Source: Candidatus Mycoplasma haematobovis (GTDB lineage Bacteria > Bacillota_I > Bacilli_A > Mycoplasmatales > Mycoplasmoidaceae). Taken from it: 64,000 bases of DNA. This document shows, one piece after another, positions 1-64,000 of the stretch (positions are counted from its first letter, which is position 1; each line of letters starts with the position of its first letter). The position numbers and the translations under genes were made by a program. The notes beneath the pieces are model-generated. The model worked only from the letters and a program-made list of their open reading frames with translations, was not told the DNA's origin and ran no database searches. The DNA lies in contig NZ_LWUJ01000010.1 of the NCBI RefSeq assembly GCF_001645765.1, forward strand, positions 186,001 to 250,000. Direction: 5' to 3'.

Positions 1-2
1 GT

Positions 3-95
3 AAAAAAGCCAAGGCTCATAATATGGGTGAAGCTGAGTATTGAGAAAAACATATACAACCTACTCTTGGTGTTAACTCTAAACAAACTGAATAG
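3..95 (+). CDS. C-terminal end of an unidentified CDS (partial, runs off the window)
   Basis: Frame 3 is open from the window edge to TAG at 93-95 with one TGA read as Trp, giving about 30 residues containing the stretch NMGEAEYWEKHIQPTLGVNS. The composition is protein-like, but no family is recognised. The other frames give either an immediate stop or a low-complexity hydrophobic run, so this is the best reading. It precedes decayed repeats and may be the intact parent of part of them, but no convincing similarity was seen. Confidence 0.4.
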
Positions 96-145
96 TTGGT
101 TTTTTGATAATTATTTGAGTTTAATATAATTACATATACCCTTCT

Positions 146-176
<31 letters not shown>

Positions 177-189
177 AGTTGTATCAATA

Positions 190-720
190 ATAAAAAACTT
201 TATTGAGACTGTACAGAATTTCAAAACAGAAACTGGTAATGCATAAGAAGTATTAGTTTGGTTTTGTTGAATGAAAAACCTAATTGAGATGCTTAAATAA
301 TTAAATGCTGATGTTTCGAAGGGTGCTCAAAGTGCAAAAGATACTGGAGAAAGAATAAAAATAAATTAGTATCCAACACACTTTACAACTTGTACAGGAT
401 TTCAAAAACAAAACTGGCAATTAATCAATAAATTTAATTTTGTTGAATGAAAATAAACCTAGTTGAGATAATTTATTTTAAATGGTGCTAAAAGTGCAAG
501 TAATATTGGAGAAAAAATAAAATTAACTAAAATTGTACAGGATTTCAAAAACACTTCTGGTAACAAATATTATTAAAATTCCCTATAGCGGTTTGACAAT
601 CACTATTCTGCTTTAAATAATTTACCTTCATTAAGAAATAATATTTTGGTGTTTCGCAGGGTGCTAAAAATGCAAATGATATTGGAGCAAAAATAAAATT
701 AGCCGCTAACTTTAATATTA
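190..720 (+). repeat. Three decayed tandem copies of a ~165-bp segment (gene remnants)
   Basis: Three diverged copies (about 205-370, 385-525 and 530-710) share an opening block resembling TACAGGATTTCAAAAAC and a closing block resembling GGGTGCTAAAAATGCAAATG followed by ATTGGAG and an A-rich end. Read as protein, the first copy ends in residues like GAQSAKDTGERIKIN before TAG. All copies contain stops or frameshifts, so they appear to be remnants of a repeated C-terminal module rather than genes. The rest of 1-830 holds nothing I can support. Confidence 0.5.
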
Positions 721-830
721 AAATGCTTACTTTTAAAAATTTTCAATAATAGAAACATTAATAACTAAAATTTTTCATTTTAGCGCCTTGCGCAATACTC
801 TTATAAAATCTTTAATGTGAAAAATAAAAA

Positions 831-1949
831 TTGCAACTTGAACATTCTTTATTAAATAACGATCTTTTATTAACTCAAAGAAATTACAGTTTTTTAAAGA
901 AGATATTACTTGCTTCTTTATTACTATTAGTTTTCTTTCTATTCTTTTGAGTTAACATAACTCTCATTCTCAAGAAACAACAAATAAGTTTAAGTGAAAT
1001 AATAACTGTAATATTCTTTAATAGACTAAGAAAAAATGAAAATACTAATGGTGAGGATGAACTAAGAAGTGTTCTCTCTGTCCCTGCCGTCCAAAGAGCT
1101 ATCTGAATATGCTCTGCTTCAGCTGTAGCAGCAGTTGCTTTCGTAATATGTGGTTCTGCAATACAATCACTAACTCAAAATCCCCTAGCAGATGCTACTA
1201 CTCTAGGCTTCATTGATGCCACTATATTTGGTATCATATGTATGAAAGGTATATTTGCAGAAAGAATAGATGCTTCTTATTACCAACTATGCTATTTCAT
1301 ATTTGCTTTACTAGGAGGCTTAATAACTCTTACATTAATAAGTATCCTATTTAAGAAACCACAACATAAGAATCAACATCTCCAAATCATATTCATAGGA
1401 CTAGTTATGAATATGATGTTCAAGACTCTTTCTTACTTAATTAAAACCTCAAATGCTAATGCAGTTAATCCTGCATTCAAATTAGCTATAGGAGGAGCAG
1501 AAAATATACATGATCTATACAATAATCAATTTGGCTTCTTACAATGAACAGCAATCTCCATCTTTATTCTTTTCTTATTAACTTGAGCTTGCTCTAATAA
1601 ATTCAATTTATTTGAACTAGGAGAAGAGCAAGCTAAAACATTTGGAGTAAATGTAAAGCTATTTAAATACTTTGCTTACAGTTTAGCTTTAATAACTACT
1701 ACTATTGCTGTTACTTTAGTAGGTAATATAGCTTTCGTAGGTTTAATATCTACGCACATAATAAGACATCTATTTAGAACTAGAAAATATCAAATAATTG
1801 TTCCTTATGCTTCTGTATTAGCTATCTTTCTTCTATTAACAGGTATTCTTCTAAATGCTATTCTTCCTTTTGTATTCTCCTCTATCTTTATTCTTTGCTT
1901 AGGAGGAATCATTTTGTTATTCTTAACCTTTAATAACAAAGAACTTTAA
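831..1949 (+). CDS. FecCD-family ABC importer permease 1
   Basis: Reading TGA as Trp, this encodes about 372 residues. It is a polytopic membrane protein of the BtuC/FecCD family, which imports iron complexes, haem or cobalamin. The family hallmark appears as SAIQSLTQNPLADATTLGFI near residues 110-130, matching the usual 'RNPLADPxxLG' region. A later segment GNIAFVGLISTHIIRHL matches the conserved 'G.I.FVGL..PH..R' motif. No ATG lies upstream; TTG at 831 follows an in-frame TAA and precedes a hydrophobic segment. The stop overlaps the next start as TAATG. It heads a four-gene operon. The substrate cannot be told from sequence, and no binding protein is seen nearby. Confidence 0.82.
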
Positions 1950-2962
1950 TGCAACTATTTAATGAACATAAAAAAGATGACTTAAGTAAAGTAATTGCAT
2001 TATTAATAATATGCACTACTATTTCTTTTGCAATGATCTCCATTTTTGAATGGAGATATGACTTCTCTGGAAATATTGGAACAATAAGAATATGACAATT
2101 CTTATTAGCTTTCTTTAGTGGGGGTGCCTTAGGAGTCTCAGGTTTATTACTTCAAAAATTAACAAGAAATAACTTAGCAGATATCTCAATATTAGGAATA
2201 GGCTCTTTAAACCTAATATTCATAATTATCTTTATTATTTGTAAATATGATGGAACTACTGATAGCTCAGCTGTTTTAAGAGTTTATTTACCTCTAATAT
2301 CTATTGCTTCCTCTATATTAGGAACTTCCATAATTTACACACTATCAAAAAACAAATCAGATAGCTGTGAAAAGTTCACTATCATTGGAATAGCACTTCA
2401 ATTTGTTTTTGAAGCTATTTCAGTAACATTAACTAATACAAAATTAATTAATGATGCTAGCGATAAAGCAAAAATTAATGCTGAAATACAGAACTTTACT
2501 TATGGTAGATTTCCTGATGTAAGTAAGCTTTCTCAAAACATACTATGAAGAGGCATGACTATTGCCTTCGTAATAGCTATTATTTTCATAACTTGTATTA
2601 TCTATTTTTTCAGAAGAGAAATAGATTTACTAGAGCTAAATGAAGAACTTGCTAAATTCTACGGAGTAAATGTTAAAGTCCTTAAAGGCTTCCTTTATTT
2701 TTGTATTTCTTTATTAGTAGGAATAGAATCTGCTATGATAGGTAGTGTTGCCTTACTAGGAATAGTATCAGCTAGTTTTACTAGACTTATTTTTGGTAAT
2801 AGATCAGAAATAGGCATAATAGTATCATTCTTAGTAGGAGGGATGCTAGTTACGCTAGCATCTTTCATATCTGTAAACTTAAATAAGAATGTACCAATAG
2901 GTTTTCTTTCTACTTCTCTTATTTCCCCTGTATTCATTTATTTACTCTTCAAAAGAAATTAG
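1949..2962 (+). CDS. FecCD-family ABC importer permease 2
   Basis: About 337 residues with several hydrophobic segments. GGALGVSGLLLQKLTRNNLA near residues 55-75 matches the family signature 'GaaLavsG...Q...rNpLA'. VALLGIVSASFTRLIFG later matches the 'G.I.FvGL..PH..R' region in a degraded form: the His is missing. ATG at 1949 overlaps the TAA of permease 1, which argues for translational coupling and for the two forming a heterodimeric channel. One or more TGA codons are read as Trp. Its stop TAG shares its last base with the GTG start of the following ATPase. Confidence 0.8.
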
Positions 2963-4461
2963 TGCTTGTATACATTAAAAAAAATAGGTCTCTTTTTCTA
3001 TTAGCTCTATTTACTTTCCTCCAAATATTCTTTCTTTGAGCTTTATTTATTAGCTACTTAAGAAATTATGCTGCTTACACTTACATGTACACTGATCAGT
3101 TTAAAGATGAGCAATATTCTTATTGGAAATATTTATCTAAAGCAGGAAAGGCTATGGATGTACAAAAGAACATAGGAAGATATCAAAACTTTAATGATGA
3201 AAAGATCCCAATCTTCTTAAAGGCCTTTTTTGAAAAAGAGGGTTTATCTCCCACTTTAGCTAAACACTTCTTCTGATTTAACTTACATCTCCAACTCTCT
3301 ATCCTTTATTTATCCCTGATTGCTTTCTTTAATATAGCAGGCATATTCATCTTCTTTAACTCTTTAAGAAAATACTTACTAATAGGAAAAACCTTTAATT
3401 TTTATAAATTATTCTTAGTTACTTGTTTAAACCTATGAGGCTTTTGAATATGTAAAGAATGAGAGCATTCTCTCACAGAAAGAAAAGATCCTTTACTACA
3501 TACTAAGTGCTCTTTCTTAGTTAACTCTAAATTATGAAAAAGATTCTGAAAACTTAAGAAAAAATCAAATCCTTTTAGATTTAACAAACCTCAGGATTTA
3601 ATAGTAGTAGAAAAGCTGTGCTTTTCTCCAGAACTAAAACATAGCTATTTCAAACACCTTAAAGACTATCTCTTATTCTTTAAACAAGATAGAGAAATTA
3701 ATGAAAAGACTCACATCTACCCTAAAAAATCCCTCTGACATAAACCATACAAATACATCCTAAAAAATATTAATTTAACTATTAAACGTGGCTCTTTCAA
3801 TGTAATAATAGGATGTAATGGTTCAGGAAAAACTACTCTTATTAAATCCTTAATTAACTTAAATGAAAATATAACAGGAAGAGTATTATGGAATGGTTTA
3901 GATATTACAAAAATAAATAAAAATGTATTTGCTAGGAATGTATCTTACATTCCTCAATTCTTAAATATATATCAATCACTTAAAGTAATAGACTTCTTAA
4001 CTTTTGCTAGATATCCCTACAAAGATAAGAATGAATATGCTATTCTTAAAGCTATTCAAGAAAGTGAATGTGTAGAATTTGCTGATAAAAATTTAGATTC
4101 ACTTTCTGGAGGCCAAAAACAGAAAATACTATTAGCAAGCATACTAGTACAAGAAGCAGATACCATAATACTAGACGAACCCACTTCCTTCTTAGATATT
4201 AAGAATCAACATATCTTTCTTGAATCATTAAAGAAATTGAACTCAGAAGGCAAAACCATAATCATGATTCTTCATGACTTACAACAAGCTATTAATTATG
4301 CTAATAATTTAATAGTTATGAAAGAAGGAGAAGTTTATGCTTCTGGTACACCAAATGAAGTAATAACAGAAGAATTATTAAGAGATGTATTTAATATAGG
4401 CTGTACACTATACAAAAACAATACAGAATTAGAGATACAAGACATATATGCCATATCTTAA
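2962..4461 (+). CDS. ABC importer ATPase with N-terminal membrane region (FepC-like)
   Basis: About 499 residues. The first ~110 residues hold hydrophobic segments (FLLALFTFLQIFFLWALF, ILYLSLIAFFNIAGIFIFF). A basic linker follows, and then an ABC ATPase domain: Walker A GCNGSGKTT, signature LSGGQKQ, Walker B TIILDEP, H-loop ILHD. The domain most resembles ATPases of iron-siderophore/B12 importers. The GTG start overlaps the permease-2 stop. FepC-type subunits are usually ~260 residues and soluble, so the membrane-anchored N-terminal half is unusual. Two or more in-frame TGA codons are Trp. Confidence 0.8.
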
Positions 4462-5854
4462 AGAAATCTTTCTATATTCTTTAGGATATTACACTTCTTT
4501 AAAGAAACTACTAAGAATATTATTTTGAATGCACATAGTAATATGTGCATTATGACTCTTGTTACTACTTAATTTTATTTGTATTAAAGTAATTGGTTCT
4601 TCTCTTTCTTCTCACAATAAATTCTCAGCAGTAAAGCACTTTGATGTTTGATCTAATAATTATGAATTCTTCTTAAGAGATACTAGTGTAAAGCAAAGCT
4701 CTATACTAACGTTCGCCTTCTATGTTTTCTTTGTCAAATTATTCTTATTAAATATATTGGCTCTATTAATATGTGCTCCTCTTAAATTTGCACTAGCTTG
4801 CTCTATAGATATGCAAGAAACTAATTTAAAGAATAAGAGTCAAATATTCTTAGATGTAGCACTTAATCCTTTCTTTCCTATTATTGCTTACAATACTCTA
4901 AATAATAAAAATATTATTCATTATCAAAGAGAAAGAACTTTTTCTTTGGCTAAAGTAATGAATGAATATTTAGAATTTAAGTCTTTTCCTGAAATTAATA
5001 GTGAAGAATTAATAAATGTAAAAGATTTATCCTTTATTTACCATGGGGATAATAGTTGAGATAAATATTTACACTTATTCTTAAAGAAATTTTTTCCTAC
5101 TCTTTACAGAAAACACTTACTCTCTAAGAATTATTACAAATCTCATGGCAAAAAAGAACTATACAACTTACCTGCTTTAAAGAATATTAATTTAACTATT
5201 AAAGCTTCTAAATTTACTACTATATTAGGCTGTAATGGTTCTAGTAAGACTACATTCCTAAAAACTATTATTAATTTATTTGAAAAATATACTGGAAATA
5301 TACTTTGAATCTCTCAAGATTTAAAGAAAATATCTAATAGGTCATTCTATAAGAATGTATCCTATATAGCTCAAAATACAATAATACATAGTAATATCTC
5401 TGTATATGATTTTGTTGCTTGTGGTTTATTCCCCTCCCTTTCTTTTTTCCAAATGAATTATCCCCAAGATCATCCTTTAGTACTAGAGAACTTAAAAAAA
5501 ATAGGAATACTTGAATTTAAGGACAAGAGTCTTAATACTCTTTCTGGCGGGGAAAAACAAAAAGCTATTATTGCTAGAGCTCTTACACAAAAAACTAAAA
5601 TAATAATATTAGATGAGCCTACAACTTACTTAGATATTAGTAATCAATATTTAATACTTAATATATTAAAAAAGCTTCAAAAAGAAGAGAATAAAACCAT
5701 AATAGCTATTCTTCATGATTTAAAGCAAGCAAAGCAGTTCTCAGATGAAGTAATAATATTAGATAATGGTGAGGTATTTGCTTATGGAAAAACAGAAAAA
5801 GTAATGACTAAAGAGAATATTAATAAAGTATTTGGAATTAATAATCTATTCTAA
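4448..5854 (+). CDS. Second ABC importer ATPase with N-terminal membrane region and altered Walker A
   Basis: About 468 residues, starting at an ATG that overlaps the previous gene by 14 bp. The N-terminal part has hydrophobic stretches (LLLLLNFICIKVIG, FAFYVFFVKLFLLNILALLI); an ATPase domain follows. Walker A reads GCNGSSKTT, so the glycine just before the catalytic lysine is serine (codon 5243-5245). The signature LSGGEKQ, Walker B IIILDEP and ILHD are intact. It is paralogous to the upstream ATPase, and the pair may form an asymmetric heterodimer with one weakened site. The 3' end overlaps convergent rplA by 17 bp. Confidence 0.78.
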
Positions 5855-6461
5855 AAGAAGAACCCATAGTACTAGTTAAATAAACTTTATCTATATATTT
5901 ACCTTTAAATCCTTTTGGTTTCTTTTGTCTAATTAAATTCATAGCATATTCAAAGTTTTCTTTAAGTTGTTCTTTAGTAAAGTTTAACTTTCCAATAACT
6001 ACATGTACATTACCAAAAGTATCATTTTTTAAAGATACTTTACCTTTCTTAAATTCTTTTACAGCTCTCTTAACATCAGTAACCACTGTACCCAATTTAG
6101 GACTAGGCATAAGATTTCTGGGTCCTAGAATTTTACCTAACTTTGAAATAAGCGGCATCATCTTTGCAGTGGTAATAATTACATCAAAATCTAACCATCC
6201 TTCTTTAATCTTATCTACCATTTCTTTGCCGCCGTAATGATCAATCTTTAATTCATCTATTGCTTCTTTAGAAAGAGAATCATCTATTACTAAAATCTTT
6301 ACTTCTTTAGGAATAGAGTGAGGCAAAGTAAATAAGTCTTTAAAGTTATGTTCTGGTTTCTTAGTATTTAAATTTAATTTAACTGCAATCTCTACAGTTT
6401 CAACGAACTTCCTCTTCTTTCCTGCTTGTAGTGACTCTACAGAACTTTCAAAATTACTCAC
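5838..6461 (-). CDS. rplA: 50S ribosomal protein L1
   Basis: 207 residues beginning MSNFESSVES. The family core includes KILGPRNLMPSPKLGTVV, matching the conserved 'LGpRGLMPnPK.GTv' of L1, and a C-terminal VYLTSTMGSSFRIDY matching the usual '...StMGpg..id'. L1 binds 23S rRNA at the stalk base and autoregulates its operon. At 207 residues it is somewhat shorter than the usual ~230, which is typical of reduced genomes. The start overlaps the rplK stop by 8 bp, so rplK-rplA are coupled. Confidence 0.95.
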   Translation of the reverse strand: MSNFESSVESLQAGKKRKFVETVEIAVKLNLNTKKPEHNFKDLFTLPHSIPKEVKILVIDDSLSKEAIDELKIDHYGGKEMVDKIKEGWLDFDVIITTAKMMPLISKLGKILGPRNLMPSPKLGTVVTDVKRAVKEFKKGKVSLKNDTFGNVHVVIGKLNFTKEQLKENFEYAMNLIRQKKPKGFKGKYIDKVYLTSTMGSSFRIDY

Positions 6462-6876
6462 CGATTATTATTCCCATTTGTCTTGCAGTTCCCATAACCA
6501 TGCGCTCCATAGCCTCTAAAGACGCAGCATTTGAGTCTGGTAATTTATATTTAGCTATTTTAGTTAATTGTTCTTTAGTTATTGTAGCTACTTTATTGCC
6601 TTTAGCATTTGAAGAACCTTTTTCTAATTTAGCTTCCTTTTTAAGGAGAATAGCTGTAGGAGTAGTTCTAAGTATAAAGGAATAGTTCTTATTAGGAAAG
6701 ATAGTAAATACTACAGGAACCACATCCCCATTTCTATCTTTAGTACGATCATTAAAATCTTTAATAAACTGACCCATATTAATACCCAAAGAGGCTAATG
6801 CAGGACCAGGTTTTGCTTGGGCTCCAATAAGCTCTAATTTAGCTATTCTTTTTCTAGCTTTTTTAACTACTGCCAT
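6454..6876 (-). CDS. rplK: 50S ribosomal protein L11
   Basis: 140 residues, near the usual length. The N-terminal KLELIGAQAKPGPALASLGI fits 'kLqipAGkAnPaPPvGpALG', and the C-terminal ASLEAMERMVMGTARQMGII fits the rRNA-binding domain. It forms the GTPase-associated stalk base with 23S rRNA. Its ATG overlaps the rpmA stop as TAATG, so L27, L11 and L1 are translated as a chain. L27 directly upstream of L11 is not the usual bacterial order. Confidence 0.95.
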   Translation of the reverse strand: MAVVKKARKRIAKLELIGAQAKPGPALASLGINMGQFIKDFNDRTKDRNGDVVPVVFTIFPNKNYSFILRTTPTAILLKKEAKLEKGSSNAKGNKVATITKEQLTKIAKYKLPDSNAASLEAMERMVMGTARQMGIIIGE

Positions 6877-7151
6877 TATCTCTTCTCGATGACTAATACT
6901 CTTGTTTTATCTTTACCAAACTTTTCATATTTAACTCATCCTTCTTTAAGAGCAAATAAAGTAAAGTCATTTCCTTGACCTACATTAAAGCCAGGATAAA
7001 CTACATTACCTTTTTGTCTATATATTATTTGCCCAGCATTAGTATATTGTCCATCTCCTAATTTAGCCCCTCTATATTTTGGCTTTGAGTCTCTACCGTT
7101 CTTAGTAGATCCTACCCCTTTCTTTGAAGCAAAGAATTGTAAATTATACAT
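6876..7151 (-). CDS. rpmA: 50S ribosomal protein L27
   Basis: 91 residues once the TGA at 6936-6938 is read as Trp; a standard-code reading would lose the last 20 residues. The N-terminus [20 protein letters not shown] is the classic Firmicutes/mollicute L27 start, where the first residues before 'ASKKG' are removed by a dedicated protease in related Gram-positives. It lies 12 bp after pgk, and its stop overlaps the rplK start. Confidence 0.94.
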
Positions 7152-7163
7152 ACCATATATATT

Positions 7164-8384
7164 TTATTTATTTGGAATAGCTTCAATACCAGGCATTTTA
7201 GATCCTTCAAAGAAAGCTAAAGAAGCGCCTCCACCAGTAGAAATAAAACTCATATCTTGAGTTAATTTAAATTTTTCAGCTGCTGCCGCTGAATCACCTC
7301 CACCAATAACCGTATAAGCTCCTTTCTTAGTAATTTCTGCTAATTTAAGTGCTACAGATTTAGTACCATTCTCATAATTATCAAATTCAAATACTCCCAT
7401 AGGACCATTTCAAATAACTACTTTAGCACCCTCCAAAGCTTCACAATAAAGCTTAACTGTTTTACTACCAATATCTAAAGCCATCTTACCTCCTCAATTT
7501 TTTTCTTCTAAATCTAACTCTTCACCCTTAACATCTTTAAATTCAGAAGCCACAATATGATCTACAGGTAATAATAATTTATCTCCATATCTACTTAACA
7601 AACTCTTACATTCTTCGATCATTTCATCTTCAACAATAGATTTACCTACTTCTTTACCCATAGCCTTAAGGAAAGTGTAAGACATACCCCCACCAATTAA
7701 TAACTTATCTACTTTAGGAGCGATAGCATTAATAAGTTTTAATTTATCTGATACTTTACTACCTCCTAAAATTAATACCCTTGGACTATCGGTAGAAGTA
7801 ACTGCTTTTGAAAGGGCTTCTAGTTCTCTCTTTACTAGGAAGCCTACTCCAGAAGGAAGTAATTCAGAAACACCTACATTTGAAGCATGCGCTCTATGAG
7901 AAGTACCAAAAGCATCATTAATAAATACTTCTCCTAGAGAAGCTCAAAATTTAGCTAATTCTGGATAGTTTTTTGATTCTCATTTAACAACATTATTACT
8001 TTCATCAACATCATAATATCTAGTATTTTCAAGCACTAAAATATCAGCACTAAAATCAATCTTATCTTTAGAAAATTTATCTCCTTCTCTAGGAACAAAC
8101 AATACTTTTGCACTTGGCAATTGTTTTTGAATTTCTTTAGCAACTATAGCTAATGATTTCTTGCCTGAATTAATATCATTTAAATCTTTAATTCTGGAAA
8201 AGTGACTAAGTACAACTATTTTGCATTGTTTATCCAGTAAGTATTTAAGAGTAGGGAGACTTTGAACTATTCTATTATTATCAGTAATAACGCCATCCTT
8301 TACAGGAACATTTAAGTCTAATCTAAGAATTACTTTCTTATTATTTAACTCTAAATCCTCTAAGGAACGTTTATTAAAAACCAC
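7164..8384 (-). CDS. pgk: Phosphoglycerate kinase
   Basis: 406 residues when TGA codons (for example near 7401, 7491 and 7977) are read as Trp. It converts 1,3-bisphosphoglycerate plus ADP to 3-phosphoglycerate plus ATP in glycolysis, the main ATP source of these parasites. Visible motifs are [20 protein letters not shown] at the N-terminus, VLENTRYY, the hinge [24 protein letters not shown] and the nucleotide site [10 protein letters not shown] with [10 protein letters not shown]. It starts 5 bp after the first gap gene ends, giving a gap-gap-pgk glycolytic operon that continues into rpmA. Confidence 0.97.
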
Positions 8385-8389
8385 TACAA

Positions 8390-9403
<1,014 letters not shown>

Positions 9404-10417
9404 TTAAAGAGTAACAAAATGAGTAAGTGTTCTTACTAATTGATTTACGTAGGAAGACTCATTATCATATCAAGTATAAAGTTTCACTTCTCCTGTTGGA
9501 AGTACTTTAGTTAGTAAAGAGTCAAAAATAGATCCGGCAGTGTGAGAAATAATATCTGCTGAAACTATTGGATCTGTACAATAGCAAAGTGTTTCTGAAG
9601 CAGCTTCTTCAACAGCTTTATTAATCTCTTCAGCTGTAGCAGGTTTTTCTAATTTAAGAGTCATATCTACTAGAGAACCAGTAATAGTTGGAACTCTGTG
9701 AGCAACACCATCCATTTTTCCTAGTAATTCAGGAATAACTTTACCAATAGCTGCTGCTGCACCAGTTGATGTAGGAATAATAGAAAAACCAGCTGCTCTT
9801 GCTCTTCTTAAATCAGAGTGAGGTGAGTCTTGTAATCTTTGATCTGCAGTGTAAGCGTGAATAGTTGTCATGAAACCAGAAGCAACACCAAATTTTTTGT
9901 GAACCGCATTAACTACAGGAGCTAATGCATTGGTTGTACAAGAAGCCGCTGAAATAACTTTGTCATCTCCACTAAGAACTTGGTGGTTAACATTGTAAAC
10001 AATTGTCTTTAGATCTCCTTTAGCGGGAGCAGAGATAACTACTTTTTTAGCGCCTGCTTCAATGTGAGCCATAGCGGCATCTTTATCAGTAAAACGTCCT
10101 GTGCATTCAAGAACACAATCAACATTTAAAGATGCTCAAGGAAGAGCTTTAGGATCCCTTTCAGAAATAACTTTAAAGGAACGTTTCTCATTTTTGCAAT
10201 GACTATATAAAACTATTGAATCTCCTTCAACACTAACTTCATAACAACAAAGTTTGGTAATAGCTCCGTGGGCTGTATCATATTTAAGAAGGTGCGCTAA
10301 AGTTTTTGGATCTGTTAAATCATTAATTGCGACAATGTTAATATCTTTATTAGACAGTAACTCTCTGAAAGCTAATCTACCAATTCTTCCAAATCCGTTG
10401 ATTGCAATATTTTTCAT
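9404..10417 (-). CDS. gap: Glyceraldehyde-3-phosphate dehydrogenase, copy 2 (promoter-proximal)
   Basis: 337 residues with the same N-terminal dinucleotide-binding motif, catalytic Cys and C-terminus as copy 1. The variable block reads [20 protein letters not shown] and carries two extra residues. Start ATG at 10417 is preceded by a TATAAT at 10430-10435. The near-identity of the flanks suggests a recent tandem duplication or continuing gene conversion. The patch lies in the region after 'KYDTAHG', on the NAD-binding domain rather than at the active-site Cys. Confidence 0.96.
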
Positions 10418-10429
10418 AATGTAATGATA

Positions 10430-10435
10430 ATTATA
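10430..10435 (-). promoter_or_regulatory. Putative -10 box of the gap-gap-pgk operon
   Basis: Reading the minus strand, TATAAT ends about 12 bp before the ATG of gap copy 2. A weak TTGGAG lies about 19 bp further upstream as a possible -35. Mollicute promoters often rely mainly on the -10 box, and the short distance to the start implies a very short leader. Confidence 0.4.
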
Positions 10436-10471
10436 TACTTACATTTACTCAAAACTCCAAAAAATTTTATA

Positions 10472-11458
10472 TTAAAGACAATCAGAGAGTTTGAAATCTC
10501 TTATCACATCAAAGAAATAATTTATTTCTTCAATAGTATTTTGAGCATTTAAAGAAGCTCTAAATATTTCTTTAGGATCATATCTTTCCGCAGACAGCCA
10601 AGAACAAGATAGTCCTGATCTAACTAATACTTCTTTCTTAGCTAAATAAAATACATAATCATGGGCTGTTATTTCTTTCTTAACTCTTATTAAGAATATA
10701 CATCCTTTAGTATCTTTATTTAGTAACTCTAAATATTCATTATTAGGAAAATTAGTAATAAAGTACTTATTTAATTCGCTCTCTTGCTTAGCTCAAGCAG
10801 AAGAAGTTAAATTAGCGACAATAGTGGGAAGCGCTTCATTTCAAGCATACAAAGCACATCAGTCTAAGTCATAATTTTCTTTATCTCAAATCATTCCTTC
10901 TCTAGCATAAATAACTCCTAATCCATTAGGACCAAAACATTTATGTGCTGAGAAGAATAAGAAGTCAGCTCTCTTACTCCTAATTACCTTATGTTGTATA
11001 TATTGAGAAATATCAAGAATAAGAATATGTGGAGTATCTTTAAATTTCTCCTCTATTTTTTCTAAAGAGTGCTCTAATCCATCTAAATTAGTCATTAAAG
11101 AGAGAGAGAATATAGACCTTTCTTTGGGTAGCTCTAACTTTAATAAGTCTTGGTAGTTAAAGTAATTAATAGAGCTATAAAGGCTTAATCAAATAGCATG
11201 ATTAGAAGAATGTTCTGAAGTACTTAAATATACACCTAGCTCTTTTGGTAAATAATGAGCTATCTCATTAGCTGCATAAGTAGCATTAGGTACTAAGTAA
11301 TAATTCTCTGGCTTACCTCCTAAGAATTTAGTTAATAATATTAAAGTTTCTTTCTTTAACTCTCTAGGATTTAGTTCTTTGGATAAAGCTTCGCAATATG
11401 CCTCTACTAATTCTTTAGATCTTAAAGAAGTAGCTGCATTATCAAAATAAACAATAAT
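10472..11458 (-). CDS. sufS: Cysteine desulfurase (SufS/IscS-type)
   Basis: About 328 residues with TGA as Trp. PLP-enzyme marks are VYFDNAAT at the very N-terminus, the lysine motif FFSAHKCFGPNGLGV (Schiff-base Lys), and RSGLSCSW near the C-terminus carrying the persulfide Cys. It moves sulfur from cysteine to the SufU scaffold encoded at 13311-13706. No ATG, GTG or TTG lies between the in-frame TAA at 11462-11464 and the conserved DNAAT. The only sensible starts are ATT codons at 11458 or 11455, the first overlapping the rpmG stop. The N-terminus is shorter than in most SufS proteins. Confidence 0.85.
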
Positions 11459-11616
11459 TACTTAATTTTGATCTCTTGATGTACAATGCTCTTTCTACAC
11501 CACTTGCAATACTTCTTTAATTGGAGCTTGTCTACAGTATTTTTAGGGTTCTTACGAGACAAATAACCAATATTAGAGCACTCTTTACACTTGAATCTTA
11601 TCTTTAATTTTGGCAT
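11458..11616 (-). CDS. rpmG: 50S ribosomal protein L33
   Basis: 52 residues starting MPKLKIRFKCKECSNIGYLS. Two CxxC-type pairs (CKEC and CKWC) form the zinc-binding version of L33, and the KNPKNTVDKLQLKKYC stretch matches the family. An upstream in-frame ATG would add 14 residues, but they are encoded by the tRNA-Phe 3' region and are unlikely to be used. It sits immediately downstream of the tRNA cluster, and its TAA shares bases with the predicted ATT start of sufS. Confidence 0.9.
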   Translation of the reverse strand: MPKLKIRFKCKECSNIGYLSRKNPKNTVDKLQLKKYCKWCRKSIVHQEIKIK

Positions 11617-11625
11617 AGAAAATAA

Positions 11626-11701
11626 TGGTGGCTTTAGGCGGAATCGAACCACCGACACACGGTTCTTCAGACCGTTGCTCTACCGACTGAGCTATAAAGC
11701 C
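11626..11701 (-). tRNA. tRNA-Phe (GAA)
   Basis: 76 nt with encoded CCA. The acceptor stem GGCTTTA/TAAAGCC pairs perfectly; the anticodon stem ACGGT/ACCGT encloses loop CTGAAGA, giving anticodon GAA. It is last in an eight-tRNA block on the minus strand whose order (Arg, Pro, Met, Ser, fMet, Asp, Phe) echoes the classical Bacillus/mollicute tRNA operon. Confidence 0.96.
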
Positions 11702-11710
11702 ACGTCAATA

Positions 11711-11787
11711 TGGCGGGCCTTACGGGATTCAAACCCGTGATCTCCACAGTGACAGTGTGGTGTGTTAGGTCACTACACTAAAAGCCC
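11711..11787 (-). tRNA. tRNA-Asp (GTC)
   Basis: 77 nt with encoded CCA and discriminator G. The acceptor stem GGGCTTT/AAGGCCC contains one G-U wobble pair. The anticodon loop CTGTCAC gives GTC. It lies 9 bp upstream of tRNA-Phe. Confidence 0.96.
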
Positions 11788-11790
11788 AAA

Positions 11791-11868
11791 TGGTAGCGGG
11801 GGTAGGATTTGAACCTACGACCTTCAGATTATGAGCCTGACGAGCTAACCAAGCTGCTCCACCCCGCG
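11791..11868 (-). tRNA. Initiator tRNA-fMet (CAT)
   Basis: 78 nt with encoded CCA. The acceptor CGCGGGG pairs with CCCCGCT except at the first position, leaving an unpaired C1:U72, which is the mark of a formylatable initiator. The anticodon loop is CTCATAA. The anticodon stem TCAGG/TCTGA lacks the full three G-C pairs of the classical initiator; such reduced sets are known in mycoplasmas. Confidence 0.92.
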
Positions 11869-11903
11869 ATAAAGCTCTAACTTCCAATTATAACAAAATA
11901 ATA

Positions 11904-11993
11904 TGGTGGAAGCTGAGGGATTCGAACCCCCGCGCACTTTAAATGCCTCTCAGTTTTCAAGACTGACCCCTTCATCCACTTGGGTAAGCTTCC
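11904..11993 (-). tRNA. tRNA-Ser (TGA)
   Basis: 90 nt class II tRNA with a long variable arm and encoded CCA. The acceptor GGAAGCT/AGCTTCC is perfect; the anticodon stem TCAGT/ACTGA has loop CTTGAAA, giving TGA for UCN serine codons. A second serine tRNA (GGA) is at 35774-35865. Confidence 0.95.
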
Positions 11994-11995
11994 TT

Positions 11996-12072
11996 TGGTA
12001 GCAGGAGCGGGACTCGAACCCGCGACATCTCGGGTATGAGCCGAGCCCTCTAACCAGCTGAGGTATCCTGCC
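11996..12072 (-). tRNA. tRNA-Met elongator (CAT)
   Basis: 77 nt with encoded CCA. The acceptor GGCAGGA/TCCTGCT has a G1-U72 pair, and the anticodon loop CTCATAC gives CAT. The position after Pro in the cluster matches the elongator Met of the Bacillus-type order. A lysidine-modified tRNA-Ile2 with the same anticodon cannot be excluded from sequence alone. Confidence 0.85.
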
Positions 12073-12078
12073 TAATAA

Positions 12079-12155
<77 letters not shown>

Positions 12156-12156
12156 C

Positions 12157-12233
12157 TGGCCTGCCTAATAAGATTCGAACTTATAACCTTTAGCTCCGCA
12201 AGCTAATGCTCTTTCCAATTGAGCTATAGACAG
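12157..12233 (-). tRNA. tRNA-Arg (GCG)
   Basis: 77 nt with encoded CCA. The acceptor CTGTCTA/TAGGCAG contains one wobble, and the anticodon stem TTAGC/GCTAA encloses TTGCGGA, so the anticodon is GCG. Most bacteria read CGN with an inosine-modified ACG. A G34 version would decode only CGU/CGC, which fits an AT-rich genome that uses mainly AGA for arginine. Confidence 0.9.
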
Positions 12234-12238
12234 TTAAA

Positions 12239-12312
12239 TGGAGGTGTCTGTCAGAATCGAACTGACGATATGGAGGTTGCAGCTCCAGGCCTTTCCTCTT
12301 GGCTAAGACACC
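12239..12312 (-). tRNA. tRNA-Cys (GCA)
   Basis: 74 nt with encoded CCA and the cysteine identity discriminator U73. The acceptor GGTGTCT/AGACACC is perfect; the anticodon loop CTGCAAC gives GCA. It is first in the eight-tRNA block; 12313-12448 upstream holds nothing further I can support. Confidence 0.96.
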
Positions 12313-12448
12313 CTATTCTATATCTTAGTAAAAATAAGTTTTATAAGGCAAAGAAGTATTCACGTACTACCAACAGTAAATTATATTGGAACTATTGTAA
12401 AATAAATTTATTATAAATAGGGATATATTTCTTATTAGGAATAGGTTT

Positions 12449-13321
12449 TCATTCCCTGCTCCTAATTAACTTAATTTCATGTTTGTAGGGAGAGATTAAT
12501 TTACCCTTCTCTCTCCAATAAGGAGTTTCAACAATTATTGGTAATTTCCTGAATAAGGGCTCATATGCCCATTCCATTAATATCTCAAAACCTATATGAC
12601 CATAATCTAAATTAGCATGTCTATCTTTGCCAGAGCCTCTAACATTCATAGAGTCTCCTAAATGTACTACTTTAATTCTCTCTAATCCTATTAATTCATC
12701 AAACTTCTTTAAGAATTCATCTTTCTTAGATAAGTCATATCCAGCATCGTGTAAATGTACAGTATCTAAGCATACTGCTAATTTAGGATGATTATCACAT
12801 CCCTTTATTATTTTTGCTATTTCCTCTAATGTCTTGCCTATTTGATTCTTCTTTCCTGCCATAGTCTCTAAACATATAAAGACATTAGTATCTTTACATT
12901 CTTTCAATACTAATTTAAGATTTTCTATTAATAACTCTATACCTTCATCTAAAGTATTCCCTACATGGTATCCTGGATGTAATACTATATAGGGAATACC
13001 CATAGCGCCTGTTCTCTTTACTTCTTCACTTAAGAAAGAAATAGTAAAGTCTTTATTTTCTGAATTAGTATTAGCTGGATTAATTATGTAAGGAGCATGT
13101 ACTACACAATTAGAGAAATCTATTCCATGTTCTTTTCCTAACTTCTGAGCTTCCTCTAAATAAAGCTCAGAAATAGCCACTCTTCTCTTATTCTGGGGCG
13201 GTCCTGTAAAGATCATAAAAACATCAGCACCATTATGTATAGTCTCTTCAACTACTCCCAATAAATACTTGGAAGGTCTATTTAAAGAGATATGCGAACC
13301 TAATAATAACTTAGGATTCAT
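12449..13321 (-). CDS. nfo: Endonuclease IV (AP endonuclease)
   Basis: 290 residues, about the family length. It cleaves DNA 5' of abasic sites in base excision repair, using a trinuclear zinc site. Visible motifs are the N-terminal LLLGSHISL, FTGPPQNKRR, CLETMAGKKNQIGKTLEE, CLDTVHLHDAGYD, VVHLGDSMNVRGSGKDRHAN and the end LPIIVETPYW. The usual 'LDTCH' reads LDTVH here, with the metal His kept. The start lies 11 bp inside the sufU 3' end, so the two are probably co-transcribed. Confidence 0.95.
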   Translation of the reverse strand: MNPKLLLGSHISLNRPSKYLLGVVEETIHNGADVFMIFTGPPQNKRRVAISELYLEEAQKLGKEHGIDFSNCVVHAPYIINPANTNSENKDFTISFLSEEVKRTGAMGIPYIVLHPGYHVGNTLDEGIELLIENLKLVLKECKDTNVFICLETMAGKKNQIGKTLEEIAKIIKGCDNHPKLAVCLDTVHLHDAGYDLSKKDEFLKKFDELIGLERIKVVHLGDSMNVRGSGKDRHANLDYGHIGFEILMEWAYEPLFRKLPIIVETPYWREKGKLISPYKHEIKLIRSRE

Positions 13322-13706
13322 TAAGAATCTTTAACATTAAATCACAACCTAGCAATAAACAAGCATGTCTTGAAGAATATTTAGAAAACTTCTTAAATTC
13401 CAATAGTTTTTCACTAAGTACTTTTGGAATTTGCTTTCCTAAAATCATATTTTTAAATCCTTTAAGAATTGCATTAGCTTCTTCAACAGTCTTATTCTCT
13501 ATCTCTTCCATTAACACATTAATAGAAGCTCTAGAAAGAATACATCCATTATGCGAGAACTTTAAATTACTTACTATATTTGAATCTTTAGAGAAAGTAA
13601 TACTACATCAGTCATCACAAGCACTAGTGCTTATTCTTACAGGCTTATCCTCTTTGGATATATATCTACTTACTTTAGAGAATTTAAAAATTTCAGATCT
13701 ACCCAC
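13311..13706 (-). CDS. sufU: Fe-S cluster scaffold / sulfurtransferase SufU
   Basis: 131 residues with TGA as Trp. The three conserved cysteines of the SufU family appear as SACDDWCS (family 'CGD'), SHNGCILSRASI (family 'G.GCaiS.AS') and SSRHACLLLGCD (family 'R..Ca.L'). It receives sulfur from SufS (10472-11458) with zinc at the active site in known homologues. The GTG at 13706 directly follows an in-frame TAA and an AAGGAAGG sequence. An internal ATG at 13517 would lose two of the three cysteines, so the GTG start is preferred. It overlaps the upstream gene by 8 bp. Confidence 0.85.
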
Positions 13707-14172
13707 CCTTCCTTAATAAACAAATCGAATAATTGTTTTCTCTCGCGCATTTGAATAAATGTATCTCTATATTTCATACAATAGTTTGAAATAATTTTTG
13801 TAATTTAACAAAGAGAACAATTAATCATGAAAAAGAAATAAATACTCATAGTTGCTTGAAAATTCAAGAAAAAAATTCTACTAGTTTCCTTTTGCTTAAA
13901 TTTAAATAAAACTTATGAGTGCCATAATCTTTCTTAGCATCTAATCCAAGAACACCAAAAACATTTCTAGGATTTAAACTCTTAACTAATCTATCACAAG
14001 TACTGGTTGAAAGATTTAAATTACGTTTAAATATTTTTGAAAAGAAAAAGAGAAAACAAACAAATACTACTAATGCTAAAGTATTTCAGAATGAATCAGA
14101 TAAAATTGCTTCTTTTAAAAAAAGAAAGTTTACTCTCCTAAAGCTGAAAGAACCATTATTTTTTAATACCAA
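13699..14172 (-). CDS. Small membrane protein with a PTS EIIB-like region
   Basis: 157 residues with several TGA codons as Trp; under the standard code it is chopped up. One hydrophobic segment (TLALVVFVCFLFFFSKIF) near residues 30-50 is followed by DRLVKSLNPRNVFGVLGLDA and YGTHKFYLNLSKRKLVEFF. This resembles the 'lv.alGG..NI..ldaC.tRLR..v.d' of sugar PTS EIIB domains, but the phosphorylated Cys is absent. A second hydrophobic stretch (VFISFSWLIVLFVKL) follows. Similar orphan EIIB-like membrane proteins occur in mycoplasmas (the M. genitalium MG129 type, from memory). TTG start directly after TAG; the end overlaps sufU. The function assignment is weak. Confidence 0.6.
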
Positions 14173-14451
14173 CTAACCTGTAAAAATTCTATACAAAAGT
14201 AATTAATAATTTCAAATATTTTTTCTTAATGACTTTAATTTAAACAATAATTTTTTATTTTTGTTTACTTAAAAAGAGGTAAATGATTGGCTATTAATGG
14301 TTAGGTAAATTGTTTTCCTATCTTATTATTTATCAAAAAATATCTTCCTAATTAATTATAAGAATTTCTTGAACCAAAATACACCCACCAAGATAGTAAA
14401 ATCAAACGACCTCTTCACTCTTTTTAGAATCAAGAGATTTGCTTAACCTGT
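14173..14451. other. Non-coding stretch, no gene seen
   Basis: About 280 bp of AT-rich sequence between the EIIB-like gene and the Cys-rich gene. No open frame on either strand survives with TGA as Trp and a credible start. An AAAAAGAGGT at ~14270 and an ACCTCTTCACTCTTTTT at ~14408 are loosely complementary, but too far apart to call a terminator. Confidence 0.5.
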
Positions 14452-14607
14452 TTACTTACAGCAGTGTCCGCAAGGAGTGGTACAAGAAGAACACTTACAC
14501 ATGCAAGACTTAGAGCTATGACAACAACAAGTGCATGAAACGACGGTACAAGAACCACAAGAGCAATTACACTTATGACAATTACAGGAACAACTGGAAC
14601 AATTCAT
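14452..14607 (-). CDS. Metallothionein-like Cys-rich protein, 51 residues with 19 Cys
   Basis: ATG at 14607 to TAA at 14452-14454 encodes a 51-residue protein beginning MNCSSCSCNCHKCNCSCGSC and ending SCTTPCGHCCK. It has 19 cysteines (37%) and 3 histidines, mostly as CxC and CxxC with one CCC run; aromatic residues are absent. This composition is that of metallothioneins, which chelate Zn, Cu or Cd in thiolate clusters; no specific known family is recognised. A TATAAT lies 22 bp upstream on the same strand, and a GGGA at roughly -14 could be a weak ribosome site. The opposite-strand frame (14535-14759) gives a low-complexity product and is judged a shadow. The role (metal storage, detoxification or secreted thiol peptide) is inferred only. 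Confidence 0.72.
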   Translation of the reverse strand: MNCSSCSCNCHKCNCSCGSCTVVSCTCCCHSSKSCMCKCSSCTTPCGHCCK

Positions 14608-14628
14608 ATTTATTTAATTCCCACAATA

Positions 14629-14634
14629 ATTATA
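14629..14634 (-). promoter_or_regulatory. Putative -10 box of the Cys-rich gene
   Basis: TATAAT on the minus strand, 22 bp upstream of the ATG at 14607 and preceded by TTTTTGAA. It fits the -10-dominated promoters of mollicutes and supports the Cys-rich frame as an independently expressed gene. Confidence 0.4.
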
Positions 14635-14771
14635 TTCAAAAATATATGATTAAATTCAACAAATTTAATTCTTCACATCATTTAAACTTTTTGAAACTAT
14701 TAATAAGTAGCTACAAAAACTCCCTAAAAGAGTTTATTCTTAACTCTAAGAATCAATGATATTTAAATAAA

Positions 14772-15197
14772 TTAAGATGTTATTTTCGAGAAAGCGCAAA
14801 TTTCCTCTTTATTTAACTCTTGTTTATATTTGGCAATTAAAGATTGTTCATCATCTTGTCTTTCACATCACTGCACTAATGATGCTACAGGCATACCCTC
14901 ATCGTCCATAAAACGTCCATCATCTCCAATAGAAAAAACTACTGCCGTTCCTGATCTTCCATCAATAATTCTTGCTAACTCTTGAGTGGCCGTTGCATCA
15001 TTCTTATATTTAGCAAATAATTTTTCTAATATTCTAAGCCCATTGCTTCTTTGTCTCTCTTTAGCGACCATATTTTGTTTTCCAATATTAACCTGCTCCT
15101 CCTTTTGAGAAGGCCAAGTTGCAAAAATCGTTCCTGCCGCAGTTACGCCAGTTAAAGCCAGTCCTATTAGGGACTTTACAATAGTAGAATTATTCAT
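14772..15197 (-). CDS. Small secreted or membrane-anchored haemoplasma-type paralogue A
   Basis: 141 residues with one TGA as Trp. The N-terminus MNNSTIVKSLIGLALTGVTA continues into a hydrophobic stretch, giving a signal or anchor typical of the large families of short paralogues in haemoplasmas. The body is charged and ends near SLIAKYKQELNKEEICAFSK. The stop of this family's neighbour (15199-15201) is 2 bp upstream of its start, so the two are co-transcribed. No enzymatic motif is seen; the function is unknown, with a surface location inferred. Confidence 0.7.
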
Positions 15198-15198
15198 T

Positions 15199-15549
15199 CT
15201 AGGTTTTACAACCTTCTTGTCTTACTTTTGTAAACTCACTATCCTTAGGTTCAGCTTCACACCACTCCTTAAATTTTTTGCTTAACTCAAGCTCCTCAAT
15301 ACTTCTATTACTTTCCGAATACTTTTTCTTTCAACTAGTTCATTCATTAAATAAACCATTATCACTTCCAATTGCTCTTACCTTTCCATAAAAAGGTCTC
15401 CAATTTTTATTGAACCAATCTAAATTGCGTCTTTTTCAAGAATCCAAAGAATCTGAATTAAAATCTAAATTGTTCCATCCATAATAACTTCCTGCTACAG
15501 TAATGCCAGTTATTGCCAATCCTATTAAAGATTTTGCTATATTATTCAA
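15199..15549 (-). CDS. Small secreted or membrane-anchored haemoplasma-type paralogue B
   Basis: 116 residues with several TGA codons as Trp, so it is invisible under the standard code. TTG start; the N-terminus LNNIAKSLIGLAITGITVAG closely parallels that of paralogue A. The body is rich in Trp, Ser and charge (RNLDWFNKNWRPFYGK), with Cys near the C-terminus (KEWCEAEP, RQEGCKT). The WC motif and terminal Cys recall the wider haemoplasma paralogue families and the poly-G family further along. The function is unknown. Confidence 0.65.
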
Positions 15550-15720
15550 TTTGATATTTAGGGTTGTTGGATTTTCCCTTCTCTAAATTTTTCAATCTTT
15601 TTTAAACTTAATAACATGCCAATATCAATAAAAACTTTGACAATCCTTTAGCAAAACCATTTAAGAAAAGCGCCTTTAACTATAATTAAGGCTAACGAAG
15701 AACCTTTCATTTAAATTAAT

Positions 15721-16014
15721 TTACAAATCATCCAACTCCTCCTTTGTCATTTTTTTACCATATCTATATTGTTTATCTCTAAAGAAATATCTCTTTAATT
15801 TACGAAAATCTATTCTGTCTTCTAAAGCAGTATTAATTTCATTCTGCAATAGTCTTACTTTAATCTCTAATTCTTGCATATAGAAAGCACAAGTCTTTAA
15901 TTCCTCTTTAGTTAATTTAGCTCTTAATTCTGGCAAATGTAATTTCTGTAATAGCTCTCATCACTCTTTAGTTTTCTCAAAAATTATTCTTTCGTAGCTC
16001 TTAGGTCCAAACAT
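15721..16014 (-). CDS. Hypothetical helical protein, 97 residues
   Basis: ATG at 16014, two consecutive TGA codons as Trp, and a product starting MFGPKSYERIIFEKTKEWWE with long charged helices (TKEELKTCAFYMQELEIKVR). It has no signal peptide or membrane segment, so it is probably cytoplasmic. An internal ATG at 15936 would remove the first 26 residues. It is divergently transcribed from the C39 exporter, with 37 bp between starts. No family is recognised. Confidence 0.6.
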
Positions 16015-16051
16015 AACACTTCTTTTAACTTTTCTCCATATTAATAAGAAT

Positions 16052-18034
16052 ATGAAAGTTTATCCACAAAATAATGAAAATGATTGTGGAATTTCAGTTA
16101 CTCAATCACTAATAAAGCATTATTACGGTAAAGAAATATCAAGAGAAGAATTATGTAGTAAATCTAATTTAACTGAAGAAGGATTATCTATTCTTGATTT
16201 AGAGATGCTAAATCAAGAATATGGTATTCAATTAACTGCATATGAAATGGATTATGAAGAATTTACTAATTATTTAACTAATGATTACTTCTTATTACTA
16301 ATAAAGTCTGGACATTTAAATCACTATGCAATAGCTAAGAAAAATAAGAAAGAAGTAATTATTTTTGATTCTGCTAAAGGTAAATTAAAGCTTAAGTATG
16401 AAAGCTTTAAAGAATACTACTTAAATATATTCATTACTATTGAAGCTAATGGAAAAAAGAATAAATTAATAGCTCAAATACAGAAAGAAGAGAACTTTCA
16501 TGACTATGAAAAAACAGCCATAAGTGCTTTTCTTAATATTGCTATCTTTTCTTTAACTTTAATTATCTCTTTTGCTACTAAATATAGTATTAATCATATA
16601 GTTAATAACTATCCTTTAATTAAGCTGGGCGGAATAGGCTTAATACTAATAGCTAGTTATGCAATAGTTAATTTTGGAGAATACTTACAAAAACAAATAA
16701 ATCTTAATCATATTAATTACTATTCAAAATCGCTCTTTCAAAGCTTAATTAATGCTTTCAAAAATAAGAAGAATTCTTTTTTTCAAAAAGCAGGAAAAGA
16801 TCAATTCTTATTAATACAAAAACATATAGAGAATATTGCTACTTACCATACAGAACAATTAAATCAATGAATAATTAGCTTAGTAATATTAATAACTCTA
16901 TCTATATTCCTTACTTCTCTACACCACTATTTCTTATTAATAATTTTTATTTCTTTCGTTATTCAAGCTTTCTATTTATGAATAATGAAAGAAGAACATA
17001 AATACAACTTTCCAAAATTAATTGAAGCACAGAATACCAATAAGAGAAATAACTTTGAATTAGAGGAATTCCTAAAGAATGAAATTAATTTAGTTAAATT
17101 AAGTGCAATCTGTCATCAATTTAAAGAAAGCTGATTTAAAGAGATAACTCTTAATAAATCAATTACTCTAAGACAAGCTTTTTTTGAAAAAATAAATACA
17201 TTCTTTAATAACTTAATTCAATTAACACTCTATTTCTTATTGGCTTATTTCTTCTTTACTAATACACTAGACTTTAGTTACTTTGTAGTAATTAATGTAT
17301 TCTATGCACACATTAATAAATCCTTTAATAACTTAGTTAATTATTATTTCTTTAGATATCCTTACCAATATTCAAAAAAAATATATTTAAACTTATTAAA
17401 TACAGATACTGTTGAAGAAACAGAAGAATGAAAACTACCTAATAGTATTCAAATTAATAAACTAAATTATTATTCTTCTTCTAAAAATATCTTTAATAAC
17501 TTAACTCTATCTCTATTACCTAATACTTTTTTATTTGGCTCTTCTGGTATAGGCAAAACTACTCTCTATAAATTAATTAGTAATAAGCTACCTATACAGG
17601 GCAATCAAATTAATTTTGATAATGGTATTAGTATTAATAAGAAAGAGTTTTCTGAGAATGTAATTTATCAATCAAGTAATAGTTGATTAGGTGAAATAAA
17701 TATAGCTAAATCTATTCGATCTTTAACAGCTAGAGATAAAGCAAAAATATTAGGCATATGTAAAGATATGAAGTTAGATGAGAATATTAAAGTTGAAGGT
17801 TTAAGTGCTGGACAAAAACAATTACTCAATTTATTAAATCTAATTCCTTTCAAAAACAAAATAATTCTTCTTGATGAAGCTATTTCTCATATTAATTACA
17901 TATCTAAAGAAAAGATACTAAAGAGTATCTTTCCCATAATAATGAAACGTAATTTTGTAGTATGTAGTGAACATTGCCAAGAACTAAAGAAATACTTTAA
18001 GAACTTTATTAATTTGAATGAATTACTCCAATAA
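16052..18034 (+). CDS. C39-peptidase ABC exporter (bacteriocin/peptide transporter type)
   Basis: 660 residues with TGA as Trp. Residues 1-130 form a C39 cysteine peptidase: YPQNNENDCGISVTQ holds the QxxxxDCG catalytic Cys, NHYAIAKK the His, and IFDSAKGK the Asp. A transmembrane region of about five or six helices follows, then an ATPase with Walker A FGSSGIGKTT, signature LSAGQKQ, Walker B IILLDEA and a SEH switch. Such proteins cleave a double-glycine leader and export the peptide. No obvious GG-leader substrate is nearby, although the next gene overlaps this one. The full C39-TM-ATPase layout is kept but is shorter than the usual ~720 residues. Confidence 0.88.
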
Positions 18035-18351
18035 TTTATTCATCTTTTGTAGCTCTACATTAGCCTTTGCTTCTTTGGGTTTTGTAATACCTATAGATAA
18101 CTATGAGAATAATCAATTACTTAATGTAAGTAATAGTCATTCTCAATTATTCTTATCTCCAAAAAGCTTTAAGAAATTAGGGCTTAAAGAAAGCAATTGA
18201 TTTAAGTACTATACAGAAGGAAAAGAGAAACACAGTAAAGTAATAAGTATTATTGCAGAAGCTAATAGATACGTACTTTACTTATCAGAATCTAAAGATA
18301 CTAAATTAATAACAAACATCTCTTATTTATTAGATTCTTCTTATTTCTGAG

Positions 18352-18374
<23 letters not shown>
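18018..18374 (+). CDS. Small secreted protein overlapping the C39 exporter
   Basis: 118 residues, ATG 17 bp inside the exporter gene in another frame. The N-terminus MNYSNNLFIFCSSTLAFASL is signal-like, followed by a mature part with HSQLFLSPKSFKKLGLKESN. No double-glycine leader is visible, so it is more likely an accessory or membrane-tethered partner than a classical C39 substrate. Its 3' end overlaps by 23 bp the convergent end of surface protein A. Confidence 0.6.
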
Positions 18375-21387
<3,013 letters not shown>

Positions 21388-21398
21388 CCAAAAATACT

Positions 21399-24300
21399 TT
21401 ACTTTTGTAAGGGTTTGGAATATTTAAGCACAAACTTACTTATCTCAAAGCCAGCGGATCCTGCAGCGCCTATTGTTTCATGTGCATTAGCATTCTTAAT
21501 TTCTTTCGTTATTAATCCTATTGGTCTAATTTGTGTAGCATAGTGTAAATCATTCTTGTTTTTGTCTTTCCAAAAAAATACAGAATATCAAAAAGCAAGC
21601 ATTGAAACGTTAGGAATATCTTTCGCAGTAGGTTCTTTTGTATCTGTCTTGAAAAACGTTTCCAATTTTGTCTTTATTTTTTCAAATTTATCATTATCTG
21701 TATCTTCTTTCTTTGTTCTTCGATCTGCTCTATTGTAAGTTACTCTAAATTTAACTTCATAAGCTTGTTTTTCATCAGTTTTAGATTGTAAATCTTTTAC
21801 ATCTACATCTACTGTTTGCGACCCCCATAAATCGTGTAATTCAGAAGGTGATTTATCTTTTTCTACTTTCTCATATTTATTTTCATCTCCACATTCTTGC
21901 GAACTTGAACTTGAACTTGAAAGAATATATTTATTATTTACACATAGTGTGGTCAAAGTGTTGAAATGATTGCTATGAAAGAATGAATTGTAAGAATTCT
22001 TTGATCCATCCAAATGTAAAGTAATCGTTTTAAGATTACTAAAATCGATATTAGTTAATTTACCCTTAGCTCTCTTTGGATATCAATAATATACATTTTG
22101 ACCACTAGATCATCAACTACTTAAATCTAATAATGGGAAGCCATTTTCTGGCTTTCCATAAGCGGCTATATCCTTAAAGTAAACTTCTGCTTTATTAGAT
22201 TCATCGGTTTCAATAATAGTAGTTATTTTCCTTTCATTTAATTTAGAGCTTAATTCAGACAAAGTCTTAATTACCTCTTCGCCTTCTTGCTTCTTTACAT
22301 CTTTTGTCTCTTCCTTTACTCCAGAATCCTTATCTACATAAAATGAAACTACTTCAGGCTCTCCAGTAAGCGAAATTACTAAGAAAGAAGGGATATGAAT
22401 ATGTTCTCTATATTTTCAACCAAACTCTTCAGAACAATTTCATTTTTTGTCTAAAGACTGTTTACTACTGTAATTGCCATTATCTATCTTGTAAAGCCTA
22501 TGTCTTAGATCGCAAGATGGATTTTTGGTGTTTACAAATCCACTGACTCTTGTTGTTAAATTAATCTTTAAATTCTTCTCTATATCTAACTCTAATCCTG
22601 CTATTAAAGATAACTTTCCATCAAGCCCATAATCTTTCTTCTTGTGGGAATATGTTAAAGGATTAAATCCCTGATAATCCTGTCCTATTACTCTATTCTC
22701 GTTGCCAATATCAAATCTAAATACTTCTTTTGAATAAGAGCTAGTTAAATAAAGATTGCTTAAATCTAATTCAGTCTTTAGTAACAAGCTATGTTTTCTT
22801 AAATAACTTGATACTGGATCAAAAAATGAAAAAGATAAGGGATAATGAACCTCTAATAGAGAAAAGATATCTTGTGATTCATTTAACTTTTTAGATTCCT
22901 TCTTTTGTTGTTCGAGTGTTTTCTTAGTTAGATGTTCCGTTCACGTATTCTTGTCAATCTTTATGGTGAAAGTATGATTGCTATGATTCGCTAATTCAAA
23001 CTGAGAACTATATATGCCCTTTTCTTTTAAATTCTCATTTTGCTCAGTTAAATAAGCATTACCTCAGGCCCTAAAAGAAGATTGAACTATTTTGTGTTGC
23101 GGATAGGAGGGGCTATCTCCATTTTGTAATCCTGACGATCCACTTCCATTATTAATTTCTTTAATTAAAGGTTCAGGGGCTAATCTTTTTTCTACGTGTT
23201 CTTTAGGTTCAAAAGTTAATGTTTTTGTTCTATTAATATATTCTCCAAGTTTAGTCTTAGTCTCTAATTCAACACCTTTGCAATAGTCATCTGAAGCAGT
23301 TGATTCATCATGAGGAACATAAGCTCCTTTATTTTTTATTTGCTTTCAAAAATATTGCTCATTATGCTTTAATTGTTCTTTTTGAAAAGGTTTAACTTCA
23401 ATTCAAGACTTCTTTTGTTTAGCTAATCTACTACTTCCATTGTTTTCAACATTTTCTTTTGGCGATTCTGATGTCTGGGACGAACCTCCATTGCTCTTTA
23501 AGTCTTTATCAATAAATCCACCTACTTTGTAGGGATCTGAGCAAGTAGATGTTCAAAAATCATTATTAGTATTAAATTCATATGTAGGTTCTTCTTGCAT
23601 GGATGGAGGATTTTTGGGTTTAGATTTATTATTTCATTTATTTAACAGCACTTTTTTGAATCTATTACTATACGTTGTTTCTCCAACTACATCAGACTCT
23701 AAATTTTGATTAATAGTAAAGTAACTCTTAGGATCTAAAGGAGGGTTGTCATTAAAGAGAATATAGAACGATTTGATAATTAAAGATGATGTATCTCAAC
23801 CTATCCGACCACTTGAAGCATAAATGCTAAGAGTAGCATCTAGTTCAAAAGTTATTTCTTGTTTTGAACTATCTTTTGTAACTGTTAAAAAATATGTATT
23901 AGCTTGCTGATTAAGGTCTTCAGTTTTTGTAGTAACTATAGTGTAAACCTTACTGGAAACAGTAGTTAAATCTGAAAGTGGAACAATATGAGTTACCGGT
24001 ATCTTATTATCTCCTAATTCAAAAGTTGTTAGTACATTAATATCTCCTTTATCCTGAATCTGTTCAAACTTATCTTTACTTAATACATACCTTTGTTTAT
24101 TATCTGTTTCTTCTTTAGTAATAATTTCATCTGCCTCTTTAAATTTGAAATCAGATCTATGACTAAATGTTGAAAGAGGATTAGATTCTTCAATTCAAAT
24201 CTCTTCTCCTCAAATACTTTTTTGAATCTTTAATGAACCATAATCCTCCACTCCTTCTGGAAGTTCTTTATTTAAAGAACTTACTAAATTAATTATTGAG

Positions 24301-24452
24301 TCTTTTTCCTCTTTTGGATCGCTTAATATCGGAGATAGAGTAGCTACTGGTGCATAAAATGCTAGCTCTTTAGAAGCTAGAGTTACAAGAAATAAAGGAG
24401 AAAGGAGGACGAAAGTTCTTTTTAGGAATGAATATCCTTTAATATACGACAC
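21399..24452 (-). CDS. Large secreted surface protein B (tandem paralogue 2 of 3)
   Basis: 1017 residues with TGA as Trp. The start is GTG (where copy C has ATG) followed by the same signal SYIKGYSFLKRTFVLLSPLF. It shares the KNPSCDLRHRLYKID, SNHFNTLTTLC and FRVTYNRADRR blocks with A and C. A TTCAAG-type hexanucleotide repeat encodes a run of seven Ser at 21901-21930, at the same place where A has AGQAG and C has TGTGTGTG. The N-terminal ~80 residues are identical to those of copy C, indicating recent conversion. It lies 13 bp downstream of deoD. Confidence 0.85.
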
Positions 24453-24465
24453 TTAAGTCGTATAA

Positions 24466-25173
24466 CTAAAGAATACCTAAAGCTACTTGAAACATTTTGT
24501 CTAACGTGGTTTCTCTTTCTTGTGCTGAAATCTTTTTGCCAGTAACCAAGCTATCTACAACTGTTAATAAAGAAGCTGCTTTCTTGCCTGTATGCATAGC
24601 AGTAGCAAACAAAGCATAAGATTCCATCTCAACACAACCAGCTCCAGTCATATCAACTAATTCTTGTGCTGTCTTCTTGTAATAGTGGACTTCTCTAGTA
24701 AAGCATCTTTCCTTTATTAAAGGTATTCCTTGTTTACTTGCTGATTTCTCTAACATTTCAACTACTTCAGGGCTAGCTTTAAGTACTTGTTCATCGCTTC
24801 CATTCATAATTTGGTTGTAAATTGAAGACTGTACAAAAGCTTCCTTAACCAAAATAACATCCATTACATTAACTTCTGGTCTAAGAGCTCCAGTAGAACC
24901 TACTCTTATGATGATATCAACATCATAAAAATTAAATAATTCATAAGCATAAATACCCATTGATGGGATACCCATTCCTGAGCCCATAATAGTTACGGGC
25001 TTCCCGTTGTAGTTGCCTGTATAAACAGACATGCCTCTAACATTAGAGACACATTTAACATCCTGTAGAAACTTGTCTGCTGCCCACTTTGCCCTTAAAG
25101 GGTCCCCAGGCATTAAGACAATCTTAGCAATTTCGTCTTTATGTGCGCTTATGTGCGAAGTTGGAGTAGACAT
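24466..25173 (-). CDS. deoD: Purine nucleoside phosphorylase (DeoD type), copy 1
   Basis: 235 residues from ATG at 25173, the usual DeoD length; an upstream ATG at 25239 would add a non-family extension. Motifs are SHISAHKDEIAKIVLMPGDP at the N-terminus, SGMGIPSMGIYAYELF, IIRVGSTGALRPEV (phosphate/nucleoside site), GCVEMESYALFATA and a final LLTVVDSLVTGKKISAQERE with the catalytic Asp. It phosphorolyses purine nucleosides to bases for salvage, essential where purine synthesis is absent. It is sandwiched between surface proteins B and C. Confidence 0.95.
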   Translation of the reverse strand: MSTPTSHISAHKDEIAKIVLMPGDPLRAKWAADKFLQDVKCVSNVRGMSVYTGNYNGKPVTIMGSGMGIPSMGIYAYELFNFYDVDIIIRVGSTGALRPEVNVMDVILVKEAFVQSSIYNQIMNGSDEQVLKASPEVVEMLEKSASKQGIPLIKERCFTREVHYYKKTAQELVDMTGAGCVEMESYALFATAMHTGKKAASLLTVVDSLVTGKKISAQERETTLDKMFQVALGIL

Positions 25174-25250
25174 AAATTGCTTATTTAAATAGATAGTAAA
25201 TTTTACAAAAAACTTAACATCTTTGAAAATGCTTTTCAAATAATCTGTGT

Positions 25251-28200
25251 TTATTTAGCTTTTGGAGAAGAATATCTAAATTCAAATTTACTAATCTCAA
25301 AACCAGCGGATCCTGCAGCGCCTATTGTTTCATGTGCATTAGCATTCTTAATTTCTTTTGTTATTAATCCTATTGGTCTAATTTGTGTAGCATAGTGTAA
25401 ATCATTCTTGTTTTTGTCTTTCCAAAAAAATACAGAATATCAAAAAGCAAGCATTGATACATCTGGTATTTCTGTGGCACTAGGATCTCTTGTGTCTGAA
25501 TCTTTAAAGAGTTTTTCTAATCTATTCTTTATTTTCTCATATCTATCATTATCTTCTTGTTTTTTAGAAAGATCTCTTCTGTCTGCTCTGTTGTAAGTTA
25601 CTCTGAATTTAACTTCATAAGCTTGAGATTCATCATTTTTTGATGATAATTCTTTACCACTTTGCTCAATAGTTATTTCTTGTGAACCCCATAAATCATG
25701 GAGTTCTGAAGGAGCTTTATCTTTCTCTTCTTTGTCATATTTATTGCCATCTGCACACTCCTTGTCGCCTGTTCCTGTTCCTGTTCCTGTTAAATTGTAC
25801 TTACTTGTTACACATAGAGTTGTTAATGTATTGAAATGATTACTGTGAAAGAATGAATTGTAAGAATTCTTTGATCCATCAAGATAAAGCTTTATTGACT
25901 TTAAATTTTCAAAATTAACATTCGTAATAGTTCCAGTTGCTCTTCTTGGATACCAATAATAAACTTGTTGCCCACTAGTAATCCAGCCATTTAAATCCAA
26001 TGGAAAACCTTCCTTAAGTTCTCCATAAGCCGCTATATCTCTGAAATATACTTCTGCTTTATTAGTATCATCTGTTTCAACTACAGAAACAATCTCTTTT
26101 TGTTCTAACTGTGCAGACAATTCAGAAAGAGTCTTAATTGGTTTAGGAGTTTCTTGTTTTAATTGTGCCGGAATTTCAACTATCCCTGATTGCTTATCTA
26201 TATAGAAAGCGGAGACTTCTGGCTCTTCTGTAAGTGAAATTACTAAATAAGAAGGAATATGAATATGCTTTCTGTATTTTCAACCGGCTTCACTACTGCA
26301 TTTTCAATCTTGTTCTAAGCTACTTCAATCTCCACTTAAGCTCTTTATTTTGTAAATTCTATGTCTTAAATCACAAGAAGGATTCTTAGTATTTACAAAG
26401 CCACTAACTTTTGCAGTTAAATGAATATTTAAATCTTTATTTTGATCTAATTCAAGTTTGGAAATGAAACTTAATGTACCATCCAAACCATATGGTTTGG
26501 CTTTATCTGGATTTAAAGTTGGCTCAAATCCTTGATAATCCTTGCCAATTTCCCTATTTGCATTACCAATATCAAATCTAAATACTTCTTTAGAATAAGA
26601 GCTAGTTAAATAAAGATTACTTAAATCTAATTCAGTCTTTAGTAATAAGCTATGCTTTTTTAAATAACTCGACACTGGATCAAAAAATGAAAAAGATAAT
26701 GGATAATAAACCTCTACTAGTGAAGAAATATCAGGAGATGTATTTAATTTTTTAGTCCCTTCTGTTTGATCTAGCTTGCCTTCAATTAAATTCTTAATTC
26801 AAATATCTTTAGGTAATTTAATAGAGAAAGTGTGCTGACTTTGATTTGCTAATTCAAATTGTTTACTATATATTCCCTCTTCTTTTAGATTCTCGCCTGT
26901 CTTAGTTAGATAAGCATTACCCCAAGCTCTAAACGAAGATTGAACTATTTTGTGATAGGGATATTTAGAGTTGCCATTTACAGCAGAATCTCCATCCTTT
27001 ACTTCCTTTATTAATGCTTCTGGAGCCAACTTCTTATCAATATAACTCTTTGGCTCTCTCTCCAAATGAGAACTTAAGTGTTCTTTGAATTTAGTCTTAG
27101 TTTCTTCATCTAATCCATTACATTTGTCGTAAGTCTCTGTAGATTCATCATGCGGAACATAAACATTTGCTTGTTTAATATCTTTTCAAAAATATTGTCC
27201 ATTACGGTTTTGAGCTTCTTTTTTCTGTGCTTTAAATTCAACTCAAGATTTAAGTTGCTTCTTTAATTGACTTGTCTCTTTGCCATCTATTTGTTGGTTT
27301 TTTAATTCTTGCTGTTGCTGTTTTGATGTCTCACTCTTTAAATCCTTATCAATAAATCCCCCAACTTTGTAAGGGTCCGAGCAAATTGATTTTCAAAAAT
27401 CATTTTCGCGCTTAAATTCATATTTGGGCTCTTCTGCAGAATTTGATTTTTCATTTGAACTATTATTTCACTTATTAAGAAATACTTTCTTTACTCTACT
27501 ATTTCCATCATCACCCACCACACTTGTTGTTTCTTCAACAAGAGTAAAGTAGCTTTTTGGATTTAGTGGAGGACTATCATTAAAGAGAATATAGAATGAC
27601 TTAATAACTAAAGAAGATAAATCTTGATTTAAATAACTACTTGACGGAATAAATTTAGATTCATCGCTTAATTCAAAAGTTATTGCTTGTTTTGAACTAT
27701 CTTTTGTAACTGTTAATCTATGCTCTCTCTGATGGCTATCTATCTTTGTAGTGATTACTGTGTAAGTCTTGGTAGAAACAGTAGTTAAGTCCGCAAGAGG
27801 AATAACATGAGTGATTGGTATTGTTTCTTGTCCTTTAGTTACTAAATCAAAAATAGTTAATACATTAATATTGCCCTTTTCTTTAATTGTTTCAAAATCT
27901 TTTTTTTCCAAAACATATTTACTACTATTTTCACTTTTGATTATCTCTTTAGCATCTTGAAATTTGTAATCAGAATTATGACTAAAGGTTGAAAGGGGAT
28001 TTGCCTCTTCAACTCATAATTCTTCTCCTCAAATACTTTTTTGAATCTTTAATGAACCATAATCCTCCACTCCTTCTGGAAGTTCTTTATTTAAAGAACT
28101 TACTAAATTAATTATTGAGTCTTTTTCCTCTTTTGGATCACTTAATATCGGAGATAGAGTAGCTACTGGTGCATAAAATGCTAGCTCTTTAGAAGCTAGA

Positions 28201-28271
28201 GTTACAAGAAATAAAGGAGAAAGGAGAACGAAAGTTCTTTTTAGGAATGAATATCCTTTAATATACGACAT
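25251..28271 (-). CDS. Large secreted surface protein C (tandem paralogue 3 of 3)
   Basis: 1006 residues with TGA as Trp, ATG start, signal SYIKGYSFLKRTFVLLSPLF. The family blocks KNPSCDLRHRIYKI, YNSFFHSNHFNTLTTLC and FRVTYNRADRRDLSKK are present; the end is SAGFEISKFEFRYSSPKAK. The variable loop holds a hexanucleotide repeat coding TGTGTGTG (about 25770-25800). Downstream comes deoD copy 1 and upstream a broken deoD, so the gene pair deoD plus surface protein looks like the duplicated unit. Confidence 0.85.
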
Positions 28272-28284
28272 TTAAACCGTATAG

Positions 28285-28966
28285 CTAAAGAATTCCTAAA
28301 GCCACTTCAAACATTTGCTCTAAAATATCCCCTCTTCTTGCTACTGTAATCTCCTCTCAAGCAACTAAACTATCTACTACTGTCAAAATAGATGCAGCTT
28401 TTTTGCCAGTCTTAATAGCATTAACAAAAAGAGCATAATTTTCCATCTCAATACAGTCAGCATTAGAAATTTCAATAATTTGTTCAGCAGTTCTTCCAGA
28501 TCAAAATGATTCAGTAGTAAAACATCTTGCTTTTCTCACTGGAATACCTTGTTCTTGAGCAGAATTTTCTAATTTTGCAACTAATTCTGGGTTAGCTTTA
28601 AGAAGCTTTTCATCACTTCCATTCATAATCTTATGATAAGTGGGAGATTCGGCATATGCCTCATCAACCACAATAAGATCTAATAATTTCATATCTGACT
28701 TAAGAGCGCCTGTAGTCCCACTCTAATAATAGCCTCAACATTACAAAATCTAAATAATTCATAAGAATAAATTCCCATAGATGAAATACCTATTCCTGAA
28801 GCCATAATACTCACAGGCTTATCCTTGTAAGTGCCAGTATAAATAGTTATTCCTCTAACAGAAAAAACTCTTTAGCATTCTTTAAAAATTTATCTACTGC
28901 CCACTTTGCCCTTAAAGGGTCCCTAGGCATTAAGACAAACTTAGAAATTTCGTATTTATATGCATC
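28285..28966 (-). pseudogene. Broken purine nucleoside phosphorylase (deoD copy 2)
   Basis: Most of a DeoD is recognisable: KFVLMPRDPLRAKW near the 5' side, then GIYSYELFRF, then KLLDLIVVDEAYAESPTYHK to the C-terminus. The frame is broken at least twice. A single-base deletion near 28720 (GTAGTCCCACTC against GTAGTACCTACTC in the intact copy) disrupts the phosphate-site GTTG motif, and another lesion lies near 28865-28875. It is closest in position and sequence to the adjacent intact copies, and marks decay of one member of the duplicated deoD/surface-protein unit. Confidence 0.85.
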
Positions 28967-29009
28967 TATGCCTAGAGCAAGGGCTGAAGACACAACCTAT
29001 TCAGGCTGA

Positions 29010-29720
29010 TTAAAGAACTCCTAAAGCAACTTGGAACATTTTGTCTAATGTAGTTTGTCTTTCTTCTGAAGAAATTTCTTCTCAAGTAACTAAACTATCA
29101 GAAACTGTTAATAAAGAAGCTGCTTTCTTTCCTGTCTTAACGGCATTAGCAAATAAAGCATAAGATTCCATTTCAATGCAATCTGCTCCAGAAATATCTA
29201 CTACTTGTCTCGCTGTTCTACCTGCTCAGAAAACTTCTGTAGTAAAGCACATTGTTTGTCTTACGGGAATTCCTTGTAATTCAGCTGATTTTTTCAATTT
29301 GACTACTAACTCAGCATCCGCTTTAATTATTTTGTCATCACTACCATTTATTATTAGGTTGTAGGTTGGAGCTTCAGCTATTGCTGCATCAGCCAAAATA
29401 ATATCTTTAAGTCCAATCTCAGGTTTAAGACCGCCAGTAGTACCTACTCTAATAATAGTTTCAACACCATAGAAATTAAATAATTCATAAGAATAAATTC
29501 CCATTGAAGGAATGCCCATGCCAGAAGTAGCAATGCTTACTGGCTTTCCCTTGTAAGTACCTGTATAAATTAAAGCTCCCCTAACTGATGAAACTACTTT
29601 AGGATTTTCTAAAAACTTCTCTGCCGCTCACTTAACCCTTAATGGATCCCCAGCCATCAAAACAAAAGGAGCAATATCTCCCTTATTAGCGCTAATATGA
29701 GGGGTAGGTGGAATGTTCAT
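29010..29720 (-). CDS. deoD: Purine nucleoside phosphorylase (DeoD type), copy 3
   Basis: 236 residues, starting MNIPPTPHISANKGDIAPFV. Motifs are VLMAGDPLRVKWAAEKFL, TSGMGIPSMGIYSYELFNFY, IIRVGTTGGLKPEIG, DCIEMESYALFANA and LLTVSDSLVTWEEISSEERQ with the catalytic Asp. TGA codons in it are Trp. It differs clearly from copy 1 in the substrate-proximal loops, so the two may prefer different nucleosides; this is an inference. It is followed by the broken copy on the same strand. Confidence 0.95.
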
Positions 29721-29733
29721 AAAAACAAGAATT

Positions 29734-30240
29734 CTATAAAAAAGTTTTTACTTTTTCCAGAATATCTTTTATCTTTTCGCTATTCTCCTGAATACTCTTA
29801 CCATATCTATTAATATTCATAAATTCAAAACTCTTGGGATTGAAAATAGTAAAAGTATTCTCAACGCCTGCCTGCATTATCCTACTAATTCTTTCAGTAA
29901 TGCTGGCAGAAATAAATAAGACATTCTTACTCTTTAAAAAATCAATCTCTATCCTGCTTAGTCAATCAATAATATTCTTAAAAAAAGCAGAAATATAGCC
30001 ATTATGTTCCGGAGCAAAGAATACTAATGTTTCGTATTCTTTGAATAGTAAATACAACTCATGTATTTCTTCTGGTACTTTTTGAAATTTAACTAACATT
30101 GGTATATTAGAGTATTTAAGAAGATTAAGAGAATCAAATTCAGTCTTCTTTACAATTTCTTGCAATATTTCATTATTAATGGAAGGTTCAGAGTTAGAAG
30201 CTGAAATGAGTAAGATCTTTTTCAGTGACATCTTTGTCAT
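29734..30240 (-). CDS. NAD(P)H-dependent FMN reductase / flavodoxin-fold protein
   Basis: 168 residues. The phosphate-binding loop SASNSEPSINNEIL and the family motif APEHNGYISAFFKNIIDWLS (usual 'PEYNgs.pg.LKNaiDWls') place it in the NADPH-dependent FMN reductase family. It reduces flavins or quinones in the cytosol. The ATG at 30240 is two codons before another ATG (residue 4). It stands 13 bp upstream of deoD copy 3 and probably shares its transcript. One TGA (29960) is Trp. Confidence 0.85.
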
Positions 30241-30309
30241 TGTTGGTTTAGTTTTTAGTAGTATACCACTTTTATTAGCGAGTCAAATAGAGAGAAAGAG
30301 CTTAAGTAG

Positions 30310-30578
30310 TTATGAAAATGCAAGACTAATAGAGGGATATTAATTGATAATGAAAGATATAGTATTCTTTTTCCAGAAGAAAAATGACAAGAAATTATAG
30401 ATATTATTGAAGCGGAAGAATTAGATAAATTTAAGAGATGAAATAATGGTGAAAAGTTATTAGGAATTTAAAGAAAATAATAGAGGCAAATAAAAATCAA
30501 TTTAGTGATTATTTCAACGAGAATAATCAAGAATTAATTGAGGTGTGTGCTATTTGTTCTTTGGGTGATAAAGATTAA
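30310..30578 (+). pseudogene. Short frame-broken hypothetical gene remnant
   Basis: Two adjacent open stretches in different frames are protein-like. 30310-30471 reads KCKTNRGILIDNERYSILFP then KWQEIIDIIEAEELDKFKRW with TGA as Trp. 30468-30578 reads LKKIIEANKNQFSDYFNENN. Neither has an ATG/GTG/TTG start in a sensible place, and a one-base change would join them. Probably a decayed small gene; no family recognised. It converges on the HAD gene. Confidence 0.3.
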
Positions 30579-31438
30579 TAACGACCTGCTCTCTTTAATT
30601 CTCTTATTACATTAGCTACAGCTTCACAATATTTATTAGTTGTATGATACTGTATCTTCTCAGGATCTCAATTTAAATGCTTCTTCTCTCTTAAATCTAC
30701 TCCTGCTCCATAACCAGCACTCTCTAAAGACAAAATATCATTACCTTCATTCCCAATAACAGCAATATTATCTATCTCTATATTTAATAATCTTGCCACT
30801 TCTTGAGCAGCATATCACTTATTAATCCTATTATCTATAATTTCAATAAAAAAGCGAGGACCAGAAGAGAAATAAAAATAACTTCCAAATTTCTCTACTA
30901 ATTTCTTTCTTAAAGCTTTAACTCTAGGAAGCTTTAAGAATATCATTACTTTCTGTATTTTTGCTAAATTAATTTCTTCTGAAAAATACTTTTTTTCATA
31001 TCTATCTTTAAATAACAATCAAAACATTAATTTAGAAAATAATCTGTTAGTAAAGTAGAGTTCTTTATCGCTATTGGCCAAAAAAAAATTGTATTTATTC
31101 TTAACTAAATAATCAACTACAAGCTTACAAGCATTTAACTCAAAATACCTAGTTACTATACTTGGATATTCACTAGTAAATCTAACTATTATTGCGCCAT
31201 TTAAACAAATTAAATAAGGTATAGATGCAGGAGAAATAGTCTTAGATAAATATTGAGCTACCTTAATAGTTTCAGTAACATCTCTTCCTGTAGATAATAT
31301 TATTTGACCTCCTGCATCAGCATAATCCTTTAAAGCATCTATATTAGCTTCACTGATACTATTAGGAAAATAGGCACCTTCTTTCATTAAAGTACCATCA
31401 ATATCAACAAAAATACATTTAATTTTTTGCATATGCAA
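30575..31438 (-). CDS. Cof-type HAD-superfamily phosphatase
   Basis: 287 residues with TGA as Trp. Motif I is FVDIDGTLM (nucleophile and acid/base Asp), motif II is ILSTGRD, and the C-terminal Asp motif is IAVIGNEGNDILSLESAGYG. This is the Cof/IIB subfamily, which in mycoplasmas hydrolyses sugar phosphates or other small phosphoesters. The substrate is not predictable. ATG at 31438 or, two codons later, at 31432; it lies 7 bp after gmk. Confidence 0.88.
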
Positions 31439-31445
31439 AGCGAAA

Positions 31446-32015
31446 TTACTGATTTATCGCTTTAAGAAAAATATTTTCAACTTCTTTAATTGCATCCTCC
31501 AATACATCATTAACTACACGATATTTAAATAATGGTGCTACTAATATCTCTTTTTCAGCCTTTAATAGCCTGATTTTTATATCTTCTTCGCTCTCTGTCC
31601 CTCTCTTTCTAAGTCTTCTCTCTAATTCTTCCATAGAAGGCGCTTCAATAAAGATTGAAACAAAATCATCACATTTCTCTAATATCTGTTTAAATCCCAA
31701 TGTTTCAATCTCTAATATTACATTCTTTCCTTCATTTAAAGTATTATCTACTCATTCCTTAGAAGTTCCATAATAATTTCCAAAGAAATTAGCATATTCC
31801 AACATCTTTCCGCTCTCTATATTTTGTATGAATTCTTCTTTACTAATAAAGAAATAGTGCACACCATGCACCTCATTAAATCTTTTTGCTCTAGTAGTGT
31901 AAGATACAGAAAATACTAAATTTAATCTTGGATTTGCAAGAAGTTTTTCAATTATGGCTCTCTTACCAACACCGCTAGAACCAGATATTATGAATAATCT
32001 ACCCTTGGAAAGCAC
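31446..32015 (-). CDS. gmk: Guanylate kinase
   Basis: 189 residues. The P-loop FIISGSSGVGKRAI (usual GPSGVGKGT), SVSYTTRAKRFNEVHGVHYF (GMP-binding 'S.TTR.pR..E..G.dY.F') and ILEIETLGFKQI (usual 'ild.d.qGa..i') are present. It phosphorylates GMP or dGMP to the diphosphate in nucleotide salvage, downstream of the purine phosphorylase step encoded nearby. It is divergently arranged with ileS across 56 bp. Confidence 0.94.
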
Positions 32016-32050
32016 CTTCTAAGCCAATAAAAAGGTCTATCCTTCGCCAT

Positions 32051-32056
32051 TATAAT
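32051..32056 (+). promoter_or_regulatory. Putative -10 box of ileS
   Basis: TATAAT 15 bp upstream of the GTG start of ileS, in the divergent gmk/ileS gap. No clear -35 is seen. Confidence 0.4.
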
Positions 32057-32071
32057 TGAAAGAATTTATTA

Positions 32072-34693
32072 GTGTCCTATAAAAAGACTCTAAATATTCC
32101 TTCAACTGCCTTTCCCATGAAAGCGGGATTGGTAGAAAATGCAGAAAAATTTAGATCTTTTTGAGAAGAGCAAAAAGTATTTGAAAAGCTAAGTAATAGA
32201 GGAGGAGAATTATTCATTCTCCATGATGGTCCTCCCTATGCTAATGGAGATATACATTTAGGTCATGCTCTTAATAAGATACTTAAAGATTTCATACTAA
32301 GATATCAAACTCTTAAAGGCTTAAGTATTAATTACATAGCTGGTTGAGATACACATGGACTTCCTATTGAAAATAAATTAGAGAGATCTGATAATAAATA
32401 CAAAATAAAGAGTTCTCTAGAAAAAAGAGTAGCTTGCGCTAATTATGCAGATGAACAAATAAGAAAACAAAAAGAACAATTTAAACAGCTTAATTTACTC
32501 ACAAATTTCAAAGAGATATATAGGACTAAAGATAGTTTATTTATTAATGCAGAATTAGATATTTTTTATGCTTTCATAGAACAAAAATTATTGTACTGAG
32601 ATTTAAAGCCAGTAGCTTGATCTTGGTCTTCAAAAACAGCTCTAGCAGAATCAGAAATAGTCTTTCAAAATAGAGAATGCAAAAGTATTTACTTTACTTT
32701 TCCTTTAGATAGATTTAAAGAACTTCCTCTTAATACTAAATTAGTAATTTGAACTACTACTCCTTACACTCTTGAAGCTAATAGATTTGTAGCTCTACAT
32801 CCGGACTTAACTTATTTATTAATTACTAATCAAAAAGAAGCTTTATTAATTAGTAAAGCTAGATTTAAAGTACTTAAAGAACTATTTCAAAATTATGAAA
32901 TAACTCAAGAATATTTAGGTAGTTATTTCTTAAATGCTAGCTATACTAATCCTTTAAATAACTACAAAGGAAAAATAATTAATGCTAACTATATTACTGA
33001 AGAAACTGGTACTGGCATAGTTCATATAGCTCCCGCTTTTGGTTTAGAGGACTATATGGCTACTGGAGGCAAAGAACTATATTGTCCTATTAATGAAGAT
33101 GGTTATTTTACTTCTGAAGCTCAATTTCAAAAAATAAGAGGTGTATTTTATGAAAATGCAAATGAGATTATTATTAATGAACTTAAAGAATATTTAATTA
33201 AAGTAGAGTTAATAACACATAGTGTAGGGCATGACTGAAGAACAGGAGAACCCTTACTTTACAGAGCTTCTCCCCAATGATTCATAAATATTAAAGAATT
33301 ACAAAAACAAGTACAAGAAATTAGTTTTGAATCTTCTCCTTCTTGAATAAGTTCTCATCTTAAATCACTCTTACTTTCAAGAGCTGAATGATGTCTCTCT
33401 AGACAAAGAGCATGAGGTACTCCAATAGTAATTCTTTTCTCAGAAGGTAAACCTATTCTAGATATAGAGCAAATTAAATATACTATTGAGCTTCTTAAAA
33501 AACATGGAATTAATACTTGGTATGAAAAAGAAGCTAGCTTCTTTTTGCATCCAAAATACAAAGAACTTAAAGAAATAACTAAATCACAAGATATCTTAGA
33601 TGTTTGATTTGATTCAGGCAGTTCTTGGAACATCTTAAATAATACAGCTGATCTTTATTTAGAGGGTTTTGATCAATTAAGAGGTTGATTTAATTCTTCT
33701 TCAATTATTTCATTAGCTGTACAAAAGAAATTACCCTTTAAAAAATTAATTGCTCATGGCTTTGTCTTAGATGAACATGGCAATAAGATGTCTAAATCTA
33801 AAGGTAATGTAATTAATCCTTTAGATATAGCTAATAAATATGGTGCTGATGTACTTAGATTATGACTAGCTATGAATAATTATTTAGAAGATATTAAGCT
33901 TAGTGAGTCTTCTTTAGAAAGCGCTATCTCTCTCTATAGAAAAATAAGAAATACTCTCTTTCGTTATTCACTATCGGTGCTTAAAGATATTAAAGTTGAA
34001 AAGTTAGAGCAATTAAAGGAAGAAGAAAATATATATATTTATGCTTTATTTCAAGAAAAATACAAAGAAGCTATTATAGCTTTAGATTCTTATCATTTCT
34101 TTAAAGCTATTAAATCCTATTTAGATTTCTTAAATATTTATTCTTCTTGATATTTAGAGATCTCTAAAGACTTACTATATTGTGGAGATCCTGAAAGTAT
34201 AGCTTTCAAAGAAACTCAATATGTGATTTATGAAATCTTTCATAAATCACTACTATTATTTAGTATATTTATTCCTCAAACAGCAGAAGAAGCATATTCT
34301 TATTTAAATAAAGAGAATAAGAAAGAGAGTGTGGCTTTAGAGTTACTTGAACCTATTTCTGAAAGTGCTTTAACTATTAATAAGGAGTGACAAGAGTTCT
34401 TTGAAATAAAGGAAGCTATTTATGCAGAAATAGAGAAAGAGAAGATTGGAGGTGCTCCTGAAACTAAAGTATTTCTTAATAGGAGTGCTAGTACTCTTGA
34501 TTATCAAAAGTATTTAAATGTAGCTGAAATTGAATTTGATGCTCCTGAATTAAAAGTTGTTAAAACTTCTCTACCTAAGTGCTTAAGATGCAGAAGACAT
34601 AAGTCATTAAATAATGATTTATGTGCTAGATGCTCAGACTATTTAACAAAATATTCAGAGAAATATAAAGAGTTATCATTGAACAACCATTAG
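32072..34693 (+). CDS. ileS: Isoleucyl-tRNA synthetase
   Basis: 873 residues with many TGA codons as Trp. GTG at 32072 gives [19 protein letters not shown], matching the conserved 'T.LLP.T.FPMr..L' start; the ATG at 32117 would cut this off. The HIGH motif is [10 protein letters not shown], the KMSKS loop is [10 protein letters not shown], and a C-terminal zinc finger CLRCRR...CARC matches the bacterial type. It charges tRNA-Ile and edits valine. The 3' end overlaps the convergent exchanger gene by 68 bp. Confidence 0.96.
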
Positions 34694-35684
34694 CAATCTG
34701 TATAGTATTCCTTCATTTTTCTTTCTTTTGGAATGAAAATAAGAACAATACTAGAAGTAGTAAGTTAAGGAGCAATCAGAAACCTATTTTATTATTAGAT
34801 AAGTCTTGATTTAAATGTCTCTTGCCCATTAAAGAATTAGAGCTTATTCAGTTAGTGTAGGTAGGAAGAGTTAAATTAAATAAAGAAGAGCCAAAGAAAC
34901 CTCCTACCGCTATTAAATATTCTCGTTTTCTAAATAAGAAATAAAGAGCAGAGAATTCGGGTGTTGAAGTAATAAAGCTAAGTATTATTCCAAATGCTGC
35001 GCTCTTTGGAAGGGGCAACATTGAAGTAATATAAAAATTTGCATAAGCTAAAGAGCCAAATACTATTCAAAGAAATAAAGTAATAGCTAATAAAGAATAT
35101 TTATTTCAATCATTAAAGAAATTGAATTCTAGTCTCCTATTAGAGTTCTTAGAGTCATGTTGATAAGTCTTTTTTAAATATCAAATTCATACTCATAGGA
35201 ATACTAAATTAATTAAATTGAAACCTTTGAAATTAAAGGATTCAAAAAGAGGTGGAACAAAGAAAATACCAATAAGAAGAATAGTTTCTCAGAAAATTAA
35301 TTCTCAAGAAAAGATACTATCTTCTCAGAAAATCGTAGAGATTTGATCTAAATCTTGTTGTTTTTTTTTTACTGCACAATTAATAGTAATTACAGCAATG
35401 GCTACTGACAAGAATACTACTTGTCAAATATTAGCGCCAGTTACATTGTAGAAAGAATAAAGAGCGTAAGTAGGATTGGTTTGACCTTTATCATGAAAAC
35501 CAGAAGCAATAGAGTTAATAAATTCTGGAAAAGAAGTTCCTACTGAAAGAAATAAAGCTCCTACAAAAGTATCAGAGAGTTTGTATTTAACAGCTAAAGC
35601 CTTTATTGATTCTATTGATCAGTAAGCAGTAATTACTATTCCTATAAAGCATAATAGGAAAGCAAAGAATAATAAAGGATGCAA
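34626..35684 (-). CDS. CaCA-family Na+/Ca2+ exchanger-like membrane protein
   Basis: About 352 residues, with roughly ten hydrophobic segments and many TGA-coded Trp. Two inverted alpha-repeats are visible: FVGALFLSVGTSFPEFINSI (usual 'G.tlvalGTSlPE') and FGIILSFITSTPEFSAL, plus GGFFGSSLFNLTLP (usual 'GSNiFN'). The family exchanges cations such as Ca2+ for Na+ or H+ across the membrane. The start is uncertain: TTG at 35684 is used because no ATG lies near, and the frame is open into tRNA-Trp. The last ~20 codons overlap ileS and may not be conserved. Confidence 0.75.
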
Positions 35685-35696
35685 GAATTTACAATA

Positions 35697-35772
35697 TGGC
35701 GGGGGTGGAAGGACTCGAACCCACAACACGCAGTTTTGAAGACTGCTGTTCTGCCAATTGAACTACACCCCC
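35697..35772 (-). tRNA. tRNA-Trp (TCA), decodes UGA
   Basis: 76 nt with encoded CCA and discriminator G. The acceptor GGGGGTG/CACCCCC is perfect; the anticodon stem GCAGT/ACTGC has loop CTTCAAA, so the anticodon is UCA. It reads UGA (and UGG by wobble) as tryptophan and is direct evidence for genetic code 4 in this genome. Confidence 0.97.
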
Positions 35773-35773
35773 G

Positions 35774-35865
35774 TGGCGGAACAGAAAGGATTCGAACCTT
35801 CGCGTAATTTTTAGATACCTAACAGCTTTCCAAGCCGTCCCCTTCAGCCTCTTGGGTACTGTTCC
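35774..35865 (-). tRNA. tRNA-Ser (GGA)
   Basis: 92 nt class II tRNA with long variable arm and encoded CCA. The acceptor GGAACAG/CTGTTCC is perfect; the anticodon stem ACGGC/GCTGT has loop TTGGAAA, giving GGA for UCU/UCC. It lies directly upstream of tRNA-Trp, 1 bp apart. Confidence 0.95.
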
Positions 35866-35881
35866 CTGCAAGCATTCTATT

Positions 35882-36928
35882 TTATAACTTTTTATAGAAC
35901 CTAAAGAATTTGAAGAAAGCGAATTTAAGGCAAAACTTAAAGTCAGTTCTTGTAACACCTCCATACCCCGCATTCACCAAATACTCATCCAAAGTTACTA
36001 ATAATTTATAGTAAGTAGATTTTCTTTTAAATTGAGTTGCTGCAGCATTTTTATGTCCTCCCCCTCCATACAATTTAGCAATATGATTAATTATTATTTC
36101 TTTAGATCTAATTGAAGCTCTTCAAAGTCTAGAGTTTAAATCATAAGTTAAAGTAGTTCATACTTCTACATTAAGAATATTTTCTAAGAATGGTACTGTA
36201 TGTGGAAAGTCTTTAATAAAGTATTTATTAATTAATTTCTTATCAACAACAGCAAATACTAAGCCATTATTAGTTAATTTAGCTCTTCTTACTACATCGG
36301 AAATAAAAAGCTTAAATTTGTAATTCTTTACAAAAATAAAGTTATGTATGGCACTTCTATTTAATCCTTTTGAAACTAATTTAGAGAGCGCTTGGTAAGT
36401 AGAGGGCAAAACAGCAAGACTCATAAAGTTATTAGTATCAGTAATAATCCCAGCATAAAGATATTGAGCTAATTCAGAATTAAAGACATAGTCTGGCTCT
36501 AAATAAAAAAAGATTTCTGCAAGTATTTGGGAAACTGCTGGATAAGTAGGATCAATAAATTCAAGTTGTGCAAAGCCTTTAATTTTAGGATGATGATCAA
36601 TAATTACTAGCTCTTTACAGTGGATATGCTGTTGAGTTAAGACTCTTTCTGTATTAGGTGTATCTAAGAGTATTCCTAAAGCGGTCTTTAATTCTTTTTC
36701 AGAAGGAAGAGGCTTATCATAATCAAATAAGAATTTCTCTTCTTCTCTAAGTATTCCTTGTGGAATCATTAATCTTACATTCTTATTAGGAAAGTTATCT
36801 TGCAATCATTTCCTAAGTCCAAATGCTGAAGCATAAGCATCAAAATCTGGATCTATATGTACAAAAATAGCAATATTTTCGTACTCGTTTAATTTAACTA
36901 AGAACTTAGAAACAAAATTCTTAAGCAA
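35882..36928 (-). CDS. nrnA: NanoRNase / pAp phosphatase (DHH family)
   Basis: 348 residues with TGA as Trp. The DHH-family motifs are FVHIDPDFDAYASAFGL (metal site), LVIIDHHP (DHH), TDTNNF, and the DHHA1 substrate motif LYGGGGHKNAAAT (usual 'GGGGH..AAG'). NrnA degrades 2-5 nt RNAs and dephosphorylates pAp. The TTG at 36928 follows an in-frame TAA and overlaps the preceding nuclease gene by 8 bp; the ATG at 36805 would delete the first metal motif, so TTG is preferred. Confidence 0.92.
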
Positions 36929-37781
36929 GGCTTAAATCAGGATAACCATATCTAAATCACTCTAAGTCTTTAGTACTTAATTCAGGACTAATACCTTTAA
37001 TAATATGTTCTTCATATCACTTCTTAGCCTCTTCAACTCTCTTTGCTTCTTTCTCTAAATCTATCTCAAATTTCTTCCAAAGTAAAATTCTCTTACCATC
37101 TTGACTATTAAATTCAGAGCTAAATTCTACTTTGTCTGGATCTAAATAATCTTCATGTTTAAGAAAAGCAACACAAAAATAACCAACACTTATGCCTCTT
37201 AAATAAAGATATAGTGAAAGCTGATCTTTGTAACTCTCTGGTATTAATACTTCGCCATTCTTAAATCATTTAATCAGCCCTCCTCCCTTTTGGGACACTA
37301 CTGGTTCTCCATTCTCATATACTAATTTAAATTGATTATCTTGAAAATTTCACTTGTATTTATCTAACTGTGCTGTTTTGATCTCTAAAATAGAAATAAC
37401 TTTGCCATTCTCATCAAATTCTTCTCCATCTGGTATTCCGCCAAATATTCTGTTAGTTGAGAATAAGTCATATTTAACTTTAACTGGATCATAGCTTATG
37501 AACTTAAATCCCATCTTCTCTTCTGCATATTTCTTTAATTTAGGCTCTATTACTCTACCTGCATTAATAAAGAATAAATCTGGATCTTCTTTAAAGAAGC
37601 CTAAGATATCACATCAAGCTTGGAAGGGAGTTCTGAAAGTATCATTACCAAATACTGCTCCTATTCTTGAGCCAGTTAACTTCTTAGGTCTTCATAATTT
37701 TCTTAATCCTTGTGGAGTTAAATGTATTCTGTTATTTTTGAAAATAAAATCCTCTCTAAATACGTACTTATCAAACTTCAT
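36921..37781 (-). CDS. YqaJ-like / MAGa7180-type putative nuclease, copy 1
   Basis: 286 residues with TGA as Trp. KLTGSRIGAVFGNDTFRTPF resembles the YqaJ recombinase start ('tgS.ia.ilG.sp...p...w'). FGGIPDGEEFDENGKV then ISILEIKT holds the PD...ExK nuclease core, and DQLSLYLYL the helix Gln. Such nucleases, annotated as MAGa7180 family in mycoplasmas, act on DNA ends in recombination or repair by analogy. A second diverged copy is at 48281-49117. It overlaps nrnA. Confidence 0.78.
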
Positions 37782-37795
37782 GAATATTTAAATTA

Positions 37796-38296
37796 ATGGA
37801 AACTCTACCTAGTGCTTGACGTCATCCCATAAAGAGATTTAGAGTAAAGACAGAGGCAGAAATAGCTCTGATCAGACTAAGAAAAGCAATAACAATATTA
37901 TTTTATAGTAGTGTAGTAGATCATATGGAAGAAGAACATAAGAATATATTAACTAGTAGTATGGGAGATACAATAGTTACACCAAGACAAAGTTTTATTG
38001 CTCATTTTGAAAGTGGAACTCCTAGACATAATTATGAAACTTTTAAGATTAGATTTGTAGAGATATTTGATACTTGTGGTAAGCATATATTAGCTAATGT
38101 TAAAGTAAGTAAAGAAGAAGGTAAGAAAGGTGCAGATATATTTGATTTCTGACATAGATTTGAAATACTATTCTATGATGTACAACCAAAGAGAAAGAAA
38201 GCAGGTTTCTTTAATTACATAAAACATGGGATATTTACTGTACTAAAGATATTTAAGTTGACTTGAAAATCAATAGCTAAATCTTACGTATTGTAA
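37796..38296 (+). CDS. Hypothetical protein, 166 residues
   Basis: ATG at 37796 with TGA codons as Trp; product starts METLPSAWRHPIKRFRVKTE. A central basic and aromatic region (NYETFKIRFVEIFDTCGKHI) is followed by a basic C-terminal part with YIKHGIFTVLKIFKLTW. It has no signal peptide; the C-terminal hydrophobic stretch may be peripheral. It is divergent from the nuclease gene with 14 bp between starts. No family is recognised. Confidence 0.6.
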
Positions 38297-38838
38297 TAAC
38301 AAAACTCATATACACTTATTGATAAAGGTCTAGTTGCTCTTCACAGAGGTTTTGATTTATTCTCTTGACACCATGAAAGTCATTTTTTTCCTAATTCCTC
38401 AACATTTTTTGGTTCAACAATAAGATATTGTTTGACAAATCTTGAGACTTTACCATCCTCCAAATTTTTGACCGAATCCAACATTTTTTTACCTGTATCT
38501 TTCGCGCTGTCTTCTATTGCCATAACACAATATTTTTTATGATCTTCCATAGTTCTGAAAAAGCTATTATTATTTACGCCTAAATCACATCAAAAACTAA
38601 GTGCCTCTCATTTTCTGTCATTATCAATTAAATATTGATCCAGAGATATTGAATTAATTCCTTCTTTATGTCTCTCTAATATATCGTTGTAAATCTCTTT
38701 CTTCTTTTCTGAATTAGATACTAATTGAAAACCTTCTTTAATTAATGATTGTTGAATAGTTGGGGATCGTTTGTAAAGAGCATAAAAAACAGCTAAAGTA
38801 AAAGCTATTCCCGCAAGAGCTAAATTCTTATACCTCAC
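38284..38838 (-). CDS. Haemoplasma-type small anchored paralogue
   Basis: 184 residues from GTG at 38838 (RYKNLALAGIAFTLAVFYAL), giving an N-terminal anchor directly after the start. An ATG at 38865 would add nine residues (MVVWRHIQV) and cannot be excluded. Charged helices follow (SEKKKEIYNDILERHKEGIN), then a domain with SFWCDLGVNNNSFFRTMEDH and KKWLSWCQENKSKP. The 'LC/WC' and 'WCQ...P' pattern matches the short haemoplasma paralogue families. Function unknown; surface location inferred. It converges on the upstream hypothetical. Confidence 0.6.
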
Positions 38839-38979
38839 AACTTGGATGTGACGCCACACAACCAAGGTACTTAGGAAGAATAGAACATCCTGAAACCCCT
38901 ACAAAGGATATCAAAATGTTCAGATTCTTAATACTCAAGAATTATGCCCTAATAACTCCCAAAAATATCTTAATACCAA

Positions 38980-39381
38980 TTATGAAATTTTTGGACATTT
39001 TTTAAATTTTGTTAGTAATTTATTAATTCTCTGCAAGCCCTTCTTAATTCTTTCAGACTCCTTAACTTTCTTAGACATTAATATTCCTGTTTCAGAACTT
39101 ATTTCTTCTTTAATTTGTTCTGCTGAAAGATTGCAAATCTCCAAAGAAATATTTTCAAGTATCACATAACTCTTTAATAACTTATTCATATCTCTCTTTA
39201 AATCTCTTAAACTCTTAGAAAATCTCTTTGCATTATTCTCATCAATATTAGGAATAAATCCTGCTACTTTATCTAACTTTACTTTAAGTCTCTTCTCCCT
39301 ATCTTTCAGTTTTTGGGCCTGTTTAGAAGTGTCTAAAACCAGCGTTGACAAATTCTTCAATAATTCAAGAAATGACATCAA
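38980..39381 (-). CDS. Coiled-coil hypothetical protein, 133 residues
   Basis: MMSFLELLKNLSTLVLDTSK followed by almost continuous heptad-like charged helix (QAQKLKDREKRLKVKLDKVA; KRFSKSLRDLKRDMNKLLKS). There are no cysteines of note except near the end (KKCPKIS) and no membrane segment after the first ~20 residues. Divergent from hsdS copy 1 and possibly unrelated to it. No family recognised. Confidence 0.6.
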   Translation of the reverse strand: MMSFLELLKNLSTLVLDTSKQAQKLKDREKRLKVKLDKVAGFIPNIDENNAKRFSKSLRDLKRDMNKLLKSYVILENISLEICNLSAEQIKEEISSETGILMSKKVKESERIKKGLQRINKLLTKFKKCPKIS

Positions 39382-39477
39382 ATAAATCCAAACTTAAAAA
39401 ATGAGACTTAATATAGAAAATTAAAATTATTTTAAACATTAAAGCAAGTTTCCTAAAGAACATATATTAATCCTCAA

Positions 39478-40648
39478 ATGTCGCTTAAGAATCTAAGTTT
39501 AGGGGAGGTGTGTGAATTAAGGATGGGATTTGCTTTTCAAAAGAATAAATATAGAGATAAAGGACTACCTATCTTAAGAGTAACAGATATTCATAACAAC
39601 AAAATAAACTCTGAAAAACTAGTTTATTTTGATCCATCTGACTATCCCAATAATATAGAGTTTGCTTTAATAAATATTGGAGATATTTTTGTATCTTGAA
39701 TTGGTACTATTGGTAAAGTGGGATGAAATCAGACTAATTCTTCAATTTATCTTAAGCATGGATTATTTGCTTTAATCCCTAATGAAGAACTATTAAATAA
39801 GAGATATCTATTTCACTGATTAATAAATAATCAAGAAAAAATAAATTCAACTCTTGTTGGAGTAGGTGCTATTCCATACTTAGATATCAATAAATTCAAA
39901 AAGCTAATTATTTCCCTTCCGTCTTTATCAGAACAGAACAGCAAAGATATTAGATAAATTCTTAGAGTTATCTGAGGAGCTTTGTGAGGAGCTAAATTTA
40001 AGAAAGAAACAATATGAGTATTATAGGGATGAGTTGCTTTCATTCAAACAAGATAACAAGATCAAATGATTAACTTTAGGAGAAATAGCAACTGAACTAT
40101 ATAGGGGCGTTGGAATAAAGAAAGATGAAGCTATTGAAGGGGTTGGACATCCGTGCGTTAGATATGGTTGAATTCATACTTCAAATTTAATTTATTTTGA
40201 TAAGTGTCCATTTGGAGTGGATGAGAATCTATTGAAAACTAAGAAATATGCTGAAAAAGGAGATATATTATTTGCCATAATTAGCGAAAATACCAAAGAT
40301 ATTGAAAAAGCTTGTACTTACATTGGAGAAGAAAAGATATTAGTTGGTGACGGCATTGTTGTTATGAAACATAAGCAAAATCCAAAATACTTAACTTATG
40401 CTCTATCTACTACAGATGCTCAAAAACAAAAAAAGCATGGAAAAATAAAACTTAGAGTTGTTAATTCTGGTGCGCCAAATATTAAGAGGTTAATAATTCC
40501 TATTCCTTCTTTAAAAAAACAACAAGAAATTGTTAATTTATTAGATAAGTTTTGAGAATTATCAAATAGTATTAAAGAAGGATTGCCTTCTGAAATATTT
40601 TTGAGAAAACAGCAATATGAATATTACAGAGATAAATTGCTAATTTAA
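39478..40648 (+). pseudogene. hsdS: Type I restriction specificity subunit (hsdS) copy 1, frame-broken
   Basis: The first part (39478-39957) is target-recognition domain 1: LGEVCELRMGFAFQKNKYRD, GLPILRVTDI, then GIGAIPYLDINKFKKL-type end. The second frame (~39930-40648) gives ILDKFLELSEELCEELNLRK, a second domain starting LTLGEIATELYRGVGIKK, and the final conserved helix [15 protein letters not shown]. The break is at an AGAAC direct repeat (39929-39940): two units put the halves one base out of register, while a third would restore the frame. The 12-bp CTTTGTGAGGAG unit is present once. No hsdM or hsdR is in the window. Confidence 0.85.
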
Positions 40649-40758
40649 ATTTAAAAACTACTTTTTTAAAAAATGAATAAAAAATTAATTGGTAGTTTGT
40701 TAGGGGGGGGGTAGCTATATTAAGTTCTTTTGGTGGACTTAAGTTAAATGACAAGATT
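39916..40758 (+). repeat. 843-bp direct repeat shared with 51338-52192
   Basis: From CTTCCGTCTTTATC through the hsdS second half, its stop, and the first ~85 bp of the following poly-G gene, the sequence is nearly identical to 51338-52192. The only length change is a 12-bp insertion in the other copy. The boundaries fall exactly where target domain 1 ends and where the poly-G genes diverge, indicating recombination or gene conversion between the two islands. Confidence 0.88.
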
Positions 40759-41103
40759 GCTTATAATGGGCAGGTTAGAAAATTTGGGGTCGCAAGATCA
40801 TCTTTCAATGAAGTACTTCCCACTTTACATAGTGCTGAAGGATATCGTGTACCAAGATGAGAAGATGATAGGGTTTGAAAGGAACTTTACAACAAAAATA
40901 ACGATAGTAAAAAAATTAGTATTGGCGATGGAGCTACGGAAACTATTAAATTTTTAGGTAGTCCTGAAGAATTAAGAGATATTTGTTACGAAATGATTTT
41001 GAAAGAAGTCGTAAATGGATACAAGGGTTGTAATGTTTCCTCGGGATGATGTGTAACTTGTTTAATTGGAAAAAATTGATACAACACTCCTGATAATTAC
41101 TAA
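40673..41103 (+). pseudogene. Poly-G family member 1 (G9, out of frame)
   Basis: ATG AAT AAA AAA starts a protein MNKKLIGSLL, after which G9 (40703-40711) runs straight into TAG. With one more G the frame continues to 41103: VAILSSFGGLKLNDKIAYNG, then YRVPRWEDDRVWKELY, GSPEELRDICYEM and SGWCVTCLIGKNWY with TGA as Trp. The G tract codes the glycine run of an N-terminal anchor. It is therefore OFF in this sequence but otherwise undamaged, as expected of a contingency locus. The function is unknown; the product is probably secreted or anchored, with paired cysteines. Confidence 0.75.
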
Positions 41104-41147
41104 TTTTTCAAGAAATTAATAAAATTAAAGTTTTCAAATTCAGAAAT

Positions 41148-41521
41148 ATGAACAAGAAAATAGTGAGTAGTTTAGTAGGGGGGGGGTTACGGCTGTAGTT
41201 GCTTCTTTGTCTGGAGTTAAGTTAAACAATACTACAAATTGAAATAAAAAGGTTGCCCATTTTGGGAAGTTAAGAAACCACTTTAACAAAAATGTTCCTG
41301 ATTCAGAATTAAGAAACAATTGATACTTTCCGCGATGAGAAGATGACGCTATTTGAAAAAAACATTGAGAAAGAGGAGATAATAAGAAAGCTTATGCATC
41401 CCCTGAAGCTTTTAGGGACTGGTGTTACCAAAAATTAGAGCAACAACAACAAACTTGGGTTGATTGCAACCCTTCACAAGGATGATGTGAAATATGCACT
41501 AGAGGAAAAAGTTGAGATTAA
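41148..41521 (+). pseudogene. Poly-G family member 2 (G9, out of frame)
   Basis: MNKKIVSSLV then G9 (41178-41186), after which the frame reads into TAG within five codons. One extra G opens VTAVVASLSGVKLNNTTNWN, continuing through PRWEDDAIWKKHW and SPEAFRDWCYQKLEQQQQTW to QGWCEICTRGKSWD and TAA at 41519-41521. Nothing else is broken. A short CAA run codes QQQQ near the C-terminus. It lies 44 bp after member 1. Confidence 0.73.
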
Positions 41522-41522
41522 A

Positions 41523-41972
41523 TTAAGTACATAAATCTTTCATGACTTCTGGATAGTTTTCAATTGTTGAATCCTCTTTATCCCAACTATAGTTACATAA
41601 TATGCTGGTTTATCGACAATTTCTCTATCTCCCGTCCGAAAATTACCATTCTATAATTCAAAAAAATTAATCCCCAATAAGCCTATCTCTTCTCCTATTT
41701 TTTCAAGATTACTATGGATAGACTTAACAATGGAACTTCAACCAACTTCTTTGGTGTAGTTTTTTAGTTTCTTCTAGTCAAAAACTATTGTTATGAATGA
41801 CAAAATAACCCCTTGATCTTAGAGCTTTCAATAATGGATATTTAGACTTTAGAGTTTTTCCAACATAATTTACATCAGGCTTTGAAGAATTCAATAAAAT
41901 AACTGTAGCCACAATTTCGCCAGCCACTAAAGTTTCTGCAAAAACAGCAAAACCAATACGGTGTAAATTCAT
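41523..41972 (-). pseudogene. Degenerate paralogue of the 55740-56195 gene
   Basis: The N-terminal 64 residues (MNLHRIGFAVFAETLVAGEI, then GKTLKSKYPLLKALRSRGYF) parallel the intact gene at 55740-56195 (GKTAKTRYPTLK...). Beyond 41778 the homologous parts continue in changing frames: NYTKEVGWSSIVKSIHSNLE, then NGNFRTGDREIVDK, then NYSWDKEDSTIENYPEVMKD ending in LCT. At least two frameshifts are needed. The 3' end abuts the convergent poly-G member 2. Confidence 0.7.
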
Positions 41973-42070
41973 TTAGATCTAAATAAAGTTTTTGGTTAAC
42001 ACTTTCAAAATCAAACAAAAATAATTTATTTATTGAATAGCTTCAAAAAGGCCACAAGCATGACTTAAAT

Positions 42071-42459
42071 ATGAATCAAGTAAAGAAACATATTTATCGC
42101 TCATAATCAGGAAGATCCTTTTGTAAAAAAGTTGAAACTTTCCTAATTAAGGAAAAATTTAATCCAATAATTATGGAAGAAATTACTAATAAATTGAAAG
42201 ATATTGAATTTAATATGGCTATTATCTTATTAACTGAAGATCTTAAACTAACAGAAGAAAGCCAATTTAAAACAAATTTTATTTTTGAGAGATTGGATAT
42301 CTTGAAAATATTTCAAGTTTAGTTATTATTTATGATGGAAGAATATAAATTCCTTCCAATATTAAAGCATCTGAATACATAAAGATAGATGAAAACTGCA
42401 AGCACAACTTATCTAATTTCTTAAGAGCCAGAGCCAAAAAAGATAATTTAAAGAATTAG
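42071..42459 (+). pseudogene. Broken TIR-like nucleotide-binding protein (CAP12/PCTIR-type)
   Basis: ATG at 42071 reads MNQVKKHIYRS, TAA (42104), then SGRSFCKKVETFLIKEKFNP, IIMEEITNKLKDIEFNMAII and LLTEDLKLTEES. After a frameshift near 42300 it continues RLDYLENISSLVIIYDGR, a stop, IPSNIKASEYIKIDE and an end at TAG 42457-42459. The order of motifs (short start, helix, 'PI...E', 'AiiLLT.D', 'E.G.fi...g..v...y.g...iPSdi....yi..d') matches predicted TIR-like proteins often found with prokaryotic defence genes. Two stops and one frameshift make it inactive. It sits beside hsdS. Confidence 0.5.
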
Positions 42460-42511
42460 TTGTGGGAAAAGATTATTAAAGTTTTTTCTTTATTTGCTAT
42501 TGGAAATTAAC

Positions 42512-42752
42512 AGAAAATTAGTCGTTAACTTGTTGGGGGATAATTATTTTTGTTGTTGCTATTGGGTGTGTTAAATCAAAAGATTTAATTTCAAGTAACG
42601 CCAAAATTAATCATTACTCAGTAAAAATTTTCATAAAAAAATAGCCACTAGATGACCAAACTTAAAGTTAAGCACAATATGAAAATGATAAAGCGGAAAA
42701 ATTTTCTAAATTTGAAGAAATGAGAGATTATTGTTATGAATTTACATCTTAA
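42512..42752 (+). pseudogene. Poly-G family remnant
   Basis: NRKLVVNLLG then G5 and a frame jump to IIIFVVAIGCVKSKDLISSN, with a final [10 protein letters not shown] before TAA at 42750-42752. The start, the glycine turn, the V-rich anchor and the 'MRDYCY' block match intact family members (compare EEMRDYCYSF in 49700-50089). The middle is eroded. The end overlaps the leuS stop on the other strand. Confidence 0.6.
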
Positions 42753-44869
42753 AGCACTAAAATTATTCCTTTTTTTTCTTTAACTACTATTTTTGAATTA
42801 TGTTCTTTTTGAATTAACTCTATTATTTCTGATTCACTTAAATTAACTGGAATATTAATTAAATACTTAAATTTACCTTTAATGAATACTTTAAATTCAA
42901 CTTCTTGCTGCTCTCCTTCTTCATTTAGAGTAGGAAAAGGAGAATCATATATAGAACTATCTTTTTCATAAAGCTCTTCAGCTAAAGCTGGAGCATAATA
43001 ACTAAGAAATTTCAAGAAAGTAACTAGAGCTTTCTCGCTATATTTCTTAATTCTCTGTAACTCATTAATAAATATCATTAATTCTGTTACTCCCATATTT
43101 ACTTTAAGGCTAGGAATAACCTGTTCAAAAGACCTAATTAACTTATTCTCTATTTGATTCACTTCCTCATCTATAGCTACTTTCTCAAGCTTACTTAAAT
43201 CATTAAAGAAGTAATAAACCTTTCCAAGCCACTTCTGCATAGCTTTAAGTCCTTCTTCCTCTCATTTAAATGAAAGTGACGTAGGACCAGAAAAAGCCTC
43301 ATAAACTCTTAAAGCATCAGATCCATACTTATCAACAATCTCATCAATATTTACTGAATTCCCCTTAGATTTAGACATCTTACTTCCATCAGAGCCCAGT
43401 ACCATTCCCTGATTAAATAAAACTTTAAAGGGTTCCTTAACTTCAACTATTCCTAATTTGTAAAGAAACTTATTTCAAAAACGAGCATAAAGTAAATGCA
43501 TAGCTGCATGCTCCTGCCCTCCCACATATATGTCTACAGGTAGTCATCTCTTTAATATAGCTTTAGCTTCTTTTGAATCTAAGTCATAATAACTTCCATC
43601 TTCTTTTTTCAATAAATAAGCAATAAAGTATCAAGAAGAGCCTGCCCAATTAGGCATAGTGCTACTCTCCCTTATGTACCCCACCTTAGACTCCAACCAC
43701 TCTTTACAATTAATTAAAGGAGAACTACCATTCCTACTTAAAGAATACTCAATATTAGTTGGAAGTACTACAGGCAACTCCTCATCCAAATAATCCTTTC
43801 CCTCCTTATCAAAAACAATAGGAATAGGCTCCCCCCAATATCTCTGTCTTGAAAATACTCAATCCTTTAATTTGTAAGTAACTACTGGAACAAAGCCCTC
43901 TTTAACTTCTTCCTCTACTTCTTTTCCTAATATAGGCAATAACTCCTCTGTCCTAAAATCAACATTCTTTATGTAATGAATAGGTAACTCTTTATTATTA
44001 AATAAACTCTTAATTAAATAATTAGTTTCTCTTAAATTCTCATTTATTTCTAACTTCTCTCTTAGCTTAGAAAAAGCATGTATCCCTACTGCCTTCAGTC
44101 TCAGAATATCACTAGGCTTATCTAAATTTAAGTAATACTTATTATTCTCAAATTCAAAAGCAAATTGATATTTCTGACCCTTTCCAATTCAATTCTCTTG
44201 TATTTTCTTAATATTCTCTGGCCAATCTAATTCCTTTAAATCCTCTAACAATTCATCAGCATAAGCAGTAATTCGTAATACTCACTGCTTCATTCGCTTA
44301 GGAACTACTTCATATCCGCCTCTCTCAGAATATCTCTTCCCATCTTCTCCCTCTATTATTTCTTCATCCGCTAATACAGTGTTTAACTCTTCGCACCAAT
44401 TAACTAAAGTATCTCTAAGTTCAGCTAATCCATGCTTGTACATTTGTGAAAAAATTCATTGAGTATGTTGATAATAAAGAGCATCAGAAGTATTTATTTC
44501 TCATTCAAAATCATAAGAAAGAGCTAATCTCTTTAATTGCTTTCTGAAAGCATTAATATTCTTTAAAGTAAAGTCTGCTGGAGAATTACCAGTCTGAATA
44601 GCATATTGTTCTGCTGGTAATCCAAATGCATCTCATCCCATGGGATGAAATACAACATAGCCCTTCATCCTATAATACCTTGTTAAGATATCAGTAGCTA
44701 AATAGCCCTTTAAATGTCCTACATGTAACCCTGCCCCAGAAGGGTAAGGAAACATATCTAGAATGTACTTTTTCTCTAACTTAGGATGATCTAGAAACTT
44801 GTAAGTCTTTTTCTTCTCTCAAATATCTATTCACTTTTCTTCAATTAACTTAGCATCATAAACACCCAT
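42749..44869 (-). CDS. leuS: Leucyl-tRNA synthetase
   Basis: 706 residues with many TGA codons as Trp. Motifs are [20 protein letters not shown] (HIGH type), [15 protein letters not shown], the tRNA-synthetase core [14 protein letters not shown], and the KMSKS loop [17 protein letters not shown]. At ~706 residues it is shorter than the usual ~800 or more; the region between the AGLHVGHL and SRQRYWGEP blocks is compact, suggesting a reduced or missing editing (CP1) domain, as known in some mycoplasmas. ATG at 44869 overlaps the aspS TAA. Confidence 0.96.
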
Positions 44870-46545
44870 TACTCAACAATTTTAGGTGCTCCTGTTAAAG
44901 GACAAATACCATGATTATTCTTAGGAAAAGCTATTACTTCTCTAATATTCTCCACTCCTAGTAATAGTTGTATTAATCTATCAATACCAATAGCTATTCC
45001 CATATGGGGAGGCACGCCATAATTAAATGCCTCTAAAAACCATCCAAAACTACTCTCAATCTCTAAATTACTTAATCCAGCCATCTTAAACACATAATGT
45101 TGCACCTCTAGATCATTATTTCTTTCAGAACCAGAAGCTAACTCAATACCATTAAGTACTAAGTCATAGCCCCTAGAAAGCTCTGTTTTCATCTCAAAAG
45201 TAGTGCTATTTGAAGCGGGCTTAGTAAATAAGTGATGAGCTATAGTCCACTTTCTTCGCGCCTCATTGTATTCAAATAAAGGTCAATCTACTATTCAAGC
45301 AAATTTAAATTCTTTAGCTAATTCTGCTTTAGGTCTCTTAGAAAATCACATTCTCATAGCTCCCATAGAAGTCAAAGCATTCTTAAAAGTAAAGTCGTCA
45401 CAAGTCACTAATAATAAAGTACCACTTCCCTTAGTAACAGCAGTTCCTAATTCCTCAATACCATACTCTGGATAGTCCATTGTTAATAGTGAACTCTTAA
45501 TTATTTCTCCATTCTCTATTTTCAAAATATAGATCTGATTAGTAGTTACTATTGATTTAATTCACTTAGATTCAACTTGAAATATCTCTATATTTGGAAT
45601 AAATAAACCAAATGCTTTAGTATGTTTATTTTGATTTAATAAATAAGGAAAATAAATAGTGTAGTCTTCTATTAAATATTCATATCTTAAATCTGGCTTA
45701 TCTGAACCATATTTAGCAAGAGCATCATAATAACTTATTTTAGGAAAAGGTCTAATAAGCTCTTCTCCCTTTAATTCCTTCCATACTAGAGCTAAAGAAC
45801 TCTCTATTATTTCAAATAACTCTTCTTGTGAAGCATAAGCCATTTCCATATCAATTTGTGAGAATTCATATTGCCTATCTGCCCTTAAATCCTCTAATCT
45901 AAAACAATTAGCAAATTGAAAATATCTCTCTAAGCCTCCAATCATTAATAATTGCTTGTAAAGCTGAGGAGACTGAGCTAAAGAAAAGAGATATTTAGAT
46001 TTATCTTGTTCAATAATAGTATCAAAAGTATTAGCTCCTTCTTGACTTGAAACTGATAATGCTGGTGTATTAACTTCAATAAAGTTATGATTAAGTAAAT
46101 TATTCCTAAAGATACTTAATATTTTTGATTTCTTTATTAAGCTATCTTTAAGTCCTCTTCTTAAATCTAAATATCTATATTTAAGTCTTGTGGGCTCTAA
46201 AGGCTTATCTACTAAAGGATTTATTTCAAAAGGTAATACCTTTAAAGCTTTTGAAAGTATTTCATACTCATCCACTATTAATTCCCACTCCCCATAAAGA
46301 ACTGCACTATTAACATTCTTTCTCTTCTTTAAAGTACCCTTAATAAGTAATATAGATTCCTTCTTTAATTCAAGTATCTCCCTATCAAAAAATAAAGCCT
46401 GAATAGAACCAGAAAGATCTTCAATGTTAGTAAATATTAATTTACCAATATTCTTTACTACTCTAAGAAAACCAGCTATTACTCAGCTACTATTTTCTTC
46501 AAAGACTTGCTCCTTAATTAATTTCCTCTCCCTAAGTAATACCAT
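44869..46545 (-). CDS. aspS: Aspartyl-tRNA synthetase
   Basis: 558 residues. It has an N-terminal OB-fold region ([15 protein letters not shown]); class II motif 1 region KYRYLDLRR; motif 2 [20 protein letters not shown] with FSQIDMEM; and motif 3 [17 protein letters not shown]. It charges tRNA-Asp. ATG at 46545 follows an in-frame TAA three codons earlier. The stop overlaps the leuS start, so leuS is translationally coupled. Confidence 0.96.
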
Positions 46546-46550
46546 CCATT

Positions 46551-48296
46551 CTATTTAATCAAAAACAGTTTAGTCTTAGCTCTTGTAACAGAGACATATT
46601 CTAAAAACTCATTCTCTTCATCCCTTCTCCTAGCGCATTCTTGTAATAAATCATATTCCAAAACTGCCACATTATTTCATCCTAAGCCCTTAGATTTGTA
46701 AATAGTAATAAGAGTTAAATAATTAGGATCTTCATTTTCTTCTGGCTCTTTAAAGAATTTAGCTTTATTCTCTATATCTAAAACTATTTTCTCTGCTGAT
46801 TCTCTAGTTTTTTCTGGTTGTATATTATCCAATCATTTAATAAATAAAGAAATACTCTCTTTCTTAATTCCCTTTAACTCTACTTTAAATAAGTGTGGTA
46901 TTAAGCTTTCTGCTAACTTTGATAAATTAGAGATATCTTGTGTTCTAAGTTCCTTTATTTTTCTCAAAAAAGTATTTAATTTCTCACAATCTTCTGGATT
47001 ATCAAACCAATTTTGCTCTTCTCCCTCTATTCACCTAGCATAAAGAGTTAAATGTTCTCCAGTAGGATTTATCTTAAATAATTTCCATCTTGCATCTCCA
47101 CTTAACTCTATACTCTTAAGCTGTACTAATCTTCAAAATGAATTGAAATTATTAAAGTAAATAAGTCTTAAATAACTAATAATTATCTGTATCTCATCTC
47201 TCTCAATAAGCTTAAATAAAGAAGCTTTAAAGGGTATTCCATTCTCAATAGCATGCTTTATTAAGAAATCAGCATGTTTATTTTCTTTAAATAATACTAC
47301 TCATTGAGATAAATCTTCAGTCTTTAATTTCTCTATTAAATCAGGCACACTAATAACCTCTACTAGCCCTTCTTCATCTTTAACTACTTTTGCATAAGGC
47401 TCAAATAATTTAATCTGATTCGAATAATCAACTATCTTTCTTGTAGATCTATAGTTCTCTAATAAATCAATTTGTACATAATTCTTATTTTTGAAAAAAG
47501 CTTTAAATTTCTTAAATATATTTTTTTGTGCTCCAGCAAAAGCATAAATACATTGGTGTGGATCTCCCACTCCAAAGAAAATAGAGTTTTCTCCTATTAA
47601 TCTAGTAATTAATTTAAATTGAAGTAAACTTAAATCTTGACATTCATCAACTAATACTACTCTATATTTATTTCTTCAATAATTTAATATTCTTGGATTC
47701 TCTTCAAAGAGCTTATCCATATAAATAAGTAAGTCATCATAGTCCACCATCTTCCGTCTCCTAAGAATCATTTCATATTTTTCATAAACAGAAACTAATC
47801 CTTCTTTTTCTAGATCAGTAGTATTTTGAGGATTTAAATGCTTACTAACTTTATGTTTTGAAATTAAATTACTAAGTTTGCGTAATTGCTTAATGTATTT
47901 AAAGTTACTAATAACTTTAATTTCTTTATTCTCTAATATTGAACACTGTTGTAACTCATCTGCTATCTTAAATCTGTAATCTAAACTAGTATTTAAATCA
48001 TCAATATCATATCTAAGCATTTGACCATAAAGAGAATGTAAAGTGCCTATTGCAATAGGCATTCTTCTCACATCATTAAATTTCTCTTTAATACGCTGTA
48101 ACATTTCATTAGCTGCATAATTAGTAAAAGTAATAGCGCATATCTCTTCTGGTCTTATTGAGTTCTCTAATAAATAAAGAATTCTTGATACTAGTACTTC
48201 AGTCTTTCCTGTTCCTGCTGGTGCTATTACTAATGTATGACTATTAAGTGGTGCGTATACAGCCTCTTTTTGCTTCTCGTTTAATGTCCATTCCAT
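46551..48296 (-). CDS. UvrD/PcrA-like superfamily 1 DNA helicase, copy 1
   Basis: 581 residues with TGA as Trp. Motifs are the Q motif LNEKQKEAV, Walker A VIAPAGTGKTEVL, Ia ITFTNYAANEM, II LVDECQDLS, III GDPHQCIYAFAGA, IV ENYRSTRKIVDYSN, V YKSKGLGWNNVAV and VI VSVTRAKTKLFL. It unwinds DNA in repair or replication-fork rescue. It is shorter than classical UvrD (~720), and a second paralogue is at 62228-63985. The ATG overlaps the end of a nuclease gene by 16 bp, hinting at a functional pair. Confidence 0.92.
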
Positions 48297-49117
48297 GCTT
48301 CTTTAACAAACTGTGTATCTTGATTAACGTCTAAATCAGGACTCTCATGTTTATGTTTTCAATATCAATTTTCAAATTTCTTCATTATTGCTCCATACTT
48401 TTCCATATCTATCTTTACTTTCATTAAATGTATTTCATATTTACTATTAGTGTATTTCTTAGATTCCAAAATATCAAAACCAAAAGGAGAATTATTAAAT
48501 TCTTTTCATTGAGAAGGAAGTAAAGTATCTCATCTTCCTACTTTAAAGAATGGCTCTAATTCAGTGAAATCAGTAAGAAATAAATCAAGATGTTCATCTT
48601 TCCTTTTCCATACTTCTCCCATTCCTAAAAAAGCTACACATAAATAACCTTCATCTAAATTTCTCAAATACAAATAAAGACCTAATTGCAATAAGAATTC
48701 ATAAATATCAACTGTATTAGGTTTCTTTCAATGGGGTGTCTTAATTTCTAAAATTGAAGTTACTTTTCCATTAGCATCAAACTCCTCACCATCTGGCACT
48801 CCTCCAAATACTTCATGATCAAATACATTACATCTATCAGGAGAATACCCCTTAAAGTCCATATTAATTTCATCATTAACAAATCCCCTTATCTTAAATT
48901 CAATATTTATTAAATATCTTTCTCAAGCTTTAGGGTCCTTACTTATTTCATAGAAATTATTAATTCTTGCTCAACTCATAAAGGGAGAATATTTAAGATC
49001 AAAAAAGAAAGGTATCTTAGTGCCTGTTATCTTTGATGATCTAACTCTTTCCCTTCCTGCTCTAGTTAATAAAACTCTTTTTTCCTTAATGAAAAAATCC
49101 CTATCCGGTAAGAACAC
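48281..49117 (-). CDS. YqaJ-like / MAGa7180-type putative nuclease, copy 2
   Basis: 278 residues with TGA as Trp; GTG start after an in-frame TAA. It is a diverged paralogue of 36921-37781. VFGGVPDGEEFDANGKV and SILEIKTPHWKK carry the PD...ExK core, and LLQLGLYLYLRN the helix. The first part (SSKITGTKIPFFFDLKYSPF) is less like YqaJ than copy 1. Its 3' end overlaps the UvrD-like helicase by 16 bp, giving a nuclease-helicase pair, the pairing seen in RecB/AddAB-type end processing. Confidence 0.78.
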
Positions 49118-49187
49118 TAAAATTTAAATCTTAAATTATGAAACATAAAATGCCAAGTTTTTATTTTTTAAAATAGCAGAAAAACAT

Positions 49188-49618
49188 ATGAATCGAAAAG
49201 TAATAAGTGGCTTACTAGGGGGGGGGTTACGATTGTAGTTGCATCTTTTGGAGGAATTAAATTAAAGGATAATATAGATTACAACAATAAAGTTAGGCAT
49301 TTTGGAGGTCTAAGAACTTCGTTTAACGATATATTGCCAAAAAAAGGTCTTGGTTTTGATGACAATTGACGGATTCCAAAATGAGAAAATATTGAAGTTT
49401 GAAAGAAACTTTACAGTAAAGAGGGGGGCAAAAAAATTAATATTGGTGGTTGAGGTACAGAGAACACTAAGATTTTAAGTGGGCCTGAAGAATTAAGAGA
49501 TGTTTGCTACGAAATGGTTACGAAAGAGTCGCTAGAAAATTGCAGCTCTTCTTCTGGTTGGTGTGAAAGTTGTTTAATAGATAAAAGTTGGCTCCCAATA
49601 TGGAACGTAAAAGATTAA
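49188..49618 (+). pseudogene. Poly-G family member 3 (G9, out of frame)
   Basis: MNRKVISGLL, then G9 (49218-49226), then TAG within five codons. One more G opens VTIVVASFGGIKLKDNIDYN, followed by WRIPKWENIEVWKKLY, GPEELRDVCYEMVTKE and SGWCESCLIDKSW, ending TAA 49616-49618, with several TGA codons as Trp. The 'GPEELRDVCYEMVTKES' block is identical to member 6, another sign of exchange among copies. OFF as sequenced. Confidence 0.75.
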
Positions 49619-49699
49619 TTTGTAAACTCTTAAATATCATCGCCAAAACGATTTCTTGTTAAATATTTAATAAAATTAGCGCTTCTTAGGTTTTCAAAT

Positions 49700-50089
49700 A
49701 TGAATAAGAAAATAATCGGTGGCTTGTTAGGAGGGGGGGTTACAATTATTTTGGGTTCATTCGGAGGAATAGAGGCCAAAAAGAAAATGGATTACGATGG
49801 ACAAGTTAGATATTTTGGGGGCTTAAGATCTCAGTTTAATGATGCTATTCCCAGCATAAATGAAGGGTTTAAAGGCTATCACATTCCAAAATGAGAGGAT
49901 ATTAGAGTTTGGAAAAAACATCACGAAAGAGACAATAAAGCAGATGGAAAAATACTTAAAACTTGAGAAGAAATGAGAGATTATTGTTATAGTTTCATAA
50001 CTCGTCAAAAGGGAGGATGAGATGACTGTAACCCCAGTGCTGGTTGGTGTAATGTTTGTGTGATAGACAAAAGTTGATATCAGGGCTAA
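49700..50089 (+). CDS. Poly-G family member 4 (in frame, ON)
   Basis: 129 residues with TGA as Trp: MNKKIIGGLLGGGVTIILGS, then VRYFGGLRSQFNDAIPSINE, PKWEDIRVWKKHHERDN, WEEMRDYCYSF and a C-terminal SAGWCNVCVIDKSWYQG. Here the tract is GGAGGGGGGG, interrupted by an A and in frame, so this is the one fully readable member in the window. The conserved layout is a glycine-rich hydrophobic anchor, a WED..VWK block, a RD.CY block and a terminal GWC..C. Paired cysteines outside the membrane suggest a disulfide-stabilised surface protein; that is inference. Confidence 0.72.
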
Positions 50090-50172
50090 ACTACCTAAAA
50101 TTTTTTAATTAACCTAGCATATTAATTTTGTCTCATTTACTTTAATAAAAGTTAAATTTTCTGAATTTAAAA

Positions 50173-50547
50173 GTGAATAAGAAAACTGTAAGCTATTTGA
50201 TAGGAGGGGGGTAACTTTGGTAGCGGCATCTTTGGGAGGAGTTAAATCTAAAAACACTATAGATTACAAGAAAAAAGTAGTCAGACTAGTCAAACTTTCT
50301 CAAAAGATCCTGTTCTCAAGGGATGATATTTTCCTAATTGAGAGGATGATGAAATTTGAAAAAACAGTATGATAAATTAGATAAACAATTTGATTTGATA
50401 GGAAGTTGTAAAAATCAATATCCAAACTTTAGATCATTTAGAGATCATTGTTTTGAACAAGCACAAAAATTCAAGAATCTTGAAAATTGTATTAGTGGCG
50501 ATGGTTGGTGTACGGAGTGTGGAAGGGATAAAGCATGAAATAGTTAA
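50173..50547 (+). pseudogene. Poly-G family member 5 (multiply broken)
   Basis: GTG start, NKKTVSYLIG, GGAG6 then TAA. An extra G would open VTLVAASLGGVKSKNTIDYK, but further frameshifts relative to member 8 follow near 50305 and in an A run near 50360. The tail (RSFRDHCFEQAQKFKNLENC, DGWCTECGRDKAW) is intact in its own frame (50356-50547). It is therefore a decayed rather than a switchable copy. Confidence 0.7.
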
Positions 50548-50550
50548 GAT

Positions 50551-50757
50551 ATAGCCAAGAAATTTAAATTATGAATTAAAGGTGGATTATCATCTTTCTG
50601 TGAAACATTTATTGCTACGACCACATTAAATAAGTTTGAATTAAGTAATTTGTCTTCAAATAATACCAAATCTAGTTATTATTCGAAAATAAATAAGAAC
50701 TTTGGTCCAAAAGTACTGAATAGAGTTTTAGGGATACAAAATTCACACATTAATTAA
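50551..50757 (+). CDS. Possible small protein of unknown origin
   Basis: An open stretch continuing in the frame of the preceding stop reads KKFKLWIKGGLSSFCETFIA, TTTLNKFELSNLSSNN and YYSKINKNFGPKVLNRVLGI with one TGA as Trp. There is no ATG, GTG or TTG; only ATA at 50551 could start it. Ser/Asn-rich. It may be a fragment of a lost gene upstream of hsdS copy 2; I do not recognise it. Confidence 0.25.
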
Positions 50758-50766
50758 ATAAAAAAA

Positions 50767-50787
50767 CATTGCTATAAATAAGCAATG
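50767..50787. terminator. Small stem-loop upstream of hsdS copy 2
   Basis: CATTGCT and AGCAATG form a perfect 7-bp stem around a 7-nt AT loop, preceded by an A run. On the minus strand this would be hairpin plus T run; on the plus strand no T run follows. It could be a weak terminator or a recombination mark; there is no direct evidence either way. Confidence 0.3.
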
Positions 50788-50905
50788 ATCAAGGAAACTA
50801 CAAATATTACAATGAAAGTTTAATTTGTATGAAGCCTACAACATAAACTAATAATCTACACAACCATTTTCTTTCAAGAACTTTAAAATTCACTACGAAT
50901 GACTT

Positions 50906-52082
50906 ATGAAATTAGTAACTCTTGGAGATGTTTGTAAATTCCAAAAAGGCTTTAATTTCAAAGCCTCAAAGCAAAGAAGTCAAGGACTACCAATATTAAA
51001 AATCAAGAATATACAAAATGGAAAGATTATTACAGAAGGATTAACATTTTTTAATCCTTCAGAATTTAAAGAAAATCTAAGCAAATATCAAATAAAGTCT
51101 AATGACATTGTCATTGCAATGTCGGGCAATACAACTGGTAAAGTAGGGATAAATGATACTAATACAATATTTTTCTTAAATACCGCTACCGGCAGAATTG
51201 ATCCTGATGAAACAAAAATAAATAGGAGGTGACTCTATCATTTTTTACTTTCAAAAAGAGAGGATTTCTTTAATCTTGCAGAATGTGCTACTCAACCTAA
51301 TCTTTACTTTTCGCAAATTGAAAAAGTAGAATTGCTGCTTCCGTCTTTATCAGAACAGAACAGCAAAGATATTAGATAAATTCTTAGAGTTATCTGAGGA
51401 GCTTTGTGAGGAGCTTTGTGAGGAGCTAAATTTAAGAAAAAAGCAATATGAACATTATAGGGATGAGTTGCTTTCATTCAAACAAGATAACAAGATCGAA
51501 TGATTAACATTAGGAGAAATAGCAATTGAACTATATAGAGGAATTGGAATAAAAAAGGATGAAGTTATTGAAGGGGTTGGACATCCATGTGTTAGATATG
51601 GGTGAATTCATACTTCAAATTTAATTTATTTTGATAAGTGTCCATTTGGAGTGGATGAGAATCTATTGAAAACTAAGAAATATGCTGAAAAAGGAGATAT
51701 ATTATTTGCCATAATTAGCGAAAATACCAAAGATATTGAAAAAGCTTGTACTTACATTGGAGAAGAAAAAATATTAGTTGGTGACGGCATTGTTGTTATG
51801 AAACATAAGCAAAATCCAAAATACTTAACTTATGCTCTATCTACTACAGATGCTCAAAAACAAAAAAAGCATGGAAAAATAAAACTTAGAGTTGTTAATT
51901 CTGGTGCGCCAAATATTAAGAGGTTAATAATTCCTATTCCTTCTTTAAAAAAACAACAAGAAATTGTTAATTTATTAGATAAATTTTGAGAACTATCAAA
52001 CAGTATTAAAGAAGGATTGCCTTCTGAAATATTTTTGAGAAAACAGCAATATGAATACTACAGAGATAAATTGCTAATTTAG
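50906..52082 (+). pseudogene. hsdS: Type I restriction specificity subunit (hsdS) copy 2, frame-broken
   Basis: Target domain 1 (50906-51379) is different from copy 1: VTLGDVCKFQKGFNFKASKQ, then LPILKIKNIQNGK and CATQPNLYFSQIEKVELLLP. The rest matches copy 1 almost exactly, including the same frame break at the AGAAC repeat and the terminal helix. The spacer helix has the 12-bp CTTTGTGAGGAG unit twice (LSEELCEELCEELNLRK) against once in copy 1. In the known EcoR124-type case a 12-bp unit in this helix changes the spacing of the DNA site. As sequenced, only half-proteins could be made. Confidence 0.85.
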
Positions 52083-52192
52083 ATTTAAAAGCTACTTTTT
52101 TAAAAAATGAATAAAAAATTAATTGGTAGTTTGTTAGGGGGGGGGTAGCTATATTAAGTTGTTTTGGTGGACTTAAGTTAAATGACAAGATT
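51338..52192 (+). repeat. 855-bp direct repeat shared with 39916-40758
   Basis: The second copy of the hsdS-end plus poly-G-gene-start segment. It is 12 bp longer than the first, entirely from the extra CTTTGTGAGGAG unit at about 51408-51431, and otherwise differs by scattered substitutions. The match stops within the poly-G gene after AATGACAAGATT. Confidence 0.88.
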
Positions 52193-52525
52193 TCCCATGA
52201 AGGTAGAGTTAAACATTTTAAAAATCTAAGAAACACAGCCAATAGATATTTTCTGTCAGAAAGTCGTTTTGGTGGGTATCGTTTACCAAAATGGGAGGAT
52301 GATAGAGTATGGAAGGAACATTACAACAATAACAATAAAAAAATTGGTATTAGCAATGGAGATGGTACAGAAAATACCAAGAGTCTAAGTGGTCCTGAAG
52401 AATTAAGAGATGTTTGCTACGAAATGGTTACGAAAGAGTCACCAGAAAATTGTAGCCCTTCTTCTGGTTGGTGTGAAACTTGCTTGATGGGTAGGGGATG
52501 GTACAGCACACCCGATAACTATTAA
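52107..52525 (+). pseudogene. Poly-G family member 6 (G9, out of frame)
   Basis: MNKKLIGSLL, G9 (52137-52145), then TAG. The 5' end is identical to member 1 through the shared repeat. With one more G the frame opens to VAILSCFGGLKLNDKISHEG, YRLPKWEDDRVWKEHY, GPEELRDVCYEMVTKES and SGWCETCLMGRGWY with TAA at 52523-52525. OFF only because of the tract length. Trp is partly TGG here, unlike most members. Confidence 0.75.
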
Positions 52526-52578
52526 TTGCTAATATTAAAGATTTCAAAAATGAAACTAAGATTTTTAAACCCAAAAAT

Positions 52579-52720
52579 ATGAATAATTTAATGGGGGGCT
52601 ATGGCTGTAGTAGCTTCTTTTGGAGGAGTTAAATTAAGTGTTTTGGAGGTCTAATCACTGCATTTAATGAGAAAATTCAAAAATTAGTTCCTGCCCTTAA
52701 AGGTCAACAAATTCTAAGAT
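52579..52720 (+). pseudogene. Poly-G family member 7 (short remnant)
   Basis: ATG AAT AAT TTA ATG then G6, followed in another frame by MAVVASFGGVKLS and, after a deletion, GLITAFNEKIQ-like residues that match the 'GGLRTSFND' block of intact members. The rest of the gene is missing. 52721-52839 holds nothing further I can support. Confidence 0.5.
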
Positions 52721-52839
52721 AAGAAGATAGTGGAATTTGTGCAAGACATTAAAAACCACCGAACAAATATATACCCACGAAGAACTAAGGTGTTACGAAA
52801 TTTTATCCAAATTGATACAAGTAATTTAACTACCGACAG

Positions 52840-55704
<2,865 letters not shown>

Positions 55705-55739
55705 AACAAAAGGCTTACTTTCTTAATGTTTATAGTAAA

Positions 55740-56195
55740 TTAAGGAGCACAAAGATTTCTCATTATTTCTGGATAATTCTCAATATCTTTCTCTTCGCTA
55801 TTTCATTTGACTTTACAATATTTGCCCAATGTTTCAGCAACATAACTCTCTCCATCAAAATCACTACTTCCTTGTCTTTCTTTAAATGCAAACTCCTGAA
55901 ATGAATAACCGGCTAATGTAGCATTGCTTCTAAAAGATGCTAAGAGCTTATTTCAAGTTTCTCCCTTATTGTAGTATTCATTTTTTAGTCTTTTAGTTTT
56001 TTGTAATCAGAAACTATTGTCATAAACTCCATCGCTACTATACTGTCCATACGCTGGCACTTTCAATGTTGGATAACGTGTTTTTGCTGTTTTTCCATGA
56101 GGATTAAATGTTATTTCCGAAAAAAAGAAGTAACAACCTAATGCTGCTCCTGTAGCTGTTAAAGTAACTAATGAGCCAACAATCTTTAAATTCAT
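55740..56195 (-). CDS. Haemoplasma-type small anchored paralogue, 151 residues
   Basis: Start MNLKIVGSLVTLTATGAALG with a clear hydrophobic anchor, then GKTAKTRYPTLKVPAYGQYS, NEYYNKGETWNKLLASFRSN and a C-terminal CKVKWNSEEKDIENYPEIMR ending in LCAP. Two cysteines lie in the C-terminal third. A decayed relative is at 41523-41972. It lies 12 bp after der on the same strand. Surface location inferred; function unknown. Confidence 0.65.
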
Positions 56196-56207
56196 AATAA
56201 ACTTACT

Positions 56208-57515
56208 TTAAGATCTCTTGGTATTGTAAATTACTGTTATTGGTGTAATTTTGTAACCAAAAGACTTCCTTATTTGATTCTCTATACACCTAGCATAAGA
56301 AAAGTGCAATAACTTAGAATTATTGCACATTATTAAAAAAGTAGGTACTTGTCCTTTAACTTGAGTTAAAGAATAAAGCTTTATCTTATTACCTTGTACC
56401 GTAGGAACAGTAAATAAAGATACTACTTTACTCAAAAATAACTTCAAACTACTATCATTTATTCTCCTATATCTCTCTTCTTCAATCTCCCTAATCTTTA
56501 AAAAAATATTCTCTAACTTCTCATTATTCTTAGCGCTTACAAATACTATAGGTGCCCACTTTAAAGCGGGAAATCTAACTCTTATTTCTCTTTCTAAAAC
56601 AACTCTATTCTCATTAGTTCTCACTACTAAATCTCACTTATTAGCTACTATTAAAGTTGGAATATTAGCATCATAAATAAGCCCTCCCACTCTTTCATCT
56701 AATTCTGTTATTCCTTCTGCAATATCCAACATAAATAGAATCATATTAGCTCTAGCAATAGCTTTCTTAGATCTAAGTATTGAATATTTCTCTTTTTCAT
56801 CAGACCTCATTTGAGCGTGTCTCTTAATTCCAGGTGTATCAATAAGAGTGTAATTATCTCCCCTAAAACAAAAATCTAAATCTATTGCATCTCTAGTAGT
56901 TCCTGCTACTTCAGATATCAATACTCTATCTTCTTGAAGTAAAGTATTGACCAAAGAAGACTTACCTACATTAGGTTTGCCAATAATTGCTAATTTAACT
57001 TTCTTTAATTTCTGTGTCTCTTCCTCCTTTAAATTAAGTAATTCAACAATCTTATTAAGTAATTCTCCAGTATTAATTCCGTGTTCGGCAGAAATTAAGA
57101 TACCCTTACCAAATCCTAATTTTTCATGCTCTACAGAATGTTTAGCAAAAATATCACACTTATTTATTACTAATAGTACATTGTTAGCTTTCTCTTTCTT
57201 AAGTGTCTTAGCAATAGCAAAATCATCACTATTTATTCCTTCTTTAAATGAAGTTAAGAATATTATTAAATCAGCTTCTTCAAGTGCTATCTTAGTTTGA
57301 ATATTAATTTCTTTCTGAAAAGAATATATTTCTTCTGTATATCCACCAGTATCAGTAAGAAGAAAACTCTTATTCCTTCAAAAACACTCTAAAGATATAC
57401 GATCTCTAGTAACTCCAGGTTCAGAAAAAACTACCGAATGATTTTCTCCTATTAATCTATTAAATAATTGTGATTTACCAACATTAGGTTTACCAACAAT
57501 TACTACTTTTTTCAA
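56208..57515 (-). CDS. der: Ribosome assembly GTPase Der (EngA)
   Basis: 435 residues with TGA as Trp. There are two consecutive GTP-binding domains: the first with [28 protein letters not shown] and NKCD; the second with [28 protein letters not shown] and ANKWD. A C-terminal KH-like domain follows ([40 protein letters not shown]). Der is needed for 50S maturation. The TTG at 57515 follows an in-frame TAG two codons earlier. Confidence 0.95.
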
Positions 57516-57649
57516 GATGCACTATTCCCATAAATATTAATTTAAGGAAATAAAAGAATATTTGAAAGACTTTATAAGATACTTATTTTAAGCAAAAATA
57601 AACGTACATAAAATAATTAGAATTGCAAATAAAAACCTAAGTTTTTACA

Positions 57650-58050
57650 ATGAAAAAAAAATTAATTGGTAGTTTGTTAGGGGGGGGGTAACTTTGGTAG
57701 CGGCGTCTTTGGGAGGAGTTAAAGCTAAAAACACTATAGATTACAAGAAAAAAGTAAGTTATTACGGCAAAATAAGTAGTAAATCTACTCAAATTTTCTC
57801 GAATGATAGTATTCTCAAGGGATGATATTTTCCTAATTGAGAGGATGATGAAATTTGAAAAAAACAATACGGTAGATTATCCGGATCAGTGGGTTATTCT
57901 GCTAATATTAAAAAAAAATATACAACTCCCCAGTCTTTTAGAGATTATTGTTTTGAAGAAGCCAAAAAAGCTACGAATTTAGAAGGTTGTCCAAGTAATG
58001 AAGGATGATGTACTACTTGCGGTAGAGAAAAAGCATGAGATAGAAAATAA
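57650..58050 (+). pseudogene. Poly-G family member 8 (G9, out of frame)
   Basis: ATG with an A9 run gives MKKKLIGSLL, then G9 (57680-57688) and TAA. One more G opens VTLVAASLGGVKAKNTIDYK, then YFPNWEDDEIWKKQYGRLSG, SFRDYCFEEAKKATNLEGC and EGWCTTCGREKAWDRK to TAA 58048-58050, with TGA as Trp. It is the intact counterpart of the decayed member 5. OFF only because of tract length. Confidence 0.75.
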
Positions 58051-58117
58051 TAAATCTTCTTTGAAAATTTAATTATTTAATTATGCTCTTTTCCAATCTT
58101 AAGAATATTAGTGAAGT

Positions 58118-58954
58118 ATGTTTAACATACAAAATTACACTCTTAAGATAGAGCCATATTATTATCAACTTAAAGTAACAGGAAAATACGAAGTAGTTAC
58201 TGATACTCCTTTAAATACCAAAGCTCTATTTACCAAATATCGTCTGCCTAATCAAGAAATAAACAAAATTTATCTCATTAAATCAAATAGCAAATGTTCT
58301 ACAAAATACAACAATCAAACATGTCAAGTATACGAATCAACTACTTACATAAATCAAGCTGGAGATTCATATTTCAAAAGAGAAATACAAAATTATGAAG
58401 CTATTCCAATTTCAATAACTTTTGATATAGACACTACTAATTCATATGTATGGCCTTCTTTAATAGATGAAATTAATAGATATTCAATAAATACTTTTTT
58501 CAATTACAAAAATAGTATTTATGTTGAAAGAGAATCGTATGAGGATTCTTACAAAACACTAAAGATACCTACAAATATTACTATTAACAAAAACAATACT
58601 TATTATGACTACGAATATGTGAGTTTACTCTTGCCTAAAAACAAAATATCTTTCGGTATTAAACACAAAAAAGACCTAAAGATAGAGAATTTAATTGCTA
58701 AAGTCAATGACCAAGACATAAAACTAAATACAAGATTTACTAATGGATGACTTAATTACTATGCAAATTCCAATGAAAATCAAGGAATTCTAAAAAGCAA
58801 ATTCTTATTATTCCTTAAGAATCAAGCAGTATCAATAAATTTAACCAATAACTTTACTAGATCTAATCATACTAACGAAACAACAGAACTTATTATCAAT
58901 TCTACTTCTAATACTCATCCAATAACTTATTCACATAACTACATAGATCTTTAA
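58118..58954 (+). CDS. Hypothetical protein, 278 residues (first of a three-gene overlapping cassette)
   Basis: MFNIQNYTLKIEPYYYQLKV is rich in Tyr and beta-prone residues; a central part (YVWPSLIDEINRYSINTFFN) and a tail rich in Asn/Thr (NLTNNFTRSNHTNETTELI) follow. There are no signal peptide, membrane segment or enzyme motifs visible; two Cys near residue 65-75 (CSTKYNNQTC). One TGA is Trp. The stop overlaps the next ATG as TAATG. Confidence 0.6.
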
Positions 58955-59382
58955 TGCTTAATAAATCCAAAATACTAGGAAGTATTATCTTTCCTTTAAC
59001 AATAGGGGCTTCTTTATTTAGTAACAAAATGCATATGGATCATGAACTATTTTCCGCTCCTAGTTCAGCCTACAAAAGAGTTATTCTTTACCCACAAGAA
59101 CACATTCAAAAAGTAAATACTATATATGACTTAAAGGAAGTAAGGGGAAATATAAGAAAAGAAATACAGAAAGATAAATTAGAGTCAACTTTAAAAAATA
59201 TTGCTTTAAACTCTCTAAATGATTACTTTAGAAAAAACACTTGAAATATGGATAATTTAAGGGGCAGAATATATTATCAAATAAACTCTAATAAGAATGT
59301 TGAAGCTTCTTTACTTTGAAATAATATACCCCAACAAGGAAAATTAAGATTCTTTGATCAATGAAATATAGAACTTAAATAA
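58954..59382 (+). CDS. Hypothetical anchored protein, 142 residues (cassette gene 2)
   Basis: MLNKSKILGSIIFPLTIGAS is a signal or anchor; the remainder is charged (YDLKEVRGNIRKEIQKDKLE) and ends with RFFDQWNIELK. TGA codons are Trp. Start overlaps the previous stop; stop overlaps the next start, so all three genes are translationally coupled. No family recognised. Confidence 0.6.
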
Positions 59383-59501
59383 TGGATTTGAAAAAATTAA
59401 TGATTTATTACTTTGGGCTTGCTGGCTGTTTTACTATTATTTATTTGATTGGTAAATATGCCTTTAAATTGAATACTATATCCAAGTCTTTAAAATGTTA
59501 G
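59382..59501 (+). CDS. Small membrane protein, 39 residues (cassette gene 3)
   Basis: MDLKKLMIYYFGLAGCFTII continues through one hydrophobic helix and ends in KLNTISKSLKC. TAATG overlap with the preceding gene supports translation despite the small size. Probably a single-pass membrane peptide; role unknown. Confidence 0.5.
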   Translation: MDLKKLMIYYFGLAGCFTIIYLIGKYAFKLNTISKSLKC

Positions 59502-59638
59502 CTTCTTTTTGGATTACCTACAGACCTAACATATAACTTATATGAAAGATTTTCACTAATAGAATTTTGATTTAATTTATCATTACATAAATCTTTAAGT
59601 AGTTCTATATTCCTATCCATATTTACATCATACATCAT
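59498..59638 (-). CDS. Possible small protein, 46 residues
   Basis: MMYDVNMDRNIELLKDLCND then YKLYVRSVGNPKRS. Start ATG overlaps the TAA of the degraded upstream gene (TAATG). Charged and soluble; contains the 'LKDLCND' motif resembling the 'LC.SL' block of the short paralogue families. It may be a fragment of the same decayed locus. It overlaps the end of cassette gene 3 by 4 bp. Confidence 0.35.
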   Translation of the reverse strand: MMYDVNMDRNIELLKDLCNDKLNQNSISENLSYKLYVRSVGNPKRS

Positions 59639-60168
59639 TAAACTCCTTTATTATTCTTAAGTTCTTTAAAGACTTTCTCCCATTCTTGTTTAGTAGCTTC
59701 AGTATATAATTCTTGAATTAAACATACTCTATCTTCTTCAAGAAACTCAATTACTTATGTAACTTTACAAATATCTCCTAGTTCTTCATAAAACTACACT
59801 ATCTCAACTAAAACTATTAAATGCTTCTCTACATCACCTATTTAAATAATAAGCTCCTTCTGCATCTGAAGCTTTATTAGTTAAATAAAGAATAAAGTTT
59901 TCTCTAAATAAGTCTGCTCTATTAGTAACAAAAGTTCTCTTTCACTTATTAAATGGTTCTTTCTTAATTTCTAGAAAAGCCTTAAATCCTTGTGATCTTA
60001 CTACTAAATAAAGAAGTGGTTTTCTATAAAGACTAGAGAAAATTTCGAAGACGATTAACTTGGTTACACCTGCAAGAGATAAAGTAGTAAATAATATCCA
60101 AGAACTCCTAAGAAGGACAATTCTTGTTGAAAATGATAATTTACTAAAGATTTCAAAATTTTTAAGCT
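59638..60168 (-). pseudogene. Decayed short paralogue
   Basis: Protein-like blocks are RSQGFKAFLEIKKEPFNKWK, NRADLFRENFILYLTNKASD, AEGAYYLNRWCREAFNSF, then after a frameshift YEELGDICKVT, an in-frame TAA, and VIEFLEEDRVCLIQELYTEA, KQEWEKVFKELKNNKGV. The RWC and LC-type motifs link it to the adjacent family member at 60179-60840. At least two lesions. Confidence 0.55.
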
Positions 60169-60178
60169 ATCAAAAAAA

Positions 60179-60840
60179 CTAAGCTGGTTCTGTACATCAT
60201 TCTATGGCCTGTTTAGTTTTTAATTCTAAATCTTCTTCAAAACTTGAAGTAGTTAATACATTCACACAAGCATCTTTGAATGAATCAAAGTCTCCATCCA
60301 AATCTTTATTATCAATTACTAATTCTTCGGAATTCTCTCAACTTTTCGCCATCTTTAAACTAGGTTCTTGGTTTTTCATATATTTTTCAGCTAAATCTCT
60401 TAACTTTACTCTGTCCCAATCCCTCATTTCGTTATTAATTGTGTAAATATATTTCCTACCATTACTTATGAGTATTTCTCCAACCTCTCTAGGCTTTACA
60501 CACCATCTTTTTCTTCAGTAGGGCTAAGAGTGTCTTTGGATTCCAAAGAATTACATAAACTTCTTAACTTCGAACTTTCTGTTCCGTCTTCAATATTCTT
60601 TGCCTTCTTAAAGGCTTCTGTAATCCTTGGAAAATATTCAAAAGGATCCCCTAATGACACGGGCACATAGCCCTGCTTAATTAAAGATGTCTTTCAAAAT
60701 GCATTACTCTTTTTGATTTCTGGTAAAGGTTCAGAACCACTTTCAATAATTTCAATAGGAGCAGAAGGAATTAATAAATAAGTAGCTACAGGAACGCCAG
60801 ACAATAATGCAAAATAAAATAATTTGTAAATTAATTTCAA
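60179..60840 (-). pseudogene. Short anchored paralogue with frameshift in an A5 run
   Basis: TTG start, anchor LKLIYKLFYFALLSGVPVAT, then SNAFWKTSLIKQGYVPVSLG and SSKLRSLCNSLESKDTLSPT. The frame stops shortly after an A5 run (60508-60512). If one A is added it continues RWCVKPREVGEILISNGRKY, then DLAEKYMKNQEPSLKMAKSW and ends KTKQAIEWCTEPA at 60179. The fused product would have two similar halves, each ending in a WC..P motif, the pattern of haemoplasma two-repeat paralogues. It could be a real mutation, slippage or a base-calling error. Confidence 0.6.
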
Positions 60841-60932
60841 AATTTTTTAAATAACAGCTAATTACCAAGTAAGGCGTTAACTACTTATTCTTATACATTA
60901 ATTAATAACGCTTAAAATTGTTAGTGGCTTAG

Positions 60933-61427
60933 ATGTTTAGTGATTTACTAAAGAAATCTGAAGAGTTGATTGCATGATGAAAAATAGAATTGGGCATCAC
61001 AATAATGTCCCTTTCGATACTACTATTTATTTTTGGAATATCAACAAATTGAGAAATACCTTCTTTGGAATCTTTAGATTCAGAAAAAATAAATGAACAT
61101 GCGCCTTTATTTGCGGCAACAGGAATAATACTAGTGTTGCTGATTGGTTTAATAATTATTAGTGTAATCAAAAGCTTTAGAGCTCTAAGTTCATTCAATC
61201 ATTTATTTGAAAGAATATCTGAAGGAAAAAGTAAATATATTCTTAAGAAATCAAAAATATTATTAACTAGTATTATCTGCTTAACAACCTTTCCATTAAT
61301 AGTAATTGCGCCAGAAATATCAAGTGTACTTGCTTTAGGTATTATGGTTTGTAAATTTCTCTTCTATAAAAACAATAAAGAAATCTACAACCTAGCTAAT
61401 GACGCAACAAAAAGACGAGTACCCTAA
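60933..61427 (+). CDS. Four-helix membrane protein, 164 residues
   Basis: MFSDLLKKSEELIAWWKIEL begins a protein with hydrophobic segments IMSLSILLFIFGI, GIILVLLIGLIIISVIKSF, SIICLTTFPLIVIAP and VLALGIMVCKFLF. Two consecutive TGA codons near the start are Trp, which hides the real 5' end under the standard code (apparent start 61065). No transporter motif is recognised. Divergent from the 60179-60840 gene. Confidence 0.65.
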
Positions 61428-61565
61428 TTAAATCTTTGAATTAATAAATTTATTTAACTAAATTTAAACCTCTAATGCTCAAAGGAAGAAAATATACCAT
61501 TGTAACTTTATCAGAAATTATTAAATTTTTTTAATTTATTTACATTTTGAGTTTACAAACAGAAT

Positions 61566-61847
61566 ATGAAGTTTTTCCTAATTTGTTATTATTTATGAAG
61601 TCAAGATAAAGACCAAAAAGAGTTAGAAGAGCTGAACGTTCCTCTATATTTTTTTCTTGCTACAACCATAGGTGTAATAATTATTTACACCCAATATTCA
61701 AAAGATAATTCAATTTTAGAAAAGTTAATGGATTTATTACGTTTGTCAAAAGCAGAAAAAATAACTACTGGAGACTTCTATGATCAATTAAATAAATTAA
61801 ATGTTTCAGCTACAAAGAAAACAACAAAAATGGCGTGTGCTAAATAA
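61566..61847 (+). CDS. Small single-helix membrane protein, 93 residues
   Basis: MKFFLICYYLWSQDKDQKEL with one TGA as Trp, a hydrophobic helix YFFLATTIGVIIIYTQYS at about residues 34-51, then a charged tail (LEKLMDLLRLSKAEKITTGD). It is missed when TGA is read as stop. Between the four-helix membrane protein and poly-G member 9; function unknown. Confidence 0.55.
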
Positions 61848-61879
61848 AAATACAATTTTTGTAAAATTTATTTCTTTAA

Positions 61880-62231
61880 ATGTCAACAAAAAAAGTAATT
61901 AGCGGTTTATTAAGGGGGGGGGAGTTGACTTTAGTTGCTTCTTTCGTAGGGATTAGTAAGTAAACTATTTAAACAAAAAGCTCCCGAATCTTTAAAGGGA
62001 TATTATTTACCTAACTGAGATGATGAAAATAATTGAACCACCCATTATGAAAATTCAATAGTCAGAAATGCATCGTACAAAAAAGAAAAAGAATTCAAGA
62101 AAAAATACCCCAACATGGATGCATTTAGAAGTTATTGTTATGGGCATGCTGCAAAACTAAAATCATACGATCACTGTAGTGATCAGGATGGATGATGTGA
62201 GGAATGTGTAAGGCCCGAAAAAAGCGATTAA
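61880..62231 (+). pseudogene. Poly-G family member 9 (decayed)
   Basis: MSTKKVISGLLR, G9 (61914-61922), then a frame that ends within 15 codons. The family's V-rich anchor (TLVASFVGIS) lies in another frame and ends early. The C-terminal part, KGYYLPNWDDENNWTTHYEN, then FKKKYPNMDAFRSYCYGHAA and DGWCEECVRPEKSD, is intact in a third frame up to TAA 62229-62231. More than one lesion, so not simply switchable. Confidence 0.65.
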
Positions 62232-63985
62232 CACAAATACAACGCATTCTTAGCTCTAGTTATTGCAACATACTCTAAATATTTATCATCACTTATTGCT
62301 CTAGAGGACTGAGCTAAAGCGTCATACTTTAATATCACAACATTCTCTCACTCCAATCCTTTAGTCTTATGAATAGTACTAAGTGTTAAATAATTATGTC
62401 TCTTAGCATTAATATCCTCTTTTGTAATTTCTGCATAATACCTTAAATTACAAAGTATCTCTTCTGAAAATGCTTCGCCCTTTTCTTTCTGTATATTCTT
62501 TAATCATTTAATAAACAAGTTAATTTTCTCTCTACTTGAAGGAGCAATCTTTCTCAAAAATATTTCTGGTAGTATTTCCTCTACTAAAGCTGCTAAATGA
62601 CTCTTATCACAGCCCCTTAATCTCTTTATTTTTGTAATAAACTTTTCTAAATTAGCTAAAGAAGCATCAGTTATTGGTAAGTCTTTTCAAGCCTCTGATT
62701 TCATTAAGTAATCAAATAAAGTGGTTTCGGGAAAATTAAGATTGGAGGCAATTTCCTTTCTAGAATAAGTATCTAAAGAAACATCTTTAGTTCATAGAAT
62801 AGTCTTCAATGGCTTAGAGTTATCAAAATAAATAAGTCTTAAATAATTAATTATTTTTTCAATAACAGGATCATCTAATAAAGAAAAATAAGAAGTTCTA
62901 AAGGGTATTCCATTCTCAATAAGCAACTCAATTAAGAACTTAGAGTCAGCATTATGTCTAAATAATACAGCCCACTTAGAAAGCTCTATATTTTCAGTAC
63001 ATAATAAATCCTTTAATAAAGAATCTTCGACTTTTCCAACTCTTATTATTTGACCCTTTTCACTTGAAGCAGATTTAGCTATCTTAGGCCTATTTAAAAC
63101 TTTAATAGTATTAGAGTAATCAACAATATCTTTAACGGAGCGATAATTAGTAACTAATTCAATCTCATGACATTCTGTTAATAAAGTTCTAAATTCTTCA
63201 AAAATATTCTCTTTAGCTCCTGCAAATATGAATATGCACTGATTTGGATCTCCTACAGCAAAGAAATTTGGCTTCTCTTTTGAAATTAATTTCTTAATTA
63301 TTCGAAATTGTATTTCATTTACATCTTGCAATTCATCCACTAATATTGCTTTATACTTGTCTTTTCAAAATTCTAAAATTGCTGGAATTTCCGAAAAAAG
63401 CCTATCTACAAAAATAAGAATATCATCATAATCAAGTAAATTCTTGTCTTCAAGAAGTTTCTCATATTGCGGAAATACTTCTTGAACTTTATTTAACTCT
63501 ATTGGAGAAAGTTTATTTTCTTCTAAATAAGTAGAAATTTTGTATCTTGAAATTAATTCTTTAAGATCTTGTAAATGATATCTACTATATTTAGAATCGG
63601 TCTTAGAGCGTCTCAAGGCTTTTCTCAATACTGAATCTTGAAACTCACCATAAACAACTTCAAAATTAAAGTTCCTATTTCTGCATACCAAACCTATATC
63701 TTTTCTAAGTATTTCTGCAAATAAAGAATGAATAGTTCCAATAGCATCAGGAATTTTATGCTTATCTTTAATTCTTTTTCCCACTCTATTAACCATCTCA
63801 TTAGCAGCTAAATTAGTGAAAGTAATAGCTAAGACTTCATCTGGCCTCACTATTCCTTCTTCAATTAAATAAATAATTCTCTCTGTAAGTACTCTTGTTT
63901 TTCCAGTGCCCGCAGGAGCAATTACAAGAATTGGAGATAGCTCAGCCTTAACGGCCCTTTCTTGTTCGGCATTCAACTCCATCAA
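62228..63985 (-). CDS. UvrD/PcrA-like superfamily 1 DNA helicase, copy 2
   Basis: 585 residues with TGA as Trp. Motifs are the Q motif LNAEQERAV, Walker A VIAPAGTGKTRVL, Ia ITFTNLAANEM, II LVDELQDVN, III VGDPNQCIFIFAGA, IV TNYRSVKDIVDYSN, V HKTKGLEWENVVI and VI VAITRAKNALYL. It is a diverged paralogue of 46551-48296 with the same reduced length. The ATG at 63985 is directly followed by a second ATG. The extreme end of the window (63986-64000) is non-coding. Confidence 0.92.
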
Positions 63986-64000
63986 TTAAAGATTCTTATT

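Follow-up and report, generated by a model that had tools for sequence, protein, structure and literature searches.

A small cysteine-rich gene of haemoplasmas that probably encodes a metallothionein-like protein

The window analysed here, a 64,000-nucleotide stretch of the 'Candidatus Mycoplasma haematobovis' genome, carries on its minus strand (14607-14452) a short Cys-rich ORF that is a real gene under purifying selection. We consider it likely to be transcribed on its own and to encode a small metallothionein-like Zn/Cu chelator of the cytosol, which would act as a metal buffer and sink; its cytosolic location, its capacity to bind metal, the metal concerned and its protective role are all features that we infer from the sequence. 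Translation yields MNCSSCSCNCHKCNCSCGSCTVVSCTCCCHSSKSCMCKCSSCTTPCGHCCK, with an ATG start, a TAA stop and no TGA codon, bearing out the original prediction of a 51-residue minus-strand product containing 19 Cys and 3 His. CxC, CxxC and CCC spacings are all present, Phe, Tyr and Trp are absent, and there is no signal peptide or membrane stretch. The gene and its flanking signals are as follows:

14452 to 14607, minus strand: the gene itself, Cys-rich and metallothionein-like, its 51 aa including 19 Cys and 3 His, supported by conserved orthologues and chance tests
14629 to 14634, minus strand: perfect -10 box TATAAT, 27 to 22 nt before the ATG
14399 to 14449, minus strand: terminator-like 3′ hairpin directly after the stop, 51 nt, -18.4 kcal/mol, z = -4.05

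A chance ORF is ruled out by codon composition, by simulated sequences and by scans of other haemoplasma genomes. Cys accounts for 1.0% of codons in the long ORFs of the window, and the binomial probability of at least 19 Cys among 51 residues is 6e-25. In simulated DNA matched for trinucleotides (40 x 64 kb), the highest Cys content among 10,214 ORFs of at least 40 aa was 16.7%, as opposed to 37% in the window peptide, and on both counts the earlier argument that such a run of Cys codons is not expected by chance in AT-rich DNA holds. The orthologue in M. haemocanis (G001, 860 kb scanned) was the sole ORF of 5,510 to exceed 16.2% Cys, and the positional counterpart in M. suis (740 kb scanned) was the only one exceeding 19%. 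Two poly-Cys ORFs on the plus strand of the window (20387-20482 and 53432-53572) arise opposite CAA/CAG (poly-Gln) repeats; such antisense shadows are a trap when hunting for Cys-rich genes.

A search of the genus recovered one orthologue each in M. haemocanis and M. haemofelis, at the same chromosomal place and with 70% identity, and thus homologues that keep the cysteines, the test by which the gene was to stand or fall, are present in both other genomes. Every one of the 18 aligned Cys is kept, along with two His, C3 of the window peptide being peculiar to the window species; non-Cys positions are identical at 16 of 31 sites between the window species and M. haemofelis. Up to seven Cys codons have been swapped between TGT and TGC from one genus member to another. 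The dN/dS ratio is about 0.13 between M. haemofelis and M. haemocanis and about 0.14 between the window species and M. haemocanis; between the window species and M. haemofelis, synonymous sites are saturated.

These comparisons also bear on the question of whether the Cys frame could be a mere shadow of a Gln-rich peptide encoded opposite. In the three genus members, antisense frame +1 is free of stops; its third codon positions coincide with those of the sense frame, and it has parallels in the antisense shadows that do occur elsewhere in the window. Codon-position statistics alone cannot distinguish the strands, because TGY reversed is CAR and the third positions coincide, and for M. haemofelis and M. 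haemocanis taken alone the strands are inseparable (pN/pS 0.163 vs 0.164). However, an antisense frame opens automatically if the sense protein has no Tyr, and in M. suis it is broken at a Tyr codon, whereas the sense frame runs uninterrupted over its 103 aa. Identity is 33/46 in the sense and 27/45 in the antisense frame, pN/pS across species is 0.29-0.36 for the sense frame as compared with 0.39-0.51 for the best antisense frame, and the conserved ATG and TATAAT both lie on the sense side. On these grounds we rejected the poly-Gln shadow, which we find hardly credible; conservation of the opposite-strand frame, seen beforehand as a threat to the gene, did not materialize as one, the sense frame being the better conserved.

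Going beyond the original prediction and beyond the genus, a Cys/His-rich ORF (50-103 aa, 25-37% Cys) occupies this place in each of the ten haemoplasma genomes, one per species, representing both main clades: the haemofelis clade (the window species, M. haemocanis and M. haemofelis) and the suis clade (M. suis, M. wenyonii, 'Ca. M. haemolamae', 'Ca. M. haemominutum', M. parvum, M. ovis and G012). The seven suis-clade counterparts are 52-103 aa long, with 15-33 Cys and 5-10 His, often in runs, an abundance of His which suits metal coordination; some of them contain one or few aromatic residues besides His, such as the one Tyr in M. suis. Across the two clades, richness in Cys is all that persists: Cys positions are not kept, alignment is meaningless beyond Cys, and a joint profile built from the ten sequences recovers only six of them. 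Because the sequence profile fails, the family can be followed across clades only by position and composition, and it is their position that suggests kinship of the Cys-rich genes. Scanned twice with the genus sequences, a set of 84,980 species yielded no relatives outside the genus. As regards the marks of the metallothionein class, the family combines small size with very high Cys content in CxC, CxxC and CC motifs, its Cys positions are under selection within the genus, and aromatic residues other than His are few or absent.

The -10 box originally placed 22 bp upstream was found as a perfect TATAAT (14634-14629, minus strand), and the same hexamer lies 14-32 nt before the ATG in nine of the ten haemoplasma Cys-rich genes. 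A 3′ hairpin accompanies seven of the ten, the window gene included, with z from -2.6 to -3.9 in 'Ca. M. haemominutum', M. ovis, M. parvum, M. suis and M. wenyonii and z of -1.3 in G012; folding of the M. haemocanis and 'Ca. M. haemolamae' genes revealed none. A strict promoter/terminator scan added nothing, and it misses the hairpin of the window gene because no clear T-run follows. Transcription is likely to start from the gene's own promoter-like box and to give a short, monocistronic mRNA whose leader is also short. An operon with the SufU-like gene is disfavoured by the 3′ hairpins and by a second TATAAT downstream in M. haemocanis and M. haemofelis. Overall, the conserved cysteines, purifying selection, the place shared by ten genomes, the promoter-like box and the hairpin lend strong support to a genuine Cys-rich metallothionein-like gene in haemoplasmas, as had been proposed.

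In the window, the surroundings of the gene comprise the following features:

16052 to 18034, plus strand: divergent C39-peptidase ABC exporter, constant neighbour in 10 of 10 haemoplasmas
15721 to 16014, minus strand: small ORF, 97 aa, in the interval that separates exporter and Cys-rich gene, kept in the haemofelis clade only
14772 to 15549, minus strand: two ORFs of 141 and 116 aa, hydrophobic near the N terminus, in the same interval, in this species only
13699 to 14172, minus strand: ORF of 157 aa downstream of the Cys-rich gene, with weak conservation among genus members (26-31% identity)
13311 to 13706, minus strand: SufU-like Fe-S sulfur-transfer protein, next conserved neighbour, in 9 of 10 haemoplasmas
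12392 to 13321, minus strand: endonuclease IV (Nfo), conserved neighbour

The order exporter, Cys-rich gene, SufU-like gene, endonuclease IV is found in nine of the ten genomes; in 'Ca. M. haemolamae' (G006) only the exporter remains as a neighbour, and SufU and Nfo are no longer near. The Cys-rich ORF and the exporter are divergent and adjoining in all seven suis-clade genomes, and in the exporter tree the two haemoplasma clades stand well apart. Such constancy could mean that the peptide is cargo of the C39 ABC exporter, secreted, disulfide-rich and acting extracellularly: the two genes are neighbours in 10/10 genomes, the gap being under 100 bp in all but one of the seven suis-clade genomes, their adjacency persists in 'Ca. 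M. haemolamae' despite the displacement of SufU and Nfo, the C39 catalytic residues are intact (Cys12, His91 and Asp106 all conserved), and the peptides of this family evolve fast. We nevertheless regard this as quite unlikely, since none of the ten peptides has a double-glycine-type (GG/GA/GS) or hydrophobic leader, Cys beginning at residue 3-5. Moreover, the exporter is present in 82 of 95 family genomes, while among the twenty loci read the Cys-rich neighbour accompanies it in haemoplasmas only, no such gene directly adjoining it at the non-haemoplasma loci (L048-L060), and other neighbours of the region also hold their order.

The SufU-like gene, as the next conserved neighbour in 9/10 genomes, with SufS near in most, invites the alternative that the peptide is a thiol or sulfur store, a redox buffer or a haem binder tied to SufU/SufS, and not a metal buffer. 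In E. coli, zinc overload poisons IscU-type proteins (PMC6495748), so that a link to SufU could run through metal too; by analogy, zinc sensitivity of the SufU-type neighbour is a possible reason for the gene neighbourhood. We give the sulfur, redox or haem role little chance, as in most species the gene has its own TATAAT and a 3′ hairpin before SufU, arguing against an obvious operon, abundant His is ill-suited to a sulfur store, and a haem (CP) motif common to the family is absent. Both this alternative and that of an exported cargo appear weaker than a cytosolic metallothionein.

Several other observations concern the same region and its counterparts. In the SufU-like proteins of the window (13311-13706) and of loci L044 and L045, three Cys are invariant, and the Asp of the CxD motif is replaced by His or another residue in M. 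parvum and M. suis. The SufS-like cysteine desulfurase of the window (10472-11095, minus strand) is 207 aa long vs 320 aa in sister genomes, and its gene appears to be truncated or interrupted in the 5′ part. Two near-identical adjacent GAPDH genes occupy 8390-9403 and 9404-10417 (minus strand), where sister genomes have one. About 9 kb from the Cys-rich gene, an importer locus of the iron, haem or cobalamin type (831-5854, plus strand) consists of a FecCD-type permease pair and two fused-looking ATPases with an extra N-terminal membrane part. In M. suis (G010), an ORF of 119 aa with abundant Cys, Tyr, Gly and Pro lies between the Cys-rich gene and SufU (L045:7130-7489, minus strand) and has no family match, and elsewhere in this genome three tandem paralogous ORFs of 95-106 aa (L146:11154-12089, minus strand), each with 18 Cys, have a hydrophobic segment at the N terminus, a run of Gly and a tail that is rich in Cys and resembles a metallothionein; they are perhaps membrane-anchored metal binders. 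Genome G073, which the exporter tree places as sister to the haemoplasmas, contains a 63-aa Cys-rich ORF (VNKKCCDTCTCANCTC...; L059:3808-3996, plus strand) about 5 kb from its C39 exporter; a Shine-Dalgarno sequence and a TATAAT accompany it, a strong hairpin (-24.8 kcal/mol) lies at its 3′ side, and a convincing relative of this ORF is absent among 298 genomes of the order.

As the metal buffer that we favour, the peptide would take its fold from several bound Zn(II) or Cu(I) ions, with its 18-19 Cys thiolates and 2-3 His as ligands; the 18 conserved Cys and two conserved His would give it a capacity of perhaps five to seven divalent ions. It would serve a red-cell parasite as a metal buffer or sink, and incidentally as a thiol scavenger, with sequestration taking the place of efflux pumps. 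A search covering the CDF (PF01545) and P1B heavy-metal ATPase (TIGR01525) classes detected neither in any of the ten haemoplasmas, while both models matched in 14/14 control genomes; it is because these pumps went undetected that sequestration may replace efflux. Some findings count against a metal buffer: in M. genitalium neither pump class has a match above the cut-off, yet its C39 locus is without such a Cys-rich gene, no metal-sensing regulator site was identified, and the peptide resembles no known metallothionein family in sequence. An extended scenario would have a mollicute-specific metallothionein family, present at one ancestral locus in every haemoplasma examined, retain nothing but its richness in Cys and His as the sequence changes freely, with the C39 exporter expelling metal-loaded or spent peptide in place of efflux pumps; we hold it to be unlikely.

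Haemoplasmas cause anaemia in animals and are unculturable, and for the majority of their genes a function has yet to be assigned. In those of their genomes that are legible in the table of PMC3958358, 56-80% of CDSs are hypothetical. Retention of a predicted metal-sequestering protein through genome reduction in 10/10 species would imply that metal stress (Zn, Cu or iron/haem) is constant on red cells, and the Cys-rich gene offers a small, easily tested protein. The open-access literature searched does not join metallothionein with hemotropic mycoplasma, the haemoplasma genome papers searched do not contain the word, and open-access papers pairing metallothionein with mollicutes deal, to judge by titles and abstracts, with hosts or other topics; an earlier report of a metallothionein-like protein in wall-less bacteria, as the predicted product would be, was not found in this literature.

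Comparison of the ten Cys-rich proteins with Pfam yielded no match, nor did comparison of the nine tested with NCBIfam, and a PDB sequence search found nothing. At E<=10 the haemoplasma family was unmatched by PF02069 and PF00131, although the positive controls SmtA and MT-2A matched their respective models at 4.5e-21 and 5.6e-23; the claim of divergence from SmtA-type sequences was therefore right, with the reservation that lack of a profile match is weak evidence because MymT is also unmatched in Pfam. The window peptide is similar to vertebrate metallothionein (PF00131, human MT-2A) in its size of about 50-60 aa, its 18-20 Cys, its CxC, CxxC and CC motifs and its lack of Phe, Tyr and Trp, but differs in Cys spacing, in the presence of His and in the CCC motif. 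Homology to MT-2A is undetectable by BLASTP (E = 49) as well as by PF00131, and a horizontal gift from vertebrate metallothionein was rejected for lack of similarity. The bacterial SmtA/BmtA proteins (PF02069; Pseudomonas PmtA/PsdMT) are comparable as small bacterial Cys/His proteins. Pseudomonas metallothioneins are also His-rich, and PflQ2 MT holds its metals by nine Cys and one His (PMC7387436), whereas members of the haemoplasma family carry 15-33 Cys. Peptides with a double-glycine leader that are exported by C39 systems resemble the family in that the gene adjoins a C39 ABC exporter, but the haemoplasma peptide has neither the leader nor a double-glycine cleavage site. MymT, the copper metallothionein of mycobacteria, is likewise a small Cys-rich bacterial protein from a pathogen, but it has far fewer Cys and no sequence similarity by eye. 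Compared with these systems, the haemoplasma protein would most likely function like a metallothionein, yet stand outside the metallothionein families described so far.
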